Source: an uncultured Flavobacteriaceae bacterium (GTDB lineage Bacteria; Bacteroidota; Bacteroidia; Flavobacteriales; Flavobacteriaceae). Taken from it: 64,000 nt of DNA. This document shows positions 1 through 64,000 of the stretch, in pieces. Location: the NCBI GenBank assembly GCA_943842625.1, contig CALTCK010000002.1:186001-250000 (forward strand), given 5' to 3'. The notes beneath the pieces are model-generated. The model had not been told where the DNA came from. It was given only the letters and a program-made list of their open reading frames with translations, and ran no database searches. Every line of letters starts with the position of its first letter. The first letter of the stretch is position 1. A program made the position numbers and the translations under genes.

Positions 1-584
1 CAGGCAGCATTATAAATAGTGGTGGTTCCCTCGGCTAAAACAGCAGCCATTAAAATATTGGCAGTTCCAGTAACCGATGCCTGATCTAGAAGCATATAAG
101 TACCTTTGAGACCGTTAGCAGCTTCGACACCATAAAAACATTCTTCCTTATTGTATCTAAAAGTAGCGCCCAGTTTTATAAATCCTTCAAAATGAGTGTC
201 AAGTCTCCTTCTACCAATTTTATCACCTCCTGGTTGCGGTATAAATCCTTTACCAAATCTACTTAATAATGGACCAACAATCATAATTGATCCTCTTAAA
301 GCACTACCCTCTTCTTTAAATCGTTCAGATTCTAAATAGTCTAAATCTAAATTGTCAGATTTAAACGAATAAGCCCCTTTTCCTAATTTTTGAACGGTAA
401 CACCAAGGTTTCCTAAAATTTCTATTAATTTATTGACATCTCGTATGTCAGGCACATTATTAATTAAAACTTCCTCGTCTGTAAGTAATACAGCACACAA
501 TATTTGCAACGCTTCGTTTTTTGCACCTTGAGGTATAATTTCTCCTTGTAATTTACAACCTCCTTCAATACGAAATGATCCCAT
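1..584 (-). CDS. murA: UDP-N-acetylglucosamine 1-carboxyvinyltransferase MurA, N-terminal part
   Basis: First committed step of peptidoglycan synthesis: transfers enolpyruvate from PEP to UDP-GlcNAc in the cytoplasm. About 194 residues of the usual 430 are present; the rest lies off the left edge. The N-terminus carries the Lys22-Asn23 pair (GAKNEA) of the EPSP synthase fold. The PEP loop reads PGGDKIGRRRLDTH, so the residue equivalent to E. coli Cys115 is Asp121. Later the segment DQASVTGTANILMAA fits the family. Asp at this position is known from fosfomycin-insensitive MurA enzymes (for example Mycobacterium, Chlamydia). The DUF4290 gene lies immediately upstream on the same strand, an arrangement I recall from other flavobacteria. 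Confidence 0.95.
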   Translation of the reverse strand, partial: MGSFRIEGGCKLQGEIIPQGAKNEALQILCAVLLTDEEVLINNVPDIRDVNKLIEILGNLGVTVQKLGKGAYSFKSDNLDLDYLESERFKEEGSALRGSIMIVGPLLSRFGKGFIPQPGGDKIGRRRLDTHFEGFIKLGATFRYNKEECFYGVEAANGLKGTYMLLDQASVTGTANILMAAVLAEGTTTIYNAA

Positions 585-652
585 AAAAATAATTAGTTTT
601 GATTCTTTTATTAAACAACAACCAATTGCTTATGGTTATTATTGTTTAATTA

Positions 653-1297
653 TTAATATTTTTTTCTAGCTCTGCCTTTATTGTTTTTGTAATTTTTTTG
701 ATGTTTCTTTTGACCGTAGGTTTTCTTATTTTTAAGAATAGTCATCGAATCTAATAATTTTTCTTCGGAGTCTTTGAGGTTTAGTTTTCCTTCAGAAAGT
801 TCAAATAAATGATTAAATATTACATCATCTTCAACAGTATCCTTATTCCAATTTAAAAAACATTTCTTCATGTGGTTGGCAATCGTAAAAACCAATGCCT
901 CTTTTTTATCCCCTTCTTCCCAACTATTAGCAACATCAATCATTCGCTTGATGTTATTTCCATAAAAACGATATTTTGGAAAATTTTGAGGGTAATTTAA
1001 AGACTCCGGTCGTTCTTGGAGTTCTTCTTTTTTTGGAATTGGATAAGGTGAATCTACCTCCAGTTTAAAATCGGAGATAATGAATAATTGATCCCAAAGT
1101 TTGTGTTGAAAGTCTGGAACATCGCGTAAATGTGGATTTAAGTTTCCCATCACTGCAATGATACTATTCGCAACTTTATTTCTTTCTTCTTTGGTTTCTC
1201 TAGAAATAGCAAAATCTACCATTTTTTGAATATGTCTACCATATTCAGGTATAATAAGTTTTTCTCTCTCCGAATTGTATTCTATGTGATCTATCAA
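653..1297 (-). CDS. DUF4290 family protein
   Basis: A 214-residue soluble protein without signal peptide or membrane segments. It matches the Bacteroidota-specific DUF4290 family, recognised from the N-terminal pattern EYNSEREKLIIPEYGRH and the NLNPHLRD segment. It is rich in charged helices and ends in a basic tail (KNKKTYGQKKHQKNYKNN), which could bind nucleic acid; that is inference. The gene sits directly upstream of murA on the same strand and is likely co-transcribed with it. Function is unknown in the family; the linkage to murA hints at cell growth or envelope work but does not prove it. Confidence 0.85.
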   Translation of the reverse strand: MIDHIEYNSEREKLIIPEYGRHIQKMVDFAISRETKEERNKVANSIIAVMGNLNPHLRDVPDFQHKLWDQLFIISDFKLEVDSPYPIPKKEELQERPESLNYPQNFPKYRFYGNNIKRMIDVANSWEEGDKKEALVFTIANHMKKCFLNWNKDTVEDDVIFNHLFELSEGKLNLKDSEEKLLDSMTILKNKKTYGQKKHQKNYKNNKGRARKKY

Positions 1298-1381
1298 AAT
1301 TTTTGGATAAAATGTGGTTTAGCAACCTACAAGGTGAATTAATATGTGAAGTAATCTAATAATGCATGCAAAATACTAATT

Positions 1382-1675
1382 TTATAAAGAAATCACTCCC
1401 TCCACTTTAGAAACTTTTTTATATTTTTCAATTACCGCATCTGGAGATTTCATATTCACCTTTATCGATATACTGGTATAAGTACCTTTAGACGAGTCTC
1501 TTTTTGTGATTTCAGCATTGGTATTGTTAAATATAGCCTCAATTTCTGAAATTTTTGATTCGCTTGTGGGAATAATAAATTTATACAAATAAAGAGCAGG
1601 CCATTGGGTGTCGTTCTTTAAACTTTTCTTTAGTTTCTTATAAAAAGCTGCTGTATCTTTTTCGTTCCGCATCAT
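1382..1675 (-). CDS. DUF493 (YbeD-like) family protein
   Basis: A 97-residue protein of the DUF493/YbeD fold, a small ferredoxin-like alpha/beta domain resembling ACT regulatory domains. The characteristic core is visible: WPALYLYKFIIPTSE near the start, then GTYTSISIKVNMKSPDAVIEKYKKVSKVEGV at the end (two strands and a helix). No catalytic residues are known for the family and its role is unresolved. It is divergent from the neighbouring ATPase gene, with about 77 bp between the two starts, and 84 bp upstream of the DUF4290 gene on the same strand. The second Met is an equally possible start. Confidence 0.8.
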   Translation of the reverse strand: MMRNEKDTAAFYKKLKKSLKNDTQWPALYLYKFIIPTSESKISEIEAIFNNTNAEITKRDSSKGTYTSISIKVNMKSPDAVIEKYKKVSKVEGVISL

Positions 1676-1752
1676 ATATTTATTACAGATTACAAATATA
1701 GGGTTTCGCTATCAATAATTATTTACGTTATTTGCATATTATCTTTTTTATT

Positions 1753-2289
1753 ATGCTCAAAAAAATTGTCATTACCGGTGGTCCTGGATCTGGAAAAACT
1801 TCTCTAATTGATTTTTTAGAAGAAAATGGATATCAATGTCAACATGAAATTTCAAGACAAGTAACACTGGAGGCGAAAAAAAAGGGAATTGATCAACTAT
1901 TTTTATCCGATCCAATTTTGTTTAGCCAACTATTATTGAAAGGGCGTTTACAGCAGCATCAGGAAGTTGATCATTTTAAAAAAACAATACTATTTTATGA
2001 TCGTGGATTGCCAGACGTTACGGCATATATGGATTTCACGAATGTATCCTATCCCGAAAGTTTTCATACAACTTGTAATAAGTATCGCTATGGTACCGTT
2101 TTTATCTTACCGCCATGGAAAGATATCTACATTCAAGATAATGAACGATATGAAACGTATGAAGAAGCCGAAAAAATTCATAAATTTCTAACCCAAAGTT
2201 ATCAAAAATATGGATACGAAGTCATTGAGGTTCCTTTTGGAACTTTAGAGGAACGAATGAAATTTATGATAACTCATTTAGAAATTTAA
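1753..2289 (+). CDS. AAA_28-type P-loop ATPase/kinase-like protein
   Basis: A 178-residue P-loop NTPase. The Walker A motif GGPGSGKT is at residues 9-16, and a DRGLPD segment near residue 78 matches the AAA_28 group, which resembles small nucleotide or nicotinamide kinases. Late arginines (KIHKFLTQSY region) may form a lid. I chose the ATG that places MLKKIVITGG at the N-terminus; an in-frame TTG 21 bases upstream is less likely. The stop is four bases before recQ, so ATPase, recQ and fmt form an operon. The substrate cannot be told from sequence. Confidence 0.8.
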   Translation: MLKKIVITGGPGSGKTSLIDFLEENGYQCQHEISRQVTLEAKKKGIDQLFLSDPILFSQLLLKGRLQQHQEVDHFKKTILFYDRGLPDVTAYMDFTNVSYPESFHTTCNKYRYGTVFILPPWKDIYIQDNERYETYEEAEKIHKFLTQSYQKYGYEVIEVPFGTLEERMKFMITHLEI

Positions 2290-2292
2290 TTA

Positions 2293-4191
2293 TTGAAAAA
2301 CCCGCATCAAATACTTAAAGACCATTGGGGGTACTCACAATTTCTTCCAAAACAGGAAGAGATTATAACTACGATCCTAAACGGCAGAGATACCATTGGT
2401 TTATTACCAACAGGTGGAGGCAAATCGGTCTGTTTTCAGATTCCAGCTCTTGCAAAAGAAGGAATTTGTATTGTTGTTTCGCCACTGGTAGCATTGATGG
2501 AAGACCAAGTGACCAATTTAAAAAACAAAGGAATTAAAGCCCTGACTATTCCTGGAGGAATCTCTTTCCAAAATTTAAATATATTGTTGGACAATGCACT
2601 TTATGGAAATTATAAGTTTTTATACTTATCGCCAGAACGGTTAAACCAAGAATTAGTCCAAAATTATATAAAGCAAATGGATGTCAATCTTTTTGCTATT
2701 GATGAGGCTCACTGTATATCGCAATGGGGAAATGACTTTAGACCCTCTTATAAAAATTGTAATATCCTCAGAACGTTTCATCCATTAGTTCCTGTAATTG
2801 CTTTAACTGCTACAGCAACTCCTGAGGTAGTTTCCGATATGGTTGTACAGTTAAAATTAGAAAATCCAGCCATTATAAAAGGCTCTTTTGCTCGTAAAAA
2901 TCTAGCTTATAAAGTAGTATACCAAGAGGATAAAATTTATAAAATCGAACAACTTCTTAAAAACAATGAATACTCCTCCATTGTCTATGTCCGTAGTCGT
3001 AAAAAAACAGTTGAGATCAGTAAACAACTAAATAGTCTGAAGATTAAAAGTCACTTTTTTCACGGCGGAATTAGTTCGGAGGATAAAAAAAGTAGATTGA
3101 ACGATTGGCTTCAAGGCAAAATAACTGTTATGGTTGCTACGAATGCTTTTGGTATGGGGATTGATCATCCAAAAGTCCGGTATGTTTTTCATCTCCAGCT
3201 ACCGGAAAGTATGGAAAGTTATTTTCAAGAAGCCGGAAGAGCTGGTAGAGACGGTAACTATTCGGCTGCTATGATACTTTACAATGATTATGATAAAATC
3301 TTAATTAAAAAGCAATTCTTAGATTCTAGACCAAACACCGATCAAATAAAAAGTTTATATCGGTCTTTGTGTAATTTTTTCCAAATACCCTATGGAGAAG
3401 GTGAGTTTTCAAGTCATAGCTTTAATTACTTAGAATTTTGTAAACATTACCACCTAAATACGCTGACTACGTATAACGGTCTCACCGCTTTGGAACGATT
3501 GGGAATTATTCAGCTCTCAAAGCAATTTGGAAGGAAATCTATTCTGAAATTTGAAATGAGTTCTGAAAAACTCATTAAGTATTTAGATCAACACCCATCG
3601 ATTGCTATTATAGGTAAAACTATTTTAAGAATGTATGGCGGTATTTTCGAAACCCCTACATCGATTCGAATTGAATCAATTGCTTCCAAAACAGGGCAGT
3701 CTGTAAATACCATCATAAAAGCACTTGAAAAAATGGAGAAAGAAGGTGTTTTGGAATTAACATTGTTTCATACCGATGCGACCATTACTTTTATAGTTCC
3801 AAGAGAGGATAAAAAAACAATTAATCGTGTTTCTAAGCAATTGTTAGCTTTAAATCATAAAAAAGAAAATGAAGTAAAATCAGTGTTAGAATTTGTAGCG
3901 AACGACACCACCTGCAAAAGCGTCCAACTTCTAAAGTATTTTGGAGAGCTGAATGCTGAAAACTGCGGAATTTGCTCTGTATGTGCTCCCCAAGAGAAAA
4001 TTCCAAGTAAAGCAGAGCTATCGATTATTGCAGAAAAAATAGTACATCTTCTTGAAGAAAAAGAAATGACTTCCAGATTCATGACAGAAAAACTTACTTT
4101 TACCGAATCAAAAGTGGTGTTCGTACTCAGAAAGTTAATGGACTCGGGTACGATAAAAATAAATACCAAAAATGAATATTATCTAAATTGA
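2293..4191 (+). CDS. recQ: ATP-dependent DNA helicase RecQ (short form without HRDC)
   Basis: A 3'-5' superfamily 2 DNA helicase for recombinational repair. Visible parts: Walker A TGGGKS near residue 40, DEAH box in DEAHCISQWG near 138, motif VI in QEAGRAGRDG near 317, and the RecQ zinc site with cysteines at 541, 558, 561 and 564. A winged helix follows. At 632 residues it is shorter than full RecQ because no HRDC domain follows the winged helix; flavobacteria often carry a long and a short RecQ. The start is TTG, four bases after the upstream stop. The stop TGA shares its last A with the ATG of fmt, indicating translational coupling. Confidence 0.95.
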   Translation: MKNPHQILKDHWGYSQFLPKQEEIITTILNGRDTIGLLPTGGGKSVCFQIPALAKEGICIVVSPLVALMEDQVTNLKNKGIKALTIPGGISFQNLNILLDNALYGNYKFLYLSPERLNQELVQNYIKQMDVNLFAIDEAHCISQWGNDFRPSYKNCNILRTFHPLVPVIALTATATPEVVSDMVVQLKLENPAIIKGSFARKNLAYKVVYQEDKIYKIEQLLKNNEYSSIVYVRSRKKTVEISKQLNSLKIKSHFFHGGISSEDKKSRLNDWLQGKITVMVATNAFGMGIDHPKVRYVFHLQLPESMESYFQEAGRAGRDGNYSAAMILYNDYDKILIKKQFLDSRPNTDQIKSLYRSLCNFFQIPYGEGEFSSHSFNYLEFCKHYHLNTLTTYNGLTALERLGIIQLSKQFGRKSILKFEMSSEKLIKYLDQHPSIAIIGKTILRMYGGIFETPTSIRIESIASKTGQSVNTIIKALEKMEKEGVLELTLFHTDATITFIVPREDKKTINRVSKQLLALNHKKENEVKSVLEFVANDTTCKSVQLLKYFGELNAENCGICSVCAPQEKIPSKAELSIIAEKIVHLLEEKEMTSRFMTEKLTFTESKVVFVLRKLMDSGTIKINTKNEYYLN

Positions 4192-5138
4192 TGAGAGATT
4201 TAAGAATTGTTTTTATGGGAACCCCAGGCTTTGCAGTTGGTGTACTTCAAAAGTTAGTAGAAGGTGGTTATCAAGTTGTTGGGGTCGTAACCGCTCCCGA
4301 TAAACCAGCAGGACGAGGCCGAAAAATAAAATCATCAGCAGTCAAAGAATATGCCTTGTCGCAAGATTTAACCCTCTTACAACCCACTAATTTAAAAGAA
4401 GGTTTCTTTTTAGAGCAACTAAAAAATTTAAATGCCAATCTTCAAATCGTGGTTGCCTTTAGAATGCTCCCAAAATTGGTTTGGAATTTACCAAGCTACG
4501 GTACTTTTAATTTGCATGCTTCTTTATTACCGCAATACAGGGGAGCTGCTCCTATTAATTGGGCCATCATCAATCGAGAGAAAAAGACTGGGGTCAGTAC
4601 TTTTTTTATTGATGATGCCATCGATACTGGAGAAATAATTTTAAAAGAAGAGGTTTCTGTTCCTCCTGGAGCAACGGTTGGAAGTCTTCACGATATCTTG
4701 ATGGATACTGGAGCTAATCTAGTCCTTAAAACTGTTGATCTCATAAAAAACGAAAAGGAAGCTCCTGTTCGACAAAACAACAGTGGGGTTTTAAAAACAG
4801 CTCCCAAATTAACTAAAAATAATACTAGAATCGATTGGGCAACCAGTGTTGAAAATATTGATGCTTTTATTCGAGGGCTTAATCCCTACCCTGCAGCATG
4901 GTCACAACTCATGAACCATGACGAAATTGGAACGGTTAAAATATACCTGTGTGGCTTTAAAATTGAAAACCATTCATATCCTTTGGGACAAATCGTAGCA
5001 AGCAAAAATGAATTAAAAGTAGCTGCCAAAAATGGATTTCTCTCTATTTATGAGATACAGATGCCAGGTAAGCGAAAAATGGATATTAAATCGCTTTTAA
5101 ATGGCTATGTTTTTGATGAAAATTCAAAAATGTTGTAA
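4191..5138 (+). CDS. fmt: methionyl-tRNA formyltransferase
   Basis: Formylates Met-tRNA(fMet) with 10-formyltetrahydrofolate for translation initiation. The N-terminal Rossmann domain starts RIVFMGTPGFA, and the formyl-transfer core has HASLLPQYRGAAP near residue 110, containing the catalytic His and the SLLP loop. The C-terminal OB-like domain includes IRGLNPYPAAW. Length of 315 residues is normal. The ATG overlaps the recQ stop (TGATG), so I prefer it to the in-frame TTG one codon upstream. Last gene of the ATPase-recQ-fmt operon. Confidence 0.96.
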   Translation: MRDLRIVFMGTPGFAVGVLQKLVEGGYQVVGVVTAPDKPAGRGRKIKSSAVKEYALSQDLTLLQPTNLKEGFFLEQLKNLNANLQIVVAFRMLPKLVWNLPSYGTFNLHASLLPQYRGAAPINWAIINREKKTGVSTFFIDDAIDTGEIILKEEVSVPPGATVGSLHDILMDTGANLVLKTVDLIKNEKEAPVRQNNSGVLKTAPKLTKNNTRIDWATSVENIDAFIRGLNPYPAAWSQLMNHDEIGTVKIYLCGFKIENHSYPLGQIVASKNELKVAAKNGFLSIYEIQMPGKRKMDIKSLLNGYVFDENSKML

Positions 5139-5241
5139 AGCCTTATTATCATTGAACTTATAAAACTTGACTAAATTCACTTCACTTTATTAACAAAGTG
5201 CTAAAGTTATCAACAAAAAACGCTATTTAGCACGTCATTAC

Positions 5242-5271
5242 TTGCGTGAATCGATAATCCCGTTAATTTTG
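5242..5271 (+). promoter_or_regulatory. Bacteroidota-type promoter of the HU gene
   Basis: TTG at 5242-5244 and TAATTTTG at 5264-5271 are separated by exactly 19 nt, matching the Bacteroidota sigma-A consensus TTG-N19-TAnnTTTG. The start codon of HU lies 48 nt downstream, giving a leader of roughly 40 nt. Confidence 0.75.
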
Positions 5272-5319
5272 TAAGAGAATTTATATAAAAGTTTAACCAA
5301 TAATTTAATTTTACAACTT

Positions 5320-5593
5320 ATGAACAAATCAGATTTAATTGACGCAATGGCAGAACATGCTGGAATTACAAAAGCCGCAGCAAAAAAAGCATTAGAATGT
5401 ATGCTTATCGAAGTAGAAGGAGCATTACAGAAAGGAAATAGAGTTTCTTTAGTAGGTTTTGGTTCTTGGTCAGTTACTAGAAGAGCTGCAAGAGATGGTA
5501 GAAACCCACAAACTGGTGCTACTATTAAGATTAAAGCTCAAAAACGTAGTTAAATTTAAAGCTGGATCAGATTTAAGCAATAGCGTAAACTAG
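5320..5593 (+). CDS. hup: DNA-binding protein HU (one-base frameshift near the C-terminus)
   Basis: Histone-like nucleoid protein that binds and bends DNA as a dimer. The reading frame gives the HU N-terminus MNKSDLIDAMAEHAG and the start of the DNA-binding arm (SVTRRAARDGRNPQTG), then runs into a stop after KAQKRS. Removing one A from the run at 5540-5544 restores the standard ending (KAQNVVKFKAGSDLSNSVN) and a normal length of 90 residues up to the TAG at 5591-5593. Because HU is very conserved and usually indispensable, I read this as a sequencing or assembly insertion, not a real truncation. The promoter and terminator are both visible. Confidence 0.92.
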
Positions 5594-5613
5594 ATTTATC
5601 TTTATTTTTTAAA

Positions 5614-5650
5614 AAATCCCCTCTCCTCCTTGGAAATGGGGATTTTTTTT
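5614..5650 (+). terminator. Rho-independent terminator after HU
   Basis: AAATCCCC (5614-5621) pairs with GGGGATTT (5638-5645) around a 16-nt loop and is followed by a T run. It ends the HU transcript. Confidence 0.8.
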
Positions 5651-5731
5651 TGGTCTTTAATCTATGGAACTACACAAATAACTTGCATTTTTTAAAATTA
5701 ATACTTAGATTTAGTTACTGAATAAAAAATT

Positions 5732-6294
5732 ATGACCTCTTTAAAACCTGCTAAAGGACTTCTTACTAGTTGCCGAACCTTCTATCATTGGAGACATTTC
5801 CTTTAATAGATCGGTGGTGTTGTTGGCAGAGTATAATGAAAATGGCTCCGTAGGTTTTATTCTTAACAAACCCTTGCCCTATAGCATCAACGACTTTATT
5901 CCTGAAATAAATTCTGACATTGCCTGTTTACAATGGAGGCCCTGTAGAACAAGACAATTTGTATTTTATTCATAAAATACCCGAACTAATTCCCAACAGC
6001 ATCGAAATTTCAAATGGAATCTATTGGGGTGGTGACTTTAAAGAAATTACCAGCCTGCTTCAAGAAGATCAAATTAAGAATTCTGAAATTCGCTTTTTCT
6101 TAGGCTACTCGGGTTGGAGTAATCAGCAATTAGATCAAGAACTGGAAGTAAATAGTTGGGTGGTAAGCCAAAATACCTATAAAAATAGAATTTTAGGGGA
6201 GACTGATGCGACCTTTTGGAAAGAAAAAATGATTGAATTTGGTGGCGATTACCTAATTTGGTCCAATGCTCCAGAAAACCCTTCTTATAACTAG
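5732..6294 (+). CDS. yqgE: YqgE/AlgH family protein (two one-base insertions)
   Basis: Member of the YqgE/AlgH (DUF179) family, cytoplasmic and of unknown biochemical role. The reading moves through three frames. Starting at MTSLKPAKG, an extra base near 5765 is needed to continue into LLVAEPSIIGDISFNRSVV and VGFILNKPLP, and an extra base near 5921 is needed to continue into PVYNGGPVEQDNLYFIH and the C-terminus (RFFLGYSGWSNQQLDQE, SNAPENPSYN). With both corrections the protein is about 186 residues, normal for the family. The stop shares the palindrome CTAG with the stop of the convergent aminotransferase gene. Assembly error is likelier than decay. Confidence 0.85.
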
Positions 6295-7140
6295 GAAGCC
6301 AACCGTACTTTTACATTCAATTTTTGAAGTAACATTCGAGCTACCTCATTTTTATACACCTTTTTACGATAATTACTAATAGGTTGAATCCCAATCATAA
6401 CGTTAGTGATAAATAATTCGTCCGCTTTTTGAAGATCGAATGAAGATATCGATTTTTCTTCTAACGTATATTCTTGAAGGGTTTTACAAATTTCAATGAG
6501 TTGTTTTCTAATAATACCTCGAAGGCATCCATCACTTGTTGGAGGGGTAATAATAGTAGTTCCTTTCACTAAAAACAAATTGCCTTGAAGTGCTTCGACT
6601 ACCATCTTTTTATCGTTTAATAACAAACAATTTTGATAGCCATTTTCGGTTGCGTAAATACTCCCCAACACATTAATTATTTTAGCATTGGACTTCAGGG
6701 TCGCCAATAAATTAGCATAAATATAGTGATCTTTAAAAAGTTCGACTTCATAGCGATCTTCAGTAAAGGTGTAAAAAGGGTCTCCAGTAGTTTCAAGCTC
6801 AATAAAATAGTCCACCTCATTGTTGGTAGGATTGTACTTCCCTCCTGCTTTACGGTTTACATAAAGTTTGATTCTAAGGGACTGCTTACTCAAAATCTGC
6901 AGCTCGAATCGTCTTTTTTATTTCTTCTTCCAAAAACTCCATCGAGAAATGCATGGGAATGTCCATTCGAAGTATGCGCATGGAAGCCATGAGTCTAAAG
7001 TAATGATCTTCCCAAAAAAAGAGTTGCCCATTAACCCCTTTTATGGTTTCAAAAACTGCATCGCCATACAATAACCCTCTATTTTTAATAGATAGCTTGG
7101 CTGTTTCCTGACTGTATAATGTTCCATTTAAATTAATCAT
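6291..7140 (-). CDS. class IV aminotransferase, PabC/BCAT-like (one-base frameshift)
   Basis: PLP-dependent fold-type IV enzyme, most like aminodeoxychorismate lyase (PabC) or branched-chain aminotransferase. The first part (to about residue 84) has the family start MINLNGTLYSQ and NRGLLYGDAVFETI. The frame then breaks at a T run (plus-strand A run 6892-6895); deleting one base joins it to SKQSLRIKLYVNRKAGGKY. The downstream part has the Lys candidate in LLATLKSNAKI and the cofactor loop TSDGCLRGIIR. The corrected length is about 282 residues. The exact substrate cannot be assigned. A TATATTTG -7 element lies just upstream at 7171-7178. Confidence 0.85.
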
Positions 7141-7169
7141 AAAAAAACCGTCTTTTTATTGAAGACGGT
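7141..7169 (-). terminator. Hairpin with T7 tract abutting the aminotransferase start codon
   Basis: On the minus strand, ACCGTCTT pairs with AAGACGGT, followed by seven T and then immediately the ATG of the aminotransferase gene. It probably terminates the START-like gene upstream; its position also puts it in the 5' leader of the next gene. Confidence 0.65.
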
Positions 7170-7196
7170 GCAAATATAAATACTATTAAACAGTTC

Positions 7197-7583
7197 TTAA
7201 ACAGATCCCAGCAATTGTTTTAATTCTGAAATCATATTTTCCCATAGCATTTTGCCCTCCTCTATTTCGTCATCCTCTGCAAAATCGGTCACCATAATGG
7301 AAACGTCTTTGGTAATGGCATCTACTTGGATTCGCATTTCAAAATAATAATCTGTGTCTTCATCATCGACCCACTGAAAGCGAATGGATTGGCCTTTGTT
7401 TTTTGAAACCAATTTGGCTTTTTCTTCGGAGCCTTCCCAGATAAAAGTAAAAAACTCTCCGCGTGAGTTCACATTGTCGGCGTACCACTCCTGCATCCCA
7501 GAAGGCGTCGATATGTATTGAAATAAAAGTGACGGGGACGCATGAATGGGAAATTCCATTTCATATTTTATTTTATCGCTCAT
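7197..7583 (-). CDS. START-like (SRPBCC/AHSA1-type) domain protein
   Basis: A 128-residue single-domain protein of the helix-grip (START/Bet v1) superfamily, in the short flavobacterial START-like group. Visible: IKYEMEFPIHASPSLLFQYI at the start (first strand and helix), PSGMQEWYADNV, and a C-terminal helix LWENMISELKQLLG. No signal peptide, so it is cytoplasmic. The fold makes a hydrophobic pocket; the ligand is unknown. It is a different protein from the exported START-domain protein near 20 kb. Confidence 0.8.
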   Translation of the reverse strand: MSDKIKYEMEFPIHASPSLLFQYISTPSGMQEWYADNVNSRGEFFTFIWEGSEEKAKLVSKNKGQSIRFQWVDDEDTDYYFEMRIQVDAITKDVSIMVTDFAEDDEIEEGKMLWENMISELKQLLGSV

Positions 7584-7707
7584 AGGGTACTAGTTTGTAT
7601 AGCCCAATATATATATTAATTAATAACTGGGAAAGAAAGTTAGAATAAATGTTTGAAAGATTCGTAAATTAAATCAATATAAATATTGCAAAAATTTATA
7701 GGAATGT

Positions 7708-7737
7708 TTGTGCTGCTCTAAATTGTTGTTATCTTTG
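7708..7737 (+). promoter_or_regulatory. Bacteroidota-type promoter of tRNA-Met
   Basis: TTG (7708-7710) and TATCTTTG (7730-7737) with a spacing of exactly 19 nt, about 67 nt upstream of the mature tRNA. Confidence 0.75.
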
Positions 7738-7804
7738 CCACCGCTAAAAAAGACGAAATAAAACTCTTTTAGCCATCTTTCATTAAAAAGTGTTTGAAAA
7801 ATAC

Positions 7805-7878
7805 GGCGAGGTAGCTCAGCTGGTTAGAGCGTCGGATTCATAACCCGGAGGTCACGAGTTCAAGTCTCGTTCTCGCTA
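7805..7878 (+). tRNA. tRNA-Met (CAT anticodon)
   Basis: A 74-nt cloverleaf. The acceptor GGCGAGG pairs with TCTCGCT (with G-T ends), the D arm is AGCTCAGCTGGTTAGAGC, the anticodon loop TTCATAA holds CAT, and the T arm is ACGAG-TTCAAGT-CTCGT with five perfect pairs. The discriminator is A and CCA is not encoded. It lacks initiator features (no C1-A72 mismatch, no three G-C pairs in the anticodon stem), so it is elongator Met or, less likely, tRNA-Ile2 with a lysidine-modified C. The last anticodon-stem pair (31-39) is A-C, a mismatch. Confidence 0.93.
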
Positions 7879-7883
7879 CAAAG

Positions 7884-7913
7884 GAGTAATCAGAAATGGT
7901 TACTCTTTTTTTT
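7884..7913 (+). terminator. Rho-independent terminator after tRNA-Met
   Basis: A nine-pair stem, GAGTAATCA with TGGTTACTC, closes a GAAA tetraloop and is followed directly by eight T. Confidence 0.9.
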
Positions 7914-8039
7914 GCTTTAAACTCAAGTATACAAAGGGATTTAGAAAAAGTAAGAAATAGAAAAGGTAATACAGATAAACAGAATTAAAATCTAATTAAT
8001 AAATCTTTTACTGAATTAACAGAAGTTGAAGCATTAAGA

Positions 8040-8165
8040 ATGATTGTACATCAAAATGATGTTGCTATTAATATTCAAAATTCAATAAAAGGTTGGGTTA
8101 CATTTTTTGGTACAATGTATATATTAACTATTATAGGTTTTATTTTTATTAATATAATATCTTAA
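8040..8165 (+). CDS. possible small membrane protein (41 aa)
   Basis: A short frame starting MIVHQNDVAINIQNS and ending in one strongly hydrophobic segment (VTFFGTMYILTIIGFIFINII). The frame stays open upstream to 7989 without another ATG, so the true protein may be longer if there is an indel. It ends 13 bases before the BspA-type lipoprotein gene. I do not recognise it; it could be the tail of a broken gene. The rest of the stretch between the tRNA terminator and this frame shows nothing I can name. Confidence 0.25.
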   Translation: MIVHQNDVAINIQNSIKGWVTFFGTMYILTIIGFIFINIIS

Positions 8166-8178
8166 ATAAAACAAAAAG

Positions 8179-9951
8179 ATGAAGAAATTAATATACTTAT
8201 TACTCGCATTGTTAATACTTGCCTGTAGTAGTGATGATGATGGTAATCTTTGTAATTACACTCCTACACTAACTACTACTGAAGTTACCAATATAACAGA
8301 AACAGGTCGCAACCTTAAATGGGGTGATAAGTATCGTTTCAGAGAACTGTGATAATCCAAATAATACAGAGCAAGGGTTTGTGTATGCAACTACGATACA
8401 ACCTACTACAGCGAATAATAAAGTTAATGTAAATGGCACAGATATAAGTACCACATTAGAAAACCTTGAGCCTAATACTACTTATTATGCAAGAACTTTT
8501 TTAACCAATGCTTTGGGTGAGTTTTATGGTAATGAGGTCAGTTTTATAACAAGTGAAGAGCCTATAGATTGTGAAGTGGTGTATTTAGCAGAAAATGGAA
8601 TAACTATAAAGGCTTGTGATGATGCTAATGTAGGTGATACGGGAGTGATATATGGAGTTACTTATACGGTAGTAGATGAGGCTATGTTAAGAGAAATGGT
8701 GGATAACGAAGAAGATTTAACTAAAGTAGTGACTACTTTTGTGGCTGATATGAGTGATATGTTTTAGTAATGCTGAAGGTTTCAACCAACCTATTGGACA
8801 TTGGGATGTAAGTAATGTTACTGATATGAGTAGTATGTTTGGAATAGGAATTTATTAATTCTTTTAATCAAACGATTGGTAATTGGGATGTTAGTAATGT
8901 AACTGATATGAGTTATATGTTTTTTAGAAATGATGCTTTTAATCAACCTATTGGAGATTGGGATGTGAGTAGTGTAACGAATATGGAAGGTATGTTTTTT
9001 GATGCTGATGCGTTTAACCAACCGATTAGTAATTGGGATGTTAGTAATGTAACTAATATGATTGGTATGTTTAGATATGGTATCTAATTTTAACCAACCT
9101 ATTGGTAATTGGGATGTGAGTAATGTAACTGATATGTATGGGATGTTTTTTGAGCTATCTACTTTTAATCAACCTATTGAAAATTGGGATGTAAGTAATG
9201 TAACTAATATGTTTCGTATGTTTTCTAAGCTCAGATTTTAACCAACCTATTGGTAATTGGGATGTGAGTAATGTAACTAATATGGAGGATATGTTTCAGG
9301 AAGCCTCAAATTTCAACCAACCTATTGGTGAATGGGATGTTAGTAATGTAACTAATATGTATCGAATGTTTAGTGAGGCTCATCTTTTAATCAACCCATT
9401 GGAGATTGGGATGTTAGTAAGGTTACTAATATGCGTGTTATGTTTTTATATGCATCTTCTTTTAATCAACCAATCGGTGATTGGAATGTGAGTAATGTAA
9501 TTAGTATGCAAAGTATGTTTAATGGTGCATCTCTTTTAATCAACCCATTGGAGATTGGGATGTGAGTAATGTAACTGATATGTATGGTATGTTTGCTTTT
9601 TCATCTTTCAATCAACCTATTGGAGATTGGGATGTGAGTAATGTAACTGATATGTATGGTATGTTTTATGATGCAACTTCCTTTAATCAAGACATTGGTT
9701 ATTGGGATGTGAGTAGTGTAACTACTACGAGACAAATGTTTGAGAGTGCTGATGCTTTCAACCAACCAATTGGAGATTGGAATGTCATTAGTGTGACTAA
9801 TATGAGAGAGATGTTTGAAAATGCTTCTACCTTTAATCAGGACATAAGCACCTGGAGTGTAGATGGTGTTACTACTTGTTATTATTTTAGTGATAATTCA
9901 CCACTAACAGAAGAAAATAAACCCAACTTTACAAGCTGTGACCCCTTATGA
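8179..9951 (+). CDS. BspA-type repeat surface lipoprotein (seven frameshifts)
   Basis: The N-terminus [21 protein letters not shown] is a lipoprotein signal with the Cys in LAC and an SDDD stretch, typical of surface lipoproteins in Bacteroidota. A fibronectin III-like segment follows ([15 protein letters not shown]). Then come about 15 tandem 25-residue units of the pattern [18 protein letters not shown], the BspA/DUF285 leucine-rich-like repeat, and an ending FTSCDPL. No single frame spans the gene. One-base insertions are needed near 8320, 8764, 8850, 9080 and 9230, and one-base deletions near 9383 and 9533. Likely role: surface adhesion or protein binding. Intact gene with assembly errors, or decayed gene, cannot be separated here. 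Confidence 0.8.
8781..9880 (+). repeat. tandem ~75-bp repeats coding for BspA-type units
   Basis: About 15 copies of a roughly 75-bp unit, each containing a TTTAATCAACCTATTGG-like stretch followed by TGGGATGTGAGTAATGTAAC and ATATG....ATGTTT. Copies differ at 10-30 percent of positions by eye. These are protein-coding repeats, not CRISPR: there are no constant repeats separated by unique spacers. Confidence 0.85.
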
Positions 9952-10062
9952 ACCATTAACAGAGCAAATTAAAGAAATATCTAAGTATTTAGTATTAGTC
10001 AAACTTAAACCATAGGCATATCTTATTCTTTTAATTCAGCTATTTCTAAACCTCTTGTTTTT

Positions 10063-10323
10063 CTAATCACACGGAAATTCATTTGGAGCAATAGTATGAT
10101 TGGAGTAAGAAGTTTGACCATCACCAACATATGTTAATTGCAAAGCATTTCCTCCACTACTTACAGTACAAGTTATGCTTCCAGTTGATGTGGGATTTCC
10201 ATTAGTGTAGATCCCTTCAAGATACAAAACCATACTATCCTCAAGTTCACTTTGAATTGTATAAGTTGCATATCCTATTATTATTTCATTACCATCTTTA
10301 TCATAATCTGTAATTGGTTGTTT
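10063..10323 (-). pseudogene. C-terminal remnant of an unrecognised protein
   Basis: An open frame of 86 codons without any start, bounded upstream by a stop right at the end of the PhzF gene. It encodes segments such as DYDKDGNEIIIGYATYTIQ and LQLTYVGDGQTSYSNH and ends NEFPCD. Composition (Thr, Ser, Gly, Asn, beta-rich) suggests the end of a secreted or surface protein. The 110 bases between it and the BspA-type gene hold nothing I recognise. Either a genuine fragment left by recombination or a gene cut by an assembly join. Confidence 0.4.
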
Positions 10324-10333
10324 TTAAAAAAAA

Positions 10334-11122
10334 TTATTCCGTCCACAAAGTTCCTATTGCATAGGTTCGGGCCTTTCCTACCAACAATACCTGATCACCT
10401 TCAAGACAGCATTTTAAACCCCCCCCGCGTTGTGAACGTTGCTTTGCATCCAGTTCCTTTTTTTGGAGCCGTTCTGCCCAAAAAGGTACCAACGAACAGT
10501 GGGCTGATCCGGTAACAGGATCTTCTAAAATAGTGGCTTGTGGAGTAAAAAATCGCGATACAAAATCGTAATGGTCCCCTTTTGCTGTGACCACTACACC
10601 ACCAGGATCCAGATTGATTTGATCGAGCTGAGCTCGGTTAATTTGAAGGTCCAAAATTTCCTGTTCGTTTTGATAAACCAACACATAATCCCGAGCTTTA
10701 TAAACTTCCTGGGGAGCAATACTCAATGCATTTTTAATTGGATTGGGAAGTGTAACAGGGACAGGCATTCTTGTAGGAAGTGCCATTTGGTAAGCGTCCC
10801 CTGTAACCGTTACACGAAGCAGCCCACTCTTAGTTTTAAAAAGAAAGTGAGGTCGAGAATCTTTTAAAAGAGTTTTTAAACAATGTGCAGTCGCAAGGGT
10901 GGCATGGCCACAAAGATCCATCTCGATGTCTGGGGTAAACCAACGTAGGTGAAAAATAGCGTCTTCTTCTACAAAAAAAGCGGTTTCTGGTACCGCATTT
11001 TCTTTAGCAATTTTTAACAAGAGTTTATCGGGCAACCAACGCTCTAAGGGGACTACACAGGCGGGATTTCCTTTAAAAAGGGTATCAGTAAAAGCATCGA
11101 TTTGATAAAAGCGGAGTTCCAT
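10334..11122 (-). CDS. PhzF family isomerase/epimerase-like protein
   Basis: A 262-residue member of the PhzF superfamily (two diaminopimelate-epimerase-like halves). Landmarks: QIDAFTDTLFKGNPACVV at the N-terminus, the catalytic Glu in AVPETAFFV near residue 47, DLCGHATLATAH, and the second-half loop EDPVTGSAHCSLVPFW. Such proteins isomerise small acids; no phenazine genes are nearby, so the substrate is unknown. The start is three bases past the stop of the alpha/beta hydrolase gene, last in an operon with the PETase-like esterase. Base composition is clearly richer in G+C than in the flanking genes. Confidence 0.9.
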   Translation of the reverse strand: MELRFYQIDAFTDTLFKGNPACVVPLERWLPDKLLLKIAKENAVPETAFFVEEDAIFHLRWFTPDIEMDLCGHATLATAHCLKTLLKDSRPHFLFKTKSGLLRVTVTGDAYQMALPTRMPVPVTLPNPIKNALSIAPQEVYKARDYVLVYQNEQEILDLQINRAQLDQINLDPGGVVVTAKGDHYDFVSRFFTPQATILEDPVTGSAHCSLVPFWAERLQKKELDAKQRSQRGGGLKCCLEGDQVLLVGKARTYAIGTLWTE

Positions 11123-11125
11123 AAA

Positions 11126-12082
11126 TTATTTGCTGGGAAGGTTTAAAAATTGTAGTACTGGTTCGATGCTTCGCTCAGGGTCTTCCTCCATGGGTACATG
11201 CCCTAAATTATCGAAAACCACCAGGGTGCTGTTGGGGAGGTCTTTATGAAACTGCTGCGCCACCTCCAAAGGGATTAATCGATCCTCAGCGCCCCATAAA
11301 ATAAGGGTCGCCTGTTGGACCCCCGTTACTTTTTCCCTAGAAAAAGGGGCTGGTGGAGTATTGAGTTTATCTACAAAGGCCTGCCGGTTACCCGATCGAA
11401 GGGTGAGTTCAAAATAACGATCGATCACTTCCGGCAATACTTTTTTGGGATCAGCATAAACATTTTTAACACTGGAGGCCGCAACAAAGCGAGGCGTAAT
11501 AAAGGTAAATATTTGTTTAACCACCGGCAGTTGCGCTAACTGAAAAGCGATAGGAATACTATTGGAACCTGTGGGATAGCCAGAGGCATCGATTAAAATT
11601 AGCCGGTCGACCCGATCGGGATAAGCACTCGTATAGTTCCAAGCGATTTTTCCCCCTAAAGAGTTTCCGGCCAAAACACAGTGCTCAACTCCCAGTTCTT
11701 GTAAAAACGCTGCAATAAATGCGACATAATGTGGGGTGCTATAATTGCGATCTAAAAAAGGTCCCGTGAGCCCATAGGCCGGTAAATCCATACGGAGTAC
11801 CCGTCGATACTTCGACAGCGAGGTTGCCCAGTCGTTAAAGGTGTGTAAACTGGCTCCGGTTCCATGAATCAATACAATAGGAATGGAATCGGTCTTGGGC
11901 CCTTCATCGCGATAATGCACCTCCATCCCCTCCAAAGCCATAAATTGTGACTCGGTATTGGCATAGGTTTCTTTCAGGGTTTCCAAGGGTAGATCTTGGT
12001 AGCCAAAAAGAATTATCAGCCCTCCCATTAATATCCCAAAAACTACAACAATTAGAAGTATTATTTTTTTTAAAAACCTCAT
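11126..12082 (-). CDS. membrane-anchored alpha/beta hydrolase
   Basis: A 318-residue hydrolase with one N-terminal membrane helix (IILLIVVVFGILMGGLIIL), so probably anchored with the enzyme domain outside the cytoplasm. The fold has the oxyanion segment HGTGAS, the nucleophile elbow GNSLGG, the acid in WGAEDRLIP and the His in LGHVPMEEDP. It resembles haloalkane dehalogenase/esterase-type hydrolases, but the substrate is not predictable. It lies 15 bases after the PETase-like gene and 3 bases before the PhzF gene; co-transcription suggests it could act on products of the secreted esterase, which is inference. Confidence 0.88.
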   Translation of the reverse strand: MRFLKKIILLIVVVFGILMGGLIILFGYQDLPLETLKETYANTESQFMALEGMEVHYRDEGPKTDSIPIVLIHGTGASLHTFNDWATSLSKYRRVLRMDLPAYGLTGPFLDRNYSTPHYVAFIAAFLQELGVEHCVLAGNSLGGKIAWNYTSAYPDRVDRLILIDASGYPTGSNSIPIAFQLAQLPVVKQIFTFITPRFVAASSVKNVYADPKKVLPEVIDRYFELTLRSGNRQAFVDKLNTPPAPFSREKVTGVQQATLILWGAEDRLIPLEVAQQFHKDLPNSTLVVFDNLGHVPMEEDPERSIEPVLQFLNLPSK

Positions 12083-12097
12083 TTAAAAGCTTATAAT

Positions 12098-13195
12098 TTA
12101 ATTTGTTTTAATTAATTTAACAACTTGATTGTCAATGTTTAGGTAATAAATACCTAAAGCATAAGTTGATAAATCAATATAGGACTGAGAACTGCTTAAT
12201 TGTCCGCTTTGTAAGCGTTGGCCGTAGGGCGAATAAAGTTCAAAATTTAATTCTTGAAAAATCTCAAAATACACCCGATCTTGAGTTGGGTTGGGATAGT
12301 AATTAAGTGCAAGTTCTGGGCTGTTATTAGCCAACAATTCGCAAATAAAATCTTGCTCCACCTTCGAGGCCGCAGGAGGATCAACTAATAAATTATCGGT
12401 TAACAAAGGGCAATAACAATCGTTTTGCTCTACATAGAGTTTTAACCAAGACAAGGCAATTTTACCAACCGAGTAGTCACCGCCAGTTGGCGAATTAGCA
12501 ACCGAATGATCTCCGTTTTCAACTTCAAATAATAATTTATTGGTGCTTACAGGAGTCGCCTCGTAATGCAAATCTGCATGCAATGAAGGCGGAGCTACCG
12601 TATCGTCTTGCCCACTAAATATAAGTGCGGCACTATTGTGGTCAAAATCAGGGTTTGGTAGCCAGGGACACAAAGCTACTACACCAGCGATGGTGGGGTC
12701 CAACACGGCTGCTCTTTGAGCACCGCCGCCACCCATAGACCAACCACTAACCGCTAATTGTTCTAGATTAAGATCACCCAACAATGGAGAGGCGGGTCGG
12801 ATATTTTCTTGTTTTATGGTTTCCAAGGCATCGAGGAGCGCATAGGCTCTAGCCTCTGGAAAATCTATCGGGGAGTTGGTTCCTATAATAATGGTAACGA
12901 TACCATGTGATGCATAAAAAGGCCCCCATGCCTCTACACTGGAGGGGCCTGCGGTAAAACCTGGAACAATAGCAATACTTGCATAGGGAGGAATTCCGTT
13001 AGTGGGATAATAAATCGTAGCACCATTATAATCAGGGCCATTTCGGATACCATCCTCCTCGTCGAGAGCTGCTACTGAAAAAGGTCCCGGAATGCTCAGA
13101 CTTTCTAGGGTCACCCCTTCACATTGTCCATAAACCGAATGGAACAAAAGTGGGGTTAAAAAAGCAAATAAAATGCTGAAGTATTTTTTTTTCAT
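12098..13195 (-). CDS. secreted PETase/cutinase-like polyester hydrolase with T9SS sorting domain
   Basis: A 365-residue secreted esterase. Signal peptide about residues 1-23, catalytic domain about 30-265, and C-terminal T9SS type A domain starting NYYPNPTQDRVYFEI. The catalytic part follows the Ideonella PETase/cutinase family closely: IAIVPGFTA (oxyanion residue Phe80 where PETase has Tyr), GWSMGGGG with nucleophile Ser153 and oxyanion Met154, the substrate Trp178 in CPWLP, acid Asp198 in GQDDTVAP and His230 in NGDHS. The PETase-specific second disulfide near the active site is not evident. Closest known relatives should be Bacteroidota PET esterases such as PET27 (Aequorivita) and PET30 (Kaistella). 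The natural substrate may be cutin-like or another polyester. Confidence 0.92.
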   Translation of the reverse strand: MKKKYFSILFAFLTPLLFHSVYGQCEGVTLESLSIPGPFSVAALDEEDGIRNGPDYNGATIYYPTNGIPPYASIAIVPGFTAGPSSVEAWGPFYASHGIVTIIIGTNSPIDFPEARAYALLDALETIKQENIRPASPLLGDLNLEQLAVSGWSMGGGGAQRAAVLDPTIAGVVALCPWLPNPDFDHNSAALIFSGQDDTVAPPSLHADLHYEATPVSTNKLLFEVENGDHSVANSPTGGDYSVGKIALSWLKLYVEQNDCYCPLLTDNLLVDPPAASKVEQDFICELLANNSPELALNYYPNPTQDRVYFEIFQELNFELYSPYGQRLQSGQLSSSQSYIDLSTYALGIYYLNIDNQVVKLIKTN

Positions 13196-13295
13196 TTAGC
13201 GATATTTTTATGGGTTGTCTGCAATCTTTTACAAGATACTATTATTTTAAAATTTATCATTTTATAAAATTAAACTTTCTCTCACTCAACTCATT

Positions 13296-14267
13296 TTAGA
13301 GCGGGAACCTGTCGTGTATGCGCCCTATTTGAAAACCAAGTGCCAATACTTTTTTGGTTGCTTCACTAGCATTATCCAGCAAGGGGTTGGTGTGGTTAAA
13401 ATGGGTAAAAATCACCTTAGCGCGTTCCTCCATGCTGAAATCTTTTAAGGTTTGGATGGTCTCCAATACCGACGGGTGAGGAATTTGTGACATATCTCGA
13501 TTTCCCAATTCTTTAGCACTATAAAAAGTAGCATCTAAAAAGGCATAATCAACTTTTTTTAGTTCTGTCGCGAGGTTCAACTCCCATCGGTTCCATTTAT
13601 CGATATCCGGAATAAACAAGGCTTTTTTATGGGGCCCTTCAATCAAGTAACCTACAGTCTCCGAGTATTCATCCCGATGTGGAACTAAAAAAGGAGTAAC
13701 TTGAAGTCTTGGTGATAAAGAAATTGCTTGGTTAGCAACTAAGGGTTGTAGCGCGATGTTACGATTGGTTACCAGCTGGCTCCAAGGACCATTATTGCTA
13801 ATAAAGGAACTCATTTTGGGCATGGCAAACACCGAGACTTCAGTTGCATTAACTGCTTCTTTACCTAGGTACATCAACCCAGTATAGTGCCCGATGTGGG
13901 CATGAGTTAAAAAAATACCGTCCACGATACTGGATGAAGCAATCGGCGAAGCTTTTTTAAGCGCGTGAAGCTGCTTACTGATATCGGGTGTGGCATCAAA
14001 GAGGTATTTTTTTTGAGTATTAAAATCTAACAAACCCAAAGAACTCACCCTCCTTACCAAATCTGCTTGCTCAAACAAGCCTTGACAACATTTTTTGTTG
14101 CAGTTTATTTGTGGAGCGCCCGCATCTTGCAAGGTTCCCAGTAAAATTAAAGAAACGTCTAGCTCTTCAACTGAAGTAGAGCTCTCAAACGGGGTGGACG
14201 CCTTTGCTATCTTTTTTTTTTGACAAGAAAAAAATACGAGCAGCAGTATCAAATAAAGAAATCGCAT
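13296..14267 (-). CDS. PqqB-like metallo-beta-lactamase-fold lipoprotein
   Basis: A 323-residue MBL-fold hydrolase starting with a lipoprotein signal (LLLVFFSCQKKK, lipid Cys in FSC), so attached to an envelope membrane. PqqB hallmarks are present: LLGTLQDAGAPQINC with the CNKKCC cysteines, and the metal motif THAHIGHYTG. Later metal-site candidates are VPHRDEYSETVGY, DATFYS and FTHFNHTNP. PqqB itself is cytoplasmic and acts in pyrroloquinoline quinone synthesis; no other pqq gene is visible and the protein is exported, so a different substrate is likely. It is upstream of the PETase-like gene on the same strand with a 100-bp gap. Confidence 0.85.
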   Translation of the reverse strand: MRFLYLILLLVFFSCQKKKIAKASTPFESSTSVEELDVSLILLGTLQDAGAPQINCNKKCCQGLFEQADLVRRVSSLGLLDFNTQKKYLFDATPDISKQLHALKKASPIASSSIVDGIFLTHAHIGHYTGLMYLGKEAVNATEVSVFAMPKMSSFISNNGPWSQLVTNRNIALQPLVANQAISLSPRLQVTPFLVPHRDEYSETVGYLIEGPHKKALFIPDIDKWNRWELNLATELKKVDYAFLDATFYSAKELGNRDMSQIPHPSVLETIQTLKDFSMEERAKVIFTHFNHTNPLLDNASEATKKVLALGFQIGRIHDRFPL

Positions 14268-14415
14268 TAATTTTATTTTAGAGGGTTTAATAGGTTAATT
14301 TAATAAAAACTGTTCATTATTTATTATCTACTAATATAATGATAATGAAATACAAATAAATTCATTTTTTTAAACTGTTCAAAAATGATAACTTCGATAC
14401 TATAATAAAAAAGAA

Positions 14416-15078
14416 ATGTTTAAAGCTGTATTATTTGATATGGACGGAGTCATTGTAGACACCGAACCCTTGCATTGCAAAGCATACTTCAAAATGTTTA
14501 AAGCGATTAACATTGAAGTATCTAACGATTTATACGAGTCTTTTACCGGACAATCCACCTTAGCTATTTGTATTCAATTATGTCAACTTTTTAAATTAAC
14601 CGAACCTCCAACTACCCTCGTCCAATTAAAGAGGGGCTTTTTTAAAGAACTATTTTTCAATGATGATAGTTTAACTTTAATCGAAGGCGTTTTGGATTGT
14701 ATCAAAGAGTATCATCAAAAAGGAATGACTCTAGTCCTTGCCTCCTCCGCCTCTATGTTAACTATCGACAATGTTTTTAAACGTTTTGAATTGGACTCCT
14801 ATTTTGTTGCTAAATTAAGTGGAGCCGATTTAAGAGCCTCCAAGCCACATCCAGAAATATTTATCAAGGCAGCAAAAGCAAGTGGTTACGACCAAAAACA
14901 CTGCGTTGTTATCGAGGACTCTACGAATGGAATAGCAGCTGCAAACGCTGCAGGTATTTACTGTATTGGTTTTAAAAGTCCACATTCTAAAAATCAAAAC
15001 TACACAAAAGCCTCCAAGATTATCACTGATTTTTCTGAAATCAGCTATCACAAATTGCAGGCATTAAAAAATAAGTAA
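14416..15078 (+). CDS. HAD family phosphatase, beta-phosphoglucomutase-like
   Basis: A 220-residue HAD hydrolase of subfamily IA. Motif I FDMDGVIVDTE is at residues 7-17 with the nucleophile and acid/base Asp; motif II is LASSAS; motif III Lys is in ASKPHPEIF; motif IV is IEDSTNGIAAA. The four-helix cap resembles beta-phosphoglucomutase and general sugar-phosphate phosphatases. The gene stands 29 bases before the SDR gene and may open the lipid-type operon, or may have its own transcript. The substrate is unknown. Confidence 0.9.
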   Translation: MFKAVLFDMDGVIVDTEPLHCKAYFKMFKAINIEVSNDLYESFTGQSTLAICIQLCQLFKLTEPPTTLVQLKRGFFKELFFNDDSLTLIEGVLDCIKEYHQKGMTLVLASSASMLTIDNVFKRFELDSYFVAKLSGADLRASKPHPEIFIKAAKASGYDQKHCVVIEDSTNGIAAANAAGIYCIGFKSPHSKNQNYTKASKIITDFSEISYHKLQALKNK

Positions 15079-15107
15079 TTTGCTTATCTTTAAACCTACG
15101 AATAGGT

Positions 15108-16076
15108 ATGGATAAAAAGCAAACAATTAGTATTACTGGTGGTACAGGCCACTTAGGTCATTGTTTACTAGTCAAGTTACTAGAACAAGGCCATTGCATA
15201 AAAGCACTGTACAATCGGCAATTACCACTTTTAAAACACTCCAATTTAACCTGGATCAAAGGCAATATAACACAAGGCCATTCTTTTGATGAATTCCTTA
15301 AAGGTTCAGATACCCTTATTCATAGTGCGGGCCTAATTTCTATTGGAGATCAAAACTCCAAATTGGTTTTTCAAGTAAATGTTGTAGGCACTGAAAACCT
15401 TATAAAAGCCTGTATAAGTTATCAGGTAAAAATGGTGTATGTTAGTTCTTGTACGGCAGTACAAGAAACCTTAAAAAATGAACTATTCAAGGAAGACCGA
15501 CCTTATAAAACAAAAAATGATTTTACCTATGGTTATACCAAGGCATTGGCAGAGCAAAAAGTATTAGCAGCTGTTAAAGACGGGAAGCTAGCCGCATGTA
15601 TTGTTCGTCCCTCATCCATTATAGGTCCTCCAGATTACAGACCCTCTCCTTTTGGAAAAACGATTCTGGACTATGCCGATAATAAAATGCCCATTATCAC
15701 CAATGGTGGTTACAATCTCGTTGACGTTAGAGATGTTTCACAAACAATTATCAATAGCATACAAAAAAAATTAACGGGCGAAATATACCTGCTTAGTGGC
15801 ACGTATTTAACCATCAAAGAAATTGCAAAAATTGCGAATCCTACTAAATTCTTTTTCAAAATTTCAATTGATTTCTTATTGGTTTTATTACCTATCATTA
15901 AACTTTATGATTACTTAGTTGGGATGCCTTGGCCACTGACTAAAGAAAGCCTTATAACGCTAAAATTAGCACCGCTTCATATGGATCATGCTAAGGCAAC
16001 TAGAGAATTAAACCACCAAAGTAGACCCCCTTCAGAAAGCATTCTTGATTTATTATCTTGGTATAAAAAACAATAG
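15108..16076 (+). CDS. extended SDR, 3beta-hydroxysteroid dehydrogenase-like
   Basis: A 322-residue NAD(P)-dependent extended short-chain dehydrogenase. Nucleotide-binding GGTGHLG is near residues 11-17, the catalytic Ser is in VYVSSCTAV, and the catalytic Tyr and Lys are in YGYTKALAEQK. The PSSIIGP and VDVRDV segments are typical of the 3beta-HSD/dihydroflavonol reductase branch. The stop is two bases before the 5alpha-reductase-like gene, so the two are almost certainly co-translated. Together they suggest oxidation or reduction of an alicyclic or steroid-like substrate at the membrane; the substrate itself is inference. Confidence 0.88.
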   Translation: MDKKQTISITGGTGHLGHCLLVKLLEQGHCIKALYNRQLPLLKHSNLTWIKGNITQGHSFDEFLKGSDTLIHSAGLISIGDQNSKLVFQVNVVGTENLIKACISYQVKMVYVSSCTAVQETLKNELFKEDRPYKTKNDFTYGYTKALAEQKVLAAVKDGKLAACIVRPSSIIGPPDYRPSPFGKTILDYADNKMPIITNGGYNLVDVRDVSQTIINSIQKKLTGEIYLLSGTYLTIKEIAKIANPTKFFFKISIDFLLVLLPIIKLYDYLVGMPWPLTKESLITLKLAPLHMDHAKATRELNHQSRPPSESILDLLSWYKKQ

Positions 16077-16078
16077 CA

Positions 16079-16831
16079 ATGATACGCTTAGAAACCCTTC
16101 ATAACATTTGTCTGATCTGGTCACTAATTGGTGTGGGCTCTTTTATTTTATTGCAATTTGTAAGAGCACCCTACGGAAGATACATTCGGAAAGGTTGGGG
16201 ACCTGAAATTCCAAATTATATCGGATGGATATTGATGGAACTTCCTTCTTTTTTAATCATTTTTTACTTCTATTATTTTTATATACAAAGTACTTATGCG
16301 AGTATGTTAAGCTTACTATGGCTCTTGCATTATTTTAACAGAACTTTTATTTACCCCTTTAGAATTCGTACTAAAAAGAAAAAAATGCCCCTTACTATTG
16401 TTCTTTCTGCCATTGGTTTCAATTTTATGAATGCTGGTTTGAATGGCTATTTTTTAGCTTTTTTTGACAGGTATAACGTAGCTAATTTTGAATCTTGGAA
16501 TTTTTATGCTGGATTGGTTTTGTTTATCCTTGGATTGATTGTAAATCAAGTAAGTGACCACCTTTTAATTAATTTAAGGAAACCCGAAGAAAGAGGTTAC
16601 AAAATACCTCAGGGCTTTTTATTTAATTATATTTCATGTCCTAATTATTTGGGAGAAATCGTTCAATGGATTGGATTTGCACTAATGGCTTGGAATTTTC
16701 CAGCACTTACTTTTTTAATTTGGACCGCTGCTAATTTACTCCCAAGAGTTTCTGGACATCACCAATGGTATCAAGATCATTTTAAAGACTATCCAAAAAA
16801 CCGAAAAGCATTGATTCCAAGAATATGGTAA
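16079..16831 (+). CDS. steroid 5alpha-reductase-like membrane enzyme
   Basis: A 250-residue integral membrane protein with about six helices, matching the 3-oxo-5alpha-steroid 4-dehydrogenase (SRD5A) family rather than only generic DUF1295. Diagnostic signs: FRIRTKKKKMPL after the LLHYFNRTFIYP segment, the NADPH-binding region (NLRKPEERGYKIPQGFLFNY), SCPNYLGEIVQWIGFALM, and the C-terminal HHQWYQDHFKDYPKNRKALIP. Enzymes of this family reduce the C=C bond of an enone with NADPH. It lies directly behind the SDR gene and 54 bases before the RND gene. Other enone lipids are possible substrates. Confidence 0.88.
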   Translation: MIRLETLHNICLIWSLIGVGSFILLQFVRAPYGRYIRKGWGPEIPNYIGWILMELPSFLIIFYFYYFYIQSTYASMLSLLWLLHYFNRTFIYPFRIRTKKKKMPLTIVLSAIGFNFMNAGLNGYFLAFFDRYNVANFESWNFYAGLVLFILGLIVNQVSDHLLINLRKPEERGYKIPQGFLFNYISCPNYLGEIVQWIGFALMAWNFPALTFLIWTAANLLPRVSGHHQWYQDHFKDYPKNRKALIPRIW

Positions 16832-16885
16832 TCCTCTCAAAAAATAGTAATTTAGCTTTTACTAAGAAATTTTAATAATTTATTC

Positions 16886-19144
16886 GTGTTCAGTTTATCC
16901 AAGTTCTCTAAAAATATAATAGCTAAAAGATGGTTCATTATCTCAATGGTATTGATAGGTACCCTTTTTTTTGGGAATGAGTTGAAAAATCTTGAAATCG
17001 ATGCAGACATTGTTAGGTCATTACCTGACGATGATGTCGATGCGAGGCTCCTAAAAAAAATTGGTAAAAACTTTGGGAGTAATAACATGGGGGTTATTAT
17101 CCTTGAAACAGACAACATTTACCAACCTTCGGTCATTGAACACATCCAACTAATTACTGATACCCTTTCTGAAATTAGTGGTGTCTCATCTGTTTCTAGT
17201 TTAACGAATATCATTAACATTAAAGGAAGTGATTACGGTATTGAAATTGGGAAATTAGTAGACGAATACGAACTTCCTAAAACAGCTTTAGAATTCGAAA
17301 AGCTTCGTAACAATATATTAAACAACCCCATGTACAAGGGTTCCATCGTATCGGAAGATGAGACCGCCTCCTTAATTGTTTTTAATATTGAAAATGACGC
17401 CAATGTAAATCTCATAGCTAAAGAGGTTATTGAAAAAACTACTGCACTACAAATCCCAGAAAAGCTTTATTATATTGGTTCTCCAATGCTGGTGACTTAT
17501 ATTTCCGATTTGATGCGGAAAGATTTAACGACACTCTTGCCCATCGCATTTTTAGTGATTGCGATTATTTTATTGTTGAGTTTCAGATCTATTAGTGGTG
17601 TTATACTACCCCTTTTTATTGCGGTAGTGAGTATTGTATGGAGTTTGGGAAGTATGGCTTTTTTAGGAATCAAAATGTCAATGATTTCTAATAATATTCC
17701 CATTATCATATTAGCAATTGGTAGTGCCTATACCATTCACGTTATAAATCGAGTGAATAAAGTTCGTCTAGAAGAGCAACATTCGGATACGATAAAAACT
17801 GCATTCGTTTATGTATTCATTCCTATTATGCTAGCTGCATTAACAACCATCATCGGTTTTATCTCCTTTATTTTTGGATCGTACCTAGATATGATTGTAG
17901 ATTTTGGAATCTTTACTGCACTAGGAACGTTATTTGCCTGTCTCCTATCAATGTTTTTTATTCCAGCCATTTTGAGTGTGCTGAACTTTAAAAACAACTC
18001 CTCGAAAGCCCCCAAAGACGATTCTTTTATTACTAATTATCTCTTACAACCTTTGTATCAACTTATCGCAAATAAACCTAAAACGGTATTGTTAATATGG
18101 TTGTTATTGATAGGCTTTAGCGTAGCTAATCTTTTTTCTATTAGAAGAAGTGTGGATATTCAGGAATACTTTAAAAGAGACAATCCAACTCGGTTAGCAG
18201 AACAAATTATGGTCGAAAAATTTGGAGGAACTAAACCCATATTTGTCCATTTTAAAGGAAATATGCAAAGCCCTGCAGTGCTAAAAAAAATGTTAGAAAC
18301 TTCTGCCTACATGGAAAAAAGTCCTGAGGTATACACCTCCATGTCGATTGCAAAATTGATTGATGAAATTAATTATAATTTTACCAATTCTAGAACGTTT
18401 CCCCAAGAAATAGAGCAAATTGAGCAATTGTGGTTTTTATTGGATGGCAATGAGGTACTCCCCCGTTTTGTAAACGAAGAGTTAACGGAAGGAATCATCA
18501 TTTCAAAATTTAAATCTCCCGATAACAAATCAAAAATCGAATTTGCAAAGTATATGAACCGCTTTATTGCTAAAAACTCCACTGAAGAATGTCAAATACA
18601 AATTACAGGAATGCCCTTTGTAGATATTACAATGGACCAAAGCCTTATTAACAGTCAGATTGGTAGTATTGCTATTGCTATTTTTTTTGTAATCGTGCTC
18701 GTAGGAGGTATCCTACGGTCACTAAAAAGTGGATTTTTTGCGGCTATTCCAATCATCGCTACAATTATACTCTTATTTGGTTTTATGGGATTAACTGGAA
18801 TATCTTTAAACATAGCAACCGTTCTAGTGGCCAGTGTTGCCTTAGGGATTGGTATTGATTATGCCATTCATATTATATCACATTTCAAGGCTTCTTTTAA
18901 AAAAAATAACGATGTGTACGCTGCTGTGCAGGAATCAATATTGGTGAGCGGTAAGGCAATAATTATCAATGTGGTTTCGGTAGCTGCTGGATTTTTAGTT
19001 TTGGTGTTCTCCGACATGGTCCCCCTACAATATTTTGGTTTGTTAATTGCTTTAAGTATGGTTAGCTCCTGTCTCGGGGCTTTAACTTTACTCCCTTCTT
19101 TATTAATACTGATGAATAAAAAAAATAACCAACATGAAAATTAA
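16886..19144 (+). CDS. RND superfamily exporter, COG1033/MMPL type
   Basis: A 752-residue inner-membrane transporter built as two repeats, each one helix, a large periplasmic domain, and five helices. The second half has the proton-relay pair in GIGIDYAIHII; the first half has GSAYTIHVI, lacking that Asp, as is usual in COG1033. Relatives include hopanoid (HpnN), mycolate (MmpL) and bacterial sterol RND transporters, which move lipids rather than drugs. The start is GTG; no in-frame ATG lies upstream. The 3' end overlaps the LolA-like gene by 11 bases. Likely task: exporting the lipid product of the operon, an inference from context. Confidence 0.9.
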   Translation: MFSLSKFSKNIIAKRWFIISMVLIGTLFFGNELKNLEIDADIVRSLPDDDVDARLLKKIGKNFGSNNMGVIILETDNIYQPSVIEHIQLITDTLSEISGVSSVSSLTNIINIKGSDYGIEIGKLVDEYELPKTALEFEKLRNNILNNPMYKGSIVSEDETASLIVFNIENDANVNLIAKEVIEKTTALQIPEKLYYIGSPMLVTYISDLMRKDLTTLLPIAFLVIAIILLLSFRSISGVILPLFIAVVSIVWSLGSMAFLGIKMSMISNNIPIIILAIGSAYTIHVINRVNKVRLEEQHSDTIKTAFVYVFIPIMLAALTTIIGFISFIFGSYLDMIVDFGIFTALGTLFACLLSMFFIPAILSVLNFKNNSSKAPKDDSFITNYLLQPLYQLIANKPKTVLLIWLLLIGFSVANLFSIRRSVDIQEYFKRDNPTRLAEQIMVEKFGGTKPIFVHFKGNMQSPAVLKKMLETSAYMEKSPEVYTSMSIAKLIDEINYNFTNSRTFPQEIEQIEQLWFLLDGNEVLPRFVNEELTEGIIISKFKSPDNKSKIEFAKYMNRFIAKNSTEECQIQITGMPFVDITMDQSLINSQIGSIAIAIFFVIVLVGGILRSLKSGFFAAIPIIATIILLFGFMGLTGISLNIATVLVASVALGIGIDYAIHIISHFKASFKKNNDVYAAVQESILVSGKAIIINVVSVAAGFLVLVFSDMVPLQYFGLLIALSMVSSCLGALTLLPSLLILMNKKNNQHEN

Positions 19145-19874
19145 TCCCTACCTGATCCTACTTTTTTTTAGCACCGCAATTTACGGACCAATTCATGGTC
19201 AAAATGCTCAAACTTTATTAGAAAAAATGGATATTTTAATTGCGGCGCCTAAAGATAAAGAAGCTGATGTTTTAATGATCATTAAAGATAAAAATGGCAC
19301 CGTTAAAGAACGAGAAGCTACCTTAAAACAGAAAGGTAAGTATAAAAAATTATATCGATATACCAAACCAGAAAAACAAGCGGGCATTGCGACTTTATCC
19401 CTTCCAGACAATGTAATTTGGTTGTACATGCCCGCTTTTGGAAAGGCGATTCGAATTTCATTATTAAGTAAGAGTCAAGCTTTTAACGGAACAGATTTTT
19501 CACAAGAAGATATGAGTGGTATTCCCTATAGTGAGCGTTACGAGCCAAGTTTAATTAGTCAACAAAATGATGAATATTATCAGTTAGAATTACTTCCAAA
19601 ATCAAAAAAATCAAAGTATACCAAAATCAATTTAACCATGGATAAAAACCACTATTATCCAATAAAAATGGAATATTATACGAAAGGAGATAAATTAATG
19701 AAAATTGCAGAATTTAACTATCAAAAACAAGGTGCCTATTGGTTTGCTAAAGAAATTGTGATGACCACGGTTTTAAAAGAACACGCCACCACAATTATAC
19801 TTTCGGAAGTAAAGTTTGATCAAGGACTAAGTGATGCTATTTTTACCATTGAAAATTTAAAAAAAGAAGAATAA
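19134..19874 (+). CDS. LolA-like outer-membrane lipoprotein-sorting protein
   Basis: A 246-residue periplasmic protein with a signal peptide (LILLFFSTAIYGPIHGQ). The body is an incomplete beta-barrel of the LolA/LolB type: RYTKPEKQAGIATLSLPDNVIWLYMP is the strongest match, and SRYEPSLI-like and MKIAEFNYQKQ strands follow. COG1033 RND exporters are often paired with such a protein, which may take lipid from the pump across the periplasm. It overlaps the RND gene by 11 bases and ends six bases from the stop of the converging START gene. Confidence 0.82.
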   Translation: MKINPYLILLFFSTAIYGPIHGQNAQTLLEKMDILIAAPKDKEADVLMIIKDKNGTVKEREATLKQKGKYKKLYRYTKPEKQAGIATLSLPDNVIWLYMPAFGKAIRISLLSKSQAFNGTDFSQEDMSGIPYSERYEPSLISQQNDEYYQLELLPKSKKSKYTKINLTMDKNHYYPIKMEYYTKGDKLMKIAEFNYQKQGAYWFAKEIVMTTVLKEHATTIILSEVKFDQGLSDAIFTIENLKKEE

Positions 19875-19879
19875 ACCCC

Positions 19880-20518
19880 CTATTCTATAAAGTTGAAATG
19901 GTTTTTTTTATTTTTATGTTGAGCGATGGTCTTTTTAATATTAATTAAGGTATTGTAGGGCGTATCTTCGACAAACAAATTTGCTAACCATGAAGGAACA
20001 GCGCCTCCAGGGTCTACTTGCATTAAAAAAGTAACCTCTAATTTGTTTTTGGCAGCTACTTTTACTTTCCAATAGCCATTTCCACTCACACGAATATATT
20101 TATCGTTTTCTTCTAAGTAGTCATCCAATACTTCGATACTCACATTCAATTCTTTTTTTTCTTTATTCCAAGTAAATCTGTTACGATAAACTCCATCTCG
20201 ATTTTTATAAGGAAAAGGTGCTTTTGCAATAGAGTAATAAATCTGTAAGGTGTCTCCTATTCGTTCTAATAATGATGCCGATTTCACATTATGTCCCCAA
20301 TTTGGATAGCGCTCTAAATCAAAAATAGTATAGACAAAATCATGTATCGATCCGTCAATGGTAGTAATACCCTTAAATGTTTTAAAAGCATAGATTCCTT
20401 CTTCTTCTAAATAAACTTGTATTCCATCTTTATCTTTTATCATTTCCCACTGTTCTTGTGCGGTTAGACAAAAACTCGTACATAAAAAAAGTAACGTAAT
20501 GTAACTAATTGTTTTCAT
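19880..20518 (-). CDS. exported START-domain lipid-binding protein
   Basis: About 212 residues with a signal peptide (MKTISYITLLFLCTSFCLTAQ) and then a START domain: QWEMIKDKDGIQVYLEEE, FDLERYPNWGHNVKSASLLER, RDGVYRNRFTW and VDPGGAVPSWLANLFVEDTPYNTL. START domains bind sterols, phospholipids or ceramides. I use the Met that opens the signal sequence, 10 bases after the sulfotransferase stop; the Met six codons earlier overlaps that gene. Export to the periplasm next to a lipid sulfotransferase and opposite an RND/LolA pair suggests a lipid carrier. Confidence 0.85.
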   Translation of the reverse strand: MKTISYITLLFLCTSFCLTAQEQWEMIKDKDGIQVYLEEEGIYAFKTFKGITTIDGSIHDFVYTIFDLERYPNWGHNVKSASLLERIGDTLQIYYSIAKAPFPYKNRDGVYRNRFTWNKEKKELNVSIEVLDDYLEENDKYIRVSGNGYWKVKVAAKNKLEVTFLMQVDPGGAVPSWLANLFVEDTPYNTLINIKKTIAQHKNKKNHFNFIE

Positions 20519-20528
20519 AAATAATGTA

Positions 20529-21662
20529 TTATTCAACGATGACGTTTTTAGGCATTTCGTAGGTATATAGATCCATAAAAAAACGCCATTCTTTGAGGAT
20601 TGTGTCTAATTGATCTTTGTCTATACAATGTTTGTTCTTATGATAACTCTTCATTTTTTCAATATAGTGTTCAAAACTTGGAAATGCCTGTTCAAAATTA
20701 TCAAGTTCCAAATGAGTATATATGTTTTGTAAAACAGCCTGTGGTGATTTTTCCAACTCTTTATAGGAAATCTCTACTAAATTATTAGCAGGTATTTTTT
20801 CTTTATGTTGAAGATAATCTCCCATAATTTTTTTATAAATCGCAATAATATTGGAATCGATTTGATGGGTATTTATACCCTGTAATTGCAAAGGCGGCAA
20901 CATCTTTCTATAGAAATTTTGGGTAGATAAAAATACCTCTATAGGATTTCTATGAATAAAAATAAATTTTGCGTCCGGAAACATCGCCAACAAGGTCTTA
21001 ATTCGACCGGTGTTTGGGGGATTTTTTGACAAGTACCGATCTCCCCTCGTATTTTTAATTGCTTTTTTTATAAATAACTGATAGTCTGCTTTCCAGCGAT
21101 CTAATTGTTTATTACTTACAGTATCAAAACGAATATACCTATCGTAAAATTGAATCATTTTTTTTGGAAACATCCAAAAAAAGTAAAAACTAAGTGGAGT
21201 TTTTGCACCTAATGCAAATTCCTCTTCTTGAGGTAAAGAAGAACCCAAGCTTACATTATCACCTTTTCGAGTCCCAGGGATTAATAGGGAAGAAAATCCT
21301 TTAAATAAAAATCTACCTAACTTATTAAATAAGGAATCTGGAAATACACTTTGATATGTGGAGGCGTATGCCATTTGAGGGTCTTGACAAAGTAAATTAT
21401 GCAAATGTGTAGTGCCGCTTCTCCAATGCCCAATAATAAAAACTGGAGCTTTTGTTACTTTTTTATTTTTAAAACGAGGGTTTATAAATAAACGCTCGTA
21501 AGTTCTAAAAGGAAAATTAATTAAGTTGATAAATACTAAAATAAAAACTCTAATAAAATATTTTAGAGACAGGCGATTATTTTTAAATAAACTAAAGATG
21601 ACCGTAATGGAATAACCAATAGCTGGTGGAAATAGCGTTCCTCTTTTACTTTTTTTTGTCAT
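20529..21662 (-). CDS. PAPS-dependent sulfotransferase
   Basis: A 377-residue cytosolic or membrane-associated sulfotransferase. The 5'-phosphosulfate loop is IIGHWRSGTTHLHNLL near residue 80, and the 3'-phosphate site is KFIFIHRNPIEVFLSTQ near 235. A hydrophobic, basic N-terminus (IGYSITVIFSLFKNN, VFINLINFPF) could hold it at the membrane. It belongs to the Sulfotransfer_3-type group acting on lipids or glycans. It is the first gene of a two-gene operon with the exported START protein. No PAPS synthesis genes (cysC, cysD, cysN) are in the window. The acceptor is unknown; lipid or sterol is inferred from neighbours. Confidence 0.88.
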   Translation of the reverse strand: MTKKSKRGTLFPPAIGYSITVIFSLFKNNRLSLKYFIRVFILVFINLINFPFRTYERLFINPRFKNKKVTKAPVFIIGHWRSGTTHLHNLLCQDPQMAYASTYQSVFPDSLFNKLGRFLFKGFSSLLIPGTRKGDNVSLGSSLPQEEEFALGAKTPLSFYFFWMFPKKMIQFYDRYIRFDTVSNKQLDRWKADYQLFIKKAIKNTRGDRYLSKNPPNTGRIKTLLAMFPDAKFIFIHRNPIEVFLSTQNFYRKMLPPLQLQGINTHQIDSNIIAIYKKIMGDYLQHKEKIPANNLVEISYKELEKSPQAVLQNIYTHLELDNFEQAFPSFEHYIEKMKSYHKNKHCIDKDQLDTILKEWRFFMDLYTYEMPKNVIVE

Positions 21663-21692
21663 AAATAATACATTTAATTAAAAATTAGGGCA

Positions 21693-23063
21693 CTATTTAA
21701 AAACTTCCAGTAATTGTTGAATACTACATTTTGATTGCTCACCAGATTTCATGTTTTTTAAGGTAAAAAACTCGCTATTTATTTCCTTTTCACCCGCAAG
21801 AATTACGAAAGGAATTGATCTTTTATCTGCATAACTCATTTGCTTTCCCATTTTTGCTGAATCTGGATAAAGTTCACATGCGATATTATTTTTCCTTAAA
21901 GTAGTCATGGCTTGCATCGCATACAGAGATTCCTTATCGCCAAAATTGATAAATAAAACCTTTGTATTGGCCAATACCGCAGGCGGAAATAGGTTCAGTT
22001 CTTCCAAAACTAAATAAATTCGATCTAATCCAAAGGAAATTCCAACACCGCTCATATCTTTTAATCCAAAAATATCTGTTAAATCGTCATAGCGGCCACC
22101 ACCACCAATACTTCCTAGTTGGACCTCTTTTGGGGGGCTTACTTCAAAAATTGCACCGGTATAATAATTTAGACCTCTTGCAAGTGTAACATCAAACTCG
22201 AGATTAGCTGTTTTTAAATTAAGGGTTTGAAAAGCCTCGTAGATAAATTCTAATTCTTCAATACCTTTCAGACCTGTAACTGAAGTTGATAAAATTTCTT
22301 TTAAAGCTACTAACTGTTCAACTGGAGTTCCATTTAAACCAAGTAAAGGCTTTAATTTTTCTAGAGCTTCTTCCGTGATTCCTTTACGCAACATTTCTGT
22401 CTTTACTCCTTCCTCTCCAATTTTGTCGAGTTTATCTAAAGCAATAGTAAAATCTATTAATTTATCTTCAGCACCAATAACTTCAGCAACACCACTTAAA
22501 ACTTTACGGTTGTTTAATTTTATAACAACTCCCTCTAAATTTAATTGATTAAAAACATCATCATACAATTGGATTAATTCTACCTCCTGCCACAACGATT
22601 TAGAACCAACTACATCAGCATCACATTGATAAAACTCTCTAAATCTTCCTTTTTGAGGACGATCTGCTCTCCATACAGGTTGTATTTGAGAACGTTTAAA
22701 AGGAAACGTTAAATCGTTTTGATGTTGCACAACATATCTAGCAAAAGGTACCGTAAGGTCGTATTTCATTGCTTTCTCTGAAATACTAGAAGTTACTTTT
22801 AAGCTATTTTTTTCGTTTAAAAACGCTGCGTCGGTTTTTTTTAAAAAATCACCACTATTTAAAATTTTAAATATCAACCGGTCTCCTTCCTCACCATATT
22901 TACCCATTAAAGTTTCGCTTTTTTCAAAAGAAGGCGTTTCAATGGGTTGGTAACCATAATTTTTAAAACTCGTTCGCATGATGTCCATGATATAGTTTCG
23001 TTTCGATACTTCGAGTGAAGAAAAATCTCTAGTTCCTTTTGGTATGGATGGTTTTTGTGCCAA
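21693..23063 (-). CDS. hisS: histidyl-tRNA synthetase
   Basis: Class II aminoacyl-tRNA synthetase charging tRNA-His. Motif 1 region starts PSIPKGTRDFSSLE; motif 2 is in FREFYQCDADVVG; the His-specific loops are LARGLNYYTGAIFEV and GSIGGGGRYDDL; motif 3 is GVGISFGLDRIY. The C-terminal anticodon-binding domain is complete. At 456 residues the length is normal for Bacteroidota. The sulfotransferase gene begins 31 bases downstream on the same strand, so read-through is possible. Confidence 0.97.
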   Translation of the reverse strand: MAQKPSIPKGTRDFSSLEVSKRNYIMDIMRTSFKNYGYQPIETPSFEKSETLMGKYGEEGDRLIFKILNSGDFLKKTDAAFLNEKNSLKVTSSISEKAMKYDLTVPFARYVVQHQNDLTFPFKRSQIQPVWRADRPQKGRFREFYQCDADVVGSKSLWQEVELIQLYDDVFNQLNLEGVVIKLNNRKVLSGVAEVIGAEDKLIDFTIALDKLDKIGEEGVKTEMLRKGITEEALEKLKPLLGLNGTPVEQLVALKEILSTSVTGLKGIEELEFIYEAFQTLNLKTANLEFDVTLARGLNYYTGAIFEVSPPKEVQLGSIGGGGRYDDLTDIFGLKDMSGVGISFGLDRIYLVLEELNLFPPAVLANTKVLFINFGDKESLYAMQAMTTLRKNNIACELYPDSAKMGKQMSYADKRSIPFVILAGEKEINSEFFTLKNMKSGEQSKCSIQQLLEVFK

Positions 23064-23195
23064 GTTTATTTAATTTAAAATATGATACTAAGTTATGCAA
23101 ATATCTTAATTTCAAATTTAATTTATTAGATAATTTAAAATAATGGTAACTTTATACATCAAATTTAGTCTAACGGTTAAACCAATTTATATTTT

Positions 23196-24434
23196 ATGTT
23201 TTCCCTTTTTCGAGTTAATGTACTAATAGCTATCAATTCAATAAAAACACAACTATTGAGAACCATTTTAACTGTGGTTATTATTGGTATAGGAATATGG
23301 GCTTTGGTAGGTATTTTAAGCTCTGTAGAGGCTATGGAAAATTCAATTTCTGGTAATTTCGCTACCATGGGTTCTAACACTTTTAATATACAACGTTATA
23401 ATTTTAACGTGCAACGTCGAGGTGGTGAACGTGAAAAAGTAAATCCAATTATCAGTTATCAAAATATTCGAGAATTTATCGATATTTATGAGTTTCCTAC
23501 TACACAAACATCCATTTCATTCAGGGGAACTAGCGGAGCTGAAGTAAAGTTTGAAAGCAACAAAACCGATCCTGAAGTTCAAGTATTGGGAATTAATGAA
23601 TATTATCTTGAAAATACTGGGACCGAAATTGAATCAGGTAGAAACTTTAATGTTTTTGATATCCAAAACAACAATAATGTATGTATCATCGGTTCTGATT
23701 TTTTAAAAAATTTGTTTATCAACGACAATCCTATTGGAAAAAAAATTAGCATACGAGGGGTAAAATTTAAAGTAATTGGTGTCCTGGAGTCCAAAGGAGC
23801 TACCTTTGGAAACAATCAAGATCTACGGGTTTTAATTCCTATACAAGTTGCTAGAGGAATTTTTACAGCACCCAATATCAACTATACCATTAGTATCATG
23901 GTCAAAAACACAGAGATGCTAAACGCTGCACAAGACGAGGCGGTTGTTACTTTTAGAAATATTCGAGGTTTAAGTCCTATTGAGAAAAATGATTTTGGAA
24001 TGGAGCGAAGTGACGACCTCATCAACCGAATTACTAGTATCACTGGATATCTTGAAATAGCAGCATGGATTATCAGCATCATTACCATCTTAGGTTCCTC
24101 GATAGCTCTGATGAATATCATGTTGGTTTCGGTAACAGAGCGAACTCGTGAAATTGGAGTTCGAAAAGCTTTGGGAGCAAAAAACTCAACGATTTCGACT
24201 CAATTTTTTATTGAGACGATCGTTATTGGACAAATTGGTAGCCTTTTAGGTATTTTACTTGGAATTGGTACCGGAATGATTTTTTCTTCTTTTTTTGAAT
24301 CCAAATTTTCCCTGCCCTGGATTCCAATGTTATGGGCAACAATTATAACTTTTATCGTAGCCATTATTGCAGGTTTTTATCCCGCAATGAAAGCCTCAAA
24401 ACTAGACCCTATTGAAAGCTTGAGGTATGAATAG
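23196..24434 (+). CDS. MacB/FtsX-type ABC transporter permease
   Basis: A 412-residue permease with one N-terminal helix (LTVVIIGIGIWALVGIL), a large periplasmic MacB_PCD domain (about residues 45-270), and three C-terminal helices carrying the FtsX signature VSVTERTREIGVRKALGAK. It ends KASKLDPIESLRYE, a standard terminus for the family. Such permeases work with an ATPase and often a membrane-fusion protein in exporting lipids, peptides or toxins; neither partner is adjacent here. Divergent from hisS. Confidence 0.9.
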   Translation: MFSLFRVNVLIAINSIKTQLLRTILTVVIIGIGIWALVGILSSVEAMENSISGNFATMGSNTFNIQRYNFNVQRRGGEREKVNPIISYQNIREFIDIYEFPTTQTSISFRGTSGAEVKFESNKTDPEVQVLGINEYYLENTGTEIESGRNFNVFDIQNNNNVCIIGSDFLKNLFINDNPIGKKISIRGVKFKVIGVLESKGATFGNNQDLRVLIPIQVARGIFTAPNINYTISIMVKNTEMLNAAQDEAVVTFRNIRGLSPIEKNDFGMERSDDLINRITSITGYLEIAAWIISIITILGSSIALMNIMLVSVTERTREIGVRKALGAKNSTISTQFFIETIVIGQIGSLLGILLGIGTGMIFSSFFESKFSLPWIPMLWATIITFIVAIIAGFYPAMKASKLDPIESLRYE

Positions 24435-24508
24435 TTAGTTGATATTTTATTTTTTTAGACTCCATGCAATAATTAAACCATCAAATCAGTTATTGTTTCA
24501 ATAATTGT

Positions 24509-25393
24509 ATGATGAAAAAAATAATTATTTTATGTTATATTTTTATTGTTGTTGCTTGTAGTAAAGATAATGATAAAAATGATGCTGTTTGTTATTCAAA
24601 TTCGAATACAGAAAGCATGGTACACGACGGAGAAGACAGAGAATATTTGATGTATGTACCCGACTCGTATGATGGTACTAACTCTGTGCCAATCCTATTC
24701 AATTTTCATGGTTTTGGAGGCAGTGTAGAAGAATTTATGGAGAATGCAGACCTACGCTCGGTTGCAGAAACCAATACGTTTATTTTAGTCTATCCCCAAG
24801 GTAGTTGTCTAGAAGGTTCTTCCCATTGGAATCCCTGCCCAAACGGACCGGATAACAAAAGTGAAGCTGATGATTTTGGATTTGTTGAAGCTATGATCAA
24901 TCAGATATCCTCAGAATACCATATAGATTTGGATCGAGTTTACGCAGGGGGATACTCTAACGGAGGTATGATGGCATATGGGCTTGCGAATTATAAAAGT
25001 GATTTAATTGCTGCGGTGGCATCTATTTCCGGAACAATGTTAAACTGTACAGGATCTACCAATCATCCTATGCCAGTAGTACATCTTCATGGAACCTCTG
25101 ATGATGTTGTTTCCTATAATGGGAGTACTGACTGGAATTCTGTACAAAGTACGCTGGATTACTGGATTAATTTTAATAACACCACGACCACTCCAACAGT
25201 AAACTCAGAGAATAGTGGCGGAATAACTATCGAACATTATATTTATGACCAAGGTGAAAATTCTGTTTCGGTCGAACATTATAAATATATTGGAGGAGAA
25301 CACGTATGGTTTAACGAAACCTACCAGGGTCAAAACACTGCTGAATTGATTTGGAATTTTATGTCAAAATACGACCTCGACGGATTGAGGTAG
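24509..25393 (+). CDS. PHB-depolymerase/LpqC-like esterase lipoprotein
   Basis: A 294-residue lipoprotein (signal ending IFIVVACSKDND, lipid Cys in VAC, acidic residues after it suggesting surface export). The alpha/beta hydrolase domain is of the LpqC/polyhydroxybutyrate-depolymerase type: FNFHGFGGSVEEF, nucleophile in GGYSNGGMMAY, acid in HLHGTSDDVVSYNG, His in GGEHVWFNE. Two Cys pairs resemble the depolymerase disulfides. Substrates in the family include polyesters and feruloyl esters. It stands alone between the permease and the DUF6428 gene. The second Met is an alternative start. Confidence 0.85.
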   Translation: MMKKIIILCYIFIVVACSKDNDKNDAVCYSNSNTESMVHDGEDREYLMYVPDSYDGTNSVPILFNFHGFGGSVEEFMENADLRSVAETNTFILVYPQGSCLEGSSHWNPCPNGPDNKSEADDFGFVEAMINQISSEYHIDLDRVYAGGYSNGGMMAYGLANYKSDLIAAVASISGTMLNCTGSTNHPMPVVHLHGTSDDVVSYNGSTDWNSVQSTLDYWINFNNTTTTPTVNSENSGGITIEHYIYDQGENSVSVEHYKYIGGEHVWFNETYQGQNTAELIWNFMSKYDLDGLR

Positions 25394-25437
25394 CTAAAGA
25401 AAATTTATATGAATAGCTGTTAGAACCTGTTGAAAGT

Positions 25438-25905
25438 CTAACAACAACCAGAACTTGGATCGCAACAAGAAGATTGAACTTTAGAAGTGTCAACTTTTGT
25501 TTTTTCAACTGAAATACCACAGGCATCTATTGCAAGACAGGCTGTAACCTTTGAAGTTAACAGAAAATTAACTCCATCAAAATCTAAATTATATTTACCA
25601 ATTGTTTCTTCTCCTTGATATTCCACTTCAATTTCTAAATCTTCAAACATAAACATCTTTTCGGACAACGCTATAATATTGATTAATTTCTCTGGATGCA
25701 ATCTGTGATCATAATCATTTTGTTCCCAAAGTTGAAAATTAATAACCGTTTCATTTCTAACTTTCCCCCCACAATCAATAAAATCTTTGGTAACTTTACC
25801 AACCTCTGTCACGTGAAAATGACTAGAAACAAAAGTTCCGTTTGGTAATTGAAAACCGATTCTATCTAAATTTTTTAATATTTTTTTTATTTCTGACAAT
25901 TTCAT
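25438..25905 (-). CDS. DUF6428 family protein with Cys-rich tail
   Basis: A 155-residue soluble protein of the DUF6428 family, recognised by LPNGTFVSSHFHVTEVG near residue 20 and the RLHPEKLINII segment. The end SSCCDPSSGCC carries four of its cysteines, with Cys also in DCGG and CLAIDACG, giving a likely metal or metalloid site. In other Bacteroidota the family is found next to arsR and arsenic-resistance genes; none is visible here, so an arsenic link is only an analogy. Confidence 0.8.
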   Translation of the reverse strand: MKLSEIKKILKNLDRIGFQLPNGTFVSSHFHVTEVGKVTKDFIDCGGKVRNETVINFQLWEQNDYDHRLHPEKLINIIALSEKMFMFEDLEIEVEYQGEETIGKYNLDFDGVNFLLTSKVTACLAIDACGISVEKTKVDTSKVQSSCCDPSSGCC

Positions 25906-25977
25906 ATTGTGTTGTATTTTTAAAGTTCATCTGTAGGGTTATTGAAACTATTTTAACTAAGAATTAAATCAAAAGCT

Positions 25978-26451
25978 TCAGTTTACCATTTTATCAAAAA
26001 ACATAAACAAATCGCCTTTGGTAATAATAGCGCCTTGCTCTATTAAAGAAAAAATATCCTCTTTTTTGTCTGTGGTAAAATCTTTATTTGCCGTAAAAAA
26101 CTCAACTTCTTCAAAAGCAAAGTTTTTCTGGAGCCATTTAAAACCCTCAGGAGTTCTGAAATCTATATTCTCATTGGTAGTTTTTACTACTATCAATTTC
26201 ATGTGAGCCGCTTCAACTTTAAAAAGAAATAATTGCATAGCAGAAATATTTTCAAGATAGGAAGCATTGTTCAACACTCCTTCCCAAATTAAATCACTAA
26301 AAACATCCAATTCTTCTTCGGCAACTTCGGGCTTCACCCTTTTAATTTCGTCCCACTCTTTACCTGTGATCGATTGTGTTGCTAAAAAATTAATAAATTC
26401 TTCATGCAATTCTTCAAATTGCTCTTTGGTAAGTCTGCTATATTTTGCCAT
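25978..26451 (-). CDS. DUF6495 family protein
   Basis: A 157-residue soluble acidic protein, conserved in flavobacteria, recognised from SRLTKEQFEELHEEFINFLA and TGKEWDEIKRVKPEVAEEELDVFSDLIW. No catalytic motif, signal peptide or membrane segment. Its ATG directly follows the T run of the terminator behind the TonB receptor, so transcription must start inside or just upstream of that hairpin unless it depends on read-through. Function unknown. Confidence 0.75.
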   Translation of the reverse strand: MAKYSRLTKEQFEELHEEFINFLATQSITGKEWDEIKRVKPEVAEEELDVFSDLIWEGVLNNASYLENISAMQLFLFKVEAAHMKLIVVKTTNENIDFRTPEGFKWLQKNFAFEEVEFFTANKDFTTDKKEDIFSLIEQGAIITKGDLFMFFDKMVN

Positions 26452-26477
26452 AAAAAAACGCCCCGTTTAAGGGGCGT
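26452..26477 (-). terminator. Terminator behind the Oar-like receptor
   Basis: On the minus strand ACGCCCC pairs with GGGGCGT around a six-base loop, followed by seven T and then directly the ATG of the DUF6495 gene. Confidence 0.85.
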
Positions 26478-26505
26478 AAAATTAATGATATTATTGCTAA
26501 TAATC

Positions 26506-29500
26506 CTAAAAAATGTAGCGCAATCCAAATTGAGCTTGCCATCTTGAAGCTAAACTCGTATCATAGCCAAACGTTTCTTTTAAATCAGGATTAAAAGTAT
26601 AGGTAGGCGTACTCGTTCCTGGATCGACAGTAACACCAATAGGCTGAACATTATTTGGTTGTTGCATAACTCCCCAGTCAGAATTGATCATGTTTCCAAC
26701 ATTAAGAATGTCTATACTAAACTGTAGCGTATTGGTTCTATTTTCATTAATTTTTATGTTATAGTCTTGAAGGATTTTTAGATCCAATCGACCTCTCCAT
26801 GGAGAAATCGCTCCATAACGTTCTGCATATTGACCTCTTCTTCCATTTAAATAATCATCCTGTGCAATATAGGCGTCAAATGCAGCTCCTTGTCCGGGTT
26901 CAGAAAATTGCATTTCCCCTATTTCTGACGAAGTTGGAATGTAGAGAAGGTCATTTAAATTTGAGCCATCTCCATTAATATCGCCCCCATAGGTGTAATT
27001 AAAACGTCCACCTTTGGCATATTCAAAAAAGGCAGAAACTGTTGTAGCCCATTTGTCATTTGCATAGTTCCATTTTTTACTACCCACACCAATAATTCTG
27101 TGTTGATCTCCATATTTAGAATTAGCAAGCACATCATCGTTAACATTACCAAGCGCTGCGTTAAATGCAAATGCATCACCTGTTATTTCCGCTTCAATGG
27201 AATTCACATCTTGTGAATTCAGATAATTATAAGCCATCATTACATAGTATCCATCACCAAAAGTCTTTTGAGCTTTTAATGTAGCATTCCAAGTTCGACC
27301 TTTATCAGAATTTGTGATCACATAGGCGTTATTAATTAAATCACCTGAGGTATAAATAGGTCTATTATCAACTCCATTTAAAGTTCCTGATGGAGGTAAT
27401 AAACCCCAGTTTTGAACGTGAGCTGCATTGATATCCTTAGTGTAAGCAAGATCACCAGTTAAAATAAGACCACCGTCAAATTTGTAATCACCACCAATAT
27501 TTGTTCTCCAAACTTGTGGGAATTTAAAATCTGGATCTACTGCGTTTAAGAAAAATATTTCAGGGTTTGCAACTTGATTCCCTATCCAAACAAATGGAAG
27601 TCGTCCAGTAAAAACACCTGATCCTCCACGAAGTTGTAATTTATCCTCTCCTTTATGGTTGTAATTAAAACCAACTCTTGGAGAAATTAAAACCTGATTT
27701 GTAGGCATTTGAGTATTGTCTATTAATACGGTTTCTCCCGTGTTAGGATTAACGTATGGAATGTTTGGCACATTACAACATGCGTTATCAATTACATTTT
27801 GTGCTTTTGTTGCAGTATCAAAATATAGCGGTTTATCAAAACGCACTCCCAATGTCAGCTTAAAGTTGTTTGAAACATCCCATTCATCTTGAGCATAAAA
27901 AGCCATCTGTCCTACATTGGTCTCTGCTAAAGCCCAGCCACCAGGGTTTCCAGTCCCATTTGAGTTGATAGCTGCATCTGCTGCAATAGCTGCGTCAAAC
28001 GCTGCTTGAAGTGCTCCTGAGGATGCAAATTCTCCAAAACCTTCCATAGTGGTCGTTGGAAAGAAAACACCTTGAGCACCGTATACGCCAAGATTGAAAG
28101 AATTGTCAAATTGGAACTTTTCAAAAGAAATTCCAACGGTAGTGGTATGCTTTCCTTTTACAAAACTAATGTTGTCTGAAAATTGAAAAACCTTCTGCTG
28201 TAAATCGTTATTGATAGAAAAAGGTTCGTGTCCAGCAATTATGTAATTAGAACCGTCTTTTGTGATTGTTAGTGAAGGAGCAGGTGTTGATTTTGGATTT
28301 CTAAAATCATTAAAATGAGTATATCCAACTTGAAATTTATTAGATGCATTTCCTTCGAAGTCAGAATTTAATTCCATTTGGAAAGATTGTAATTTATTGT
28401 TTATTTGATAGCCTGCATTTTCAAATTGAAGTGTTGATGCACTGGGACCCCTAAATCCAAGTGCTGTTGGATGTGCAGGTTTCTCTTTTGAAGCATCTAA
28501 AAAATTATAAATTAACGCTAAACGATTGTTATCATTAATATTCCAATCTAATTTAAAAATCCCTTTCGTAGATTCCGTTTTGTGAGTAAATCCCTCGTAA
28601 GCACCAGGATCATATCCAACAGCCAATAATGCATCTCGAACTTCTATTAAATCAGACTCTAGTACTCTAGATTCGTTTATAAGGCCAGAACCGCTATTGG
28701 GCAGCCAATTTTGTCCTAAATCTTCTCGGTCATCCTTTTCAAAATTAGCAAAGAAAAATAATTTATTTTTAACAATTGCACCGCCTAAGCTGGCACCAAA
28801 TTGTAATTGTTTCAAGTCTGCAACAGAAACTTCATCACCTTTAACTTCACTTCCAGTTAGGCTTTCATTTCTATAAAATCCGTAAACTGTACCATGAAAA
28901 TTATTAGTTCCACTTTTAGTTACGGCATTGATCAAGGCTCCTGTAAATCCAGATTGCCTTACATCATAAGGAGCTGTCGAAACTTGAATCTGTTCTAAAG
29001 CGTCTAATGAAACAGGTTGAGCATCTGTTTGTCCTCCTGGTGTAGCTGCATCTAGTCCAAAGGGATTGTTGAAAATTGCACCATCCAAAGAGTAATTATT
29101 AAATTGATCGTTTCTACCTCCAAAAGAACCATTACTAGACGAAGGTTCTAATCTAGTAAAATCGGATGCTGATCTTGAAATTGTTGGCAAGCGTGTGAGC
29201 TCTCTTCTACCAACATTGGTTTCTGCGCCGGTACGGTCACTCCCAAAAGTGTTTTTAGCACCTCCAGTTGTTAATACAACCGCATCTAATTGCTGACTGT
29301 CTTCGGTCAGAGTCACATCTAAATTAAATGCCTTTCCTAAATCAAGGTAAACATTATCAAAACTTAGGGTACTATACCCTACATAAGACACCGTTATTGA
29401 GTAAGGACCACCTACTCGTAGGTTAAGTAGATTGTATCGTCCGTCAAAATTTGTGATTGCCCCTGATTTGGTTCCTGAAGGCGTGTGCACCGCAATAATG

Positions 29501-29633
29501 TTCGCACCTGAAAAGGATGCTCCTGACTGCATCGGCAACCACTCCTTTGATACTTGAGGTCGTTACCTGTGCGCTTATCGATACTAAATGCAAAAAGAAA
29601 TAGACCGTAAATTAAATTTTTCAATGTTTTCAT
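26506..29633 (-). CDS. Oar-like TonB-dependent receptor (two one-base insertions near the N-terminus)
   Basis: A large outer-membrane beta-barrel, about 1040 residues. The start MKTLKNLIYGLFLFAFSI is a signal peptide. The frame is then interrupted by extra bases near 29578 and 29527; correcting both gives ISAQVTTSSIKGVVADASGASF and continues into the main frame. Next come a carboxypeptidase-regulatory-like domain (SGTKSGAITNFDGRYNL), the plug (TLTEDSQQLDAVVLT, FGGRNDQFNNYSLDGA), and the barrel ending WQAQFGLRYIF with a terminal Phe. It resembles Oar, an adhesion/transport receptor with no known substrate. No SusD-like partner is present. Confidence 0.88.
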
Positions 29634-29671
29634 TGTCTATAATTATTGGTTATTTTCTAAAATTAATGCAT

Positions 29672-29704
29672 AAAAAAAACCACTTTAATTAAAAAGTGGT
29701 TTTA
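29672..29704 (-). terminator. Terminator of the rpsF-rpsR-rplI operon
   Basis: On the minus strand AAACCACTTT pairs with AAAGTGGTTT around a short AT loop and is followed by a T run; it lies about 40 bases past the rplI stop. Confidence 0.8.
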
Positions 29705-29744
29705 AATATTAACAATTGCTATCAATTAGTTAACAAATAATTAA

Positions 29745-30200
29745 CTATTGTTTTTTTTCAGCAACTAACTTCAAAAGATAGATTAGACACAACGTCTCTG
29801 TGGAAACGTATTTTTGCGTCGTATTGGCCGGTACGCTTAATGAGGCCACCTGCAATTGTAATGAATTTTTTATCAATTGCCACACCATTGTTCTCAAAGC
29901 GTTAGCTAAGTTAGCATTAGAAACAGATCCAAATAGTTTGTTTCCTTCACCCGACTTTGAGGCTATTTTAATTTCTAACCCGTTTAGTTTGTCAGCCTCC
30001 TTTTGAGCATCCTCAATAATTTTCTTTTCTTTGAATGCGCGTTGTTTTAATGTTTCAGCAAGAACCTTTTTTGTAGAGGGAGTTGCTAAAACTGCTAATC
30101 CTTGTGGTAATAAAAAGTTTCTTCCGTAACCGTTTTTTACAGTTACTATGTCGTCAGTAAATCCTAGATTCTCAACGTCTTTCTTTAATATAAGTTCCAT
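29745..30200 (-). CDS. rplI: 50S ribosomal protein L9 (two compensating indels)
   Basis: Binds 23S rRNA at the base of the L1 stalk. The N-terminal domain is normal (MELILKKDVENLGFTDDIVTVKNGYGRNFLLPQGLA). After NANLANAL the annotated frame gives nonsense until LVAEKKQ. A missing base near 29893 and an extra base near 29767 explain this: the shifted frame reads NNGVAIDKKFITIAGGLIKR and then DAKIRFHRDVVSNLSFEV, the normal L9 C-terminal domain. The corrected length is about 151 residues. Assembly errors are the likely cause. Third gene of the S6-S18-L9 operon. Confidence 0.95.
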   Translation of the reverse strand: MELILKKDVENLGFTDDIVTVKNGYGRNFLLPQGLAVLATPSTKKVLAETLKQRAFKEKKIIEDAQKEADKLNGLEIKIASKSGEGNKLFGSVSNANLANALRTMVWQLIKNSLQLQVASLSVPANTTQKYVSTETLCLIYLLKLVAEKKQ

Positions 30201-30214
30201 ATCCTATCTAATTT

Positions 30215-30511
30215 TTATTTTAATAAATCTGCTACGTACGGCATTAACGCTATGTGTCTAGCTCTTTTCACAGCAACTGCTACTTTACGCTGATATTTTA
30301 AAGAAGTACCTGTAAGTCTTCTTGGTAATATCTTTCCTTGTTCGTTGATAAATCTCATTAAAAAATCTGGATCTTTATAATCCACATATTTAATTCCAGA
30401 TTTCTGAAACATACAATATTTCTTAACTTTTGCAGTCTCAATATTAAGAGGAGTTAGATATCTAATATCTCCCTCTTTTTTTCCTTTTGCTTGTTGTTCT
30501 ATTGATGACAT
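30215..30511 (-). CDS. rpsR: 30S ribosomal protein S18
   Basis: Binds with S6 to the platform of the 30S subunit. The conserved centre [29 protein letters not shown] and the basic end [20 protein letters not shown] are intact. At 98 residues it has the slightly extended N-terminus usual in Bacteroidota ([20 protein letters not shown]). Three bases separate it from rpsF upstream and 14 from rplI downstream. Confidence 0.97.
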
Positions 30512-30514
30512 AGC

Positions 30515-30853
30515 TTATGCAGTTTTTTTGTTACGATTTCTTCTTTTTTCAGCCCAAGCAATAGCATGCTTGTCTAGGGCTACAGTAAGATAGCGCATTA
30601 CACGTTCATCTCTTCTGAATTCAATCTCTAAGTCGTTAATAGCTTCTCCAGCTACCGTGTATTCAAATAAGTGATAAAAGCCACTTTTTTTGTGTTGAAT
30701 TGCGTAGGCTAATTTTTTTAGCCCCCAATTTTCTTTGGATATCATCTTAGCACCTTTAGAAACAAGAATTTCTTCGTATTTCTTTACTGTTTCCTTTATC
30801 TGTTCTTCAGATAAAACGGGATTTAAGATGAAAACAGTTTCATAATGATTCAT
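30515..30853 (-). CDS. rpsF: 30S ribosomal protein S6
   Basis: Partner of S18 in the 30S platform. The ferredoxin-like fold is clear: NHYETVFILNPVLSEEQIKETV, NWGLKKLAYAIQHKKSGFY, EFRRDERVMRYLTVALDK. 112 residues, standard length, ending in a basic tail. First gene of the operon with its own promoter. Confidence 0.97.
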   Translation of the reverse strand: MNHYETVFILNPVLSEEQIKETVKKYEEILVSKGAKMISKENWGLKKLAYAIQHKKSGFYHLFEYTVAGEAINDLEIEFRRDERVMRYLTVALDKHAIAWAEKRRNRNKKTA

Positions 30854-30906
30854 AAAATTATAATTTTTTAATTATTTAATATACCTAGCTTTAAGCCAAG
30901 AGCGTG

Positions 30907-30936
30907 CAAAAATACTACTTTTTTTACAAATCACAA
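30907..30936 (-). promoter_or_regulatory. Bacteroidota-type promoter of rpsF
   Basis: On the minus strand TTG (30936-30934) and TATTTTTG (30914-30907) are exactly 19 nt apart. The leader to the rpsF start is about 45 nt. Confidence 0.75.
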
Positions 30937-30987
30937 ACCAATCACAGTAAGATATACTGTTTCTTTTAAATTAAATACTAGTACCAA

Positions 30988-33438
30988 CTAGTAATTGTCC
31001 ACATCAATGGTCAACTGTATTCTTGAAAATTCTTTAATCGTATTAAAACTTTTTAGTATTGAATTGATATAGTTTTTCGTTTTACTCAGTGATTGTTCTT
31101 TTGGAATCTTAACTAAAATATGAGTAATGAACAGGTTCCTAATTCTACCAACAGGAGGTGTTTCAGGGCCTAGTACGTTTTTATTAAGTTTTAATTTCAA
31201 GGCATTAACTAGCCATATAGAAGCTCTATCCATTTTTTGAAAAGATCGTTCCTTTACCGTAATTTTAATCATGCGATAAAATGGTGGATATTTGAATTGA
31301 CGACGATCTTCTAATTGATGATGGTACATTTCTTCAAAATTATTTACACTAACTTGTTGAAGGATTTGGTGATATGGATTAAAGGTTTGAATAATTACCT
31401 TACCCCGCTTTTTAGTTCTTCCAGCTCTTCCTGCTACCTGTTGCAATAATTGAAAACTACGCTCGTGTGCTCTAAAATCTGGAAAATTTAAAAGGTTATC
31501 TGCATTCATCACTCCCACTAAACTTACATGCCGAAAATCCAAACCCTTTGCTAACATTTGTGTTCCTACCAAAATATCAATTTCTTTTAATTCTAGCGCT
31601 TCAATAATCTTTGCATAGGCATTTTTACGCTTCATGGTATCTTGATCCATTCTAGCAATTTGATGATCCGGAAACAGTTCTTTTAATTCTAATTCAATTT
31701 GCTCAGTTCCAAACCCTTTACTATCTAAAGTTTCACTTCCACACGCGATGCAGGAGATCATTTTTGGGGTATGGTATCCGCAATAGTGACATCGCAATTG
31801 GTTTTTATACTGATGAAAAGTAAGACTTACATCACAATTGGGACATTGAGGAGAAATACCACATGTCGTACACTCAATTACAGGAGAATAACCTCTTCGG
31901 TTTTGAAAAAGTATGATTTGCTCTTTATTTTTTAAAGCCTCATTTATTTCTTCTAACAATCGATCACTAAAATGGCCTTTCATTAACTTTTTACGATGCT
32001 TTTCTTTAATGTCTACTAATTCGATTTCAGGCATTAAAACGTCACCAAATCGTTTTTTTAAACTAACCAATCCGTATCGGTTATTGATTGCATTATAAAA
32101 ACTCTCTAATGAGGGAGTAGCGGATCCCATAAGTAATTTAGCAGCATGAAATTTTGCTAAAACGACTGCACTATCTCTTGCATTGTATCTTGGTGATGGC
32201 GCGTACTGTTTAAAAGAAGGTTCATGCTCCTCATCAACTATTAACAAGCCTAATTTTGAAAATGGTAAAAAAAGGGAAGATCGAGCACCAATTATAATCT
32301 GAGCTTTTGATTTATTGTTTAATACATTATTCCAGACTTCTACCCTTTCGCTTATAGAATATTTGGAATGATAGACAGCTATTTTTTCTCCAAAATAATT
32401 TTGCAATCTACTAATTAATTGAGTGGTAAGAGCAATCTCTGGAAGCATATAAAGAACTTGTCTTCCTTGTTTAATTGCTAAATCAATTAACTGAACATAG
32501 ATTTCAGTTTTCCCACTTGATGTCACTCCATGTAGCAAAGTAACATCGTTTTGATTAAAGGATTTGTTTATTTCATTAAGGGCTATTGTTTGCGATTCGC
32601 TTAAACTTTTAATTTCAGAATTTTTATCCAAATTAAACTCAACTCTATCTTTTTGAATAAAATACTCCTCTAAAATTTCTTTTTTAATTAAACTATTGAT
32701 TACTGCCGAATTAGAATTACTCTTTTTTTGGAGCAATACCGATTCAATTGCTTTTTTTTCTTGACTTGAAAGCGTAAATAAGGTCATTAATACCTTTCTT
32801 TGTTTAGGAGCTCTTGTTAAGGTATCTAAAAGATTTTTTAAATTTTCTTCCGAAGTGTAGCGAGATGATAACTTTATAAATCGTTTTATTTTGGGTCGAT
32901 ATTTTTCGTATACCTCCTCTTGAATTGCGATACATTTTTTTTTAATTAAATTATTTAGAACCCCCATAACATTTTTTCTGTCCAGTATGGATCGAATATC
33001 ATTAATGTGCAATGTTGGTTGGCTTTGTAGTGCTTCAAATACTAAAAACTCTAGGTCGTTTAATTCAGAATAATCAATACTCACATTGCTATTTAATGTA
33101 ATGATTGTTTCACTCTCTAACAAAAAACCATTAGGTAATGCTGCTTTTAAAACCTCTCCCAAAGTGCACAAATAATAGGAAGCCATCCATTGCCAATGTT
33201 TAATTTGGAATTCATTAATAATTGGAAATTCATCTAATATTTGGTCAATTGATTTAGTTTCATAGCCCTGTGGTGCTAGCTGGTGAACTTTTAATACGAT
33301 ACCGGTATATATTTTAGATTTTCCAAAAGGGACTGCTACTCGCATTCCGGTCTTTAAGAATATAGCCTCATTCTTATTTACTTCATAAGTAAAAGTTTGT
33401 TTTAAGGGAATAGGTAAAATGACATCTATATAAAACAC
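30988..33438 (-). CDS. priA: primosomal replication protein N' (PriA helicase)
   Basis: Restarts stalled replication forks as a 3'-5' helicase. N-terminal 3'BD: YIDVILPIPLKQTFTYEV. Helicase core: Walker A GVTSSGKTEIYVQLI near residue 300, DEEH box in LLIVDEEHEPSFKQY, motif VI QVAGRAGRTKKRG. Between them are the zinc-binding cysteines (CTTCGISPQCPNCD, CHYCGYH, CIACGSE). At 816 residues it is longer than E. coli PriA, as usual in Bacteroidota. Three bases separate its start from the upstream yihY stop, so nadC-yihY-priA form an operon. Confidence 0.97.
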   Translation of the reverse strand: MFYIDVILPIPLKQTFTYEVNKNEAIFLKTGMRVAVPFGKSKIYTGIVLKVHQLAPQGYETKSIDQILDEFPIINEFQIKHWQWMASYYLCTLGEVLKAALPNGFLLESETIITLNSNVSIDYSELNDLEFLVFEALQSQPTLHINDIRSILDRKNVMGVLNNLIKKKCIAIQEEVYEKYRPKIKRFIKLSSRYTSEENLKNLLDTLTRAPKQRKVLMTLFTLSSQEKKAIESVLLQKKSNSNSAVINSLIKKEILEEYFIQKDRVEFNLDKNSEIKSLSESQTIALNEINKSFNQNDVTLLHGVTSSGKTEIYVQLIDLAIKQGRQVLYMLPEIALTTQLISRLQNYFGEKIAVYHSKYSISERVEVWNNVLNNKSKAQIIIGARSSLFLPFSKLGLLIVDEEHEPSFKQYAPSPRYNARDSAVVLAKFHAAKLLMGSATPSLESFYNAINNRYGLVSLKKRFGDVLMPEIELVDIKEKHRKKLMKGHFSDRLLEEINEALKNKEQIILFQNRRGYSPVIECTTCGISPQCPNCDVSLTFHQYKNQLRCHYCGYHTPKMISCIACGSETLDSKGFGTEQIELELKELFPDHQIARMDQDTMKRKNAYAKIIEALELKEIDILVGTQMLAKGLDFRHVSLVGVMNADNLLNFPDFRAHERSFQLLQQVAGRAGRTKKRGKVIIQTFNPYHQILQQVSVNNFEEMYHHQLEDRRQFKYPPFYRMIKITVKERSFQKMDRASIWLVNALKLKLNKNVLGPETPPVGRIRNLFITHILVKIPKEQSLSKTKNYINSILKSFNTIKEFSRIQLTIDVDNY

Positions 33439-33441
33439 AGA

Positions 33442-34353
33442 TTATTTTTTTTGGCGAAGGGTTTTTAGTGTTGCATTTAATTCGAAACCCAATAGTAACA
33501 AATTAGAATTAATCCAGATATAAAGCATTAAAATTAACAATGCCCCTATCGAACCATAAAGCTCATTATAATTAGAAAAATTAGTTATATAAAGTCCAAA
33601 CAAATAGGTTGTTAAAGCGAATAAAATAGTAGTGATTAAAGCACCAATAGAGAAGAATTTGATACTTTTGCCTTCTTTTATTCCAAAGTAATTTAATGTA
33701 GCTACTACAAAATAAATTAAAGTCATCAAAATCATATATCGAATCAACTCTACCCAAAAAACTCCGTTACTAAGCACTTGATCATTATTTAATTCCCAAA
33801 TGAAATTTTCAGTATAAACAATCAAAGTAATAGCAAAAAGAAGGAGAATTGCTAAAAAAACAGAAACCATTAATGCAGCAATATATTGTTTGAAAAAAGA
33901 TCTGTTTATCGTAATATGGTAAGAATATTCAAAAGAACTAAATATAGCATTAACGCCATTTGCCATTAAAAATATAGTAAGTAAAAAAACAAATGACAAT
34001 AAGCCTCCTCGAGGGTTGCCCATTATATCTAATATTACAGGCATAAAAAAACTAGCAGTATCTTTAGGTAAGATATCTTGAACAAAATCAACTAAATTCT
34101 GAGGCTCAATGGGTAAATATGGTATTAGGTTTAGCAGAAAAAGTAGAAAGGGAAAGAGGGCCATAAAAAAACTAAATGCAATAGATCCTGCTCTAGAAGA
34201 AAAAGTCCCCTCTATTATGCCGATAAAATATGTTTTTATTAGATCATACATAGACAATCCATTGAAACCCGGTAATTTTATTTTACTCGGAACTGTTATT
34301 AAAAAACGAAGTCCAGGAGTTTTTAAAATAAACTTTTCAAGATCGTTGCTCAT
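33442..34353 (-). CDS. YihY/BrkB-like inner-membrane protein
   Basis: About 303 residues with six membrane helices, matching the YihY/virulence factor BrkB family. The family mark GSIAFSFFMALFPFLLFLLN and the late segments LYGSIGALLILMLYIWINS and LLGFELNATL are present. The older annotation of this family as ribonuclease BN is wrong; function is unknown, perhaps transport. I chose the ATG that overlaps the nadC stop (ATGA), ten codons downstream of the first in-frame Met. Confidence 0.9.
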   Translation of the reverse strand: MSNDLEKFILKTPGLRFLITVPSKIKLPGFNGLSMYDLIKTYFIGIIEGTFSSRAGSIAFSFFMALFPFLLFLLNLIPYLPIEPQNLVDFVQDILPKDTASFFMPVILDIMGNPRGGLLSFVFLLTIFLMANGVNAIFSSFEYSYHITINRSFFKQYIAALMVSVFLAILLLFAITLIVYTENFIWELNNDQVLSNGVFWVELIRYMILMTLIYFVVATLNYFGIKEGKSIKFFSIGALITTILFALTTYLFGLYITNFSNYNELYGSIGALLILMLYIWINSNLLLLGFELNATLKTLRQKK

Positions 34354-35207
34354 ATCGCTTTTAGGCTTAAATCCATATTGCAAACAGAATGTGTTATTGC
34401 TCCACTAGATATATAATCTACTCCACATTCAGCATAGTTTTTTAAAGTTTCAAGAGTAATTCCTCCACTGGATTCAGTAAAACACTTATCTCCTATTAAT
34501 GAAACAGCTTTTCTGGTGTCTTTATAATTAAAATTATCAATTAAAATTCTATACACATTATCAGATTTGAGTATTTCCTTAATTTCCTCCAAATTTCTAG
34601 CCTCAACGATAATTTTTAAGTCCAAATGATTTTCTAATAAATATTCTTTTGTTTTAACAATTGCCTTTGTAATTCCACCACAAAAATCTATATGGTTATC
34701 TTTTAACATGATCATATCATAAAGAGCAAAACGATGATTTTTACCTCCACCAATTTTTACAGCCCATTTTTCAAGAGCCCTTATTCCTGGGGTTGTTTTT
34801 CGAGTATCTAGTATTTTTGTTGAAGTTCCCTCTAATATATCTACAAATTTTTTAGTTTTTGTCGAAATAGCACTCATTCGTTGCATTGCATTTAAAATCA
34901 ATCGCTCAGATTTTAAGATAGACTGTGAATTTCCAGAAACATAAAAACAGATATCACCTGGTTTTACCCAGCTCCCATCTTCAATTAAAACGTCTATTTT
35001 TAAACCAGGATCTACGTAGTTTAAAACACGCTTAGCAAATTCAACTCCAGAAATTACCCCATCTTCTTTAACCAATAACTTGGCTTTACCAGCTGCATCA
35101 TAAGGTATACAAGCCAAGGAACTGTGATCTCCAGCGCCTACATCTTCACGAATAGCATTGGCAATTATGAGATCTATTTCTTTATTAAATTGGGATGTAG
35201 ATATCAT
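34350..35207 (-). CDS. nadC: nicotinate-nucleotide pyrophosphorylase (carboxylating)
   Basis: Converts quinolinate and PRPP to nicotinate mononucleotide in de novo NAD synthesis. The N-terminal domain has REDVGAGDHSSLACIP and LLVKEDGVISGVEFAKR; the catalytic barrel has LNAMQRMSAIST, DTRKTTPGIRALEKWAVKIGG, KDNHIDF and SSGGITLETLKNYAECGVDYIS. 285 residues, normal. Overlaps yihY by four bases. Confidence 0.97.
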   Translation of the reverse strand: MISTSQFNKEIDLIIANAIREDVGAGDHSSLACIPYDAAGKAKLLVKEDGVISGVEFAKRVLNYVDPGLKIDVLIEDGSWVKPGDICFYVSGNSQSILKSERLILNAMQRMSAISTKTKKFVDILEGTSTKILDTRKTTPGIRALEKWAVKIGGGKNHRFALYDMIMLKDNHIDFCGGITKAIVKTKEYLLENHLDLKIIVEARNLEEIKEILKSDNVYRILIDNFNYKDTRKAVSLIGDKCFTESSGGITLETLKNYAECGVDYISSGAITHSVCNMDLSLKAI

Positions 35208-35332
35208 AAATTAGGTTTTTAACAAAAATAAGAAATTAGCACTAAGCAATATAAAAGATATTGTTTTATTAAGTTACCAAATTCTTTATATTTTTGAAAA
35301 CACTAACTATTAGTAATTAATAACTATAAAAA

Positions 35333-35806
35333 TTGAAAATAAAACTATTAACTATTGGTAAAACAGACTCTAGACCGCTACAGCAATTGATTGATGAATA
35401 TTGTAAACGTCTTGGATTTTACATTCCTTTTAGTATGGATACAATCCCTGATATCAAAAACACAAAAAATTTAACTACTAAACAACAAAAAATAGCGGAA
35501 GGAAAAGAATTGTTAAAAAAAATTGAAAAATCTGATGCAGTTATTTTACTCGATGAAAATGGAAAACTTTATAACTCAATTCAATTTTCAACATATCTTC
35601 AAAAAAAGATGAACAGTGGTCTAAAAAAAATAGTTTTTGTAATTGGAGGGCCCTATGGTTTTAGTGACGATTTATATAACCGTTGCAATGGGAAAGTTTC
35701 TTTATCGCCCATGACTTTTTCACACCAAATGGTACGATTATTTTTCACCGAACAATTGTACAGAAGTTTTACTATTCTTAAAAACGAACCCTACCATCAT
35801 CATTAA
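35333..35806 (+). CDS. rlmH: 23S rRNA pseudouridine1915 N3-methyltransferase RlmH
   Basis: SPOUT-class methyltransferase acting on 23S rRNA helix 69 in assembled ribosomes. KIKLLTIGKTDSRPLQQLIDEY opens the protein, VILLDENGKLYNS is central, and the SAM-binding knot is FVIGGPYGFSDDLYNR. The end MTFSHQMVRLFFTEQLYRSFTI is standard. 157 residues with a TTG start that aligns with the family N-terminus. Divergent from nadC; a TATTTTTG -7 element is at 35289-35296 but I find no well-spaced TTG for it. Confidence 0.96.
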   Translation: MKIKLLTIGKTDSRPLQQLIDEYCKRLGFYIPFSMDTIPDIKNTKNLTTKQQKIAEGKELLKKIEKSDAVILLDENGKLYNSIQFSTYLQKKMNSGLKKIVFVIGGPYGFSDDLYNRCNGKVSLSPMTFSHQMVRLFFTEQLYRSFTILKNEPYHHH

Positions 35807-35829
35807 TTAATCTCGTTATTCCTACTAGC

Positions 35830-37416
35830 TTATTTAACTATAAATTTGGTTCGGAAAAAGTGATTGTTATTGTTAATGATTAAAATATAAATTCCTGAAT
35901 TTAAGTAATGGTTTAAACTAAGAATGTCGCTTGGATTAAAAATATTTTCTTCGAATACAAGTTGACCAGAGGTGTTGTAGACCAAAACTTCTAAATTTGA
36001 ATAATTATTATTAGGTCCTAATCTTACAATTAACTTTTCATTTACAGGGTTTTCCGCAAGATAAAAATTAGCATACGCTGTTTCTTCTGTACTTAATGGC
36101 CCTTCTCGAATTTCTGATAATGCAAAGGCTACGTTTTGCTCAGTTAACTGAACATGAAATTCATTTGCATCAGGAATATGAGCATTTACAAAAGGAGAGT
36201 TATCTATATTTGGGGAAACGTACCAATCATTTTCATTTTCAATGGCCATAGCACTCACGCTAGGTATAAAAGAATACTCACTTTGTTCTAAATTTTCAAA
36301 AAATTCAATGATAATTGGGTCGTCTACTTCACCGAGACCGGAGGCTATATCACTTTTTCCACCTGGAGAAGAGTCTACTCCATCAGTGAAAGAAAAAGAC
36401 TCAGCATCTGCTCCAAAAGAAGCAATTGGAATTCCTGCTAAAAAAGTTGAAAAATTAGTTACATTAATAGATTCTCCTGCTTCAGGAGTAAAATTAATTT
36501 TAATATCGGCAGTTATAGTGGCTCCTAGATCTAAGGTAGTATTGATCATTTCCATTCCCGGATTGCCTATAGTAGTCCCTTGACCACTTCCATTAATCAT
36601 ACTAACATTGCGCACATTAGTTGGAAATCCTAAATCGTTCAACTCTGTTTGAAATGCATCTCTGAAATTTGGCGCTCCAACAGGCAGTAATAAATTAGAA
36701 TCTTGCTCAAAATCTGAACCTGATAATAAATGACCTGTATAATGGTCCACTAACATTTCTTTTGCAGCAGGACTATTTAACACATTATCAACAACTAATT
36801 GAGCTTGGTCGTTATCCAACTGCTTTGCAAAATAATTGATTAGATACTGAAAACCAATTGGAATATTAGCTCCAAGATGAGGGGAATCAAACGAAATATA
36901 AAGTCGAGTTTCGTGTGGCATACTGTTTTCTTCCATATAAGCTAGCCCATATCGACTTATTAATCCGCCCATACTAGGTCCAATAATAACCAATTCTTCA
37001 CTACCGACTTTTTCTGAGTTAATAAAATTAATTAATTCGACTAACACCATTGCATTGCGTTGAATATAGTCTGCACCACCATCTATATCCTTGCCGTCAG
37101 TCGTGTATAAAGGTGCATTTAAAGCAACTAAATCATAACTTTCATCCCTCAAAATATCAGCTAAATTTTGCCCGCCAATATCTAAACTGGTGTACAGCAT
37201 TGATAAATCTCTAGTATCTCCAGGATCAAAACCATCAACCAATATAATAGGCTTATCTAGTATACCATCAACGTTGTCCAAAAAAATTTCATATTCTCCT
37301 TGTCCAAAATAAGCTTGTGATTCGTCATAACCTTGATAAGAGATTGTTGCAGTTATAGTTTGAGCAGATAAGTAACTAAAAAATAAAAAGAATACTGCTA
37401 TTGTGAATTTTTTCAT
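35830..37416 (-). CDS. secreted lipase/esterase-like protein with T9SS sorting domain
   Basis: A 528-residue secreted alpha/beta hydrolase. Signal peptide about 1-18 (AVFFLFFSYLSAQ). The hydrolase core holds KPIILVDGFDPGD and the nucleophile elbow IIGPSMGGLISRYGLA with Ser148, followed by SFDSPHLGANIPIG, a pattern seen in lipases that follow the PGAP1/lecithin-acyltransferase style. A beta-rich region leads to a T9SS type A domain (YLAENPVNEKLIVRLGP, ending HHFFRTKFIVK-like). Exported to the surface or medium; the ester substrate is unknown. Confidence 0.85.
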   Translation of the reverse strand: MKKFTIAVFFLFFSYLSAQTITATISYQGYDESQAYFGQGEYEIFLDNVDGILDKPIILVDGFDPGDTRDLSMLYTSLDIGGQNLADILRDESYDLVALNAPLYTTDGKDIDGGADYIQRNAMVLVELINFINSEKVGSEELVIIGPSMGGLISRYGLAYMEENSMPHETRLYISFDSPHLGANIPIGFQYLINYFAKQLDNDQAQLVVDNVLNSPAAKEMLVDHYTGHLLSGSDFEQDSNLLLPVGAPNFRDAFQTELNDLGFPTNVRNVSMINGSGQGTTIGNPGMEMINTTLDLGATITADIKINFTPEAGESINVTNFSTFLAGIPIASFGADAESFSFTDGVDSSPGGKSDIASGLGEVDDPIIIEFFENLEQSEYSFIPSVSAMAIENENDWYVSPNIDNSPFVNAHIPDANEFHVQLTEQNVAFALSEIREGPLSTEETAYANFYLAENPVNEKLIVRLGPNNNYSNLEVLVYNTSGQLVFEENIFNPSDILSLNHYLNSGIYILIINNNNHFFRTKFIVK

Positions 37417-37513
37417 TTATAAGATTTTGAGAGTTTTTTTACAATATACATGATTTTGTTTAGCTGATATATTTTTAAAATTTAATTATTATGAACAATA
37501 TCCAGTTTTTAAT

Positions 37514-38146
37514 TTAAAGATTTTCATCCATAAGATTCTGAAAATATTCAAGATATTTTGCAATATGAAAACCATCTACCAAGCCATGGTGTACATAAAT
37601 AGCTACATTCATTAGTTGATGCTCATCTCTAGTAAACATTTTTCCAAAGGTAATTTTAGGAGCACTTTCATCAAATTTAAATTTTCTTGCATGTGTCAAT
37701 CCTGAAAAAGCATGCCAAGGTATGGATGAAAAATGAACTACATCTTTTCTGGTATCGCCTTCTTTAAGTCTTATACCTGAAGACTTTTTTACCTTTTTAA
37801 TTTCAGCTTTTAACTCTTTATCAAAAATATTGAAATCTAAATTAAAGGGTGTAAAAGTGAATGCAAAAGTACCATCAGCTCTACCGATTGTTGCAGCAGG
37901 ATGTATTTGATCATAAATAACAATTTGATCATTAATAATTCTATATCTCATTTCTTCAATAAGATTAACCGCACAAATAGATTTGTGAAGATAGTTCGAA
38001 AAGAATGATTGATTTCTTGACTTAGATAACTGATAAGCCTTGGTACAATTAATTTCAGAAACAATGCCGAAATAAGGCTCGTCAAACTTGGAAAAAAAAT
38101 CAAAATGTTCTTTTCTTTTCCATGAAGATTGATCAAGAATTTTCAT
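37514..38146 (-). CDS. chloramphenicol acetyltransferase (CatA)-like O-acetyltransferase
   Basis: A 210-residue protein with the complete type A CAT fold. The catalytic His motif HHGLVDGFH (HHxxxDGxH) is near residue 189, and the substrate-channel motifs FSSIPWHAFSGLTHAR and PKITFGKMF are present. True CATs inactivate chloramphenicol with acetyl-CoA; chromosomal flavobacterial relatives are common and many are untested. It lies next to an fdhD remnant, with no mobile element around, so an intrinsic enzyme is more likely than a recently acquired one. Confidence 0.85.
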   Translation of the reverse strand: MKILDQSSWKRKEHFDFFSKFDEPYFGIVSEINCTKAYQLSKSRNQSFFSNYLHKSICAVNLIEEMRYRIINDQIVIYDQIHPAATIGRADGTFAFTFTPFNLDFNIFDKELKAEIKKVKKSSGIRLKEGDTRKDVVHFSSIPWHAFSGLTHARKFKFDESAPKITFGKMFTRDEHQLMNVAIYVHHGLVDGFHIAKYLEYFQNLMDENL

Positions 38147-38217
38147 TATGCTAATAATTTAAACCAAATATATACATTAATAATTGGTCTTTTTTTTTAT
38201 TAAATTTGTTTTTGTAA

Positions 38218-38562
38218 TTTTTTTTAATAAAAACAAGAAATTACGAAGGGCTTTTCATTAAAAATCAATTACCTATTCTTAGTTTAGAAAAATTAGTTTT
38301 CGAAGCTCCATTGCAAATTAATATAAATAATAAGGCCTATACAGTCGTTATGAGAACACCTGATAACGATAAGGATTTAGTTTTAGGCTTACTTTATGCA
38401 GAAGATATTTATAAAAATAAAGATCCTTTAGTTTTTGAAGTAATTGAGGAAATTAATAATGATTTTCCTGAAACTAACGTATTGGTTCCACTGGACAGTG
38501 AGGCTAGGTTAAGCAATACACCAACCTCAAAAACAATTGTTATAACAGTTCACAAAAATTAA
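38218..38562 (+). pseudogene. fdhD: FdhD N-terminal fragment
   Basis: FdhD is the sulfurtransferase that activates formate dehydrogenase by sulfurating its molybdenum cofactor. The frame encodes only its N-terminal domain: FEAPLQININNKAYTVVMRTPDNDKDLVLGLLY, then AEDIYKN. It has no ATG, GTG or upstream TTG; the first TTG (38311) falls inside the conserved region. It stops after about 115 codons, before the catalytic CGxCG loop, against the convergent aldehyde dehydrogenase gene. Likely a decayed remnant; a 5' indel could explain the missing start but not the missing two thirds. Confidence 0.7.
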
Positions 38563-39920
38563 AGTTTCATAAAAAATCGAATCCATGAAAGCTTTCTTTT
38601 GGAGTGAGGATAATATTTTAAGGATAATTCTATCAAGTTAGATTTATCCAAAATACTCTTGTAATGCGTGAAAGATTTAAAACCTGCTTCGCCATGATAA
38701 GATCCAATACCGCTATTTCCGACCCCACCAAATGGTAATTTTGGATTTGATATGTGCATAATAGCTTCGTTAATAGCTCCACCGCCAAAGGATATTTTTC
38801 TTAAAACATTCTCCTTAATTTTCTTACTGTTAGAAAACAGATAACAAGATAATGGTTTTGGATTGCTATTAACATAAGAGATTGCATCCTCTAAATTATC
38901 ATAAGCTATCACTGGTAAAATAGGGCCAAATATTTCTTCGTTCATAACTTTATCGATGAATTTAACTCCCTGAAGAACAGTTGGTTGAATAGTTCTTTCT
39001 AATGTATTTATACCACCTCCAAAGTACACTTTTTCAGAAGGAATCATATTGGATAAACGTTCTAAATTTTTAATATTAATTATTTGCGTATAGTTTCCAT
39101 TCTCTATAGAAAATTTCTCTTTTTTAATTTCAAACTTTAACAACTCTAAAAATTGATTTTCAATCGATTTATGAACCAATATATAATCTGGTGCTATACA
39201 AGTTTGTCCGGCATTGACAAACTTTGCCCATACCATTCTTTTGACAGCCATTTTTAGATTGCATTCCTCTGTCACAAAAGCAGGGCTTTTTCCTCCAAGC
39301 TCCAAAGTAACCGGCGTTAGATTTTTAGCTGCAGCTTGATAAACTATTTTCCCAACCTGTGGACTTCCTGTAAAAAATATTTTATCAAATTTGTTTTCTA
39401 ATAAAACTGTAGTTTCAGAAACTCCACCTTCAACTACTTTTAGATATTTTGGATCAAAATTTTCATTGATTAATTTTGCCATCACAGCACTCGTATTAAC
39501 AGCTAGCTCACTGGGTTTTATTACGACGGTATTACCTGCTGAAATAGCAGCTACAACGGGTGATAACGTTAATTGATAAGGGTAATTCCATGCGCCAATA
39601 ACTAAACAAACACCAAGTGGCTCAGGAATAATATAACTCTTGGCAGGGAAGTTCAGTAAATTTGTTCCTACTCGTTTTACTTTGGACCATTTATAGATAT
39701 TTCTTTTAGCATATTTTATATCGTGGTAAATTAATGCTAACTCAGTTGCATAAGTGTCAAATGTTGATTTTTTAAAGTCTTTATAAATAGCCTCATTTAA
39801 TAAGTTTTCATTTGATTTTAATAGCTTCTCTAGCTTGTTTAATTGTTTCAAACGATAATCTATAGATTTAGTTTGGTGTGTGTAAAAAAAAGCCCGCTGT
39901 TGGGAAACTATATGCTTCAT
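38559..39920 (-). CDS. aldehyde dehydrogenase family protein
   Basis: A 453-residue NAD(P)-dependent aldehyde dehydrogenase of the class 3/coniferyl-aldehyde type. Visible: IGAWNYPYQLTLSPVV, cofactor loop FFTGSPQVGKIV, catalytic Glu in VTLELGGKSPAFV, catalytic Cys in NAGQTCIAPDYIL, and EEIFGPILPVIAYD. The hydrophobic end resembles membrane-leaning fatty aldehyde dehydrogenases. Likely oxidises medium- or long-chain or aromatic aldehydes. The stop touches the fdhD remnant. Confidence 0.93.
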   Translation of the reverse strand: MKHIVSQQRAFFYTHQTKSIDYRLKQLNKLEKLLKSNENLLNEAIYKDFKKSTFDTYATELALIYHDIKYAKRNIYKWSKVKRVGTNLLNFPAKSYIIPEPLGVCLVIGAWNYPYQLTLSPVVAAISAGNTVVIKPSELAVNTSAVMAKLINENFDPKYLKVVEGGVSETTVLLENKFDKIFFTGSPQVGKIVYQAAAKNLTPVTLELGGKSPAFVTEECNLKMAVKRMVWAKFVNAGQTCIAPDYILVHKSIENQFLELLKFEIKKEKFSIENGNYTQIINIKNLERLSNMIPSEKVYFGGGINTLERTIQPTVLQGVKFIDKVMNEEIFGPILPVIAYDNLEDAISYVNSNPKPLSCYLFSNSKKIKENVLRKISFGGGAINEAIMHISNPKLPFGGVGNSGIGSYHGEAGFKSFTHYKSILDKSNLIELSLKYYPHSKRKLSWIRFFMKL

Positions 39921-39947
39921 AATTATTGTAATTAGTTCCCTAAAGTA

Positions 39948-40259
39948 CTACTTCATAAACAAACAATCAATAAAATCTGTTAGCATATGAAATAATAAAC
40001 CAACAGCTATAATTCTAAATTTCTTAAAATATAGTAATAGTGAGTAAATCAGGATCGCATAGTGCGAATGAAGAATATGAAAATTTATACTGCAGCGATT
40101 TGGCAAATATATAGGGTTTGAAAGTAAATGATCAAGATCTACCAACATGGTAGCAAGCATTAGCAACCAAGCTTTTTTCCAATTCTCTTTAAAGAATACC
40201 CAAGCAATTATACCAGGAACTAAAAAATGAAGTGAATAATGAATTACAAACTGAAGCAT
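39948..40259 (-). CDS. DUF6122 family membrane protein
   Basis: A 103-residue membrane protein with three or four helices, recognised as DUF6122 by LHFLVPGIIAWVFFKENWKKAW, MLVDLDHLL and HMLTDFIDCL. The conserved Asp and His residues (DLDH, FHILHSHY) resemble the metal-binding pattern of YdjM/LexA-regulated membrane hydrolases, so an enzymatic role is possible; that is inference. Three bases downstream of the carboxypeptidase-like gene. Confidence 0.8.
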   Translation of the reverse strand: MLQFVIHYSLHFLVPGIIAWVFFKENWKKAWLLMLATMLVDLDHLLSNPIYLPNRCSINFHILHSHYAILIYSLLLYFKKFRIIAVGLLFHMLTDFIDCLFMK

Positions 40260-40262
40260 TAA

Positions 40263-41063
40263 TTACTCCCTTCCTCTATTAAGAATTCTATATTGCTCAT
40301 AACATTCACTGATAGCATCTAAGATTTGAAGATCATTAGCCGTTCGAATAAAACTCTTAGAATAACTACAGTTATTAAGTATTTCATCAATGTCTAACTT
40401 CTCTAATTGCAGAACAGCCATTAAAGTTTCTCTGTCGTATTTAGATTGAAGTAAATTTCTAATTTCGTCATCATCTTTCATTTGACGTAACTTTTTCATT
40501 TGTTTTGGGCGTTTACCAAAAATATTATATAAGAAGTCTGCAGGATTAAATATAGCACTTAAAACCTTAGTTACGGCACCAGGCTGACCTTGCCCACCTT
40601 CATAACCACCACCAATGCCGGCAATTCGATATCGCTGATCATCATATATTGGAATTAGTTTAGCATCAACTTCAAGATAACCTGTTAGTTCTATTGGTTT
40701 TACTATTACTTCTTCCAATGCAATACTTAATTCAGTCATTTTAATTTTAATTTCTCCGAATTTCATCCAATCATTGGTTACTCGCACTCGAATCGATTTA
40801 AAACCTAAATATGAAAAGTAAAGGGTATCGTTAACTGCGGCTTTCATCACAAAATTACCATCCTCATTTGTTAAAGTACCTTTCACAGAGTTTAAATTAA
40901 CCACATGAACATTTTCTAAAACAACATTATTAGAAGAATTTAAAACTTTACCGTTGATAACTGAGGAGGCAACAACAGTCGAATCCTTCTCATTTATGAT
41001 GGTCTCTTGTGACCAACCAATTAAGGTGATAAAAAACAAGATAAATAATACGTATTTTTTCAT
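40263..41063 (-). CDS. carboxypeptidase-regulatory-like domain protein
   Basis: A 266-residue exported protein: signal peptide (YVLFILFFITLIGWSQ), then a CarboxypepD_reg-like beta-sandwich (INGKVLNSSNNVVLENVHVV, TLTNEDGNFVMKAAVNDTLYFSYLGFKS) as found in front of TonB receptors, but with no receptor following. The C-terminal part is helical and charged (RPKQMKKLRQMKDDDEIRNL). Such stand-alone proteins are common in flavobacteria and have no known role. It forms a pair with the DUF6122 gene. Confidence 0.85.
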   Translation of the reverse strand: MKKYVLFILFFITLIGWSQETIINEKDSTVVASSVINGKVLNSSNNVVLENVHVVNLNSVKGTLTNEDGNFVMKAAVNDTLYFSYLGFKSIRVRVTNDWMKFGEIKIKMTELSIALEEVIVKPIELTGYLEVDAKLIPIYDDQRYRIAGIGGGYEGGQGQPGAVTKVLSAIFNPADFLYNIFGKRPKQMKKLRQMKDDDEIRNLLQSKYDRETLMAVLQLEKLDIDEILNNCSYSKSFIRTANDLQILDAISECYEQYRILNRGRE

Positions 41064-41134
41064 GCAGAATGTAAATATAACCCAATAGGATTAAACTGTT
41101 ATTCAAAATTTTTATTCTAACAAAATTTTAATAA

Positions 41135-42997
41135 TTAATTTCTGTTTCGCCTTCGACCTCCAGTTCCAGAATTATTTGGGCGTTCACTTTTTCTTCTACT
41201 TCTTCCTTTAAAACCTGAATTCCCAGAATCTCTTCTTGAGTGATCATTACGACCTCCTTCTTTTTTTCCATCCTCTCCTCTTCTACTATCTCGTTTTCCT
41301 CCACCCCTTCTAAAGCTTGTTTTATTTCCCCTTCGTTCTCCACCACGACCCTTAAAACCGCCATGATCTCTTCCTCTTCCGCGATCTCTTCCTCCTCTTC
41401 TTCCTCGTCCTGTATCTTTTGAAATTTCGACAGAAACTCTTCTTCCTTCCAATTCAAATTCCTTAAAGAAATCCATTACTAGTGCTTGATGCTTCGAGTC
41501 TGTATTGAAGAAAGAAAAACTTTCCTTTACATCTACTTTATACAATTCATCTTTATCAAGACCTAACATTTCTTTTAAGAAATCCTTTAAACTCATCCAA
41601 TCAAAATCATCTTTACCTCCAATATTGATAAAATAACGAACGGTATCTTTTGACCCTTCCGACATATCACCAGCGTTTACATTAAGATTTTTAGCTTTTT
41701 TATAATAATTATAAAATCTAGTAAACTCTACAGAAAAAACTTTTTTAATTAATTCTTCTTTTGAAAACGCTTCCAATACTTCATTGATATTTGGAAGGTA
41801 AGTATCAATATCATGATTAATTTCTGTCTGTTTTATTTTATTTGCTAAATGAAACAATTGAACTTCGCAAATTTCTATTCCAGATGGAACTTCTTTATGA
41901 ATAAATTTCTTTTGAATAATTTTTTCAATAGCATGAATTTTACGACTTTCACTTTTAGAAGCAATCACCATAGAAATTCCAGTTTTACCAGCTCTACCTG
42001 TTCGTCCACTTCGGTGAGTATACGTTTCTATTTCGTCTGACAACTGATAATTAATAACGTGTGTTATATCGTCCACATCAATACCACGTGCAGCAACATC
42101 TGTTGCCACTAACATCTGTATTTGTCTGCTTCGGAAAGACTTCATTACTAAATCACGTTGATTCTGACTTAGATCACCGTGCAATGCTGCAGCACTATAA
42201 CCATCTTCAATTAATAATTCTGCTACTTTTTGTGTGTCTCTTTTGGTACGACAAAAAATCACTGAAAATATTGATGGATTTGCATCAGCCAATCTTTTTA
42301 AAGCTTGATAACGGTCTCTAGCGTTTACTAAATAGTATTCGTGGGAAACATTTTCTGCACCCATATTTTTACCACCTACCGTAATTTCGATGGGTTTATA
42401 CATGAATTTTTTTGCAATTATTGCTACTTCTTTAGGCATGGTAGCACTAAATAACCAGGTACTTTTGTCTTCTGGAGAATAGGATAATATTTCTGTAATG
42501 TCTTCGTAGAATCCCATATTCAACATTTCATCAGCCTCATCAAGAACACAATATTCAATTTTTGAAATATCAATCATTCTTCTACCAATCATATCTTTCA
42601 TTCTACCAGGTGTAGCAACAATAATTTGTGCTCCTTTTTTTATATCTCTGGCTTGATCGGTAATACTAGCTCCACCATAAACTGCCACTACATTTAAACC
42701 TTTACAATATTTTCCGTAGTTTTTAATTTCGTTAGTAATCTGTAAGCAAAGTTCTCTAGTTGGTGATAGTATTAATCCTTGTGTAGTTCGGCTCTCAATG
42801 TTAATTTTTTGTAACATCGGAAAACCAAAAGCAGCAGTTTTTCCAGTACCTGTTTGTGCTAAAGAAACAATATCTGTATCTTTTTCTAATAAAATTGGGA
42901 TGGCTTTCTCTTGAACTTCTGATGGGGTTTCAAAACCCATGTCTTGGATGGCTTTAAGAAGATTTTCTTCCAAGCCTAATTCAGCAAATTTGCTCAT
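41135..42997 (-). CDS. DEAD-box RNA helicase, DeaD/CsdA-like, with RG-rich tail
   Basis: A 620-residue ATP-dependent RNA helicase. Motif I AQTGTGKT near residue 48, DEAD box in VLDEADEMLNMGF, SAT motif in FSATMP, motif VI HRSGRTGRAG. Then a DbpA-type RNA-binding domain (RYFINIGGKDDFDWMSLKDFL) and a long Arg/Gly/Ser tail of about 90 residues (GRGRRGGRDRGRGRD). Role: ribosome assembly and mRNA decay, often cold-induced. A TATATTTG element at 43112-43105 implies a leader of about 100 nt, long for this genome and usual for cold-shock mRNAs. Confidence 0.93.
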   Translation of the reverse strand: MSKFAELGLEENLLKAIQDMGFETPSEVQEKAIPILLEKDTDIVSLAQTGTGKTAAFGFPMLQKINIESRTTQGLILSPTRELCLQITNEIKNYGKYCKGLNVVAVYGGASITDQARDIKKGAQIIVATPGRMKDMIGRRMIDISKIEYCVLDEADEMLNMGFYEDITEILSYSPEDKSTWLFSATMPKEVAIIAKKFMYKPIEITVGGKNMGAENVSHEYYLVNARDRYQALKRLADANPSIFSVIFCRTKRDTQKVAELLIEDGYSAAALHGDLSQNQRDLVMKSFRSRQIQMLVATDVAARGIDVDDITHVINYQLSDEIETYTHRSGRTGRAGKTGISMVIASKSESRKIHAIEKIIQKKFIHKEVPSGIEICEVQLFHLANKIKQTEINHDIDTYLPNINEVLEAFSKEELIKKVFSVEFTRFYNYYKKAKNLNVNAGDMSEGSKDTVRYFINIGGKDDFDWMSLKDFLKEMLGLDKDELYKVDVKESFSFFNTDSKHQALVMDFFKEFELEGRRVSVEISKDTGRGRRGGRDRGRGRDHGGFKGRGGERRGNKTSFRRGGGKRDSRRGEDGKKEGGRNDHSRRDSGNSGFKGRSRRKSERPNNSGTGGRRRNRN

Positions 42998-43104
42998 TGT
43001 AGTATTGATTTTATTTATTTGTGTGTTGTTGTAGAAGTATACTCGACAAATAAACCCTATACTACTTCTTTTAACACTTCCTCACCCTGAGGATTTTCAA
43101 GCGG

Positions 43105-43112
43105 CAAATATA
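43105..43112 (-). promoter_or_regulatory. Putative -7 element of the DEAD-box helicase gene
   Basis: TATATTTG on the minus strand matches TAnnTTTG. No TTG lies at the 19-nt distance, so the call rests on the -7 box alone. Confidence 0.4.
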
Positions 43113-43127
43113 GTGTTTTAAATTAAA

Positions 43128-43703
43128 CTAAGTTTTTGATAAATAATCGATTAATAAACGAACAGCTTTTCCTCGATGACCAATTTCATTTTTTTGTTCT
43201 AAAGACATTTCTGCAAAAGTTTCTTGAAATCCAGTTGGCTGAAAAATAGGGTCATAGCCAAATCCTAAATTTCCTTTTTTTTTAAATATGATAGTTCCAT
43301 TGCAAATACCCTTAAATAGTATCGTTTGTGAAGATACTGCTAATGCAATCACTGTTTTAAAATACGCATCTCTATTGGTTATATTCTGTAAATTGTTCAG
43401 TAATTTATTAATGTTGTCTGAAGCATTTTTATTTGGTCCTGCATATCTAGCACTGTAAACTCCTGGTTCGTTATTTAAAGCTGGAACCTCCAAACCCGTA
43501 TCGTCTGCAAAACAATCTAAACCAAAATTTGTTTTTACATAAGCTACTTTTAATTGAGCATTCCCCTCAATGGTTTGAGAGGTCTCAGGAATTTCGTCAA
43601 AACAACCAATATCGTTTAGACTTAAAATTTTAAAATTTTTAGGCAATAAGGATTTTACTTCTTTAACCTTATTTTCGTTGTGAGTTGCAAACACTAATTT
43701 CAT
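43128..43703 (-). CDS. rdgB: non-canonical purine NTP pyrophosphatase (RdgB/HAM1)
   Basis: Hydrolyses ITP, dITP and XTP to keep deaminated purines out of nucleic acids. Signature parts: VFATHNENKVKEVKSLL at the start, FADDTGLEVPALNNEPGVYSARYAG in the centre, GFGYDPIFQP, and EMSLEQKNEIGHRGKAVRLL. 191 residues, normal. Follows the TrmH-like gene by 34 bases on the same strand. Confidence 0.95.
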   Translation of the reverse strand: MKLVFATHNENKVKEVKSLLPKNFKILSLNDIGCFDEIPETSQTIEGNAQLKVAYVKTNFGLDCFADDTGLEVPALNNEPGVYSARYAGPNKNASDNINKLLNNLQNITNRDAYFKTVIALAVSSQTILFKGICNGTIIFKKKGNLGFGYDPIFQPTGFQETFAEMSLEQKNEIGHRGKAVRLLIDYLSKT

Positions 43704-43737
43704 ATAGCAAAAATATATTAAATAAAATACAATTAAT

Positions 43738-44403
43738 TTAAGAAGTAGAGGACTTGTAAAAGCAATCTATGATTTGGTCAGCACTTTTAATAGTTCTTTT
43801 TGTCCAATGAAATATTATTTCTTTTTTTTCACTTTCAGTCAATTTCCAGTCAACATTAGAGTCTTTTAATCTTGTTACTACCGATTGTAAAATGATGGCC
43901 GCAGAAACAGAAATATTTAAACTCTCAGTGAATCCATACATAGGTATTTTCAAAAATCCGTTTGCATTATTTAAAACGGTATTACTAAGTCCATCCTTTT
44001 CCTTACCGAAGAAAAAAGCTGATTTTTTTGTAATGTCAAATTCACTTAATTCGGTAGCATTATTGTGGGGAGACGTCGCAATTATTTGATAACCCTCCTT
44101 TTTTAAAACATCGATACATACATCAGTAGAATGGTGGCGATGGATATTTACCCATTTCTGTGCTCCCATTGCAATTTCACGATCAATTTTTTTTCCTAGT
44201 TTTTCTTCAATCACGTGTAACTCTTGAATACCAAAAACATCACAGGATCTCATCACTGCACTGGTATTGTGTAATTGATACACATCTTCCGTTACGACTG
44301 TAAAATGTTTTGTTCTTTTAGAACTGACTTCCTTGAATAACTCTTTTCTTCGCTCTGTCAAATAAGAAAGTAGGTGCTCTAATAATTGGTTATCCAAAGC
44401 CAT
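43738..44403 (-). CDS. TrmH family tRNA/rRNA 2'-O-methyltransferase
   Basis: A 221-residue SpoU-class SPOUT methyltransferase, most like TrmH (tRNA Gm18). Motif 1: HNTSAVMRSCDVFGIQ; motif 2: FFFGKEKDGLSNTVLN; motif 3: IPMYGFTESLNISVSAAIIL. The MGAQKWVNIHRHHS segment is TrmH-like. Divergent from purB across about 185 bases. Confidence 0.93.
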   Translation of the reverse strand: MALDNQLLEHLLSYLTERRKELFKEVSSKRTKHFTVVTEDVYQLHNTSAVMRSCDVFGIQELHVIEEKLGKKIDREIAMGAQKWVNIHRHHSTDVCIDVLKKEGYQIIATSPHNNATELSEFDITKKSAFFFGKEKDGLSNTVLNNANGFLKIPMYGFTESLNISVSAAIILQSVVTRLKDSNVDWKLTESEKKEIIFHWTKRTIKSADQIIDCFYKSSTS

Positions 44404-44548
44404 TTAGTATTATAAACAATTAATTTAAGTAGTAGATGTGTAAACGAAGGTATAAAATTCAAACCAATGGTATTTTAACTAGAGTACTTATTTATGGTTC
44501 GTATTCAAACTAATTAAAATTTCAAAGGACACAACCTCTTAAAATTAT

Positions 44549-44556
44549 TATCTTTG
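44549..44556 (+). promoter_or_regulatory. Putative -7 element of purB
   Basis: TATCTTTG matches TAnnTTTG 32 bases before the purB start. No TTG is found 19 bases upstream, so the -33 part is weak. Confidence 0.45.
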
Positions 44557-44587
44557 CACCATTATTTAATAGCATAAAATAAAAACT

Positions 44588-45931
44588 ATGTCAATCCATT
44601 CATTAAAAGCAATTACACCAATTGACGGCCGATATGCGTCTAAAACCAGCTCTTTAATTTCTTATTTTTCAGAAGAGGCGCTGATTAAATATCGTGTCCA
44701 AGTAGAGATTGAATATTTTATAGCATTGGTTGAATTAAAACTACCACAACTAAGTGGTTTTGACACCACTTTATTTTCTGAATTAAGAACTATTTATACT
44801 AATTTTTCAACGGATGATACTCAAAAGATTAAAGACATTGAGAAAGTAACCAATCACGATGTTAAAGCGGTTGAGTATTTTATTAAAGAAAAATTTGATG
44901 CCTTAAATTTAAAAGAATATAAAGAATTTATTCATTTTGGCTTAACATCACAAGATATAAACAATACAGCTGTTCCTCTATCCATTAAAGATGCTATGAA
45001 CGATGTATATATTCCTTATTTATTAGAATTAAAAAACAAATTAACTTCATTAGCTACTGACTGGGCAGACATTCCAATGTTAGCTAGAACACACGGACAA
45101 CCGGCCTCTCCTACTCGTTTAGGTAAAGAGATAGATGTGTTTGTGGTTAGAATCGAAGAACAATTTGATTTACTTAACGATATTAAAAGTGCGGCTAAAT
45201 TTGGTGGCGCTACCGGAAACTTTAATGCACATAAAATTGCCTATCCAACAGTAGATTGGAAAGATTTTGCTCAAAAATTTGTTCATGATAAATTAGGATT
45301 GCATCACTCCTTTCCTACTACACAGATAGAGCATTACGATCATATGGCTGCTTTATTTGATTGTTTAAAAAGAATTAATACCATTATCATCGACTTAGAT
45401 CGTGACGTTTGGACCTATGTTTCGATGGATTATTTTAAACAAAAAATTAAAAAGGGTGAAGTTGGATCCAGCGCCATGCCACATAAAGTAAATCCCATAG
45501 ATTTTGAAAACAGTGAAGGTAATTTAGGAATTGCCAATGCCTTGTTTGAGCATTTATCTGCTAAACTTCCTGTTAGTAGATTACAAAGAGATTTAACCGA
45601 CAGTACTGTACTTAGAAACGTTGGAGTACCTTTTGGGCATACCTTAATTGCTTTTCAATCTACCTTAAAAGGATTAAATAAGTTATTGTTAAATGAAGGA
45701 AAGTTTGCGGAAGATTTAGAAAATAATTGGGCGGTAGTTGCTGAAGCAATTCAAACCATTCTTAGACGTGAAGCCTATCCTAATGCCTATGAAGCCTTAA
45801 AAGGTTTAACAAGAACCAATTCGGTGATTAATGCGGAGTCTATTGCTGCTTTTATTGAAACTCTAGAAGTCTCGGAAAGTGTAAAACAAGAAATGCGAGT
45901 GATAACTCCTTCTAATTATACAGGAATTTAG
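44588..45931 (+). CDS. purB: adenylosuccinate lyase
   Basis: Catalyses two fumarate-releasing steps in purine synthesis (SAICAR to AICAR, adenylosuccinate to AMP). Fumarase/aspartase fold with FGLTSQDINNTAVPLS, ARTHGQPASPTRLGKE, and the signature loop GSSAMPHKVNPIDFENSEGN with the catalytic Ser. 447 residues, in the E. coli-like PurB group. Monocistronic, ended by a strong terminator. Confidence 0.97.
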   Translation: MSIHSLKAITPIDGRYASKTSSLISYFSEEALIKYRVQVEIEYFIALVELKLPQLSGFDTTLFSELRTIYTNFSTDDTQKIKDIEKVTNHDVKAVEYFIKEKFDALNLKEYKEFIHFGLTSQDINNTAVPLSIKDAMNDVYIPYLLELKNKLTSLATDWADIPMLARTHGQPASPTRLGKEIDVFVVRIEEQFDLLNDIKSAAKFGGATGNFNAHKIAYPTVDWKDFAQKFVHDKLGLHHSFPTTQIEHYDHMAALFDCLKRINTIIIDLDRDVWTYVSMDYFKQKIKKGEVGSSAMPHKVNPIDFENSEGNLGIANALFEHLSAKLPVSRLQRDLTDSTVLRNVGVPFGHTLIAFQSTLKGLNKLLLNEGKFAEDLENNWAVVAEAIQTILRREAYPNAYEALKGLTRTNSVINAESIAAFIETLEVSESVKQEMRVITPSNYTGI

Positions 45932-45956
45932 TATTAAATCTAATATTGAAATTATT

Positions 45957-45988
45957 AAAAAGACCGACTAAATTTAGTCGGTCTTTTT
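45957..45988. terminator. Bidirectional terminator between purB and the DUF4252 pair
   Basis: A perfect 14-pair palindrome (AAAAAGACCGACTA with TAGTCGGTCTTTTT) around AATT. It has A and T runs on both sides and serves the convergent genes from both directions. Confidence 0.92.
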
Positions 45989-46008
45989 AATAATTATAAT
46001 TCTTCTTT

Positions 46009-46551
46009 TTACATATCAAATATATTCCCTATCGATTCTAATTTCGAAACATCAAGGTCTTCTTTTTCGATAGCAGTCATCAATTTCATCATTTTTGCTG
46101 GCTCCATTTTCTCACCCAACAATCTAAACAATGCGAATCCTTTTTCGTCGTCACTAGCAAACACTATGATTTCATCTATTGCCTCTTCTTCTCCTATGTA
46201 TTTAAGCGTTGCTCCCTGCTTATTAGATCTATATTTCATTAGCATTTTATATTGCTCTTGATCGATGATATCTTCCAATTCTAGTCTCTTTACTTCATAA
46301 TCTGCAGCATTTTCTCCCCTAACAGGATAAGCAACTACATTAATTTTCTTAACAGTTTCTAAAATATCCTTTTCTTCTTGTGAAAGGTTATTGTTATCTG
46401 TCTGTAATAAACTTGCTGCGATATCAATATTTAAAAAAGAATCGTCGTCTTGTCTATCTACTAAGTATCTCTGTAATGATTTCTCATTACTACAGCTAAA
46501 TAAAGTAAGCGCTGCTAATCCTAATCCTAAAACATATTTTATAAGTATCAT
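46009..46551 (-). CDS. DUF4252 lipoprotein
   Basis: A 180-residue DUF4252 protein with a lipoprotein signal (GLGLAALTLFSCSNEK, lipid Cys in FSC). Family parts: NIDIAASLL, KKINVVAYPVRGENAADYEVKRLELEDII, IDEIIVFASDDEKGFALFRLLGEKM. Second gene of a pair of paralogues; four bases separate it from the other. In Bacteroidota such pairs are often near an ECF sigma factor, not seen here. Function unknown; located in the envelope. Confidence 0.85.
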   Translation of the reverse strand: MILIKYVLGLGLAALTLFSCSNEKSLQRYLVDRQDDDSFLNIDIAASLLQTDNNNLSQEEKDILETVKKINVVAYPVRGENAADYEVKRLELEDIIDQEQYKMLMKYRSNKQGATLKYIGEEEAIDEIIVFASDDEKGFALFRLLGEKMEPAKMMKLMTAIEKEDLDVSKLESIGNIFDM

Positions 46552-46554
46552 GTT

Positions 46555-47088
46555 TTAAATCTTTTGATCGATATTTTTTAATTCTTCACTTCCAGGCATG
46601 TTGAGATCACTTGTTAGTTTTGATATTTTTTTTAAATCGATTTTACCCGTGATACTCATAATGATTGTTCTGTCTTCTCCATCAATATTTCCTATTAAAT
46701 GCATGAGTAATTCACTTACAAAATTATCACTTTTCCCTTCTTTGGAATAAAATTTAATATTTTTACCATCATCCTTTACTCTCATCAATTCAGATAATTT
46801 AGGGGATTCAGATAGGTAGGTAGCGACAGCAGCATCCATTCTTTCAGCTACTTCCTTGTTTTCAGTGGAATAAATTTTTATATTATCCAAATTATTAACC
46901 AACTCTAAGTACTCTCTAGCCTCTGGATCGTTGGATTCTAGGTCAAGTTGACTTAATAATTTAAACATATTTTTGGTAACGACTACCGAACTTACTTCTC
47001 GCTCGTTCTCAAATACATCAAATGTATTCTGTGCAGATACAAAAACTGGAGTTATTGCGATTACTATTAAAATTACTAACTTTTTCAT
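46555..47088 (-). CDS. DUF4252 exported protein
   Basis: About 177 residues with a signal peptide (KKLVILIVIAITPVFVSAQ) but no lipoprotein Cys, so periplasmic. The DUF4252 domain is visible in VVTKNMFKLLSQLDLES, NLDNIKIYSTENKEVAERMDA and SELLMHLIGNIDGEDRTIIMSITGKIDLKKIS. I use the Met that opens the signal peptide; another Met lies six codons upstream. Paralogue and operon partner of the lipoprotein that follows. Confidence 0.85.
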   Translation of the reverse strand: MKKLVILIVIAITPVFVSAQNTFDVFENEREVSSVVVTKNMFKLLSQLDLESNDPEAREYLELVNNLDNIKIYSTENKEVAERMDAAVATYLSESPKLSELMRVKDDGKNIKFYSKEGKSDNFVSELLMHLIGNIDGEDRTIIMSITGKIDLKKISKLTSDLNMPGSEELKNIDQKI

Positions 47089-47277
47089 TGGATTTAATTT
47101 ATTCATTTTTTGTTATTTTTTATTTGAAAATTCTATTTTTTGTTTCAATTTGAGTGGTATTATTTGCTGTTATATTAAGATAACGAGCCTTCTCTAATTT
47201 TGTTACAAATTATTTTCAATTAACAATAATGTGAGTATTTTAGTAGTTTAATTGAATTCCGAATATACTCACTTCTT

Positions 47278-48678
47278 ATGAAAAAAAGAATCTTGTTAAT
47301 TCTTATTACGTTTTCGACTTTAGCGGTCTCATGTTTTGATGATCTGGACGATAATATACAAAACTCTTCAAACTCCAGTATTGGAGATTTTATTTATCGT
47401 GGATTAAATTATTTCTATCTATACAAGTCAGTTAGTCCAGAACTCGCTGATGATTATTTTATGAATCAAAATGAATTAAATTCTTTTTTAGATTCTTTTG
47501 AAAACCCCAAAGAAACATTTGACTTTTTAATAGCTCCTCAAGATCGATTTAGTGTACTTGTAAATGACTATAATGAATTAGAAAACGCACTCAATGGAAT
47601 TACTTTAAGTAATGGTATGGAGTTTGGACTGGTTTATTATCCGAATGGAAGTACGAACTTATTTGGCTATGTACGTTATGTATTACCAAATACAGATGCG
47701 GCAACAAAAGGGATACAAAGGGGAATACTATTTAACACTATAAACGGGCAGCAATTAACCGACACGAATTACTTGTCATTAATTTCGTTAAATAGTTACG
47801 AAATTGGTCTAGCTACTTTTGACGGAGAAACCATAATACCAACTGAAGAACGTATAGAACTAATCAAACAAGAATACACTGAAAACCCTATATACATAGC
47901 AGAAACACTAGCAATTGAAGGTCAAAAAATTGGTTATCTTATGTACAACGCATTTACAAGAGGTTTTGACACTTCCTTAAATTCAGTATTTGCTCAATTT
48001 AAAGCGGATGGTATTAATGATTTAATTTTGGATTTAAGATACAATGGAGGAGGTTCTGTTGAAACCGCTGTAGATTTATCCAGTATGATTACCGGACAAT
48101 TTAACAATCAATTGTTTGCAAATGAATTTTGGAATGATGACCGTCAAAATGTGTATGCCAATCCAATTTTGTTTAACGATAAAATCTTTACAGGTGAATT
48201 AATAAATAGTCTAAATTTAAATAAAGTTTACATTCTAACAACGAACAGTTCTGCTTCTGCAAGCGAATTGGTAATTAATTGTTTAAAACCTTACATTGAG
48301 GTGAAACAAATTGGTGATCGTACCAGAGGTAAATATCAAGCATCTTTCTTATTATATGATGCTCCGGCTCCAAACTTCAGTAAGAGTCAAGCCAATCCAG
48401 GGCATACATTTGCAATGCTACCTTTGGTATTTAAAACCTCTAACGCGGTTGGGAATACCGATTATGACGATGGTCTCTTTCCCGACCTTAACTTGAATGA
48501 AGATTATACAAACTTGGGAACTCTTGGCAATATTAATGAACCGATGTTAGCCGCTGCTATAAATGATCTGTTTTCATTTACGCAACCACTACAAAGGAAT
48601 AATATTGAATTTAAGGAATTATCAAACAGTAAAAAGCTGTCTCCTATCTATCAAAAAATGATTAAAGAAAACCCATAA
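47278..48678 (+). CDS. S41 family peptidase lipoprotein
   Basis: A 466-residue lipoprotein (signal ending STLAVSCFDDLDD; the acidic residues after Cys suggest surface export). Order: N-terminal helical region, PDZ-like domain (YVLPNTDAATKGIQRGILF), then the S41/CPP protease domain with DLRYNGGGSVETAVDL, the nucleophile Ser in TTNSSASASELV, and DRTRGKYQASF carrying the general-base Lys candidate. The type is close to C-terminal processing peptidases but the target is unknown. The stop is eight bases before the next gene, giving a two-gene operon. Confidence 0.9.
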   Translation: MKKRILLILITFSTLAVSCFDDLDDNIQNSSNSSIGDFIYRGLNYFYLYKSVSPELADDYFMNQNELNSFLDSFENPKETFDFLIAPQDRFSVLVNDYNELENALNGITLSNGMEFGLVYYPNGSTNLFGYVRYVLPNTDAATKGIQRGILFNTINGQQLTDTNYLSLISLNSYEIGLATFDGETIIPTEERIELIKQEYTENPIYIAETLAIEGQKIGYLMYNAFTRGFDTSLNSVFAQFKADGINDLILDLRYNGGGSVETAVDLSSMITGQFNNQLFANEFWNDDRQNVYANPILFNDKIFTGELINSLNLNKVYILTTNSSASASELVINCLKPYIEVKQIGDRTRGKYQASFLLYDAPAPNFSKSQANPGHTFAMLPLVFKTSNAVGNTDYDDGLFPDLNLNEDYTNLGTLGNINEPMLAAAINDLFSFTQPLQRNNIEFKELSNSKKLSPIYQKMIKENP

Positions 48679-48686
48679 TTTAATTC

Positions 48687-49775
48687 ATGACAAGACCATT
48701 TATATTATTTTTTGTTCTTATTAACTTTATTGGTTGTAATAAAAAAATTGAAGAATCTAAAAAAATTGAATTGATGTTTTTAGATGATTATATTTTTCCA
48801 GCTAGTCAATTTTTTGACAGCACAAAAGTCGGCGGGCTTTCAGGAATAGACTACCATGATGAAAATTATTATCTTGTTGCCGACGATTCAAAATTACCCA
48901 GATATTATAAAGCTACCATAGAAATCGATAAGAAATTAATCGTTCAAATTGATTTTGTTGATATGGTTTTATTCAGAGATCATCCTTATTATGAAAATCA
49001 AACTTTAGATCTTGAATCTATTGTATTTGACACTAATAACCAAATAACTATGGTAAGCGAAGGGTCTATAAATAAAAATAAAAACCCCTTATTATTTTCG
49101 GCTAATTATAAAGGTGAATTTTTATTTGATTTTGAACTACCTACCAATTTTCTAATTAGCCATGAACCAAAGCCTATTCATAATAAAACACTTGAAGGGT
49201 TAAGTCATAGTTTTAATAAAGATGGTTTTTGGACAGCCTTTGAACTACCCCTTATTCAGGACGGAGATGAGCCATCGTATCAAAAGGCAAATTCGCCTAT
49301 TCGAATTACTTATTTTGATAAAAAAACTAGAAAAGCAACCAAAGAATTTGCATATCAACTAGATCCCATAACAAAGCCCTATGTTGGAGATTATAATTTA
49401 AACGGGCTCACTGATATTTTGGAGTTTAAACCAAATCATTTCATTGTAATAGAGAGAACCTATCAGAGTGAAAAAGGAACACAGGGTAATACCATCAATT
49501 TATTTCATGCATGGATAGAAAAATCTTCCACCAATACTTTAGCCATAAATTCCCTAAAACAAACTGACTTTATCCCATTAAAAAAAGAATTGGTTTTTAG
49601 TTTCGATACTATTAAAAATAAATTAACAGAGGGAATAATTGATAATATCGAAGGAATTACACTTGGACCTATCTTAGAAAACGGAAATCAGTCTATAATC
49701 CTGATTTCCGATGATAATTTTCAATTGTTTGGAAAACAACTCAACCAATTTTTATTATTAGAAATAAAAGAATAA
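48687..49775 (+). CDS. esterase-like activity of phytase family lipoprotein
   Basis: A 362-residue lipoprotein (ILFFVLINFIGCNKK, lipid Cys in IGC) with a beta-propeller-like domain of the phytase-esterase-like family (PF13449). Family points: GGLSGIDYHDENYYLVADDS, LDLESIVFD, LEGLSHSF, and IEGITLGPILENGNQSIILISDDNF near the end. Acidic clusters suggest calcium binding. Actual activity in this family is mostly untested. Co-transcribed with the S41 peptidase and convergent with the BtuG-like gene. Confidence 0.85.
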   Translation: MTRPFILFFVLINFIGCNKKIEESKKIELMFLDDYIFPASQFFDSTKVGGLSGIDYHDENYYLVADDSKLPRYYKATIEIDKKLIVQIDFVDMVLFRDHPYYENQTLDLESIVFDTNNQITMVSEGSINKNKNPLLFSANYKGEFLFDFELPTNFLISHEPKPIHNKTLEGLSHSFNKDGFWTAFELPLIQDGDEPSYQKANSPIRITYFDKKTRKATKEFAYQLDPITKPYVGDYNLNGLTDILEFKPNHFIVIERTYQSEKGTQGNTINLFHAWIEKSSTNTLAINSLKQTDFIPLKKELVFSFDTIKNKLTEGIIDNIEGITLGPILENGNQSIILISDDNFQLFGKQLNQFLLLEIKE

Positions 49776-49786
49776 AGTTATTTTAA

Positions 49787-50842
49787 TTAATCATTAAAAT
49801 AAACGCCTCCTGGAATAATTCCAGTTTGAATACTTTGTATTTCTGAATTGGTTGATAAATCAACTATTTTTAGAGTTCCATTGCTTGCAAAATCTCCAGC
49901 ATCAGTGGCATAAAGTTTACCATCTTTTGTGGTCATGGCATAAAAAGTTCCCGAAATGATACTCTCTTGAGGTAAGGAAATATCAGCTTCGTCTTTACTA
50001 TAAACTACTCCATTTAAATTATAAATTAAATGGGATCCATCTGCTGATAAATGTTTGGGGTGATCGCTTGTTAAAAAATCAAACACCTGAATTACAGAAT
50101 TATCTGACACATCAATTTTTAAAAGTTTTCCGTTAGTTTCGTTACCGGTATAATCAGGATTACCGCCACAAAGTACCCAAAGATTGTTATCAAGAACTAC
50201 CATTGAATTGGGTACATCACCAACTTCAATAGTAGAAGCTAAGGTATTATTACTGGTATCTATAACGGACAAGATGTTATTTTGACCATATCCTCCCTGA
50301 TGAGCTACATATAGAACATTATTTATAAGAATTAGTTTTTCTGGACCAAATGCTACTGGGATTGTTGAAGTAATCGTTTGCGACAATAAATCTATTACCG
50401 CTATGTAATCATCAGTATTATCAAAAGGATCTCCCCAATTAGTTACATAACCGTTGGTTCCTGATGAGATAAAATATCTAGGATTCATTAACCCATCAGT
50501 AATAGAAACTATCGATTCAAAACTGTATCTATTTACAACTTCTATTTTGTTGGAATTATTGACAACTAAGTAAGCAACTTCATCATTAAATCCTATAGAT
50601 TGAACGATGCTCCCAAGGTCTGCAGAATTGACTTGATTAAAAACTTGTTGCTCTATGGTAGTGTAGTCATTAGAAACATAAGTAATAGTTCCGGTGCCGT
50701 TTTGAAAAGGCCCTTCATTGGTAATAAGTATTCCGTTTACATAATCTCCTAATGGGGCTGGTACTGTTTCATCATCTGATGAACATGAAGTAATAAATAA
50801 GAATACAATCAATAAATAAATTAAGTTTTTTAGTGTTTTCAT
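49787..50842 (-). CDS. btuG: BtuG-like beta-propeller surface lipoprotein (DUF5074/YncE type)
   Basis: A 351-residue lipoprotein (signal ending LFITSCSSDDE; SSDDE after Cys fits the Bacteroidota surface-export signal). The body is a seven-bladed YncE-like propeller: repeats such as ILITNEGPFQNGTGTITYV, AYLVVNNSNKIEVVN, DDYIAVIDLLSQTITSTIPV, NNILSVIDTSNNTLASTIEVG and GTLKIVDLSTNSEIQSI. It is five bases behind the BtuB-like gene, under the same cobalamin riboswitch. In Bacteroides, BtuG proteins of this architecture bind B12 with extreme affinity and cap BtuB; the assignment rests on fold plus context. Confidence 0.75.
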   Translation of the reverse strand: MKTLKNLIYLLIVFLFITSCSSDDETVPAPLGDYVNGILITNEGPFQNGTGTITYVSNDYTTIEQQVFNQVNSADLGSIVQSIGFNDEVAYLVVNNSNKIEVVNRYSFESIVSITDGLMNPRYFISSGTNGYVTNWGDPFDNTDDYIAVIDLLSQTITSTIPVAFGPEKLILINNVLYVAHQGGYGQNNILSVIDTSNNTLASTIEVGDVPNSMVVLDNNLWVLCGGNPDYTGNETNGKLLKIDVSDNSVIQVFDFLTSDHPKHLSADGSHLIYNLNGVVYSKDEADISLPQESIISGTFYAMTTKDGKLYATDAGDFASNGTLKIVDLSTNSEIQSIQTGIIPGGVYFND

Positions 50843-50847
50843 TTTGT

Positions 50848-52674
50848 TTAAAATTTAAAGGTTATAGTGGTTAGTATATTTCTATTTGGCATAGGTCGAT
50901 AGGCAACATTTTCATAATACTTATTTAAAATATTATTGATTTTAAATCCTATTTTTATAGGCATTGTTTTGTATAAAAAAAAGTAATCTAAGCCTATATT
51001 AGATACTAAATAAGAGTCTAAATAAGTGCTGTTATCTGTAGTTGTAAATACTTTTCCATTGAACAATTGCTGGTAATAAGCATTGAATCGTTGAATTCTG
51101 TAATCGATAGTTCCTGTTACTTTATGATAAGGAACATAAATTAATTGTTTGCCTGTTTCAATGTTTTTTGCAGAGGTATAGGCATAATCAATCCCTATAT
51201 TAAACATATTTTCTTGGATTGATTTAGAAAAATTTACTCCCATTTCTAATCCAATATTTTCAGTTTCAGAAACATTTATCGGAGAAAATATTCCGTTCAT
51301 ATCAGGCTGCCAACTTATGAGGTTTTTTGAGTTTATATAAAACAAATTCACATTTAGAAAAAAATTCTTGAAATAAAACTCATTACTTATTGCACCTTGG
51401 TAAGATATCTCTGGTTTCAAATCAACATTGCCTCCAGAATTCCAATATAAATCGTTAAACGTTGGAACTCGATAATTCTTAGAAGCGTTTGCTTTTAGAG
51501 AATACCATTGGTTAATTTTGTATTTAGTATCGACAGAAACTATCAAAGGATTCTCGAAATCATTAAAAAATTCTTGACGAATATTGATATTGTAACTTAG
51601 TTGATCTGATACAAGTTGTTTCCATATAAATATTGCGGCTAAGGTGTTACGACTCTCATCACCTATGTTCGAACCTTCTGCTTTTATATGAGTTAAGTTT
51701 AAAATAGAACTCACCATTATTTTTTCGTTGATATTGTATTCTAATTGGTAGTCGCCAATTATAGTGTTGGATTTACCTTCAAAATACAAAACGTTTTCTC
51801 GATTTGGATAATATTGATATTTTTCAAAAATATGTGCACCTTTTATAGTATTATTCCATTTTTTTGATGTTGAATTCCAAGTCAATAAGTTTCGAAAAGT
51901 CTCATCTTTGTAACTGTCTTTATTGAGGGTGGTAATAGTACCTGAAAGATTTCTGGATCCACTAAAATAATTAGAATTCCAAATAAGTGAGCTATTATTT
52001 AACCGAAGACCTCCATTCATAGAAATATTTAGTTTATTAAATTCTCCATTGTTATTTTTTCGATTTAAACCAACATATTCATAATCGTTGTCCGAAGAAA
52101 TAAAATCAAAAGCCATATCTAAATATTTTTTTTCAGTAGCTATTTTTCTTTTAAAAATAGCGCCAACGGAAGCATAACTCCCATAATAGATAGTAAGTTC
52201 ATTACTAGAATTCTCTGTAAATTCAATAGTATTATTTAAATGAATACTTCCACCTACAGCGCCACTACCATATTGAGAACTCCCTCCTCCACTTCTAATA
52301 ATAACATTAGTCAAGGAAGCTGTAGCAATAGTATTAAAATCGGTTTGCCCAGTAAGATTTGAATTGATAGGAATACCATTCCATATGACTGCAGTTTGCG
52401 AAGCATTGGTACCTCTAAATGACGGAGAGGCTACCATACCGTAACCATTTTCTTTAATATAAATATTAGAATTGAAGTTTAATAAATCACTAAGGGATAC
52501 CGGATTTCTAGAAACTAAAGTATCCGATATTTTAGTTAGCGTATACCCTTCTGAAAACTCTTCTAATTTAGAGTCTACAAGTACTATTTCATTTAAATAT
52601 TGGATAGAGTCTAGCTGAGCACATAACGATGCCGAACACATAAATGACGCTATAGATAGGTATAATCCTTTCAT
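50848..52674 (-). CDS. btuB: TonB-dependent cobalamin receptor BtuB
   Basis: A 608-residue outer-membrane receptor. Signal peptide about 1-19, TonB box region near YLNEIVLVDSKLEE, plug with NIYIKENGYGMVASPSFRGTNASQTAVIWNGIPINS and IIRSGGGSSQYGSGAVGGSIHL, then a 22-strand-type barrel ending RNILTTITFKF with a terminal Phe. The size fits BtuB (about 600). The upstream cobalamin riboswitch is the main evidence for the substrate. Brings B12 across the outer membrane using TonB energy. Confidence 0.9.
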   Translation of the reverse strand: MKGLYLSIASFMCSASLCAQLDSIQYLNEIVLVDSKLEEFSEGYTLTKISDTLVSRNPVSLSDLLNFNSNIYIKENGYGMVASPSFRGTNASQTAVIWNGIPINSNLTGQTDFNTIATASLTNVIIRSGGGSSQYGSGAVGGSIHLNNTIEFTENSSNELTIYYGSYASVGAIFKRKIATEKKYLDMAFDFISSDNDYEYVGLNRKNNNGEFNKLNISMNGGLRLNNSSLIWNSNYFSGSRNLSGTITTLNKDSYKDETFRNLLTWNSTSKKWNNTIKGAHIFEKYQYYPNRENVLYFEGKSNTIIGDYQLEYNINEKIMVSSILNLTHIKAEGSNIGDESRNTLAAIFIWKQLVSDQLSYNINIRQEFFNDFENPLIVSVDTKYKINQWYSLKANASKNYRVPTFNDLYWNSGGNVDLKPEISYQGAISNEFYFKNFFLNVNLFYINSKNLISWQPDMNGIFSPINVSETENIGLEMGVNFSKSIQENMFNIGIDYAYTSAKNIETGKQLIYVPYHKVTGTIDYRIQRFNAYYQQLFNGKVFTTTDNSTYLDSYLVSNIGLDYFFLYKTMPIKIGFKINNILNKYYENVAYRPMPNRNILTTITFKF

Positions 52675-52717
52675 ATCCTCTTACTTTTATCCCGAAAGTC
52701 CGATAAATTAACTGAAA

Positions 52718-52895
52718 AAAGGCAGGTCTCCTGGCTTGTCTTATGTATAACCTTCCCGCGTTAACAGTGGTTTTAAGAGATACATTTTTGAATAGATAAT
52801 TCAAAAAAGACTTACAGTTGCGGGAACAGCTTCGGTTTTTAACCGAATTCCCTTTTAAGAGGTCGTTTTGCAATTGAAAATTTCCTCACCAATTT
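52718..52895 (-). promoter_or_regulatory. cobalamin (AdoCbl) riboswitch
   Basis: On the minus strand the leader carries the B12 box: GGGAATTCGGTTAAAAACCG, then AAGCTGTTCCCGCAACTGTAAG, and the closing end GACAAGCCAGGAGACCTGCC. A peripheral stem (GAATTATC..ATTCAAAAATG region) and ACGCGGGAAGG lie between. It ends about 45 bases before the btuB start and should lower btuB-btuG expression when cobalamin is plentiful. Confidence 0.95.
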
Positions 52896-52956
52896 CGATG
52901 CTAAAATAAGATTTTAAAAATTGCTACAATCAAAACAAATACTATTATTTTTGAGA

Positions 52957-54093
52957 ATGCAAAAAATACTTTTTATAATATCGCTCTTTTTATTTTTTAT
53001 TTCTTGTGAAGAACAAAAAGATGATAAAATTTTAACAAATCATTCCAAGTATAAAACCCCTATAAAATATGCACAAGGGTTTGATATTACATATCATGAT
53101 GGATATAAAGTTGTTACTGTAAAAAATATTTGGCCCGGAAGTGAAAAAGAGTTTAGATATGCATTAGTAGAAAAAGGTCATCTACTTGAAATGCCAGCAT
53201 CATTTGATGAAATCATCAGCATACCTATCAATGAAATTGTAGTAACATCAACTACCCATATTCCTTCACTTGAAATGTTAGCGGTTGACACCACTCTTGT
53301 TGGATTTCCTAGTTTAGATTACATCTCATCACAAAAAACAAGAAAGAGAATTGACCAGGGGCTTATCAAAGAATTAGGCAAAAATGAAGATTTAAATACC
53401 GAATCATTACTAGATTTAAATCCAGATATCATTGTAGGTTTTGCTATCGATAATCATGATAAAACTTTAAAAACAATAAAAAAAACTGGGATTCCACTAG
53501 TTTATAATGGAGATTGGACAGAGAGCTCTCCTTTAGCAAAAGCAGAATGGATTAAATTTTTTGCAGCATTTTACGGTAAGGATACTTTAGCCAACCGATT
53601 ATTTTCAAATATTGAAAATGAATATTTAAATGCTAAAAAAATAGCATTAAATGCAAAATCGAAACCGACAGTATTGAGTGGTGCCATGTATAAAGATATC
53701 TGGTATTTACCACAAGGAAAAAGTTGGGCTGCTCAATTTATAGCAGATGCAAATGGAGATTACCTTTGGAAGGAAACTAAGGGTACTGGAAGTCACTCTC
53801 TGAGCTTGGAATCTGTTTTAGAAAAGGCTGAACATGCTGAGATATGGATAGGCCCCAGTTATTATACAAATTTAGTTCAATTAAAGAAAGCTCATGCTGT
53901 ATATCAATATTTCGATTCTTTTAAAAATAAAAAAGTGTATAGTTTTACCAATAAGGTTGGAGAAACAGGTGGTTTAATTTATTTTGAATTAGCACCAAAC
54001 CGTCCAGACATTGTCTTAAAAGATATTATAAAAATTTTACATCCTGAATTATTACCCAATCACAAATTCTATTTTTTTGATCAACTAAAATAA
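52957..54093 (+). CDS. btuF: cobalamin ABC transporter substrate-binding lipoprotein BtuF
   Basis: About 378 residues: lipoprotein signal (ILFIISLFLFFISCEEQ, lipid Cys in ISC) and a type III periplasmic-binding domain with two lobes joined by a helix (VVTVKNIWPGSEKEFRYA; NEIVVTSTTHIPSLEMLA; NPDIIVGFAIDNHDK; AEIWIGPSYYTNL). I chose the ATG that opens the signal peptide, 12 codons into the longest frame. Divergent from btuB; no second riboswitch is visible on this side. Its stop directly abuts the btuC start. Confidence 0.87.
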   Translation: MQKILFIISLFLFFISCEEQKDDKILTNHSKYKTPIKYAQGFDITYHDGYKVVTVKNIWPGSEKEFRYALVEKGHLLEMPASFDEIISIPINEIVVTSTTHIPSLEMLAVDTTLVGFPSLDYISSQKTRKRIDQGLIKELGKNEDLNTESLLDLNPDIIVGFAIDNHDKTLKTIKKTGIPLVYNGDWTESSPLAKAEWIKFFAAFYGKDTLANRLFSNIENEYLNAKKIALNAKSKPTVLSGAMYKDIWYLPQGKSWAAQFIADANGDYLWKETKGTGSHSLSLESVLEKAEHAEIWIGPSYYTNLVQLKKAHAVYQYFDSFKNKKVYSFTNKVGETGGLIYFELAPNRPDIVLKDIIKILHPELLPNHKFYFFDQLK

Positions 54094-55125
54094 TTGAAAA
54101 ATCAAAAAACATATCGCTTCTATTTTTTAGTATTGACTTTAATACTTATAATCACTTTTATAATAAGTATTAGCTTAGGAACGGTATCTATTCCTCTTAG
54201 AGAAGTTATCATTAGTCTATTTGATGGAGAACCTTTAAAATCGTCTTGGAAATATATCATATTGGATTATCGCTTGCCTAAAGCAATAACTGCTATACTC
54301 GCAGGAGGCGGGTTAGCCGTTTCCGGATTATTGATGCAAACACTTTTTAGAAATCCATTAGCAGGACCTTTTGTTTTAGGATTAAGTAGTGGAGCTAGTT
54401 TAGGTGTAGCATTATTGATCCTTGGTACTGGAATATTTGGAATTAGTTATGGGGGCTTTTTACTCGAGTCTTGGAGTTTAGTTATAGCCTCTGCGTTTGG
54501 GAGTTTTTTAGTACTGTTAGCGGTCTTATCTGTAACTTTTAAAGTAAAAGACACCATGACCATACTCATCATCGGACTTATGTTTGGGAGTGTTACTGCA
54601 GCAGTGGTGTCGGTCCTTTCTTATTTTAGTAATGCAGAACAGTTACAACAATTTGTATTTTGGAGTTTTGGAACTTTAGGTAATGTTTCTTGGAATGGAA
54701 TTTTAATTTTATTCTGCTGTATTACAATTGGTTTATGGATAAGTTTTCTTACTACAAAATCACTAAATGCACTATTGTTGGGGGAAAATTATGCAAAAAG
54801 TATGGGTGTCAATTTAAAATTAGCCACGTTCTGGATTATAGTAGCTACCAGCCTTTTGGCTGGCAGTATAACAGCCTTTGCAGGACCAATTGCTTTTGTT
54901 GGTTTAGCAGTACCACATTTGACAAGACAATATTTTAACTCGTCAAATCATATGGTTTTATTGCCAGCTGTCTTTTTAAGTGGTGCAGTTTTGATGCTAA
55001 TTTGTGATACGGTAGCGCAATTACCTTTTATAGAATTGACGTTACCAATTAATGCTATAACTTCTTTATTAGGAGCACCTGTTGTAATTTGGTTGTTAGT
55101 AAGAAAACGAAAATTATTTTTTTAA
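54094..55125 (+). CDS. btuC: FecCD/BtuC-type ABC permease
   Basis: A 343-residue inner-membrane permease of the FecCD family with about ten helices: DYRLPKAITAILAGGGLAVSGLLMQTLFRNPLAGP, LSSGASLGVALLI and FAGPIAFVGLAVPHLTRQ are diagnostic. It starts at TTG immediately after the btuF stop. Type II importers of this family carry cobalamin, heme or siderophores; the neighbouring B12 riboswitch and BtuB support cobalamin. Confidence 0.9.
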   Translation: MKNQKTYRFYFLVLTLILIITFIISISLGTVSIPLREVIISLFDGEPLKSSWKYIILDYRLPKAITAILAGGGLAVSGLLMQTLFRNPLAGPFVLGLSSGASLGVALLILGTGIFGISYGGFLLESWSLVIASAFGSFLVLLAVLSVTFKVKDTMTILIIGLMFGSVTAAVVSVLSYFSNAEQLQQFVFWSFGTLGNVSWNGILILFCCITIGLWISFLTTKSLNALLLGENYAKSMGVNLKLATFWIIVATSLLAGSITAFAGPIAFVGLAVPHLTRQYFNSSNHMVLLPAVFLSGAVLMLICDTVAQLPFIELTLPINAITSLLGAPVVIWLLVRKRKLFF

Positions 55126-55136
55126 AAAGCTAATTA

Positions 55137-55931
55137 ATGTCTAATAATCATTCAAATAATATTATTGAAGTAAAAAATGTATCTATTGGATATTCGAATA
55201 AAAAAGATACGTTTATTGTCTCAGAAAACATTAACTTTTCAATTAATAAAGGTGAATTAATAAGTATTGTAGGCACCAATGGAATAGGTAAATCAACACT
55301 ACTAAAAACTCTTGCAAGGATACAGCCACAAAAAAATGGCATCATATTACTAAATAACAAAAAATTTAATGAATACTCGACTTTAGCTATAGCAACTCAA
55401 CTAAGTATTGTGCTTACAGAATCACCCTCATCAAAAAATATAACTGTCAAAGAATTAGTGTCATTAGGTAGACATCCTTATACCAATTGGATAGGAATGC
55501 TTACAGAAGTGGATGAAAAAATTATTGAAGAATCTCTAATAGATACGGACACCGTAAACTTAGTTAATAAAAAATGTTCTGAATTAAGTGACGGGCAACT
55601 ACAAAGAGTAATGATAGCGAGGGCTCTGGTTCAAGATACTCCAATAATATTATTGGACGAACCAACCACACATCTAGATATTTATCATAGAGCATATATT
55701 TTAAAACTATTAAAAGATTTAGCCAATAAAAAGAAAAAAACTATCATATTCTCGACACACGAAATAGATTTAGCTATTCAAGTTTCTCATAAAATGATTG
55801 TAATGACAACAGATAAAATCTATTTTAATAAACCTGAAATGTTAATCAAATTTGGGTGTTTTGAAAATTTATTTCCCTCTGAAACAATTAAATTTGACAA
55901 TGAATTAAAACAATTTATATTAAAAAAATAA
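55137..55931 (+). CDS. btuD: cobalamin ABC transporter ATPase BtuD
   Basis: A 264-residue ABC ATPase: Walker A GTNGIGKSTLL near residue 43, signature LSDGQLQRVMIARAL, Walker B IILLDEPTTHLD, switch His in IIFSTHEIDLA. Eleven bases after btuC. Powers the BtuC importer. After its stop, the 160 bases to the DUF5777 gene contain nothing I can assign. Confidence 0.92.
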   Translation: MSNNHSNNIIEVKNVSIGYSNKKDTFIVSENINFSINKGELISIVGTNGIGKSTLLKTLARIQPQKNGIILLNNKKFNEYSTLAIATQLSIVLTESPSSKNITVKELVSLGRHPYTNWIGMLTEVDEKIIEESLIDTDTVNLVNKKCSELSDGQLQRVMIARALVQDTPIILLDEPTTHLDIYHRAYILKLLKDLANKKKKTIIFSTHEIDLAIQVSHKMIVMTTDKIYFNKPEMLIKFGCFENLFPSETIKFDNELKQFILKK

Positions 55932-56090
55932 CTACATCAGTTTCGACATAAAAAACGAGAAAGATGAAAACCTTAAGTTGTAAAATCACATTTCCTTTAA
56001 ATGACTTAGAATTTGAAAATAATATTATAAAGAAAGTACTTGATTGATATTGTTGATTATTTTTATTAATTCTTTACTCATAACATTAGA

Positions 56091-56972
56091 TTAAAATACT
56101 CGTACAAGATTAAAACCAAAAAAGAAGTCTCCATCTAACCAGTCGCCTTGAGCTTGTGTAATGAAACCTTCTTCAAACATAGCTTGAGCATTCGTAAAGT
56201 GCACCTGAAAAACATGACCTCCCGTTTCTATATCTGCTCCAATAGACAACGGATTATTGTATACTGAGTTTTCATTCCTGTTTAAATGAAGACCATAATC
56301 AATATTTAGGCTGATTCGTTTTGAAAGTTTATAACGTCCGCCAAAACCAAGAGCAAATTGATTGTTTTCTTCATCATAAAAAACAGTAGTTCCATTTTCT
56401 TGAACAAAACTTCTTGTAGCTAAATTTTCATGGATAAAACTGGGTGCGAATAAAATTGATAAATTTTCATTTATTTTTCGAGAGATTAATAGTTGTGAAG
56501 TATAAGAGAGTCTATCCTCAAAACTAATGTTAGGATATGCATTTTCTTTTAATGAAGTATTAGCAGTAATTAAATTATATCCAACAATGGAAATAGGAAA
56601 ACCATTTTTCTCTTGATACTTCAGACGATATTTAGCGTGTATTCCATATTTTTTCTGATTGGAGGATCTGGCTGCTCCTATATTTAACCATTCATTAACT
56701 CCATATATAAATTTAAATTGTGTAACAGCCTGATCCAATCCAAAAAGATCGTAAATTCCGTTTTTTACAGAACCAAATCGATGAGAAATCACTAAATAAA
56801 AGTCTTTCTTATTAGCAAGTTTTGTAGTTTCAAAATTAACGACTTTTAATGATTTAAAAACAGAAATGACCTTTCGATCCTCAATGATATCCTGCTCTAA
56901 TTCGCTTAATAAATCATCTTGTGAGAAAACAATAAAAGGAAATAATAATAAAAAGAAGGTAATTTTTTTCAT
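56091..56972 (-). CDS. DUF5777 family outer-membrane barrel-like protein
   Basis: A 293-residue exported protein (signal KKITFFLLLFPFIVFSQ) of the DUF5777 family. Alternating strands (FYLVISHRFGSVKNGIYDLFGLDQA, LSIGADIETGGHVFQVHFTN) and the terminal FGFNLVRVF with C-terminal Phe suggest an outer-membrane beta-barrel. It ends an operon with a cytochrome c-like lipoprotein, a YceI protein and an OB-fold protein, spaced 3-8 bases apart. Function unknown. Confidence 0.82.
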   Translation of the reverse strand: MKKITFFLLLFPFIVFSQDDLLSELEQDIIEDRKVISVFKSLKVVNFETTKLANKKDFYLVISHRFGSVKNGIYDLFGLDQAVTQFKFIYGVNEWLNIGAARSSNQKKYGIHAKYRLKYQEKNGFPISIVGYNLITANTSLKENAYPNISFEDRLSYTSQLLISRKINENLSILFAPSFIHENLATRSFVQENGTTVFYDEENNQFALGFGGRYKLSKRISLNIDYGLHLNRNENSVYNNPLSIGADIETGGHVFQVHFTNAQAMFEEGFITQAQGDWLDGDFFFGFNLVRVF

Positions 56973-56979
56973 CAGTACA

Positions 56980-57357
56980 TTATTTTATAATAGAGGATTG
57001 ATCTATTTTTACAAGTCCAAAAAGTTCATCAAAACCTATACATCTCCCTTTAATAGTAACGATTTGATTTAACTTAAAGGCATTAACTTCAATTTCAAAG
57101 CTACATTGAACTTTATTATCAATAGTTAAACTTTTTGAATTAATTTCAGTTATTTTCCCAAAGATTTCAACGGTTTTGTTGAGTATTTTTTCGGATTCAT
57201 TTTTATTAAAAAAACCTACTAAATCACTCGAGGAAACAGAAACTTCTACAGGTTCTTTTTGAATGTTTCTATGGTTTTGATATAGATAATTATATAAAAA
57301 ATAGGTGCCCGAAAATAAAAAAAAGAATAATACTACAAATTTGAGTTTTTTAGACAT
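56980..57357 (-). CDS. membrane-anchored OB-fold (tRNA_anti-like) protein
   Basis: A 125-residue protein with one N-terminal helix (FVVLFFFLFSGTYFLYNYLY) and a periplasmic OB-fold of the tRNA_anti-like family: ILNKTVEIFGKITEINSKSLTI, then LNQIVTIKGRCIGFDELFGLVKIDQ. Despite the family name no RNA binding is implied. It resembles CcmE-like OB domains only in fold. Three bases from the YceI stop and seven from the DUF5777 start. Confidence 0.75.
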   Translation of the reverse strand: MSKKLKFVVLFFFLFSGTYFLYNYLYQNHRNIQKEPVEVSVSSSDLVGFFNKNESEKILNKTVEIFGKITEINSKSLTIDNKVQCSFEIEVNAFKLNQIVTIKGRCIGFDELFGLVKIDQSSIIK

Positions 57358-57360
57358 TTT

Positions 57361-57915
57361 TTAAAAATTTGTTCTTAATTCAAAGTATGTTGATATGTTT
57401 ATTTCTTCTGCTATTTTATTACTAACAATACTAGGGATTTCTATGTTGAAATCTTCTGGTCTTAGAGTAAAGCTTGTCGTCTAAATAAATGATATTGTCA
57501 ATTTCTTTTAAATTAACGCTGTGGTTTCTATTTTTTTTTCTTTTCCATGCATTGAAACTGTACCTAATAGTACATAATCCTTTTGAACACCCGACAATTC
57601 GGAACTATTGAAATCCTTGATTTTTCCACTAAATGTAGCCTTTGGATACTTACTAGATTCAATGTAACTTTCATTAAAATGTTCTTCCATTAAAGCAACT
57701 TTAAAACGAAATCCTCTAACTAAAGCCAAAGAAGCAAAGTCTCCATTCGATTTTAAAATAGCACTCACCGAATTGTGCGTTGCTTTTACTTCCTCAAATG
57801 AAGGAACAGAAGCTTCAAAATTAATCATACCTGATTTTGTAGCAAATCTTTCTTGTGCATAATTAAAACTTATCGTAAAAATTAAAAAGAGTAAAAAGAG
57901 TATGTTTTTTTTCAT
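57361..57915 (-). CDS. YceI-family periplasmic lipid-binding protein (two compensating indels)
   Basis: A secreted lipocalin-like protein of about 185 residues (signal KKNILFLLFLIFTISFNYAQ). The YceI pattern is RFATKSGMINFEASVPSFEEVKATHNSVSAIL, RGFRFKVALMEEHFNESYIESSKYPKATFSG, and LLGTVSMHGKEKKI. The main frame stops at TALI, but a missing base near 57513 and an extra base near 57472 continue it through NLKEIDNIIYLDD to PEDFNIEIPSIVSNKIAEE and TYFELRTNF. YceI proteins bind polyisoprenoids or quinone-like lipids. The start used opens the signal peptide. Confidence 0.85.
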
Positions 57916-57920
57916 TGTTT

Positions 57921-58286
57921 CTAGTTTTCTAGTAGAGCATCTAGCTCCCATTGAATAATGGTGTCAATATAATCTTGAGAAAGTCTAGGCCCTCCTTTTG
58001 GCATTAAACCTTCTGCTCCATCGTTACGACTAATCCTACCAATTAAATTACCCTCTAAGACAGAGTTTTTTACTTCATCATAAGTTGTTAGAGACATGGG
58101 AGCATTTAGAGTAGGATTACCATGACAATTAAGACAATTATTATCTATAATTGGTTTCACATCTTGATAAGTTACAAGGTCCGAATTCGTGTCTTCATTA
58201 GCTTGAATATCATCGTATGTTGTATCTGAACAACTTGATAACATCAAAAGAAAAAAATAAAGTAAATAAGAATATGTATATTTCAT
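57921..58286 (-). CDS. cytochrome c-like lipoprotein
   Basis: About 121 residues with a lipoprotein signal (SYLLYFFLLMLSSCSDT, lipid Cys in SSC) and one heme c site CLNCHG; the distal Met is likely in GLMPKGGPRLS. The ending YIDTIIQWELDALLEN is a typical last helix. I chose the Met that starts the signal peptide; the frame is open 16 codons further upstream. First gene of the operon with YceI, OB-fold and DUF5777 proteins; the set may handle a redox or lipid task in the envelope, which is inference. Confidence 0.85.
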   Translation of the reverse strand: MKYTYSYLLYFFLLMLSSCSDTTYDDIQANEDTNSDLVTYQDVKPIIDNNCLNCHGNPTLNAPMSLTTYDEVKNSVLEGNLIGRISRNDGAEGLMPKGGPRLSQDYIDTIIQWELDALLEN

Positions 58287-58356
58287 GTAAATAAGTTTAA
58301 TGTTCTTATGTGTATTTAGATATAAATATAACAATCTAAATAGACTTAACCCTAAA

Positions 58357-61212
58357 TTATTTACTTAAATACATCTTCCTTCTTGAGTATAAATCATAAA
58401 ACTGATCATCTTTAAGACTATCTATAAATAATATACTTTCCCCAGTACTTTTCATTTCAGGCCCCAATCGTTTGTCAACATTAGGAAATTTATTAAACGA
58501 AAACACAGGTTGTTTGATTGCATAGCCATCCAATCGAGGGTTAAAGTTAAAATCAGTTACCATTTTTTCCCCAAGCATAACTTTTGTTGCATAATTCACA
58601 TAAGGTTCTTTGTATGCTTTCGCTATAAAAGGAACTGTTCTTGAAGCCCTGGGATTTGCTTCTATGATATATACCATCTCCTCTTTGATTGCAAATTGTA
58701 TATTAATTAATCCTACGGTATTTAATGCTCTAGCAATCGTATGCGTATGATCAATAATTTGTTGCATTACTAAATCACCTAAATTAAAAGCTGGTAAGGT
58801 TGCATTTGAATCACCTGAATGGATTCCGCAGGGCTCTATATGCTCCATGATTCCAATAATATAAACATTGCCATCAGCATCACATATAGCATCTGCCTCC
58901 GCTTCGATAGCACCATCTAAGTAATGGTCTAAGAGCAACTTATTATTAGGTATTTTTCTTATAAGGTCGACTACGTGTTCGACTAATTCCTCCTTATTAA
59001 TCACAATTTTCATCCCTTGTCCTCCTAGAACATAAGAAGGTCTTACTAAAATTGGAAAATCTAATTGATCCGCTAGAACTAGTGCTTCATCAGCATTTTC
59101 AGCAACACCAAATTCTGGGTAAGGGATATTATTTTCTTGCAAAAGTTTTGAAAAACTACCTCGATCTTCAGCTAAATCCAACGATTCAAAACTAGTGCCA
59201 ATAATTTTCACTCCATATTTAGTTAATTTTTCAGCTAGTTTCAATGCAGTTTGTCCACCTAACTGAACTATAACACCTTCTGGTTTTTCATGTCGGATGA
59301 TATCGTAAATATGTTCCCAAAATACAGGTTCAAAATATAATTTATCTGCAGTATCAAAGTCAGTGGAAACCGTTTCAGGATTACAGTTGATCATTATTGT
59401 TTCATAACCACACTCTGCAGCAGCTAAAACTCCATGTACACAACAATAGTCAAATTCGATCCCTTGCCCTATTCTATTTGGTCCCGAACCTAAAACAACA
59501 ATCTTCTTTTTTTCAGAAACAATACTATCATTATCCGTATAACTTTTACCCTCTTTATTCTGCATTTTATTTTCAAATGTAGAATAGTAATAAGGTGTTT
59601 GAGCCTTAAATTCAGCTGCACAGGTATCAACTAATTTGTAGACTCTATTAATATTTAATTCATCTCTTTTTTTATAAACTTCACTTTCTAAACATCCTAA
59701 CATATGAGCAATTTGTCTGTCACCATACCCTTTTTGTTTAGCTTCTAACAATAAATCACTGTTAATAGAACTAATATCATAAGTTGAAATTTCTTTTTCT
59801 AATTGAAACAATTCTTCATATTGTTTTAGATACCACATATCGATTTTTGTAATATCATAAATCTGGCTTAATGGAATACCCATTGCGATAGCATCATAAA
59901 TGACAAATACCCGATCCCAAGATGCATTGGTTAATTTGTCAATTATGGTATTATAATCTTTATAACCCTTTCCATCTGCTCCTAATCCATTACGCTTTAT
60001 TTCTAGTGATTGTGTAGCTTTGTGTAGAGCCTCTTGAAAAGATCGACCAATACCCATGACTTCTCCTACCGCCTTCATTTGCAATCCTAATGTTCTATCG
60101 GAGCCCTCAAATTTGTCAAAATTCCATCTCGGTATTTTTACAATAACATAATCTAAGGTTGGTTCGAATAGTGCCGATGTAGATTTGGTAATTTGGTTAT
60201 CTAAATCATCTAATGTATATCCTATAGCTAACTTAGTTGCAATTTTTGCAATTGGATAACCTGTAGCTTTACTAGCTAAAGCAGAAGATCTAGAAACTCT
60301 CGGATTAATTTCTATAGCAATAATATCTTCTTTTTCATCAGGACTTACAGCAAATTGAACATTACATCCCCCTTCAAAATCTCCAATACTACGCATCATT
60401 TTAATCGCCATATTTCGCATTTTCTGAAAAGTACTATCACTCAGTGTCATGGCAGGTGCAACAGTTATAGAATCTCCAGTATGTATCCCCATAGGATCCA
60501 TATTTTCAATTGAACAAATAATTACCACATTATCGTTTTTATCGCGTAATAGTTCTAATTCGTATTCCTTCCATCCCATCATTGCTTTGTCTATCATTAC
60601 CTCATGAATTGGAGAAATTTCTAATCCTCTTCGGAGTAATTTGTCAAAATCTTTTTCTTCATAAACTATTGCTGCTCCAGCTCCCCCTAAAGTGAACGAT
60701 GACCGAATACACAATGGAAAACCAAAATCTTGTGCAATCTCTTTGCCTCTTAAAAAAGAAGTAGCGGTAGCTTGCGGTGCCATATCCACTCCTATTCTAC
60801 CCATTAATTCTCTAAATTGTTCTCTATCTTCAGTAATGTTTATAGCATTGATATCAACACCAATTAAATCTACTTCAAAATCTTTCCATATACCCTTTTC
60901 ATCGGCTTCAATACATAAATTTAAAGCTGTTTGGCCACCCATAGTAGGCAATACTGCATCGATTTGAGGATGTTCTTTTAAAATCTGTATGATCGATTTT
61001 GTGGTAAGGGGCAGCAAATAAACATGATCTGCCATTGAAGGATCAGTCATAATTGTTGCTGGGTTAGAATTAATTAAAATAGTTTCAATACCATCTTCTC
61101 TTAAAGATCGTAAAGATTGTGAACCTGAATAATCAAATTCACATGCTTGACCAATAACTATAGGACCAGAACCTATAATTAATATTGATGAGAGATTTTT
61201 ATTTTTAGGCAT
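58357..61212 (-). CDS. carB: carbamoyl-phosphate synthase large subunit (no C-terminal regulatory domain)
   Basis: Makes carbamoyl phosphate from bicarbonate, glutamine-derived ammonia and two ATP, for pyrimidines and arginine. Two ATP-grasp halves are complete: first with ILIIGSGPIVIGQACEFDYSGSQ and INPRVSRSSALASKATG, second with VVLGSGPNRIGQGIEFDYCC and EANPRASRTVPFIAKA. It ends YDLYSRRKMYLSK at 951 residues. E. coli CarB is 1073; the missing part is the MGS-like domain that binds UMP and ornithine. This short form appears usual for flavobacteria. carA is not in the window. Confidence 0.96.
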   Translation of the reverse strand: MPKNKNLSSILIIGSGPIVIGQACEFDYSGSQSLRSLREDGIETILINSNPATIMTDPSMADHVYLLPLTTKSIIQILKEHPQIDAVLPTMGGQTALNLCIEADEKGIWKDFEVDLIGVDINAINITEDREQFRELMGRIGVDMAPQATATSFLRGKEIAQDFGFPLCIRSSFTLGGAGAAIVYEEKDFDKLLRRGLEISPIHEVMIDKAMMGWKEYELELLRDKNDNVVIICSIENMDPMGIHTGDSITVAPAMTLSDSTFQKMRNMAIKMMRSIGDFEGGCNVQFAVSPDEKEDIIAIEINPRVSRSSALASKATGYPIAKIATKLAIGYTLDDLDNQITKSTSALFEPTLDYVIVKIPRWNFDKFEGSDRTLGLQMKAVGEVMGIGRSFQEALHKATQSLEIKRNGLGADGKGYKDYNTIIDKLTNASWDRVFVIYDAIAMGIPLSQIYDITKIDMWYLKQYEELFQLEKEISTYDISSINSDLLLEAKQKGYGDRQIAHMLGCLESEVYKKRDELNINRVYKLVDTCAAEFKAQTPYYYSTFENKMQNKEGKSYTDNDSIVSEKKKIVVLGSGPNRIGQGIEFDYCCVHGVLAAAECGYETIMINCNPETVSTDFDTADKLYFEPVFWEHIYDIIRHEKPEGVIVQLGGQTALKLAEKLTKYGVKIIGTSFESLDLAEDRGSFSKLLQENNIPYPEFGVAENADEALVLADQLDFPILVRPSYVLGGQGMKIVINKEELVEHVVDLIRKIPNNKLLLDHYLDGAIEAEADAICDADGNVYIIGIMEHIEPCGIHSGDSNATLPAFNLGDLVMQQIIDHTHTIARALNTVGLINIQFAIKEEMVYIIEANPRASRTVPFIAKAYKEPYVNYATKVMLGEKMVTDFNFNPRLDGYAIKQPVFSFNKFPNVDKRLGPEMKSTGESILFIDSLKDDQFYDLYSRRKMYLSK

Positions 61213-61257
61213 ATTCCGATTTTTTTAAGCGATATAAAATTACATACTACAGGGTAC

Positions 61258-61297
61258 AAAAAAAAGGTGCTGCCCTAAGAACAACACCTTTTTTTTA
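61258..61297 (-). terminator. Rho-independent terminator after rpmH
   Basis: On the minus strand GGTGTTGTTC pairs with GGGCAGCACC (with some G-T pairs) around a TTA loop and is followed by nine or more T. Confidence 0.85.
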
Positions 61298-61311
61298 TAT
61301 ATTTATTAACA

Positions 61312-61473
61312 TTATTTTTTGTGACGAGTTTCAGATGATACAGAAATTTTCTTTCTACCTTTAGCTCTTCTTGCTGCTAAAACTTTTCTTCCACTTACAG
61401 AAGCCATACGTTCTCTAAAACCATGCTTATTTCTTCTTTTTCTTTTTGAGGGCTGAAATGTTCTTTTACTCAT
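61312..61473 (-). CDS. rpmH: 50S ribosomal protein L34
   Basis: A 53-residue very basic protein of the 50S subunit. The invariant start [20 protein letters not shown] and the centre [21 protein letters not shown] are intact. Own promoter and terminator. The usual neighbours dnaA and rnpA are not adjacent. Confidence 0.97.
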
Positions 61474-61544
61474 TACAATGTATCTTTAAAATCTGAATGT
61501 TAATCTTTTGTATGTCTCAAAACGTCTAGTCTTAAAACTGAGCG

Positions 61545-61574
61545 CAAATATACGATGATTTTTTACTTACACAA
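61545..61574 (-). promoter_or_regulatory. Bacteroidota-type promoter of rpmH
   Basis: On the minus strand TTG (61574-61572) and TATATTTG (61552-61545) are exactly 19 nt apart, 70 nt before the start codon. A TACATTTG box at 61608-61615 on the plus strand may serve the divergent TPR gene. Confidence 0.75.
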
Positions 61575-61634
61575 ACCATAATATTAAAATATTTAGAATT
61601 GTTTTTATACATTTGCATCCTATAAATAAGCAAT

Positions 61635-62201
61635 ATGTTCAATAAAAATTTAAAATTAGTATTAGCAGTTTTAATAGTAATAATAGCTATTTGGCAGTTT
61701 TCTGAAGAAAATATAGGTAATGGTATTATGTATGTTTTATTTTCTCTTGTATTTATTTTTCTTTACTTTAAAAATGAAATTATATTATTAGCCTTTTTAA
61801 GATTAAGAAAAGAGGATTTTCCCGGGGCGAAAAAATGGCTAGATAAAATAGGAAATCCGGAATCATCACTTGTAAAAAAACAACAAGGATATTATAACTA
61901 CCTCAATGGCCTCATGGTTTCCCAAACAAATATGAATGAAGCTGAAAAATATTTTAAAAAAGCAATAAATTTGGGTTTGTCTATGGATACTGATTTAGCG
62001 ATGGCTAAATTAAATCTAGCTGGGATAGCAATGTCTAAAAACAAAAAAAGGGAAGCACAAACACTTCTGACCGAAGCTAAAAAATTAGACAAGCATAATA
62101 TGTTGGACAATCAAATCAAAATGATGAAAAATCAAATGAAAAAGGCTGGACAACCTCAACAACAATTTGGTCGTAGTGCTCGTGGTGGTAGAAGATTTTA
62201 A
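61635..62201 (+). CDS. membrane-anchored TPR-like protein
   Basis: A 188-residue protein with two N-terminal helices (LVLAVLIVIIAIWQF; GIMYVLFSLVFIFLYF) and then three or four TPR-like helical pairs (KKQQGYYNYLNGLMVSQTNMNEAEKYFKKAINLGL, LAMAKLNLAGIAMSKNKKREAQTLLTEAKKL). The tail is Gln/Gly/Arg-rich. Conserved in flavobacteria without known role; probably a cytoplasmic scaffold at the inner membrane. Divergent from rpmH. The 180 bases after it hold only a doubtful minus-strand frame. Confidence 0.8.
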   Translation: MFNKNLKLVLAVLIVIIAIWQFSEENIGNGIMYVLFSLVFIFLYFKNEIILLAFLRLRKEDFPGAKKWLDKIGNPESSLVKKQQGYYNYLNGLMVSQTNMNEAEKYFKKAINLGLSMDTDLAMAKLNLAGIAMSKNKKREAQTLLTEAKKLDKHNMLDNQIKMMKNQMKKAGQPQQQFGRSARGGRRF

Positions 62202-62380
62202 AAAAAATAATGATGCTTAAACTATAAACTAGCCTTTCATTAGCAATTTTTGCCAGTTTATTTAAACTTATTTCTTCGTCTGGCGCTGATTTTTTACTAA
62301 TTGTTGGCGACTCATTTCTTGGCATTAATTATCTAATAAAAGTGTTTGATTAGATACTCTTTTGAGAGTTTCGACAAACA

Positions 62381-62755
62381 TTATTTTCCAAAGAACATTT
62401 TAATAGCGGCAATTAAAAGAATAACTCCAAATATTTTTTTTAACAGGGATTGATCTATTGAAATAGCCCATTTTGAACCAAAATATCCTCCAATAACAAA
62501 TCCAATAGCTATAATAAAGGCAAATTTCCAACTAATATACCCTTCGGAATAATAGTTATATGCCGCTATAAATGTAACCGGTATAGCTAAAACCGCTAGG
62601 CTTGTTCCCTGAGCCTCGTATTGAGAATAACCCAATACAAATACTAGTAAAGGAATCATTATCACTCCTCCTCCTACTCCAATTAGTCCACTTAAGACAC
62701 CTGCTAAAACTCCAATAATCAAAAGCGATATTAAAATTGTTGATTCCATTTTCAT
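62381..62755 (-). CDS. TauE/SafE family permease, half-size
   Basis: A 124-residue membrane protein with four helices, equal to one half of a TauE/SafE (sulfite or organosulfur exporter) protein. The family loop is GVLSGLIGVGGGVIMIPLLVFVLG, followed by AQGTSLAVLAIPVTFIAA and VIGGYFGSKWAISID. Half-size members act as dimers. It overlaps the lytic transglycosylase gene by four bases. Substrate unknown. Confidence 0.87.
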   Translation of the reverse strand: MKMESTILISLLIIGVLAGVLSGLIGVGGGVIMIPLLVFVLGYSQYEAQGTSLAVLAIPVTFIAAYNYYSEGYISWKFAFIIAIGFVIGGYFGSKWAISIDQSLLKKIFGVILLIAAIKMFFGK

Positions 62756-63684
62756 TTTAAATTATTATAATAGCCTTCCTCAGGTATTTCTATAAAATAC
62801 TGTTTACCAGAGGCATTTTTTAAAAAATTGTCCCGTAACCAGGGATTGTGGATTTTTAATATTTTATAATTAATATTAAATTTTTTCGCAAAAACTGCAA
62901 AATTAGTAACAGCGGTATCTACTTTTACTTTATAGGTTGAAATGGGTCTATATAAATCACTTTCTCTGAAATTAAATCCATATTTGTAGGGATTAGATAA
63001 TATTTCTTTAAGAGCCAAAATTCTAAATAAATAACGACTTGTTTCATCATTTAATAATAAATCATAATAACTATCATTAATAAGCTGTCGCTCTTGCTGT
63101 CTACTAATTCCTGAAACACCCGCATTGTAGGATGCTGCCGCTAAAGTCCAACTTCCAAAACGCTTTTTAGCCTTTATTAAATACTCAGCAGCTACGCGAG
63201 TTGCAATTTCAATGTGATAACGCTCATCAACATAGGAGTTAATTTCTAAACCATATTCTTTGCCTGTAGTTTTCATAAAATGCCAAAATCCTGCGGCCCC
63301 TGCTGGAGAACTATTGTTTTGTAAACCACTTTCGACCACTGCTAAGTATTTAAAATCATCTGGAATACCATATTCTTTAAGTAAAGGTTCAATAATTGGA
63401 AAATATTTATTTGCTCTTTTTATCAATAATAATCCATTGGATTGCCAATAGGTATTTACTAATAATTCTCTGTCCATTCGTTCTTTAATATCTGGGTTAT
63501 TCAAAGGTACCTTTTCACCAGCGAAATCCATTTTTTCAGGAATAGGTATTGCATAAATATTATAATCGTTTATCAATTTTCTTTCAATAACTGCATCAGT
63601 CAAAGGTTCTTGAACCGCTTGGATTAGTAATACGACTATTCCCAATAAAAAAAGTAAAATAAAATATTTTGGTAAAAATTTCAT
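62752..63684 (-). CDS. lytic transglycosylase, MltD/Slt-like
   Basis: A 310-residue envelope enzyme with an N-terminal helix (FILLFLLGIVVLLIQAV). The SLT domain has the catalytic Glu in AVVESGLQNNSSPAGAAGFWHFM, then LAAASYNAGVSGI, all typical. It cleaves peptidoglycan between MurNAc and GlcNAc. The C-terminal region (YKVKVDTAVTNFAVFAKKFNINYKILKIHNPWLRDN) resembles a LysM-like cell-wall-binding end. Confidence 0.9.
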   Translation of the reverse strand: MKFLPKYFILLFLLGIVVLLIQAVQEPLTDAVIERKLINDYNIYAIPIPEKMDFAGEKVPLNNPDIKERMDRELLVNTYWQSNGLLLIKRANKYFPIIEPLLKEYGIPDDFKYLAVVESGLQNNSSPAGAAGFWHFMKTTGKEYGLEINSYVDERYHIEIATRVAAEYLIKAKKRFGSWTLAAASYNAGVSGISRQQERQLINDSYYDLLLNDETSRYLFRILALKEILSNPYKYGFNFRESDLYRPISTYKVKVDTAVTNFAVFAKKFNINYKILKIHNPWLRDNFLKNASGKQYFIEIPEEGYYNNLK

Positions 63685-63785
63685 AGTTGATATAATGGAA
63701 GCTAAAATTGTTAAAAAATTATATTTAAATATAAGAGGAAATTATTTTTCAAAATAAAAAAACACTTGAAATTATAAAAAACTTT

Positions 63786-64000
63786 TTAACCATCATTCAT
63801 ATAGTCTTCACTAATAATAGAGGGAAGATTATCGTTTAACCACTTAAACTTAACTATAAGCATGATATGTGTTCCTCCAGGAACTACAATACAGTTTTTT
63901 ATTTTTTTAATAGGAAATATGGGATCTTTATCTCCATGAATATGAATAATATTCTCAATTTCATTTACTCTTTTCCATCCAACCATTTCTTTTATAGCCC
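63786..64000 (-). CDS. alpha/beta hydrolase, C-terminal part
   Basis: The last 71 codons of a gene that continues beyond the right edge. It shows the acid residue in HIHGDKDPIFPIKKIKN and the catalytic His in VPGGTHIMLIV, the standard order of an alpha/beta hydrolase C-terminus. It ends SEDYMNDG. Nothing more can be said about the substrate. Confidence 0.7.
   Translation of the reverse strand, partial: AIKEMVGWKRVNEIENIIHIHGDKDPIFPIKKIKNCIVVPGGTHIMLIVKFKWLNDNLPSIISEDYMNDG

Follow-up and report, generated by a model that had tools for sequence, protein, structure and literature searches.

The PET27/PET30 family of esterases was described in 2022 (Zhang et al., PMC8767016), and the global surveys in that report list 98 possible homologues, mostly aquatic. 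According to its account, PET27 (from Aequorivita sp.), PET28, PET29, and PET30 (from Kaistella jeonii) are active on pNP esters, PCL, BHET, and Impranil, with signal cleavage placed at residues 23-24, whereas active protein was not obtained for PET38, PET53, PET57, and PET58. Over 120 h, PET27 and PET30 released 174.4 and 3.2 nmol of TPA from PET film compared with 811.1 nmol for IsPETase, corresponding to 4.7-fold and about 253-fold lower activity as reported there; PET28 and PET29 are given as lacking measurable PET activity. The published table in PMC8767016 lists the motif Phe-Met-Trp for PET27, PET28, PET29, PET53, and Cut190 and Phe-Met-Tyr for PET30, and Tyr-Met-Trp occurs in none of its nine bacteroidetal enzymes. 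For PET30, PMC13188925 tabulates Phe-Met-Trp instead, at odds with the former; in the 7pzj sequence of PET30 we read Tyr178. The 2022 report further states that PET30 lacks the cysteines of the active-site disulfide and that its Phe80Tyr, Tyr178Trp, and double mutants lost their activity on BHET as well as on PET (stated there without data). Removal of the tail is reported there to have been harmless to PET30. Of two other sources, PMC13188925 covers different, tail-less flavobacterial PET hydrolases, and PMC13396203 covers type III enzymes with little bearing on the esterase described below.

We analyzed a stretch of 64,000 nucleotides (the window) from an uncultured Flavobacteriaceae bacterium, located in contig 2 of a 1.94-Mb assembly that comprises 17 contigs and is listed as 84% complete. 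The window encodes an esterase (Table 1) that, judged from its sequence, is new to the described PET27/PET30 family, the family itself being already known. Its reading frame runs from ATG to stop with no internal stops, and copies that are 99, 93, and 90% identical occur with matching neighbors in three other assemblies (L002 to L004). A chance origin of the reading is excluded by these near-identical copies together with the E-values reported below. No second match to the PETase family PF12740 was found in this incomplete genome.

Table 1. Features of the window discussed in the text
Feature	Position	Strand	Basis and remarks
PET27/PET30-type esterase, 365 aa	12098..13195	-	ORF, Pfam/NCBIfam, PDB sequence match, alignment
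PETase (PF12740) catalytic domain, residues 36-266	12398..13090	-	Pfam, alignment; has Phe80, Trp152, Ser153, Met154, Trp178, Asp198, His230
T9SS type A C-terminal sorting domain (PF18962/TIGR04183), about residues 300-363	12107..12298	-	Pfam, NCBIfam
Alpha/beta hydrolase (Abhydrolase_1), 318 aa	11126..12082	-	Pfam; 15 bases downstream of esterase; hydrophobic N-terminus by eye
PhzF-family isomerase, 262 aa	10334..11122	-	Pfam, NCBIfam; 3 bases downstream of alpha/beta hydrolase
Metallo-beta-lactamase-fold protein	13296..14267	-	Nearest PqqB, 122.4 bits, far below cut-off 245; 100 bases upstream of esterase; lipoprotein-like N-terminus by eye
Repeat-rich, surface-protein-like stretch	8324..9951	+	75-bp unit, 12.7 copies
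TonB-dependent receptor gene	50848..52674	-	
Cobalamin riboswitch	52704..52908	-	88.2 bits
Periplasmic-binding/FecCD/ABC transporter set	52921..55931	+	

Two other features of the window are recorded here in their own right. The repeat-rich stretch is broken into short ORFs, and its counterpart in L003 is one open frame of 591 aa; the difference reflects either sequencing error or real variation. A cobalamin riboswitch lies between the TonB-dependent receptor gene and the transporter set, and the region is likely a B12 uptake locus.

The esterase matched PF12740 at 167.8 bits (cut-off, 28; E 4.2e-49). As assessed by eye, a signal peptide occupies about residues 1 to 23, ending in ...VYG and followed by QC; the catalytic domain (about 36 to 266), a linker, and a T9SS type A tail make up the rest of the chain. 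The tail, which had been proposed in the first-pass annotation, was borne out by two models, with Por_Secre_tail PF18962 scoring 31.1 bits against a cut-off of 27 over residues 300 to 358 and TIGR04183 scoring 25.6 against 23. Among the three proteins in which tails were scored, one was found in the window protein and in the homologue L009 and not in the Marinimicrobia protein L017. NCBIfam model NF051441 (BHET hydrolase BdeA) gave 129.1 bits and did not reach its equivalog cut-off of 520. When PDB sequences were searched with phmmer, the top match was 7PZJ, aligned nearly end to end at E 4.4e-139, and the next was Ple629 at 9.4e-45. The structure 7PZJ is PET30 (PMC8767016). In a BLAST comparison, the catalytic domain was 68% identical to that of PET30 and 34 to 39% identical to those of Ple629, Ple628, 7cwq (a Burkholderiales cutinase), 8c65 (a PBSA depolymerase), and IsPETase; overall identity to PET30 was 58.1% across 363 aligned columns.

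Aligning the esterase with IsPETase paired Phe80, Trp152, Ser153, Met154, Trp178, Asp198, and His230 with Tyr87, Trp159, Ser160, Met161, Trp185, Asp206, and His237, respectively. Because each residue falls on its IsPETase equivalent, the numbering of the first-pass annotation for Ser153, Asp198, His230, Trp178, and Phe80 is correct, as is its statement that Phe80 replaces the oxyanion Tyr of PETase. Ser231 aligned with Ser238 of IsPETase, and this residue and Trp152 are equivalents of what we take to be marks of an IsPETase-type cleft. The triad is shared as well, and the loop that follows the catalytic His is equally long in both. The two proteins differ in that IsPETase (6QGC; 32.6% identity) has Tyr87 where the esterase has Phe80, and in that the esterase carries a T9SS tail and has Gly195 and Val232 at the positions of Cys203 and Cys239, which form the active-site disulfide of IsPETase. 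A C-terminal pair, Cys262 and Cys285, aligns with PET30. One C-terminal disulfide and no active-site disulfide are thus predicted, as in the PET27/PET30 family.

The likeness to PET30 as described in PMC8767016 extends to length, PETase domain, Phe80, Met154, Ser153/Asp198/His230, Cys262 and Cys285, the absence of active-site cysteines, and the T9SS tail. PET30 differs in having Tyr178 and Thr200, compared with Trp178 and Val200 here. At position 178, confirmed as the equivalent of IsPETase Trp185, the window protein follows PET27, and its motif Phe80-Met154-Trp178 equals the one published for PET27. Compared through the published table (PMC8767016), PET27 also resembles it in having a T9SS tail and one disulfide. 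Two homologues titled Aequorivita, L009 and L016, share 62.9% and 60.4% overall identity, respectively, with the window esterase.

Variation at these sites was surveyed in an alignment of 32 rows, 6 of them IsPETase-type and 26 on the PET30 side (the window protein, PET30, 23 other homologues, and L017). Ser153 and His230 are invariant in all 26 PET30-side rows; Asp198 is present in 25 (Glu in L017), Cys262 and Cys285 are present in 25 (G151 lacks both), and Met154 is present in 24. The three substrate-clamp positions vary more in the same 26 rows. At position 80, 23 rows have Phe, 1 has Trp, and the 2 identical rows L005 and G213 have Tyr; at position 152, Trp occurs 17 times, His 7 times, and Tyr twice; and at position 178 there are 18 Trp, 5 Tyr, 2 Phe, and 1 Ala. 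The identical homologues L005:1758-2861 and L034 (G213) combine Tyr80, Met154, and Trp178, the Tyr-Met-Trp motif that IsPETase and LCC have, which makes them good candidates for an activity assay. A natural divergence pair is found at L029:4795-7236 (G138), where one of two tandem PETase-like paralogues has Trp80 and Tyr152 and the other has His152, Leu154, and Phe178.

A maximum-likelihood tree of the 32 rows, a set without any true dienelactone hydrolase, separated the 26 rows of the window protein, PET30, and 24 homologues from the 6 IsPETase-type rows with support of 100/100. The window protein forms one clade with L002, L003, and L004 (100/100) and belongs to a 12-row group that excludes PET30 (98/93); a 22-row inner group holding both it and PET30 received 86/98 and is not starred. 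Twelve of the 28 inner branches are open, and the long branches of L017 and G151 meet. The branching among flavobacterial homologues, including the exact place of PET30, is therefore weakly supported by these sequences. Two other alpha/beta hydrolases of the same genome were included in the BLAST comparison but in neither the tree nor the residue table, and L043 served solely as a query for PDB. L022 (G161, 60% identical) is absent from the tree and the neighbor comparison; L031, L032, and L033 were excluded because by identity they nearly duplicate L002 to L004, and L018 to L021 and L023 to L025 because the window or L026 to L030 carry the same genes with longer flanking sequence.

An AlphaFold2 model built from a 17-row alignment had a mean pLDDT of 78.3 and a pTM of 0.73, with the catalytic core mostly above 80 and weak signal-peptide and linker stretches. 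Its top Foldseek match was again 7pzj (E 3.2e-39), with an rmsd of 7.7 over 315 columns, so the whole chain does not overlay tightly on that structure; the 49 further matches listed are cutinases and PETases with rmsd values of 2.2 to 3.0. The initial assignment to a PETase/cutinase-like family thus agrees with the PF12740 score, the 7PZJ match, Foldseek, and the tree. Kinship with the Bacteroidota PET esterases PET27 and PET30, with which the first-pass annotation had compared it, is upheld by the PDB match, the alignment, the grouping with PET30 in the tree, and the published description (PMC8767016).

The first-pass annotation also saw in the two genes downstream of the esterase a possible downstream pathway. 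The spacings it gave, 15 and 3 bases, are right, and the alpha/beta hydrolase is perhaps co-transcribed with the esterase in the window. We compared neighbors at 24 loci, several of them short or interrupted by the end of a contig. The alpha/beta hydrolase stands beside the esterase at 4 of these (the window and L002 to L004), and PhzF is near it at 4 (the window, L003, L004, and L008); L002 lacks PhzF, L008 lacks such an alpha/beta hydrolase, and both genes are missing at 19 of the 24, some cut short by contig ends. The metallo-beta-lactamase-fold gene lies upstream in the window and L002 to L004 and is absent at the other 20 loci. A HAD-family gene near the esterase is common to the window, L002 to L005, and L034, a pattern suggesting that a single site was inherited in this lineage while the genes downstream of it changed. 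The commonest neighbor, a DNA polymerase I gene upstream at 6 loci (Pfam-checked in two), is uninformative on substrate. Other homologues neighbor genes for UvrB (L007), an AMP-binding enzyme (L005), a zinc carboxypeptidase (L011), an acyl-CoA dehydrogenase (L009), and a chloride channel (L035). A scan of 10000-14600 returned 22 promoter-like sites (11.3 expected) and 4 terminator-like sites (5.4 expected) and was not used as evidence.

Co-occurrence was assessed in 19 genomes of the genus, most of them incomplete. Six have the esterase, seven the alpha/beta hydrolase (two of these without the esterase), and five PhzF (one without). The alpha/beta hydrolase is thus found in 5/6 genomes with the esterase compared with 2/13 without, and PhzF in 4/6 compared with 1/13, giving raw Fisher p values of 0.0095 and 0.017; with the four syntenic relatives treated as a single observation, these become 0.14 and 0.07 and are not significant. 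In G214 the three genes are on three different contigs, and in G188 and G212 the alpha/beta hydrolase occurs where no esterase was found, with PhzF also present in G188. Given the counts over 24 loci and the loss of significance once the syntenic clade is counted once, the esterase-hydrolase-PhzF row looks like a local arrangement, as far as sequence comparison can tell, and we rejected a conserved operon-pathway of these three genes. Counting against this rejection is L026, where a different alpha/beta-hydrolase-like protein is encoded two genes from the esterase homologue.

These data bear on how the enzyme is to be read. One reading takes the esterase for a dedicated and efficient PET hydrolase whose two downstream genes, for the alpha/beta hydrolase and PhzF, would form a plastic-degradation pathway. 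It would be in line with the Trp152 and Ser231 equivalents of IsPETase, the tight spacing of the gene row, the raw co-occurrence, PhzF near the homologue of L008, and the hydrolase-like gene of L026. The neighbor counts and the corrected p values argue against the pathway. PET27 and PET30 are also weaker than IsPETase on PET by the margins in PMC8767016, which argues against an efficient PETase. The tannase/MHETase family PF07519 had no match in the genome, a result that might also count against the pathway; control genomes gave none either, so this search had no positive control and is uninformative. The one Rieske ring-hydroxylase alpha subunit found in the genome, which is about 84% complete, is nearest GbcA at 85.1 bits, far below the cut-off of 670, and hence gives no evidence for a TPA dioxygenase. 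We consider this reading highly improbable. We would give just as little credence to a two-step polyester unit of a planktonic flavobacterium, in which a PET27-like enzyme with the IsPETase-type cleft residues Trp152 and Ser231 would attack PET in cold sea water. The alpha/beta hydrolase linked to it, perhaps anchored in the membrane, would then finish the mono-esters that it releases. Alternatively, the protein might be an ordinary dienelactone hydrolase (DLH) or other alpha/beta hydrolase misread as PETase-like, as the fold is shared, some PETase-like PDB chains are labeled DLH-domain proteins, and the flavobacterial DLHs PET93 and PET94 are reported to be PET active (PMC13188925). As that paper describes them, PET93 and PET94 resemble the window esterase in being flavobacterial and secreted with a Ser-Asp-His triad, and they are set apart by their DLH type, the reported absence of a PorC tail, and a position outside the PET27/PET30 cluster. 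A DLH grouping of the esterase was checked by family scores alone: PF01738 had no match to it at E <= 0.001, compared with the strong PF12740 score, and the three PF01738 matches of the genome lie elsewhere. Classical DLHs use a Cys nucleophile; the Ser nucleophile and the near end-to-end match to PET30 speak against this reading, which we find scarcely credible.

A stronger competitor is an esterase for a natural polyester or lipid, such as a cutin-like polymer, wax, or triglyceride, that like PET28 and PET29 would have no measurable PET activity. In its favor, PET hydrolysis was not measurable for two of the four published relatives with activity, both of which cleaved BHET and PCL (PMC8767016). 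Against it stand the Phe-Met-Trp motif shared with PET-active PET27, although this motif is non-discriminating, and the fold match to PET-active PET30. We judge its chance to be only slightly short of even. By analogy with the characterized relatives, cleavage of BHET and aliphatic polyester (PCL) by the window esterase is likely, and slow PET hydrolysis has about an even chance, because two of the four active relatives act on PET. Since PET28 and PET29 carry Phe-Met-Trp without measurable PET activity and four further candidates yielded no active protein, sequence is no predictor of PET hydrolysis. Algal or animal lipids or cutin-like polyesters are perhaps the natural substrate, which is a guess.

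We conclude that the window protein is very probably a serine carboxylesterase of the PET27/PET30 family, likely promiscuous and likely secreted by the T9SS. The genome contains SprA (best piece, 2077 bits) and 47 matches to TIGR04183, the window esterase included, and export across the outer membrane is likely for this reason. SprA is represented by three overlapping pieces at G000:C1:176086-183210, two with stops within the matched stretch, which suggests frame breaks in either the assembly or the gene and weighs against reading an intact T9SS from this assembly. In the mechanism we propose, Sec would export the esterase, and the type IX system would move it across the outer membrane and remove the tail. 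Either on the cell surface or in the surrounding medium, the Ser153-His230-Asp198 triad would attack the ester bonds of a substrate flanked by Phe80 and Trp178. The enzyme would most likely be promiscuous and cold active, with BHET, aliphatic polyesters, and esters of short and medium chain length as its substrates.

The esterase is a patchy accessory gene: at E <= 1e-20 it was matched in 7/199 genomes of the family and 6/19 of the genus (its own genome counted in both, and incomplete genomes among the misses). A scan of GTDB contigs gave 16 related loci, 13 titled as MAGs and 3 from named strains (Winogradskyella, Aequorivita, and Patiriisocius), and their titles point to a mainly marine distribution. 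A tblastn search of plasmids with the esterase returned 5 matches, all below 60% identity. The window esterase and its homologues enlarge a small family whose biochemistry has been described and leave knowledge of the family unchanged. At positions 80, 152, and 178, the substrate clamp, they also provide a natural series of residues for asking why some members act on PET.
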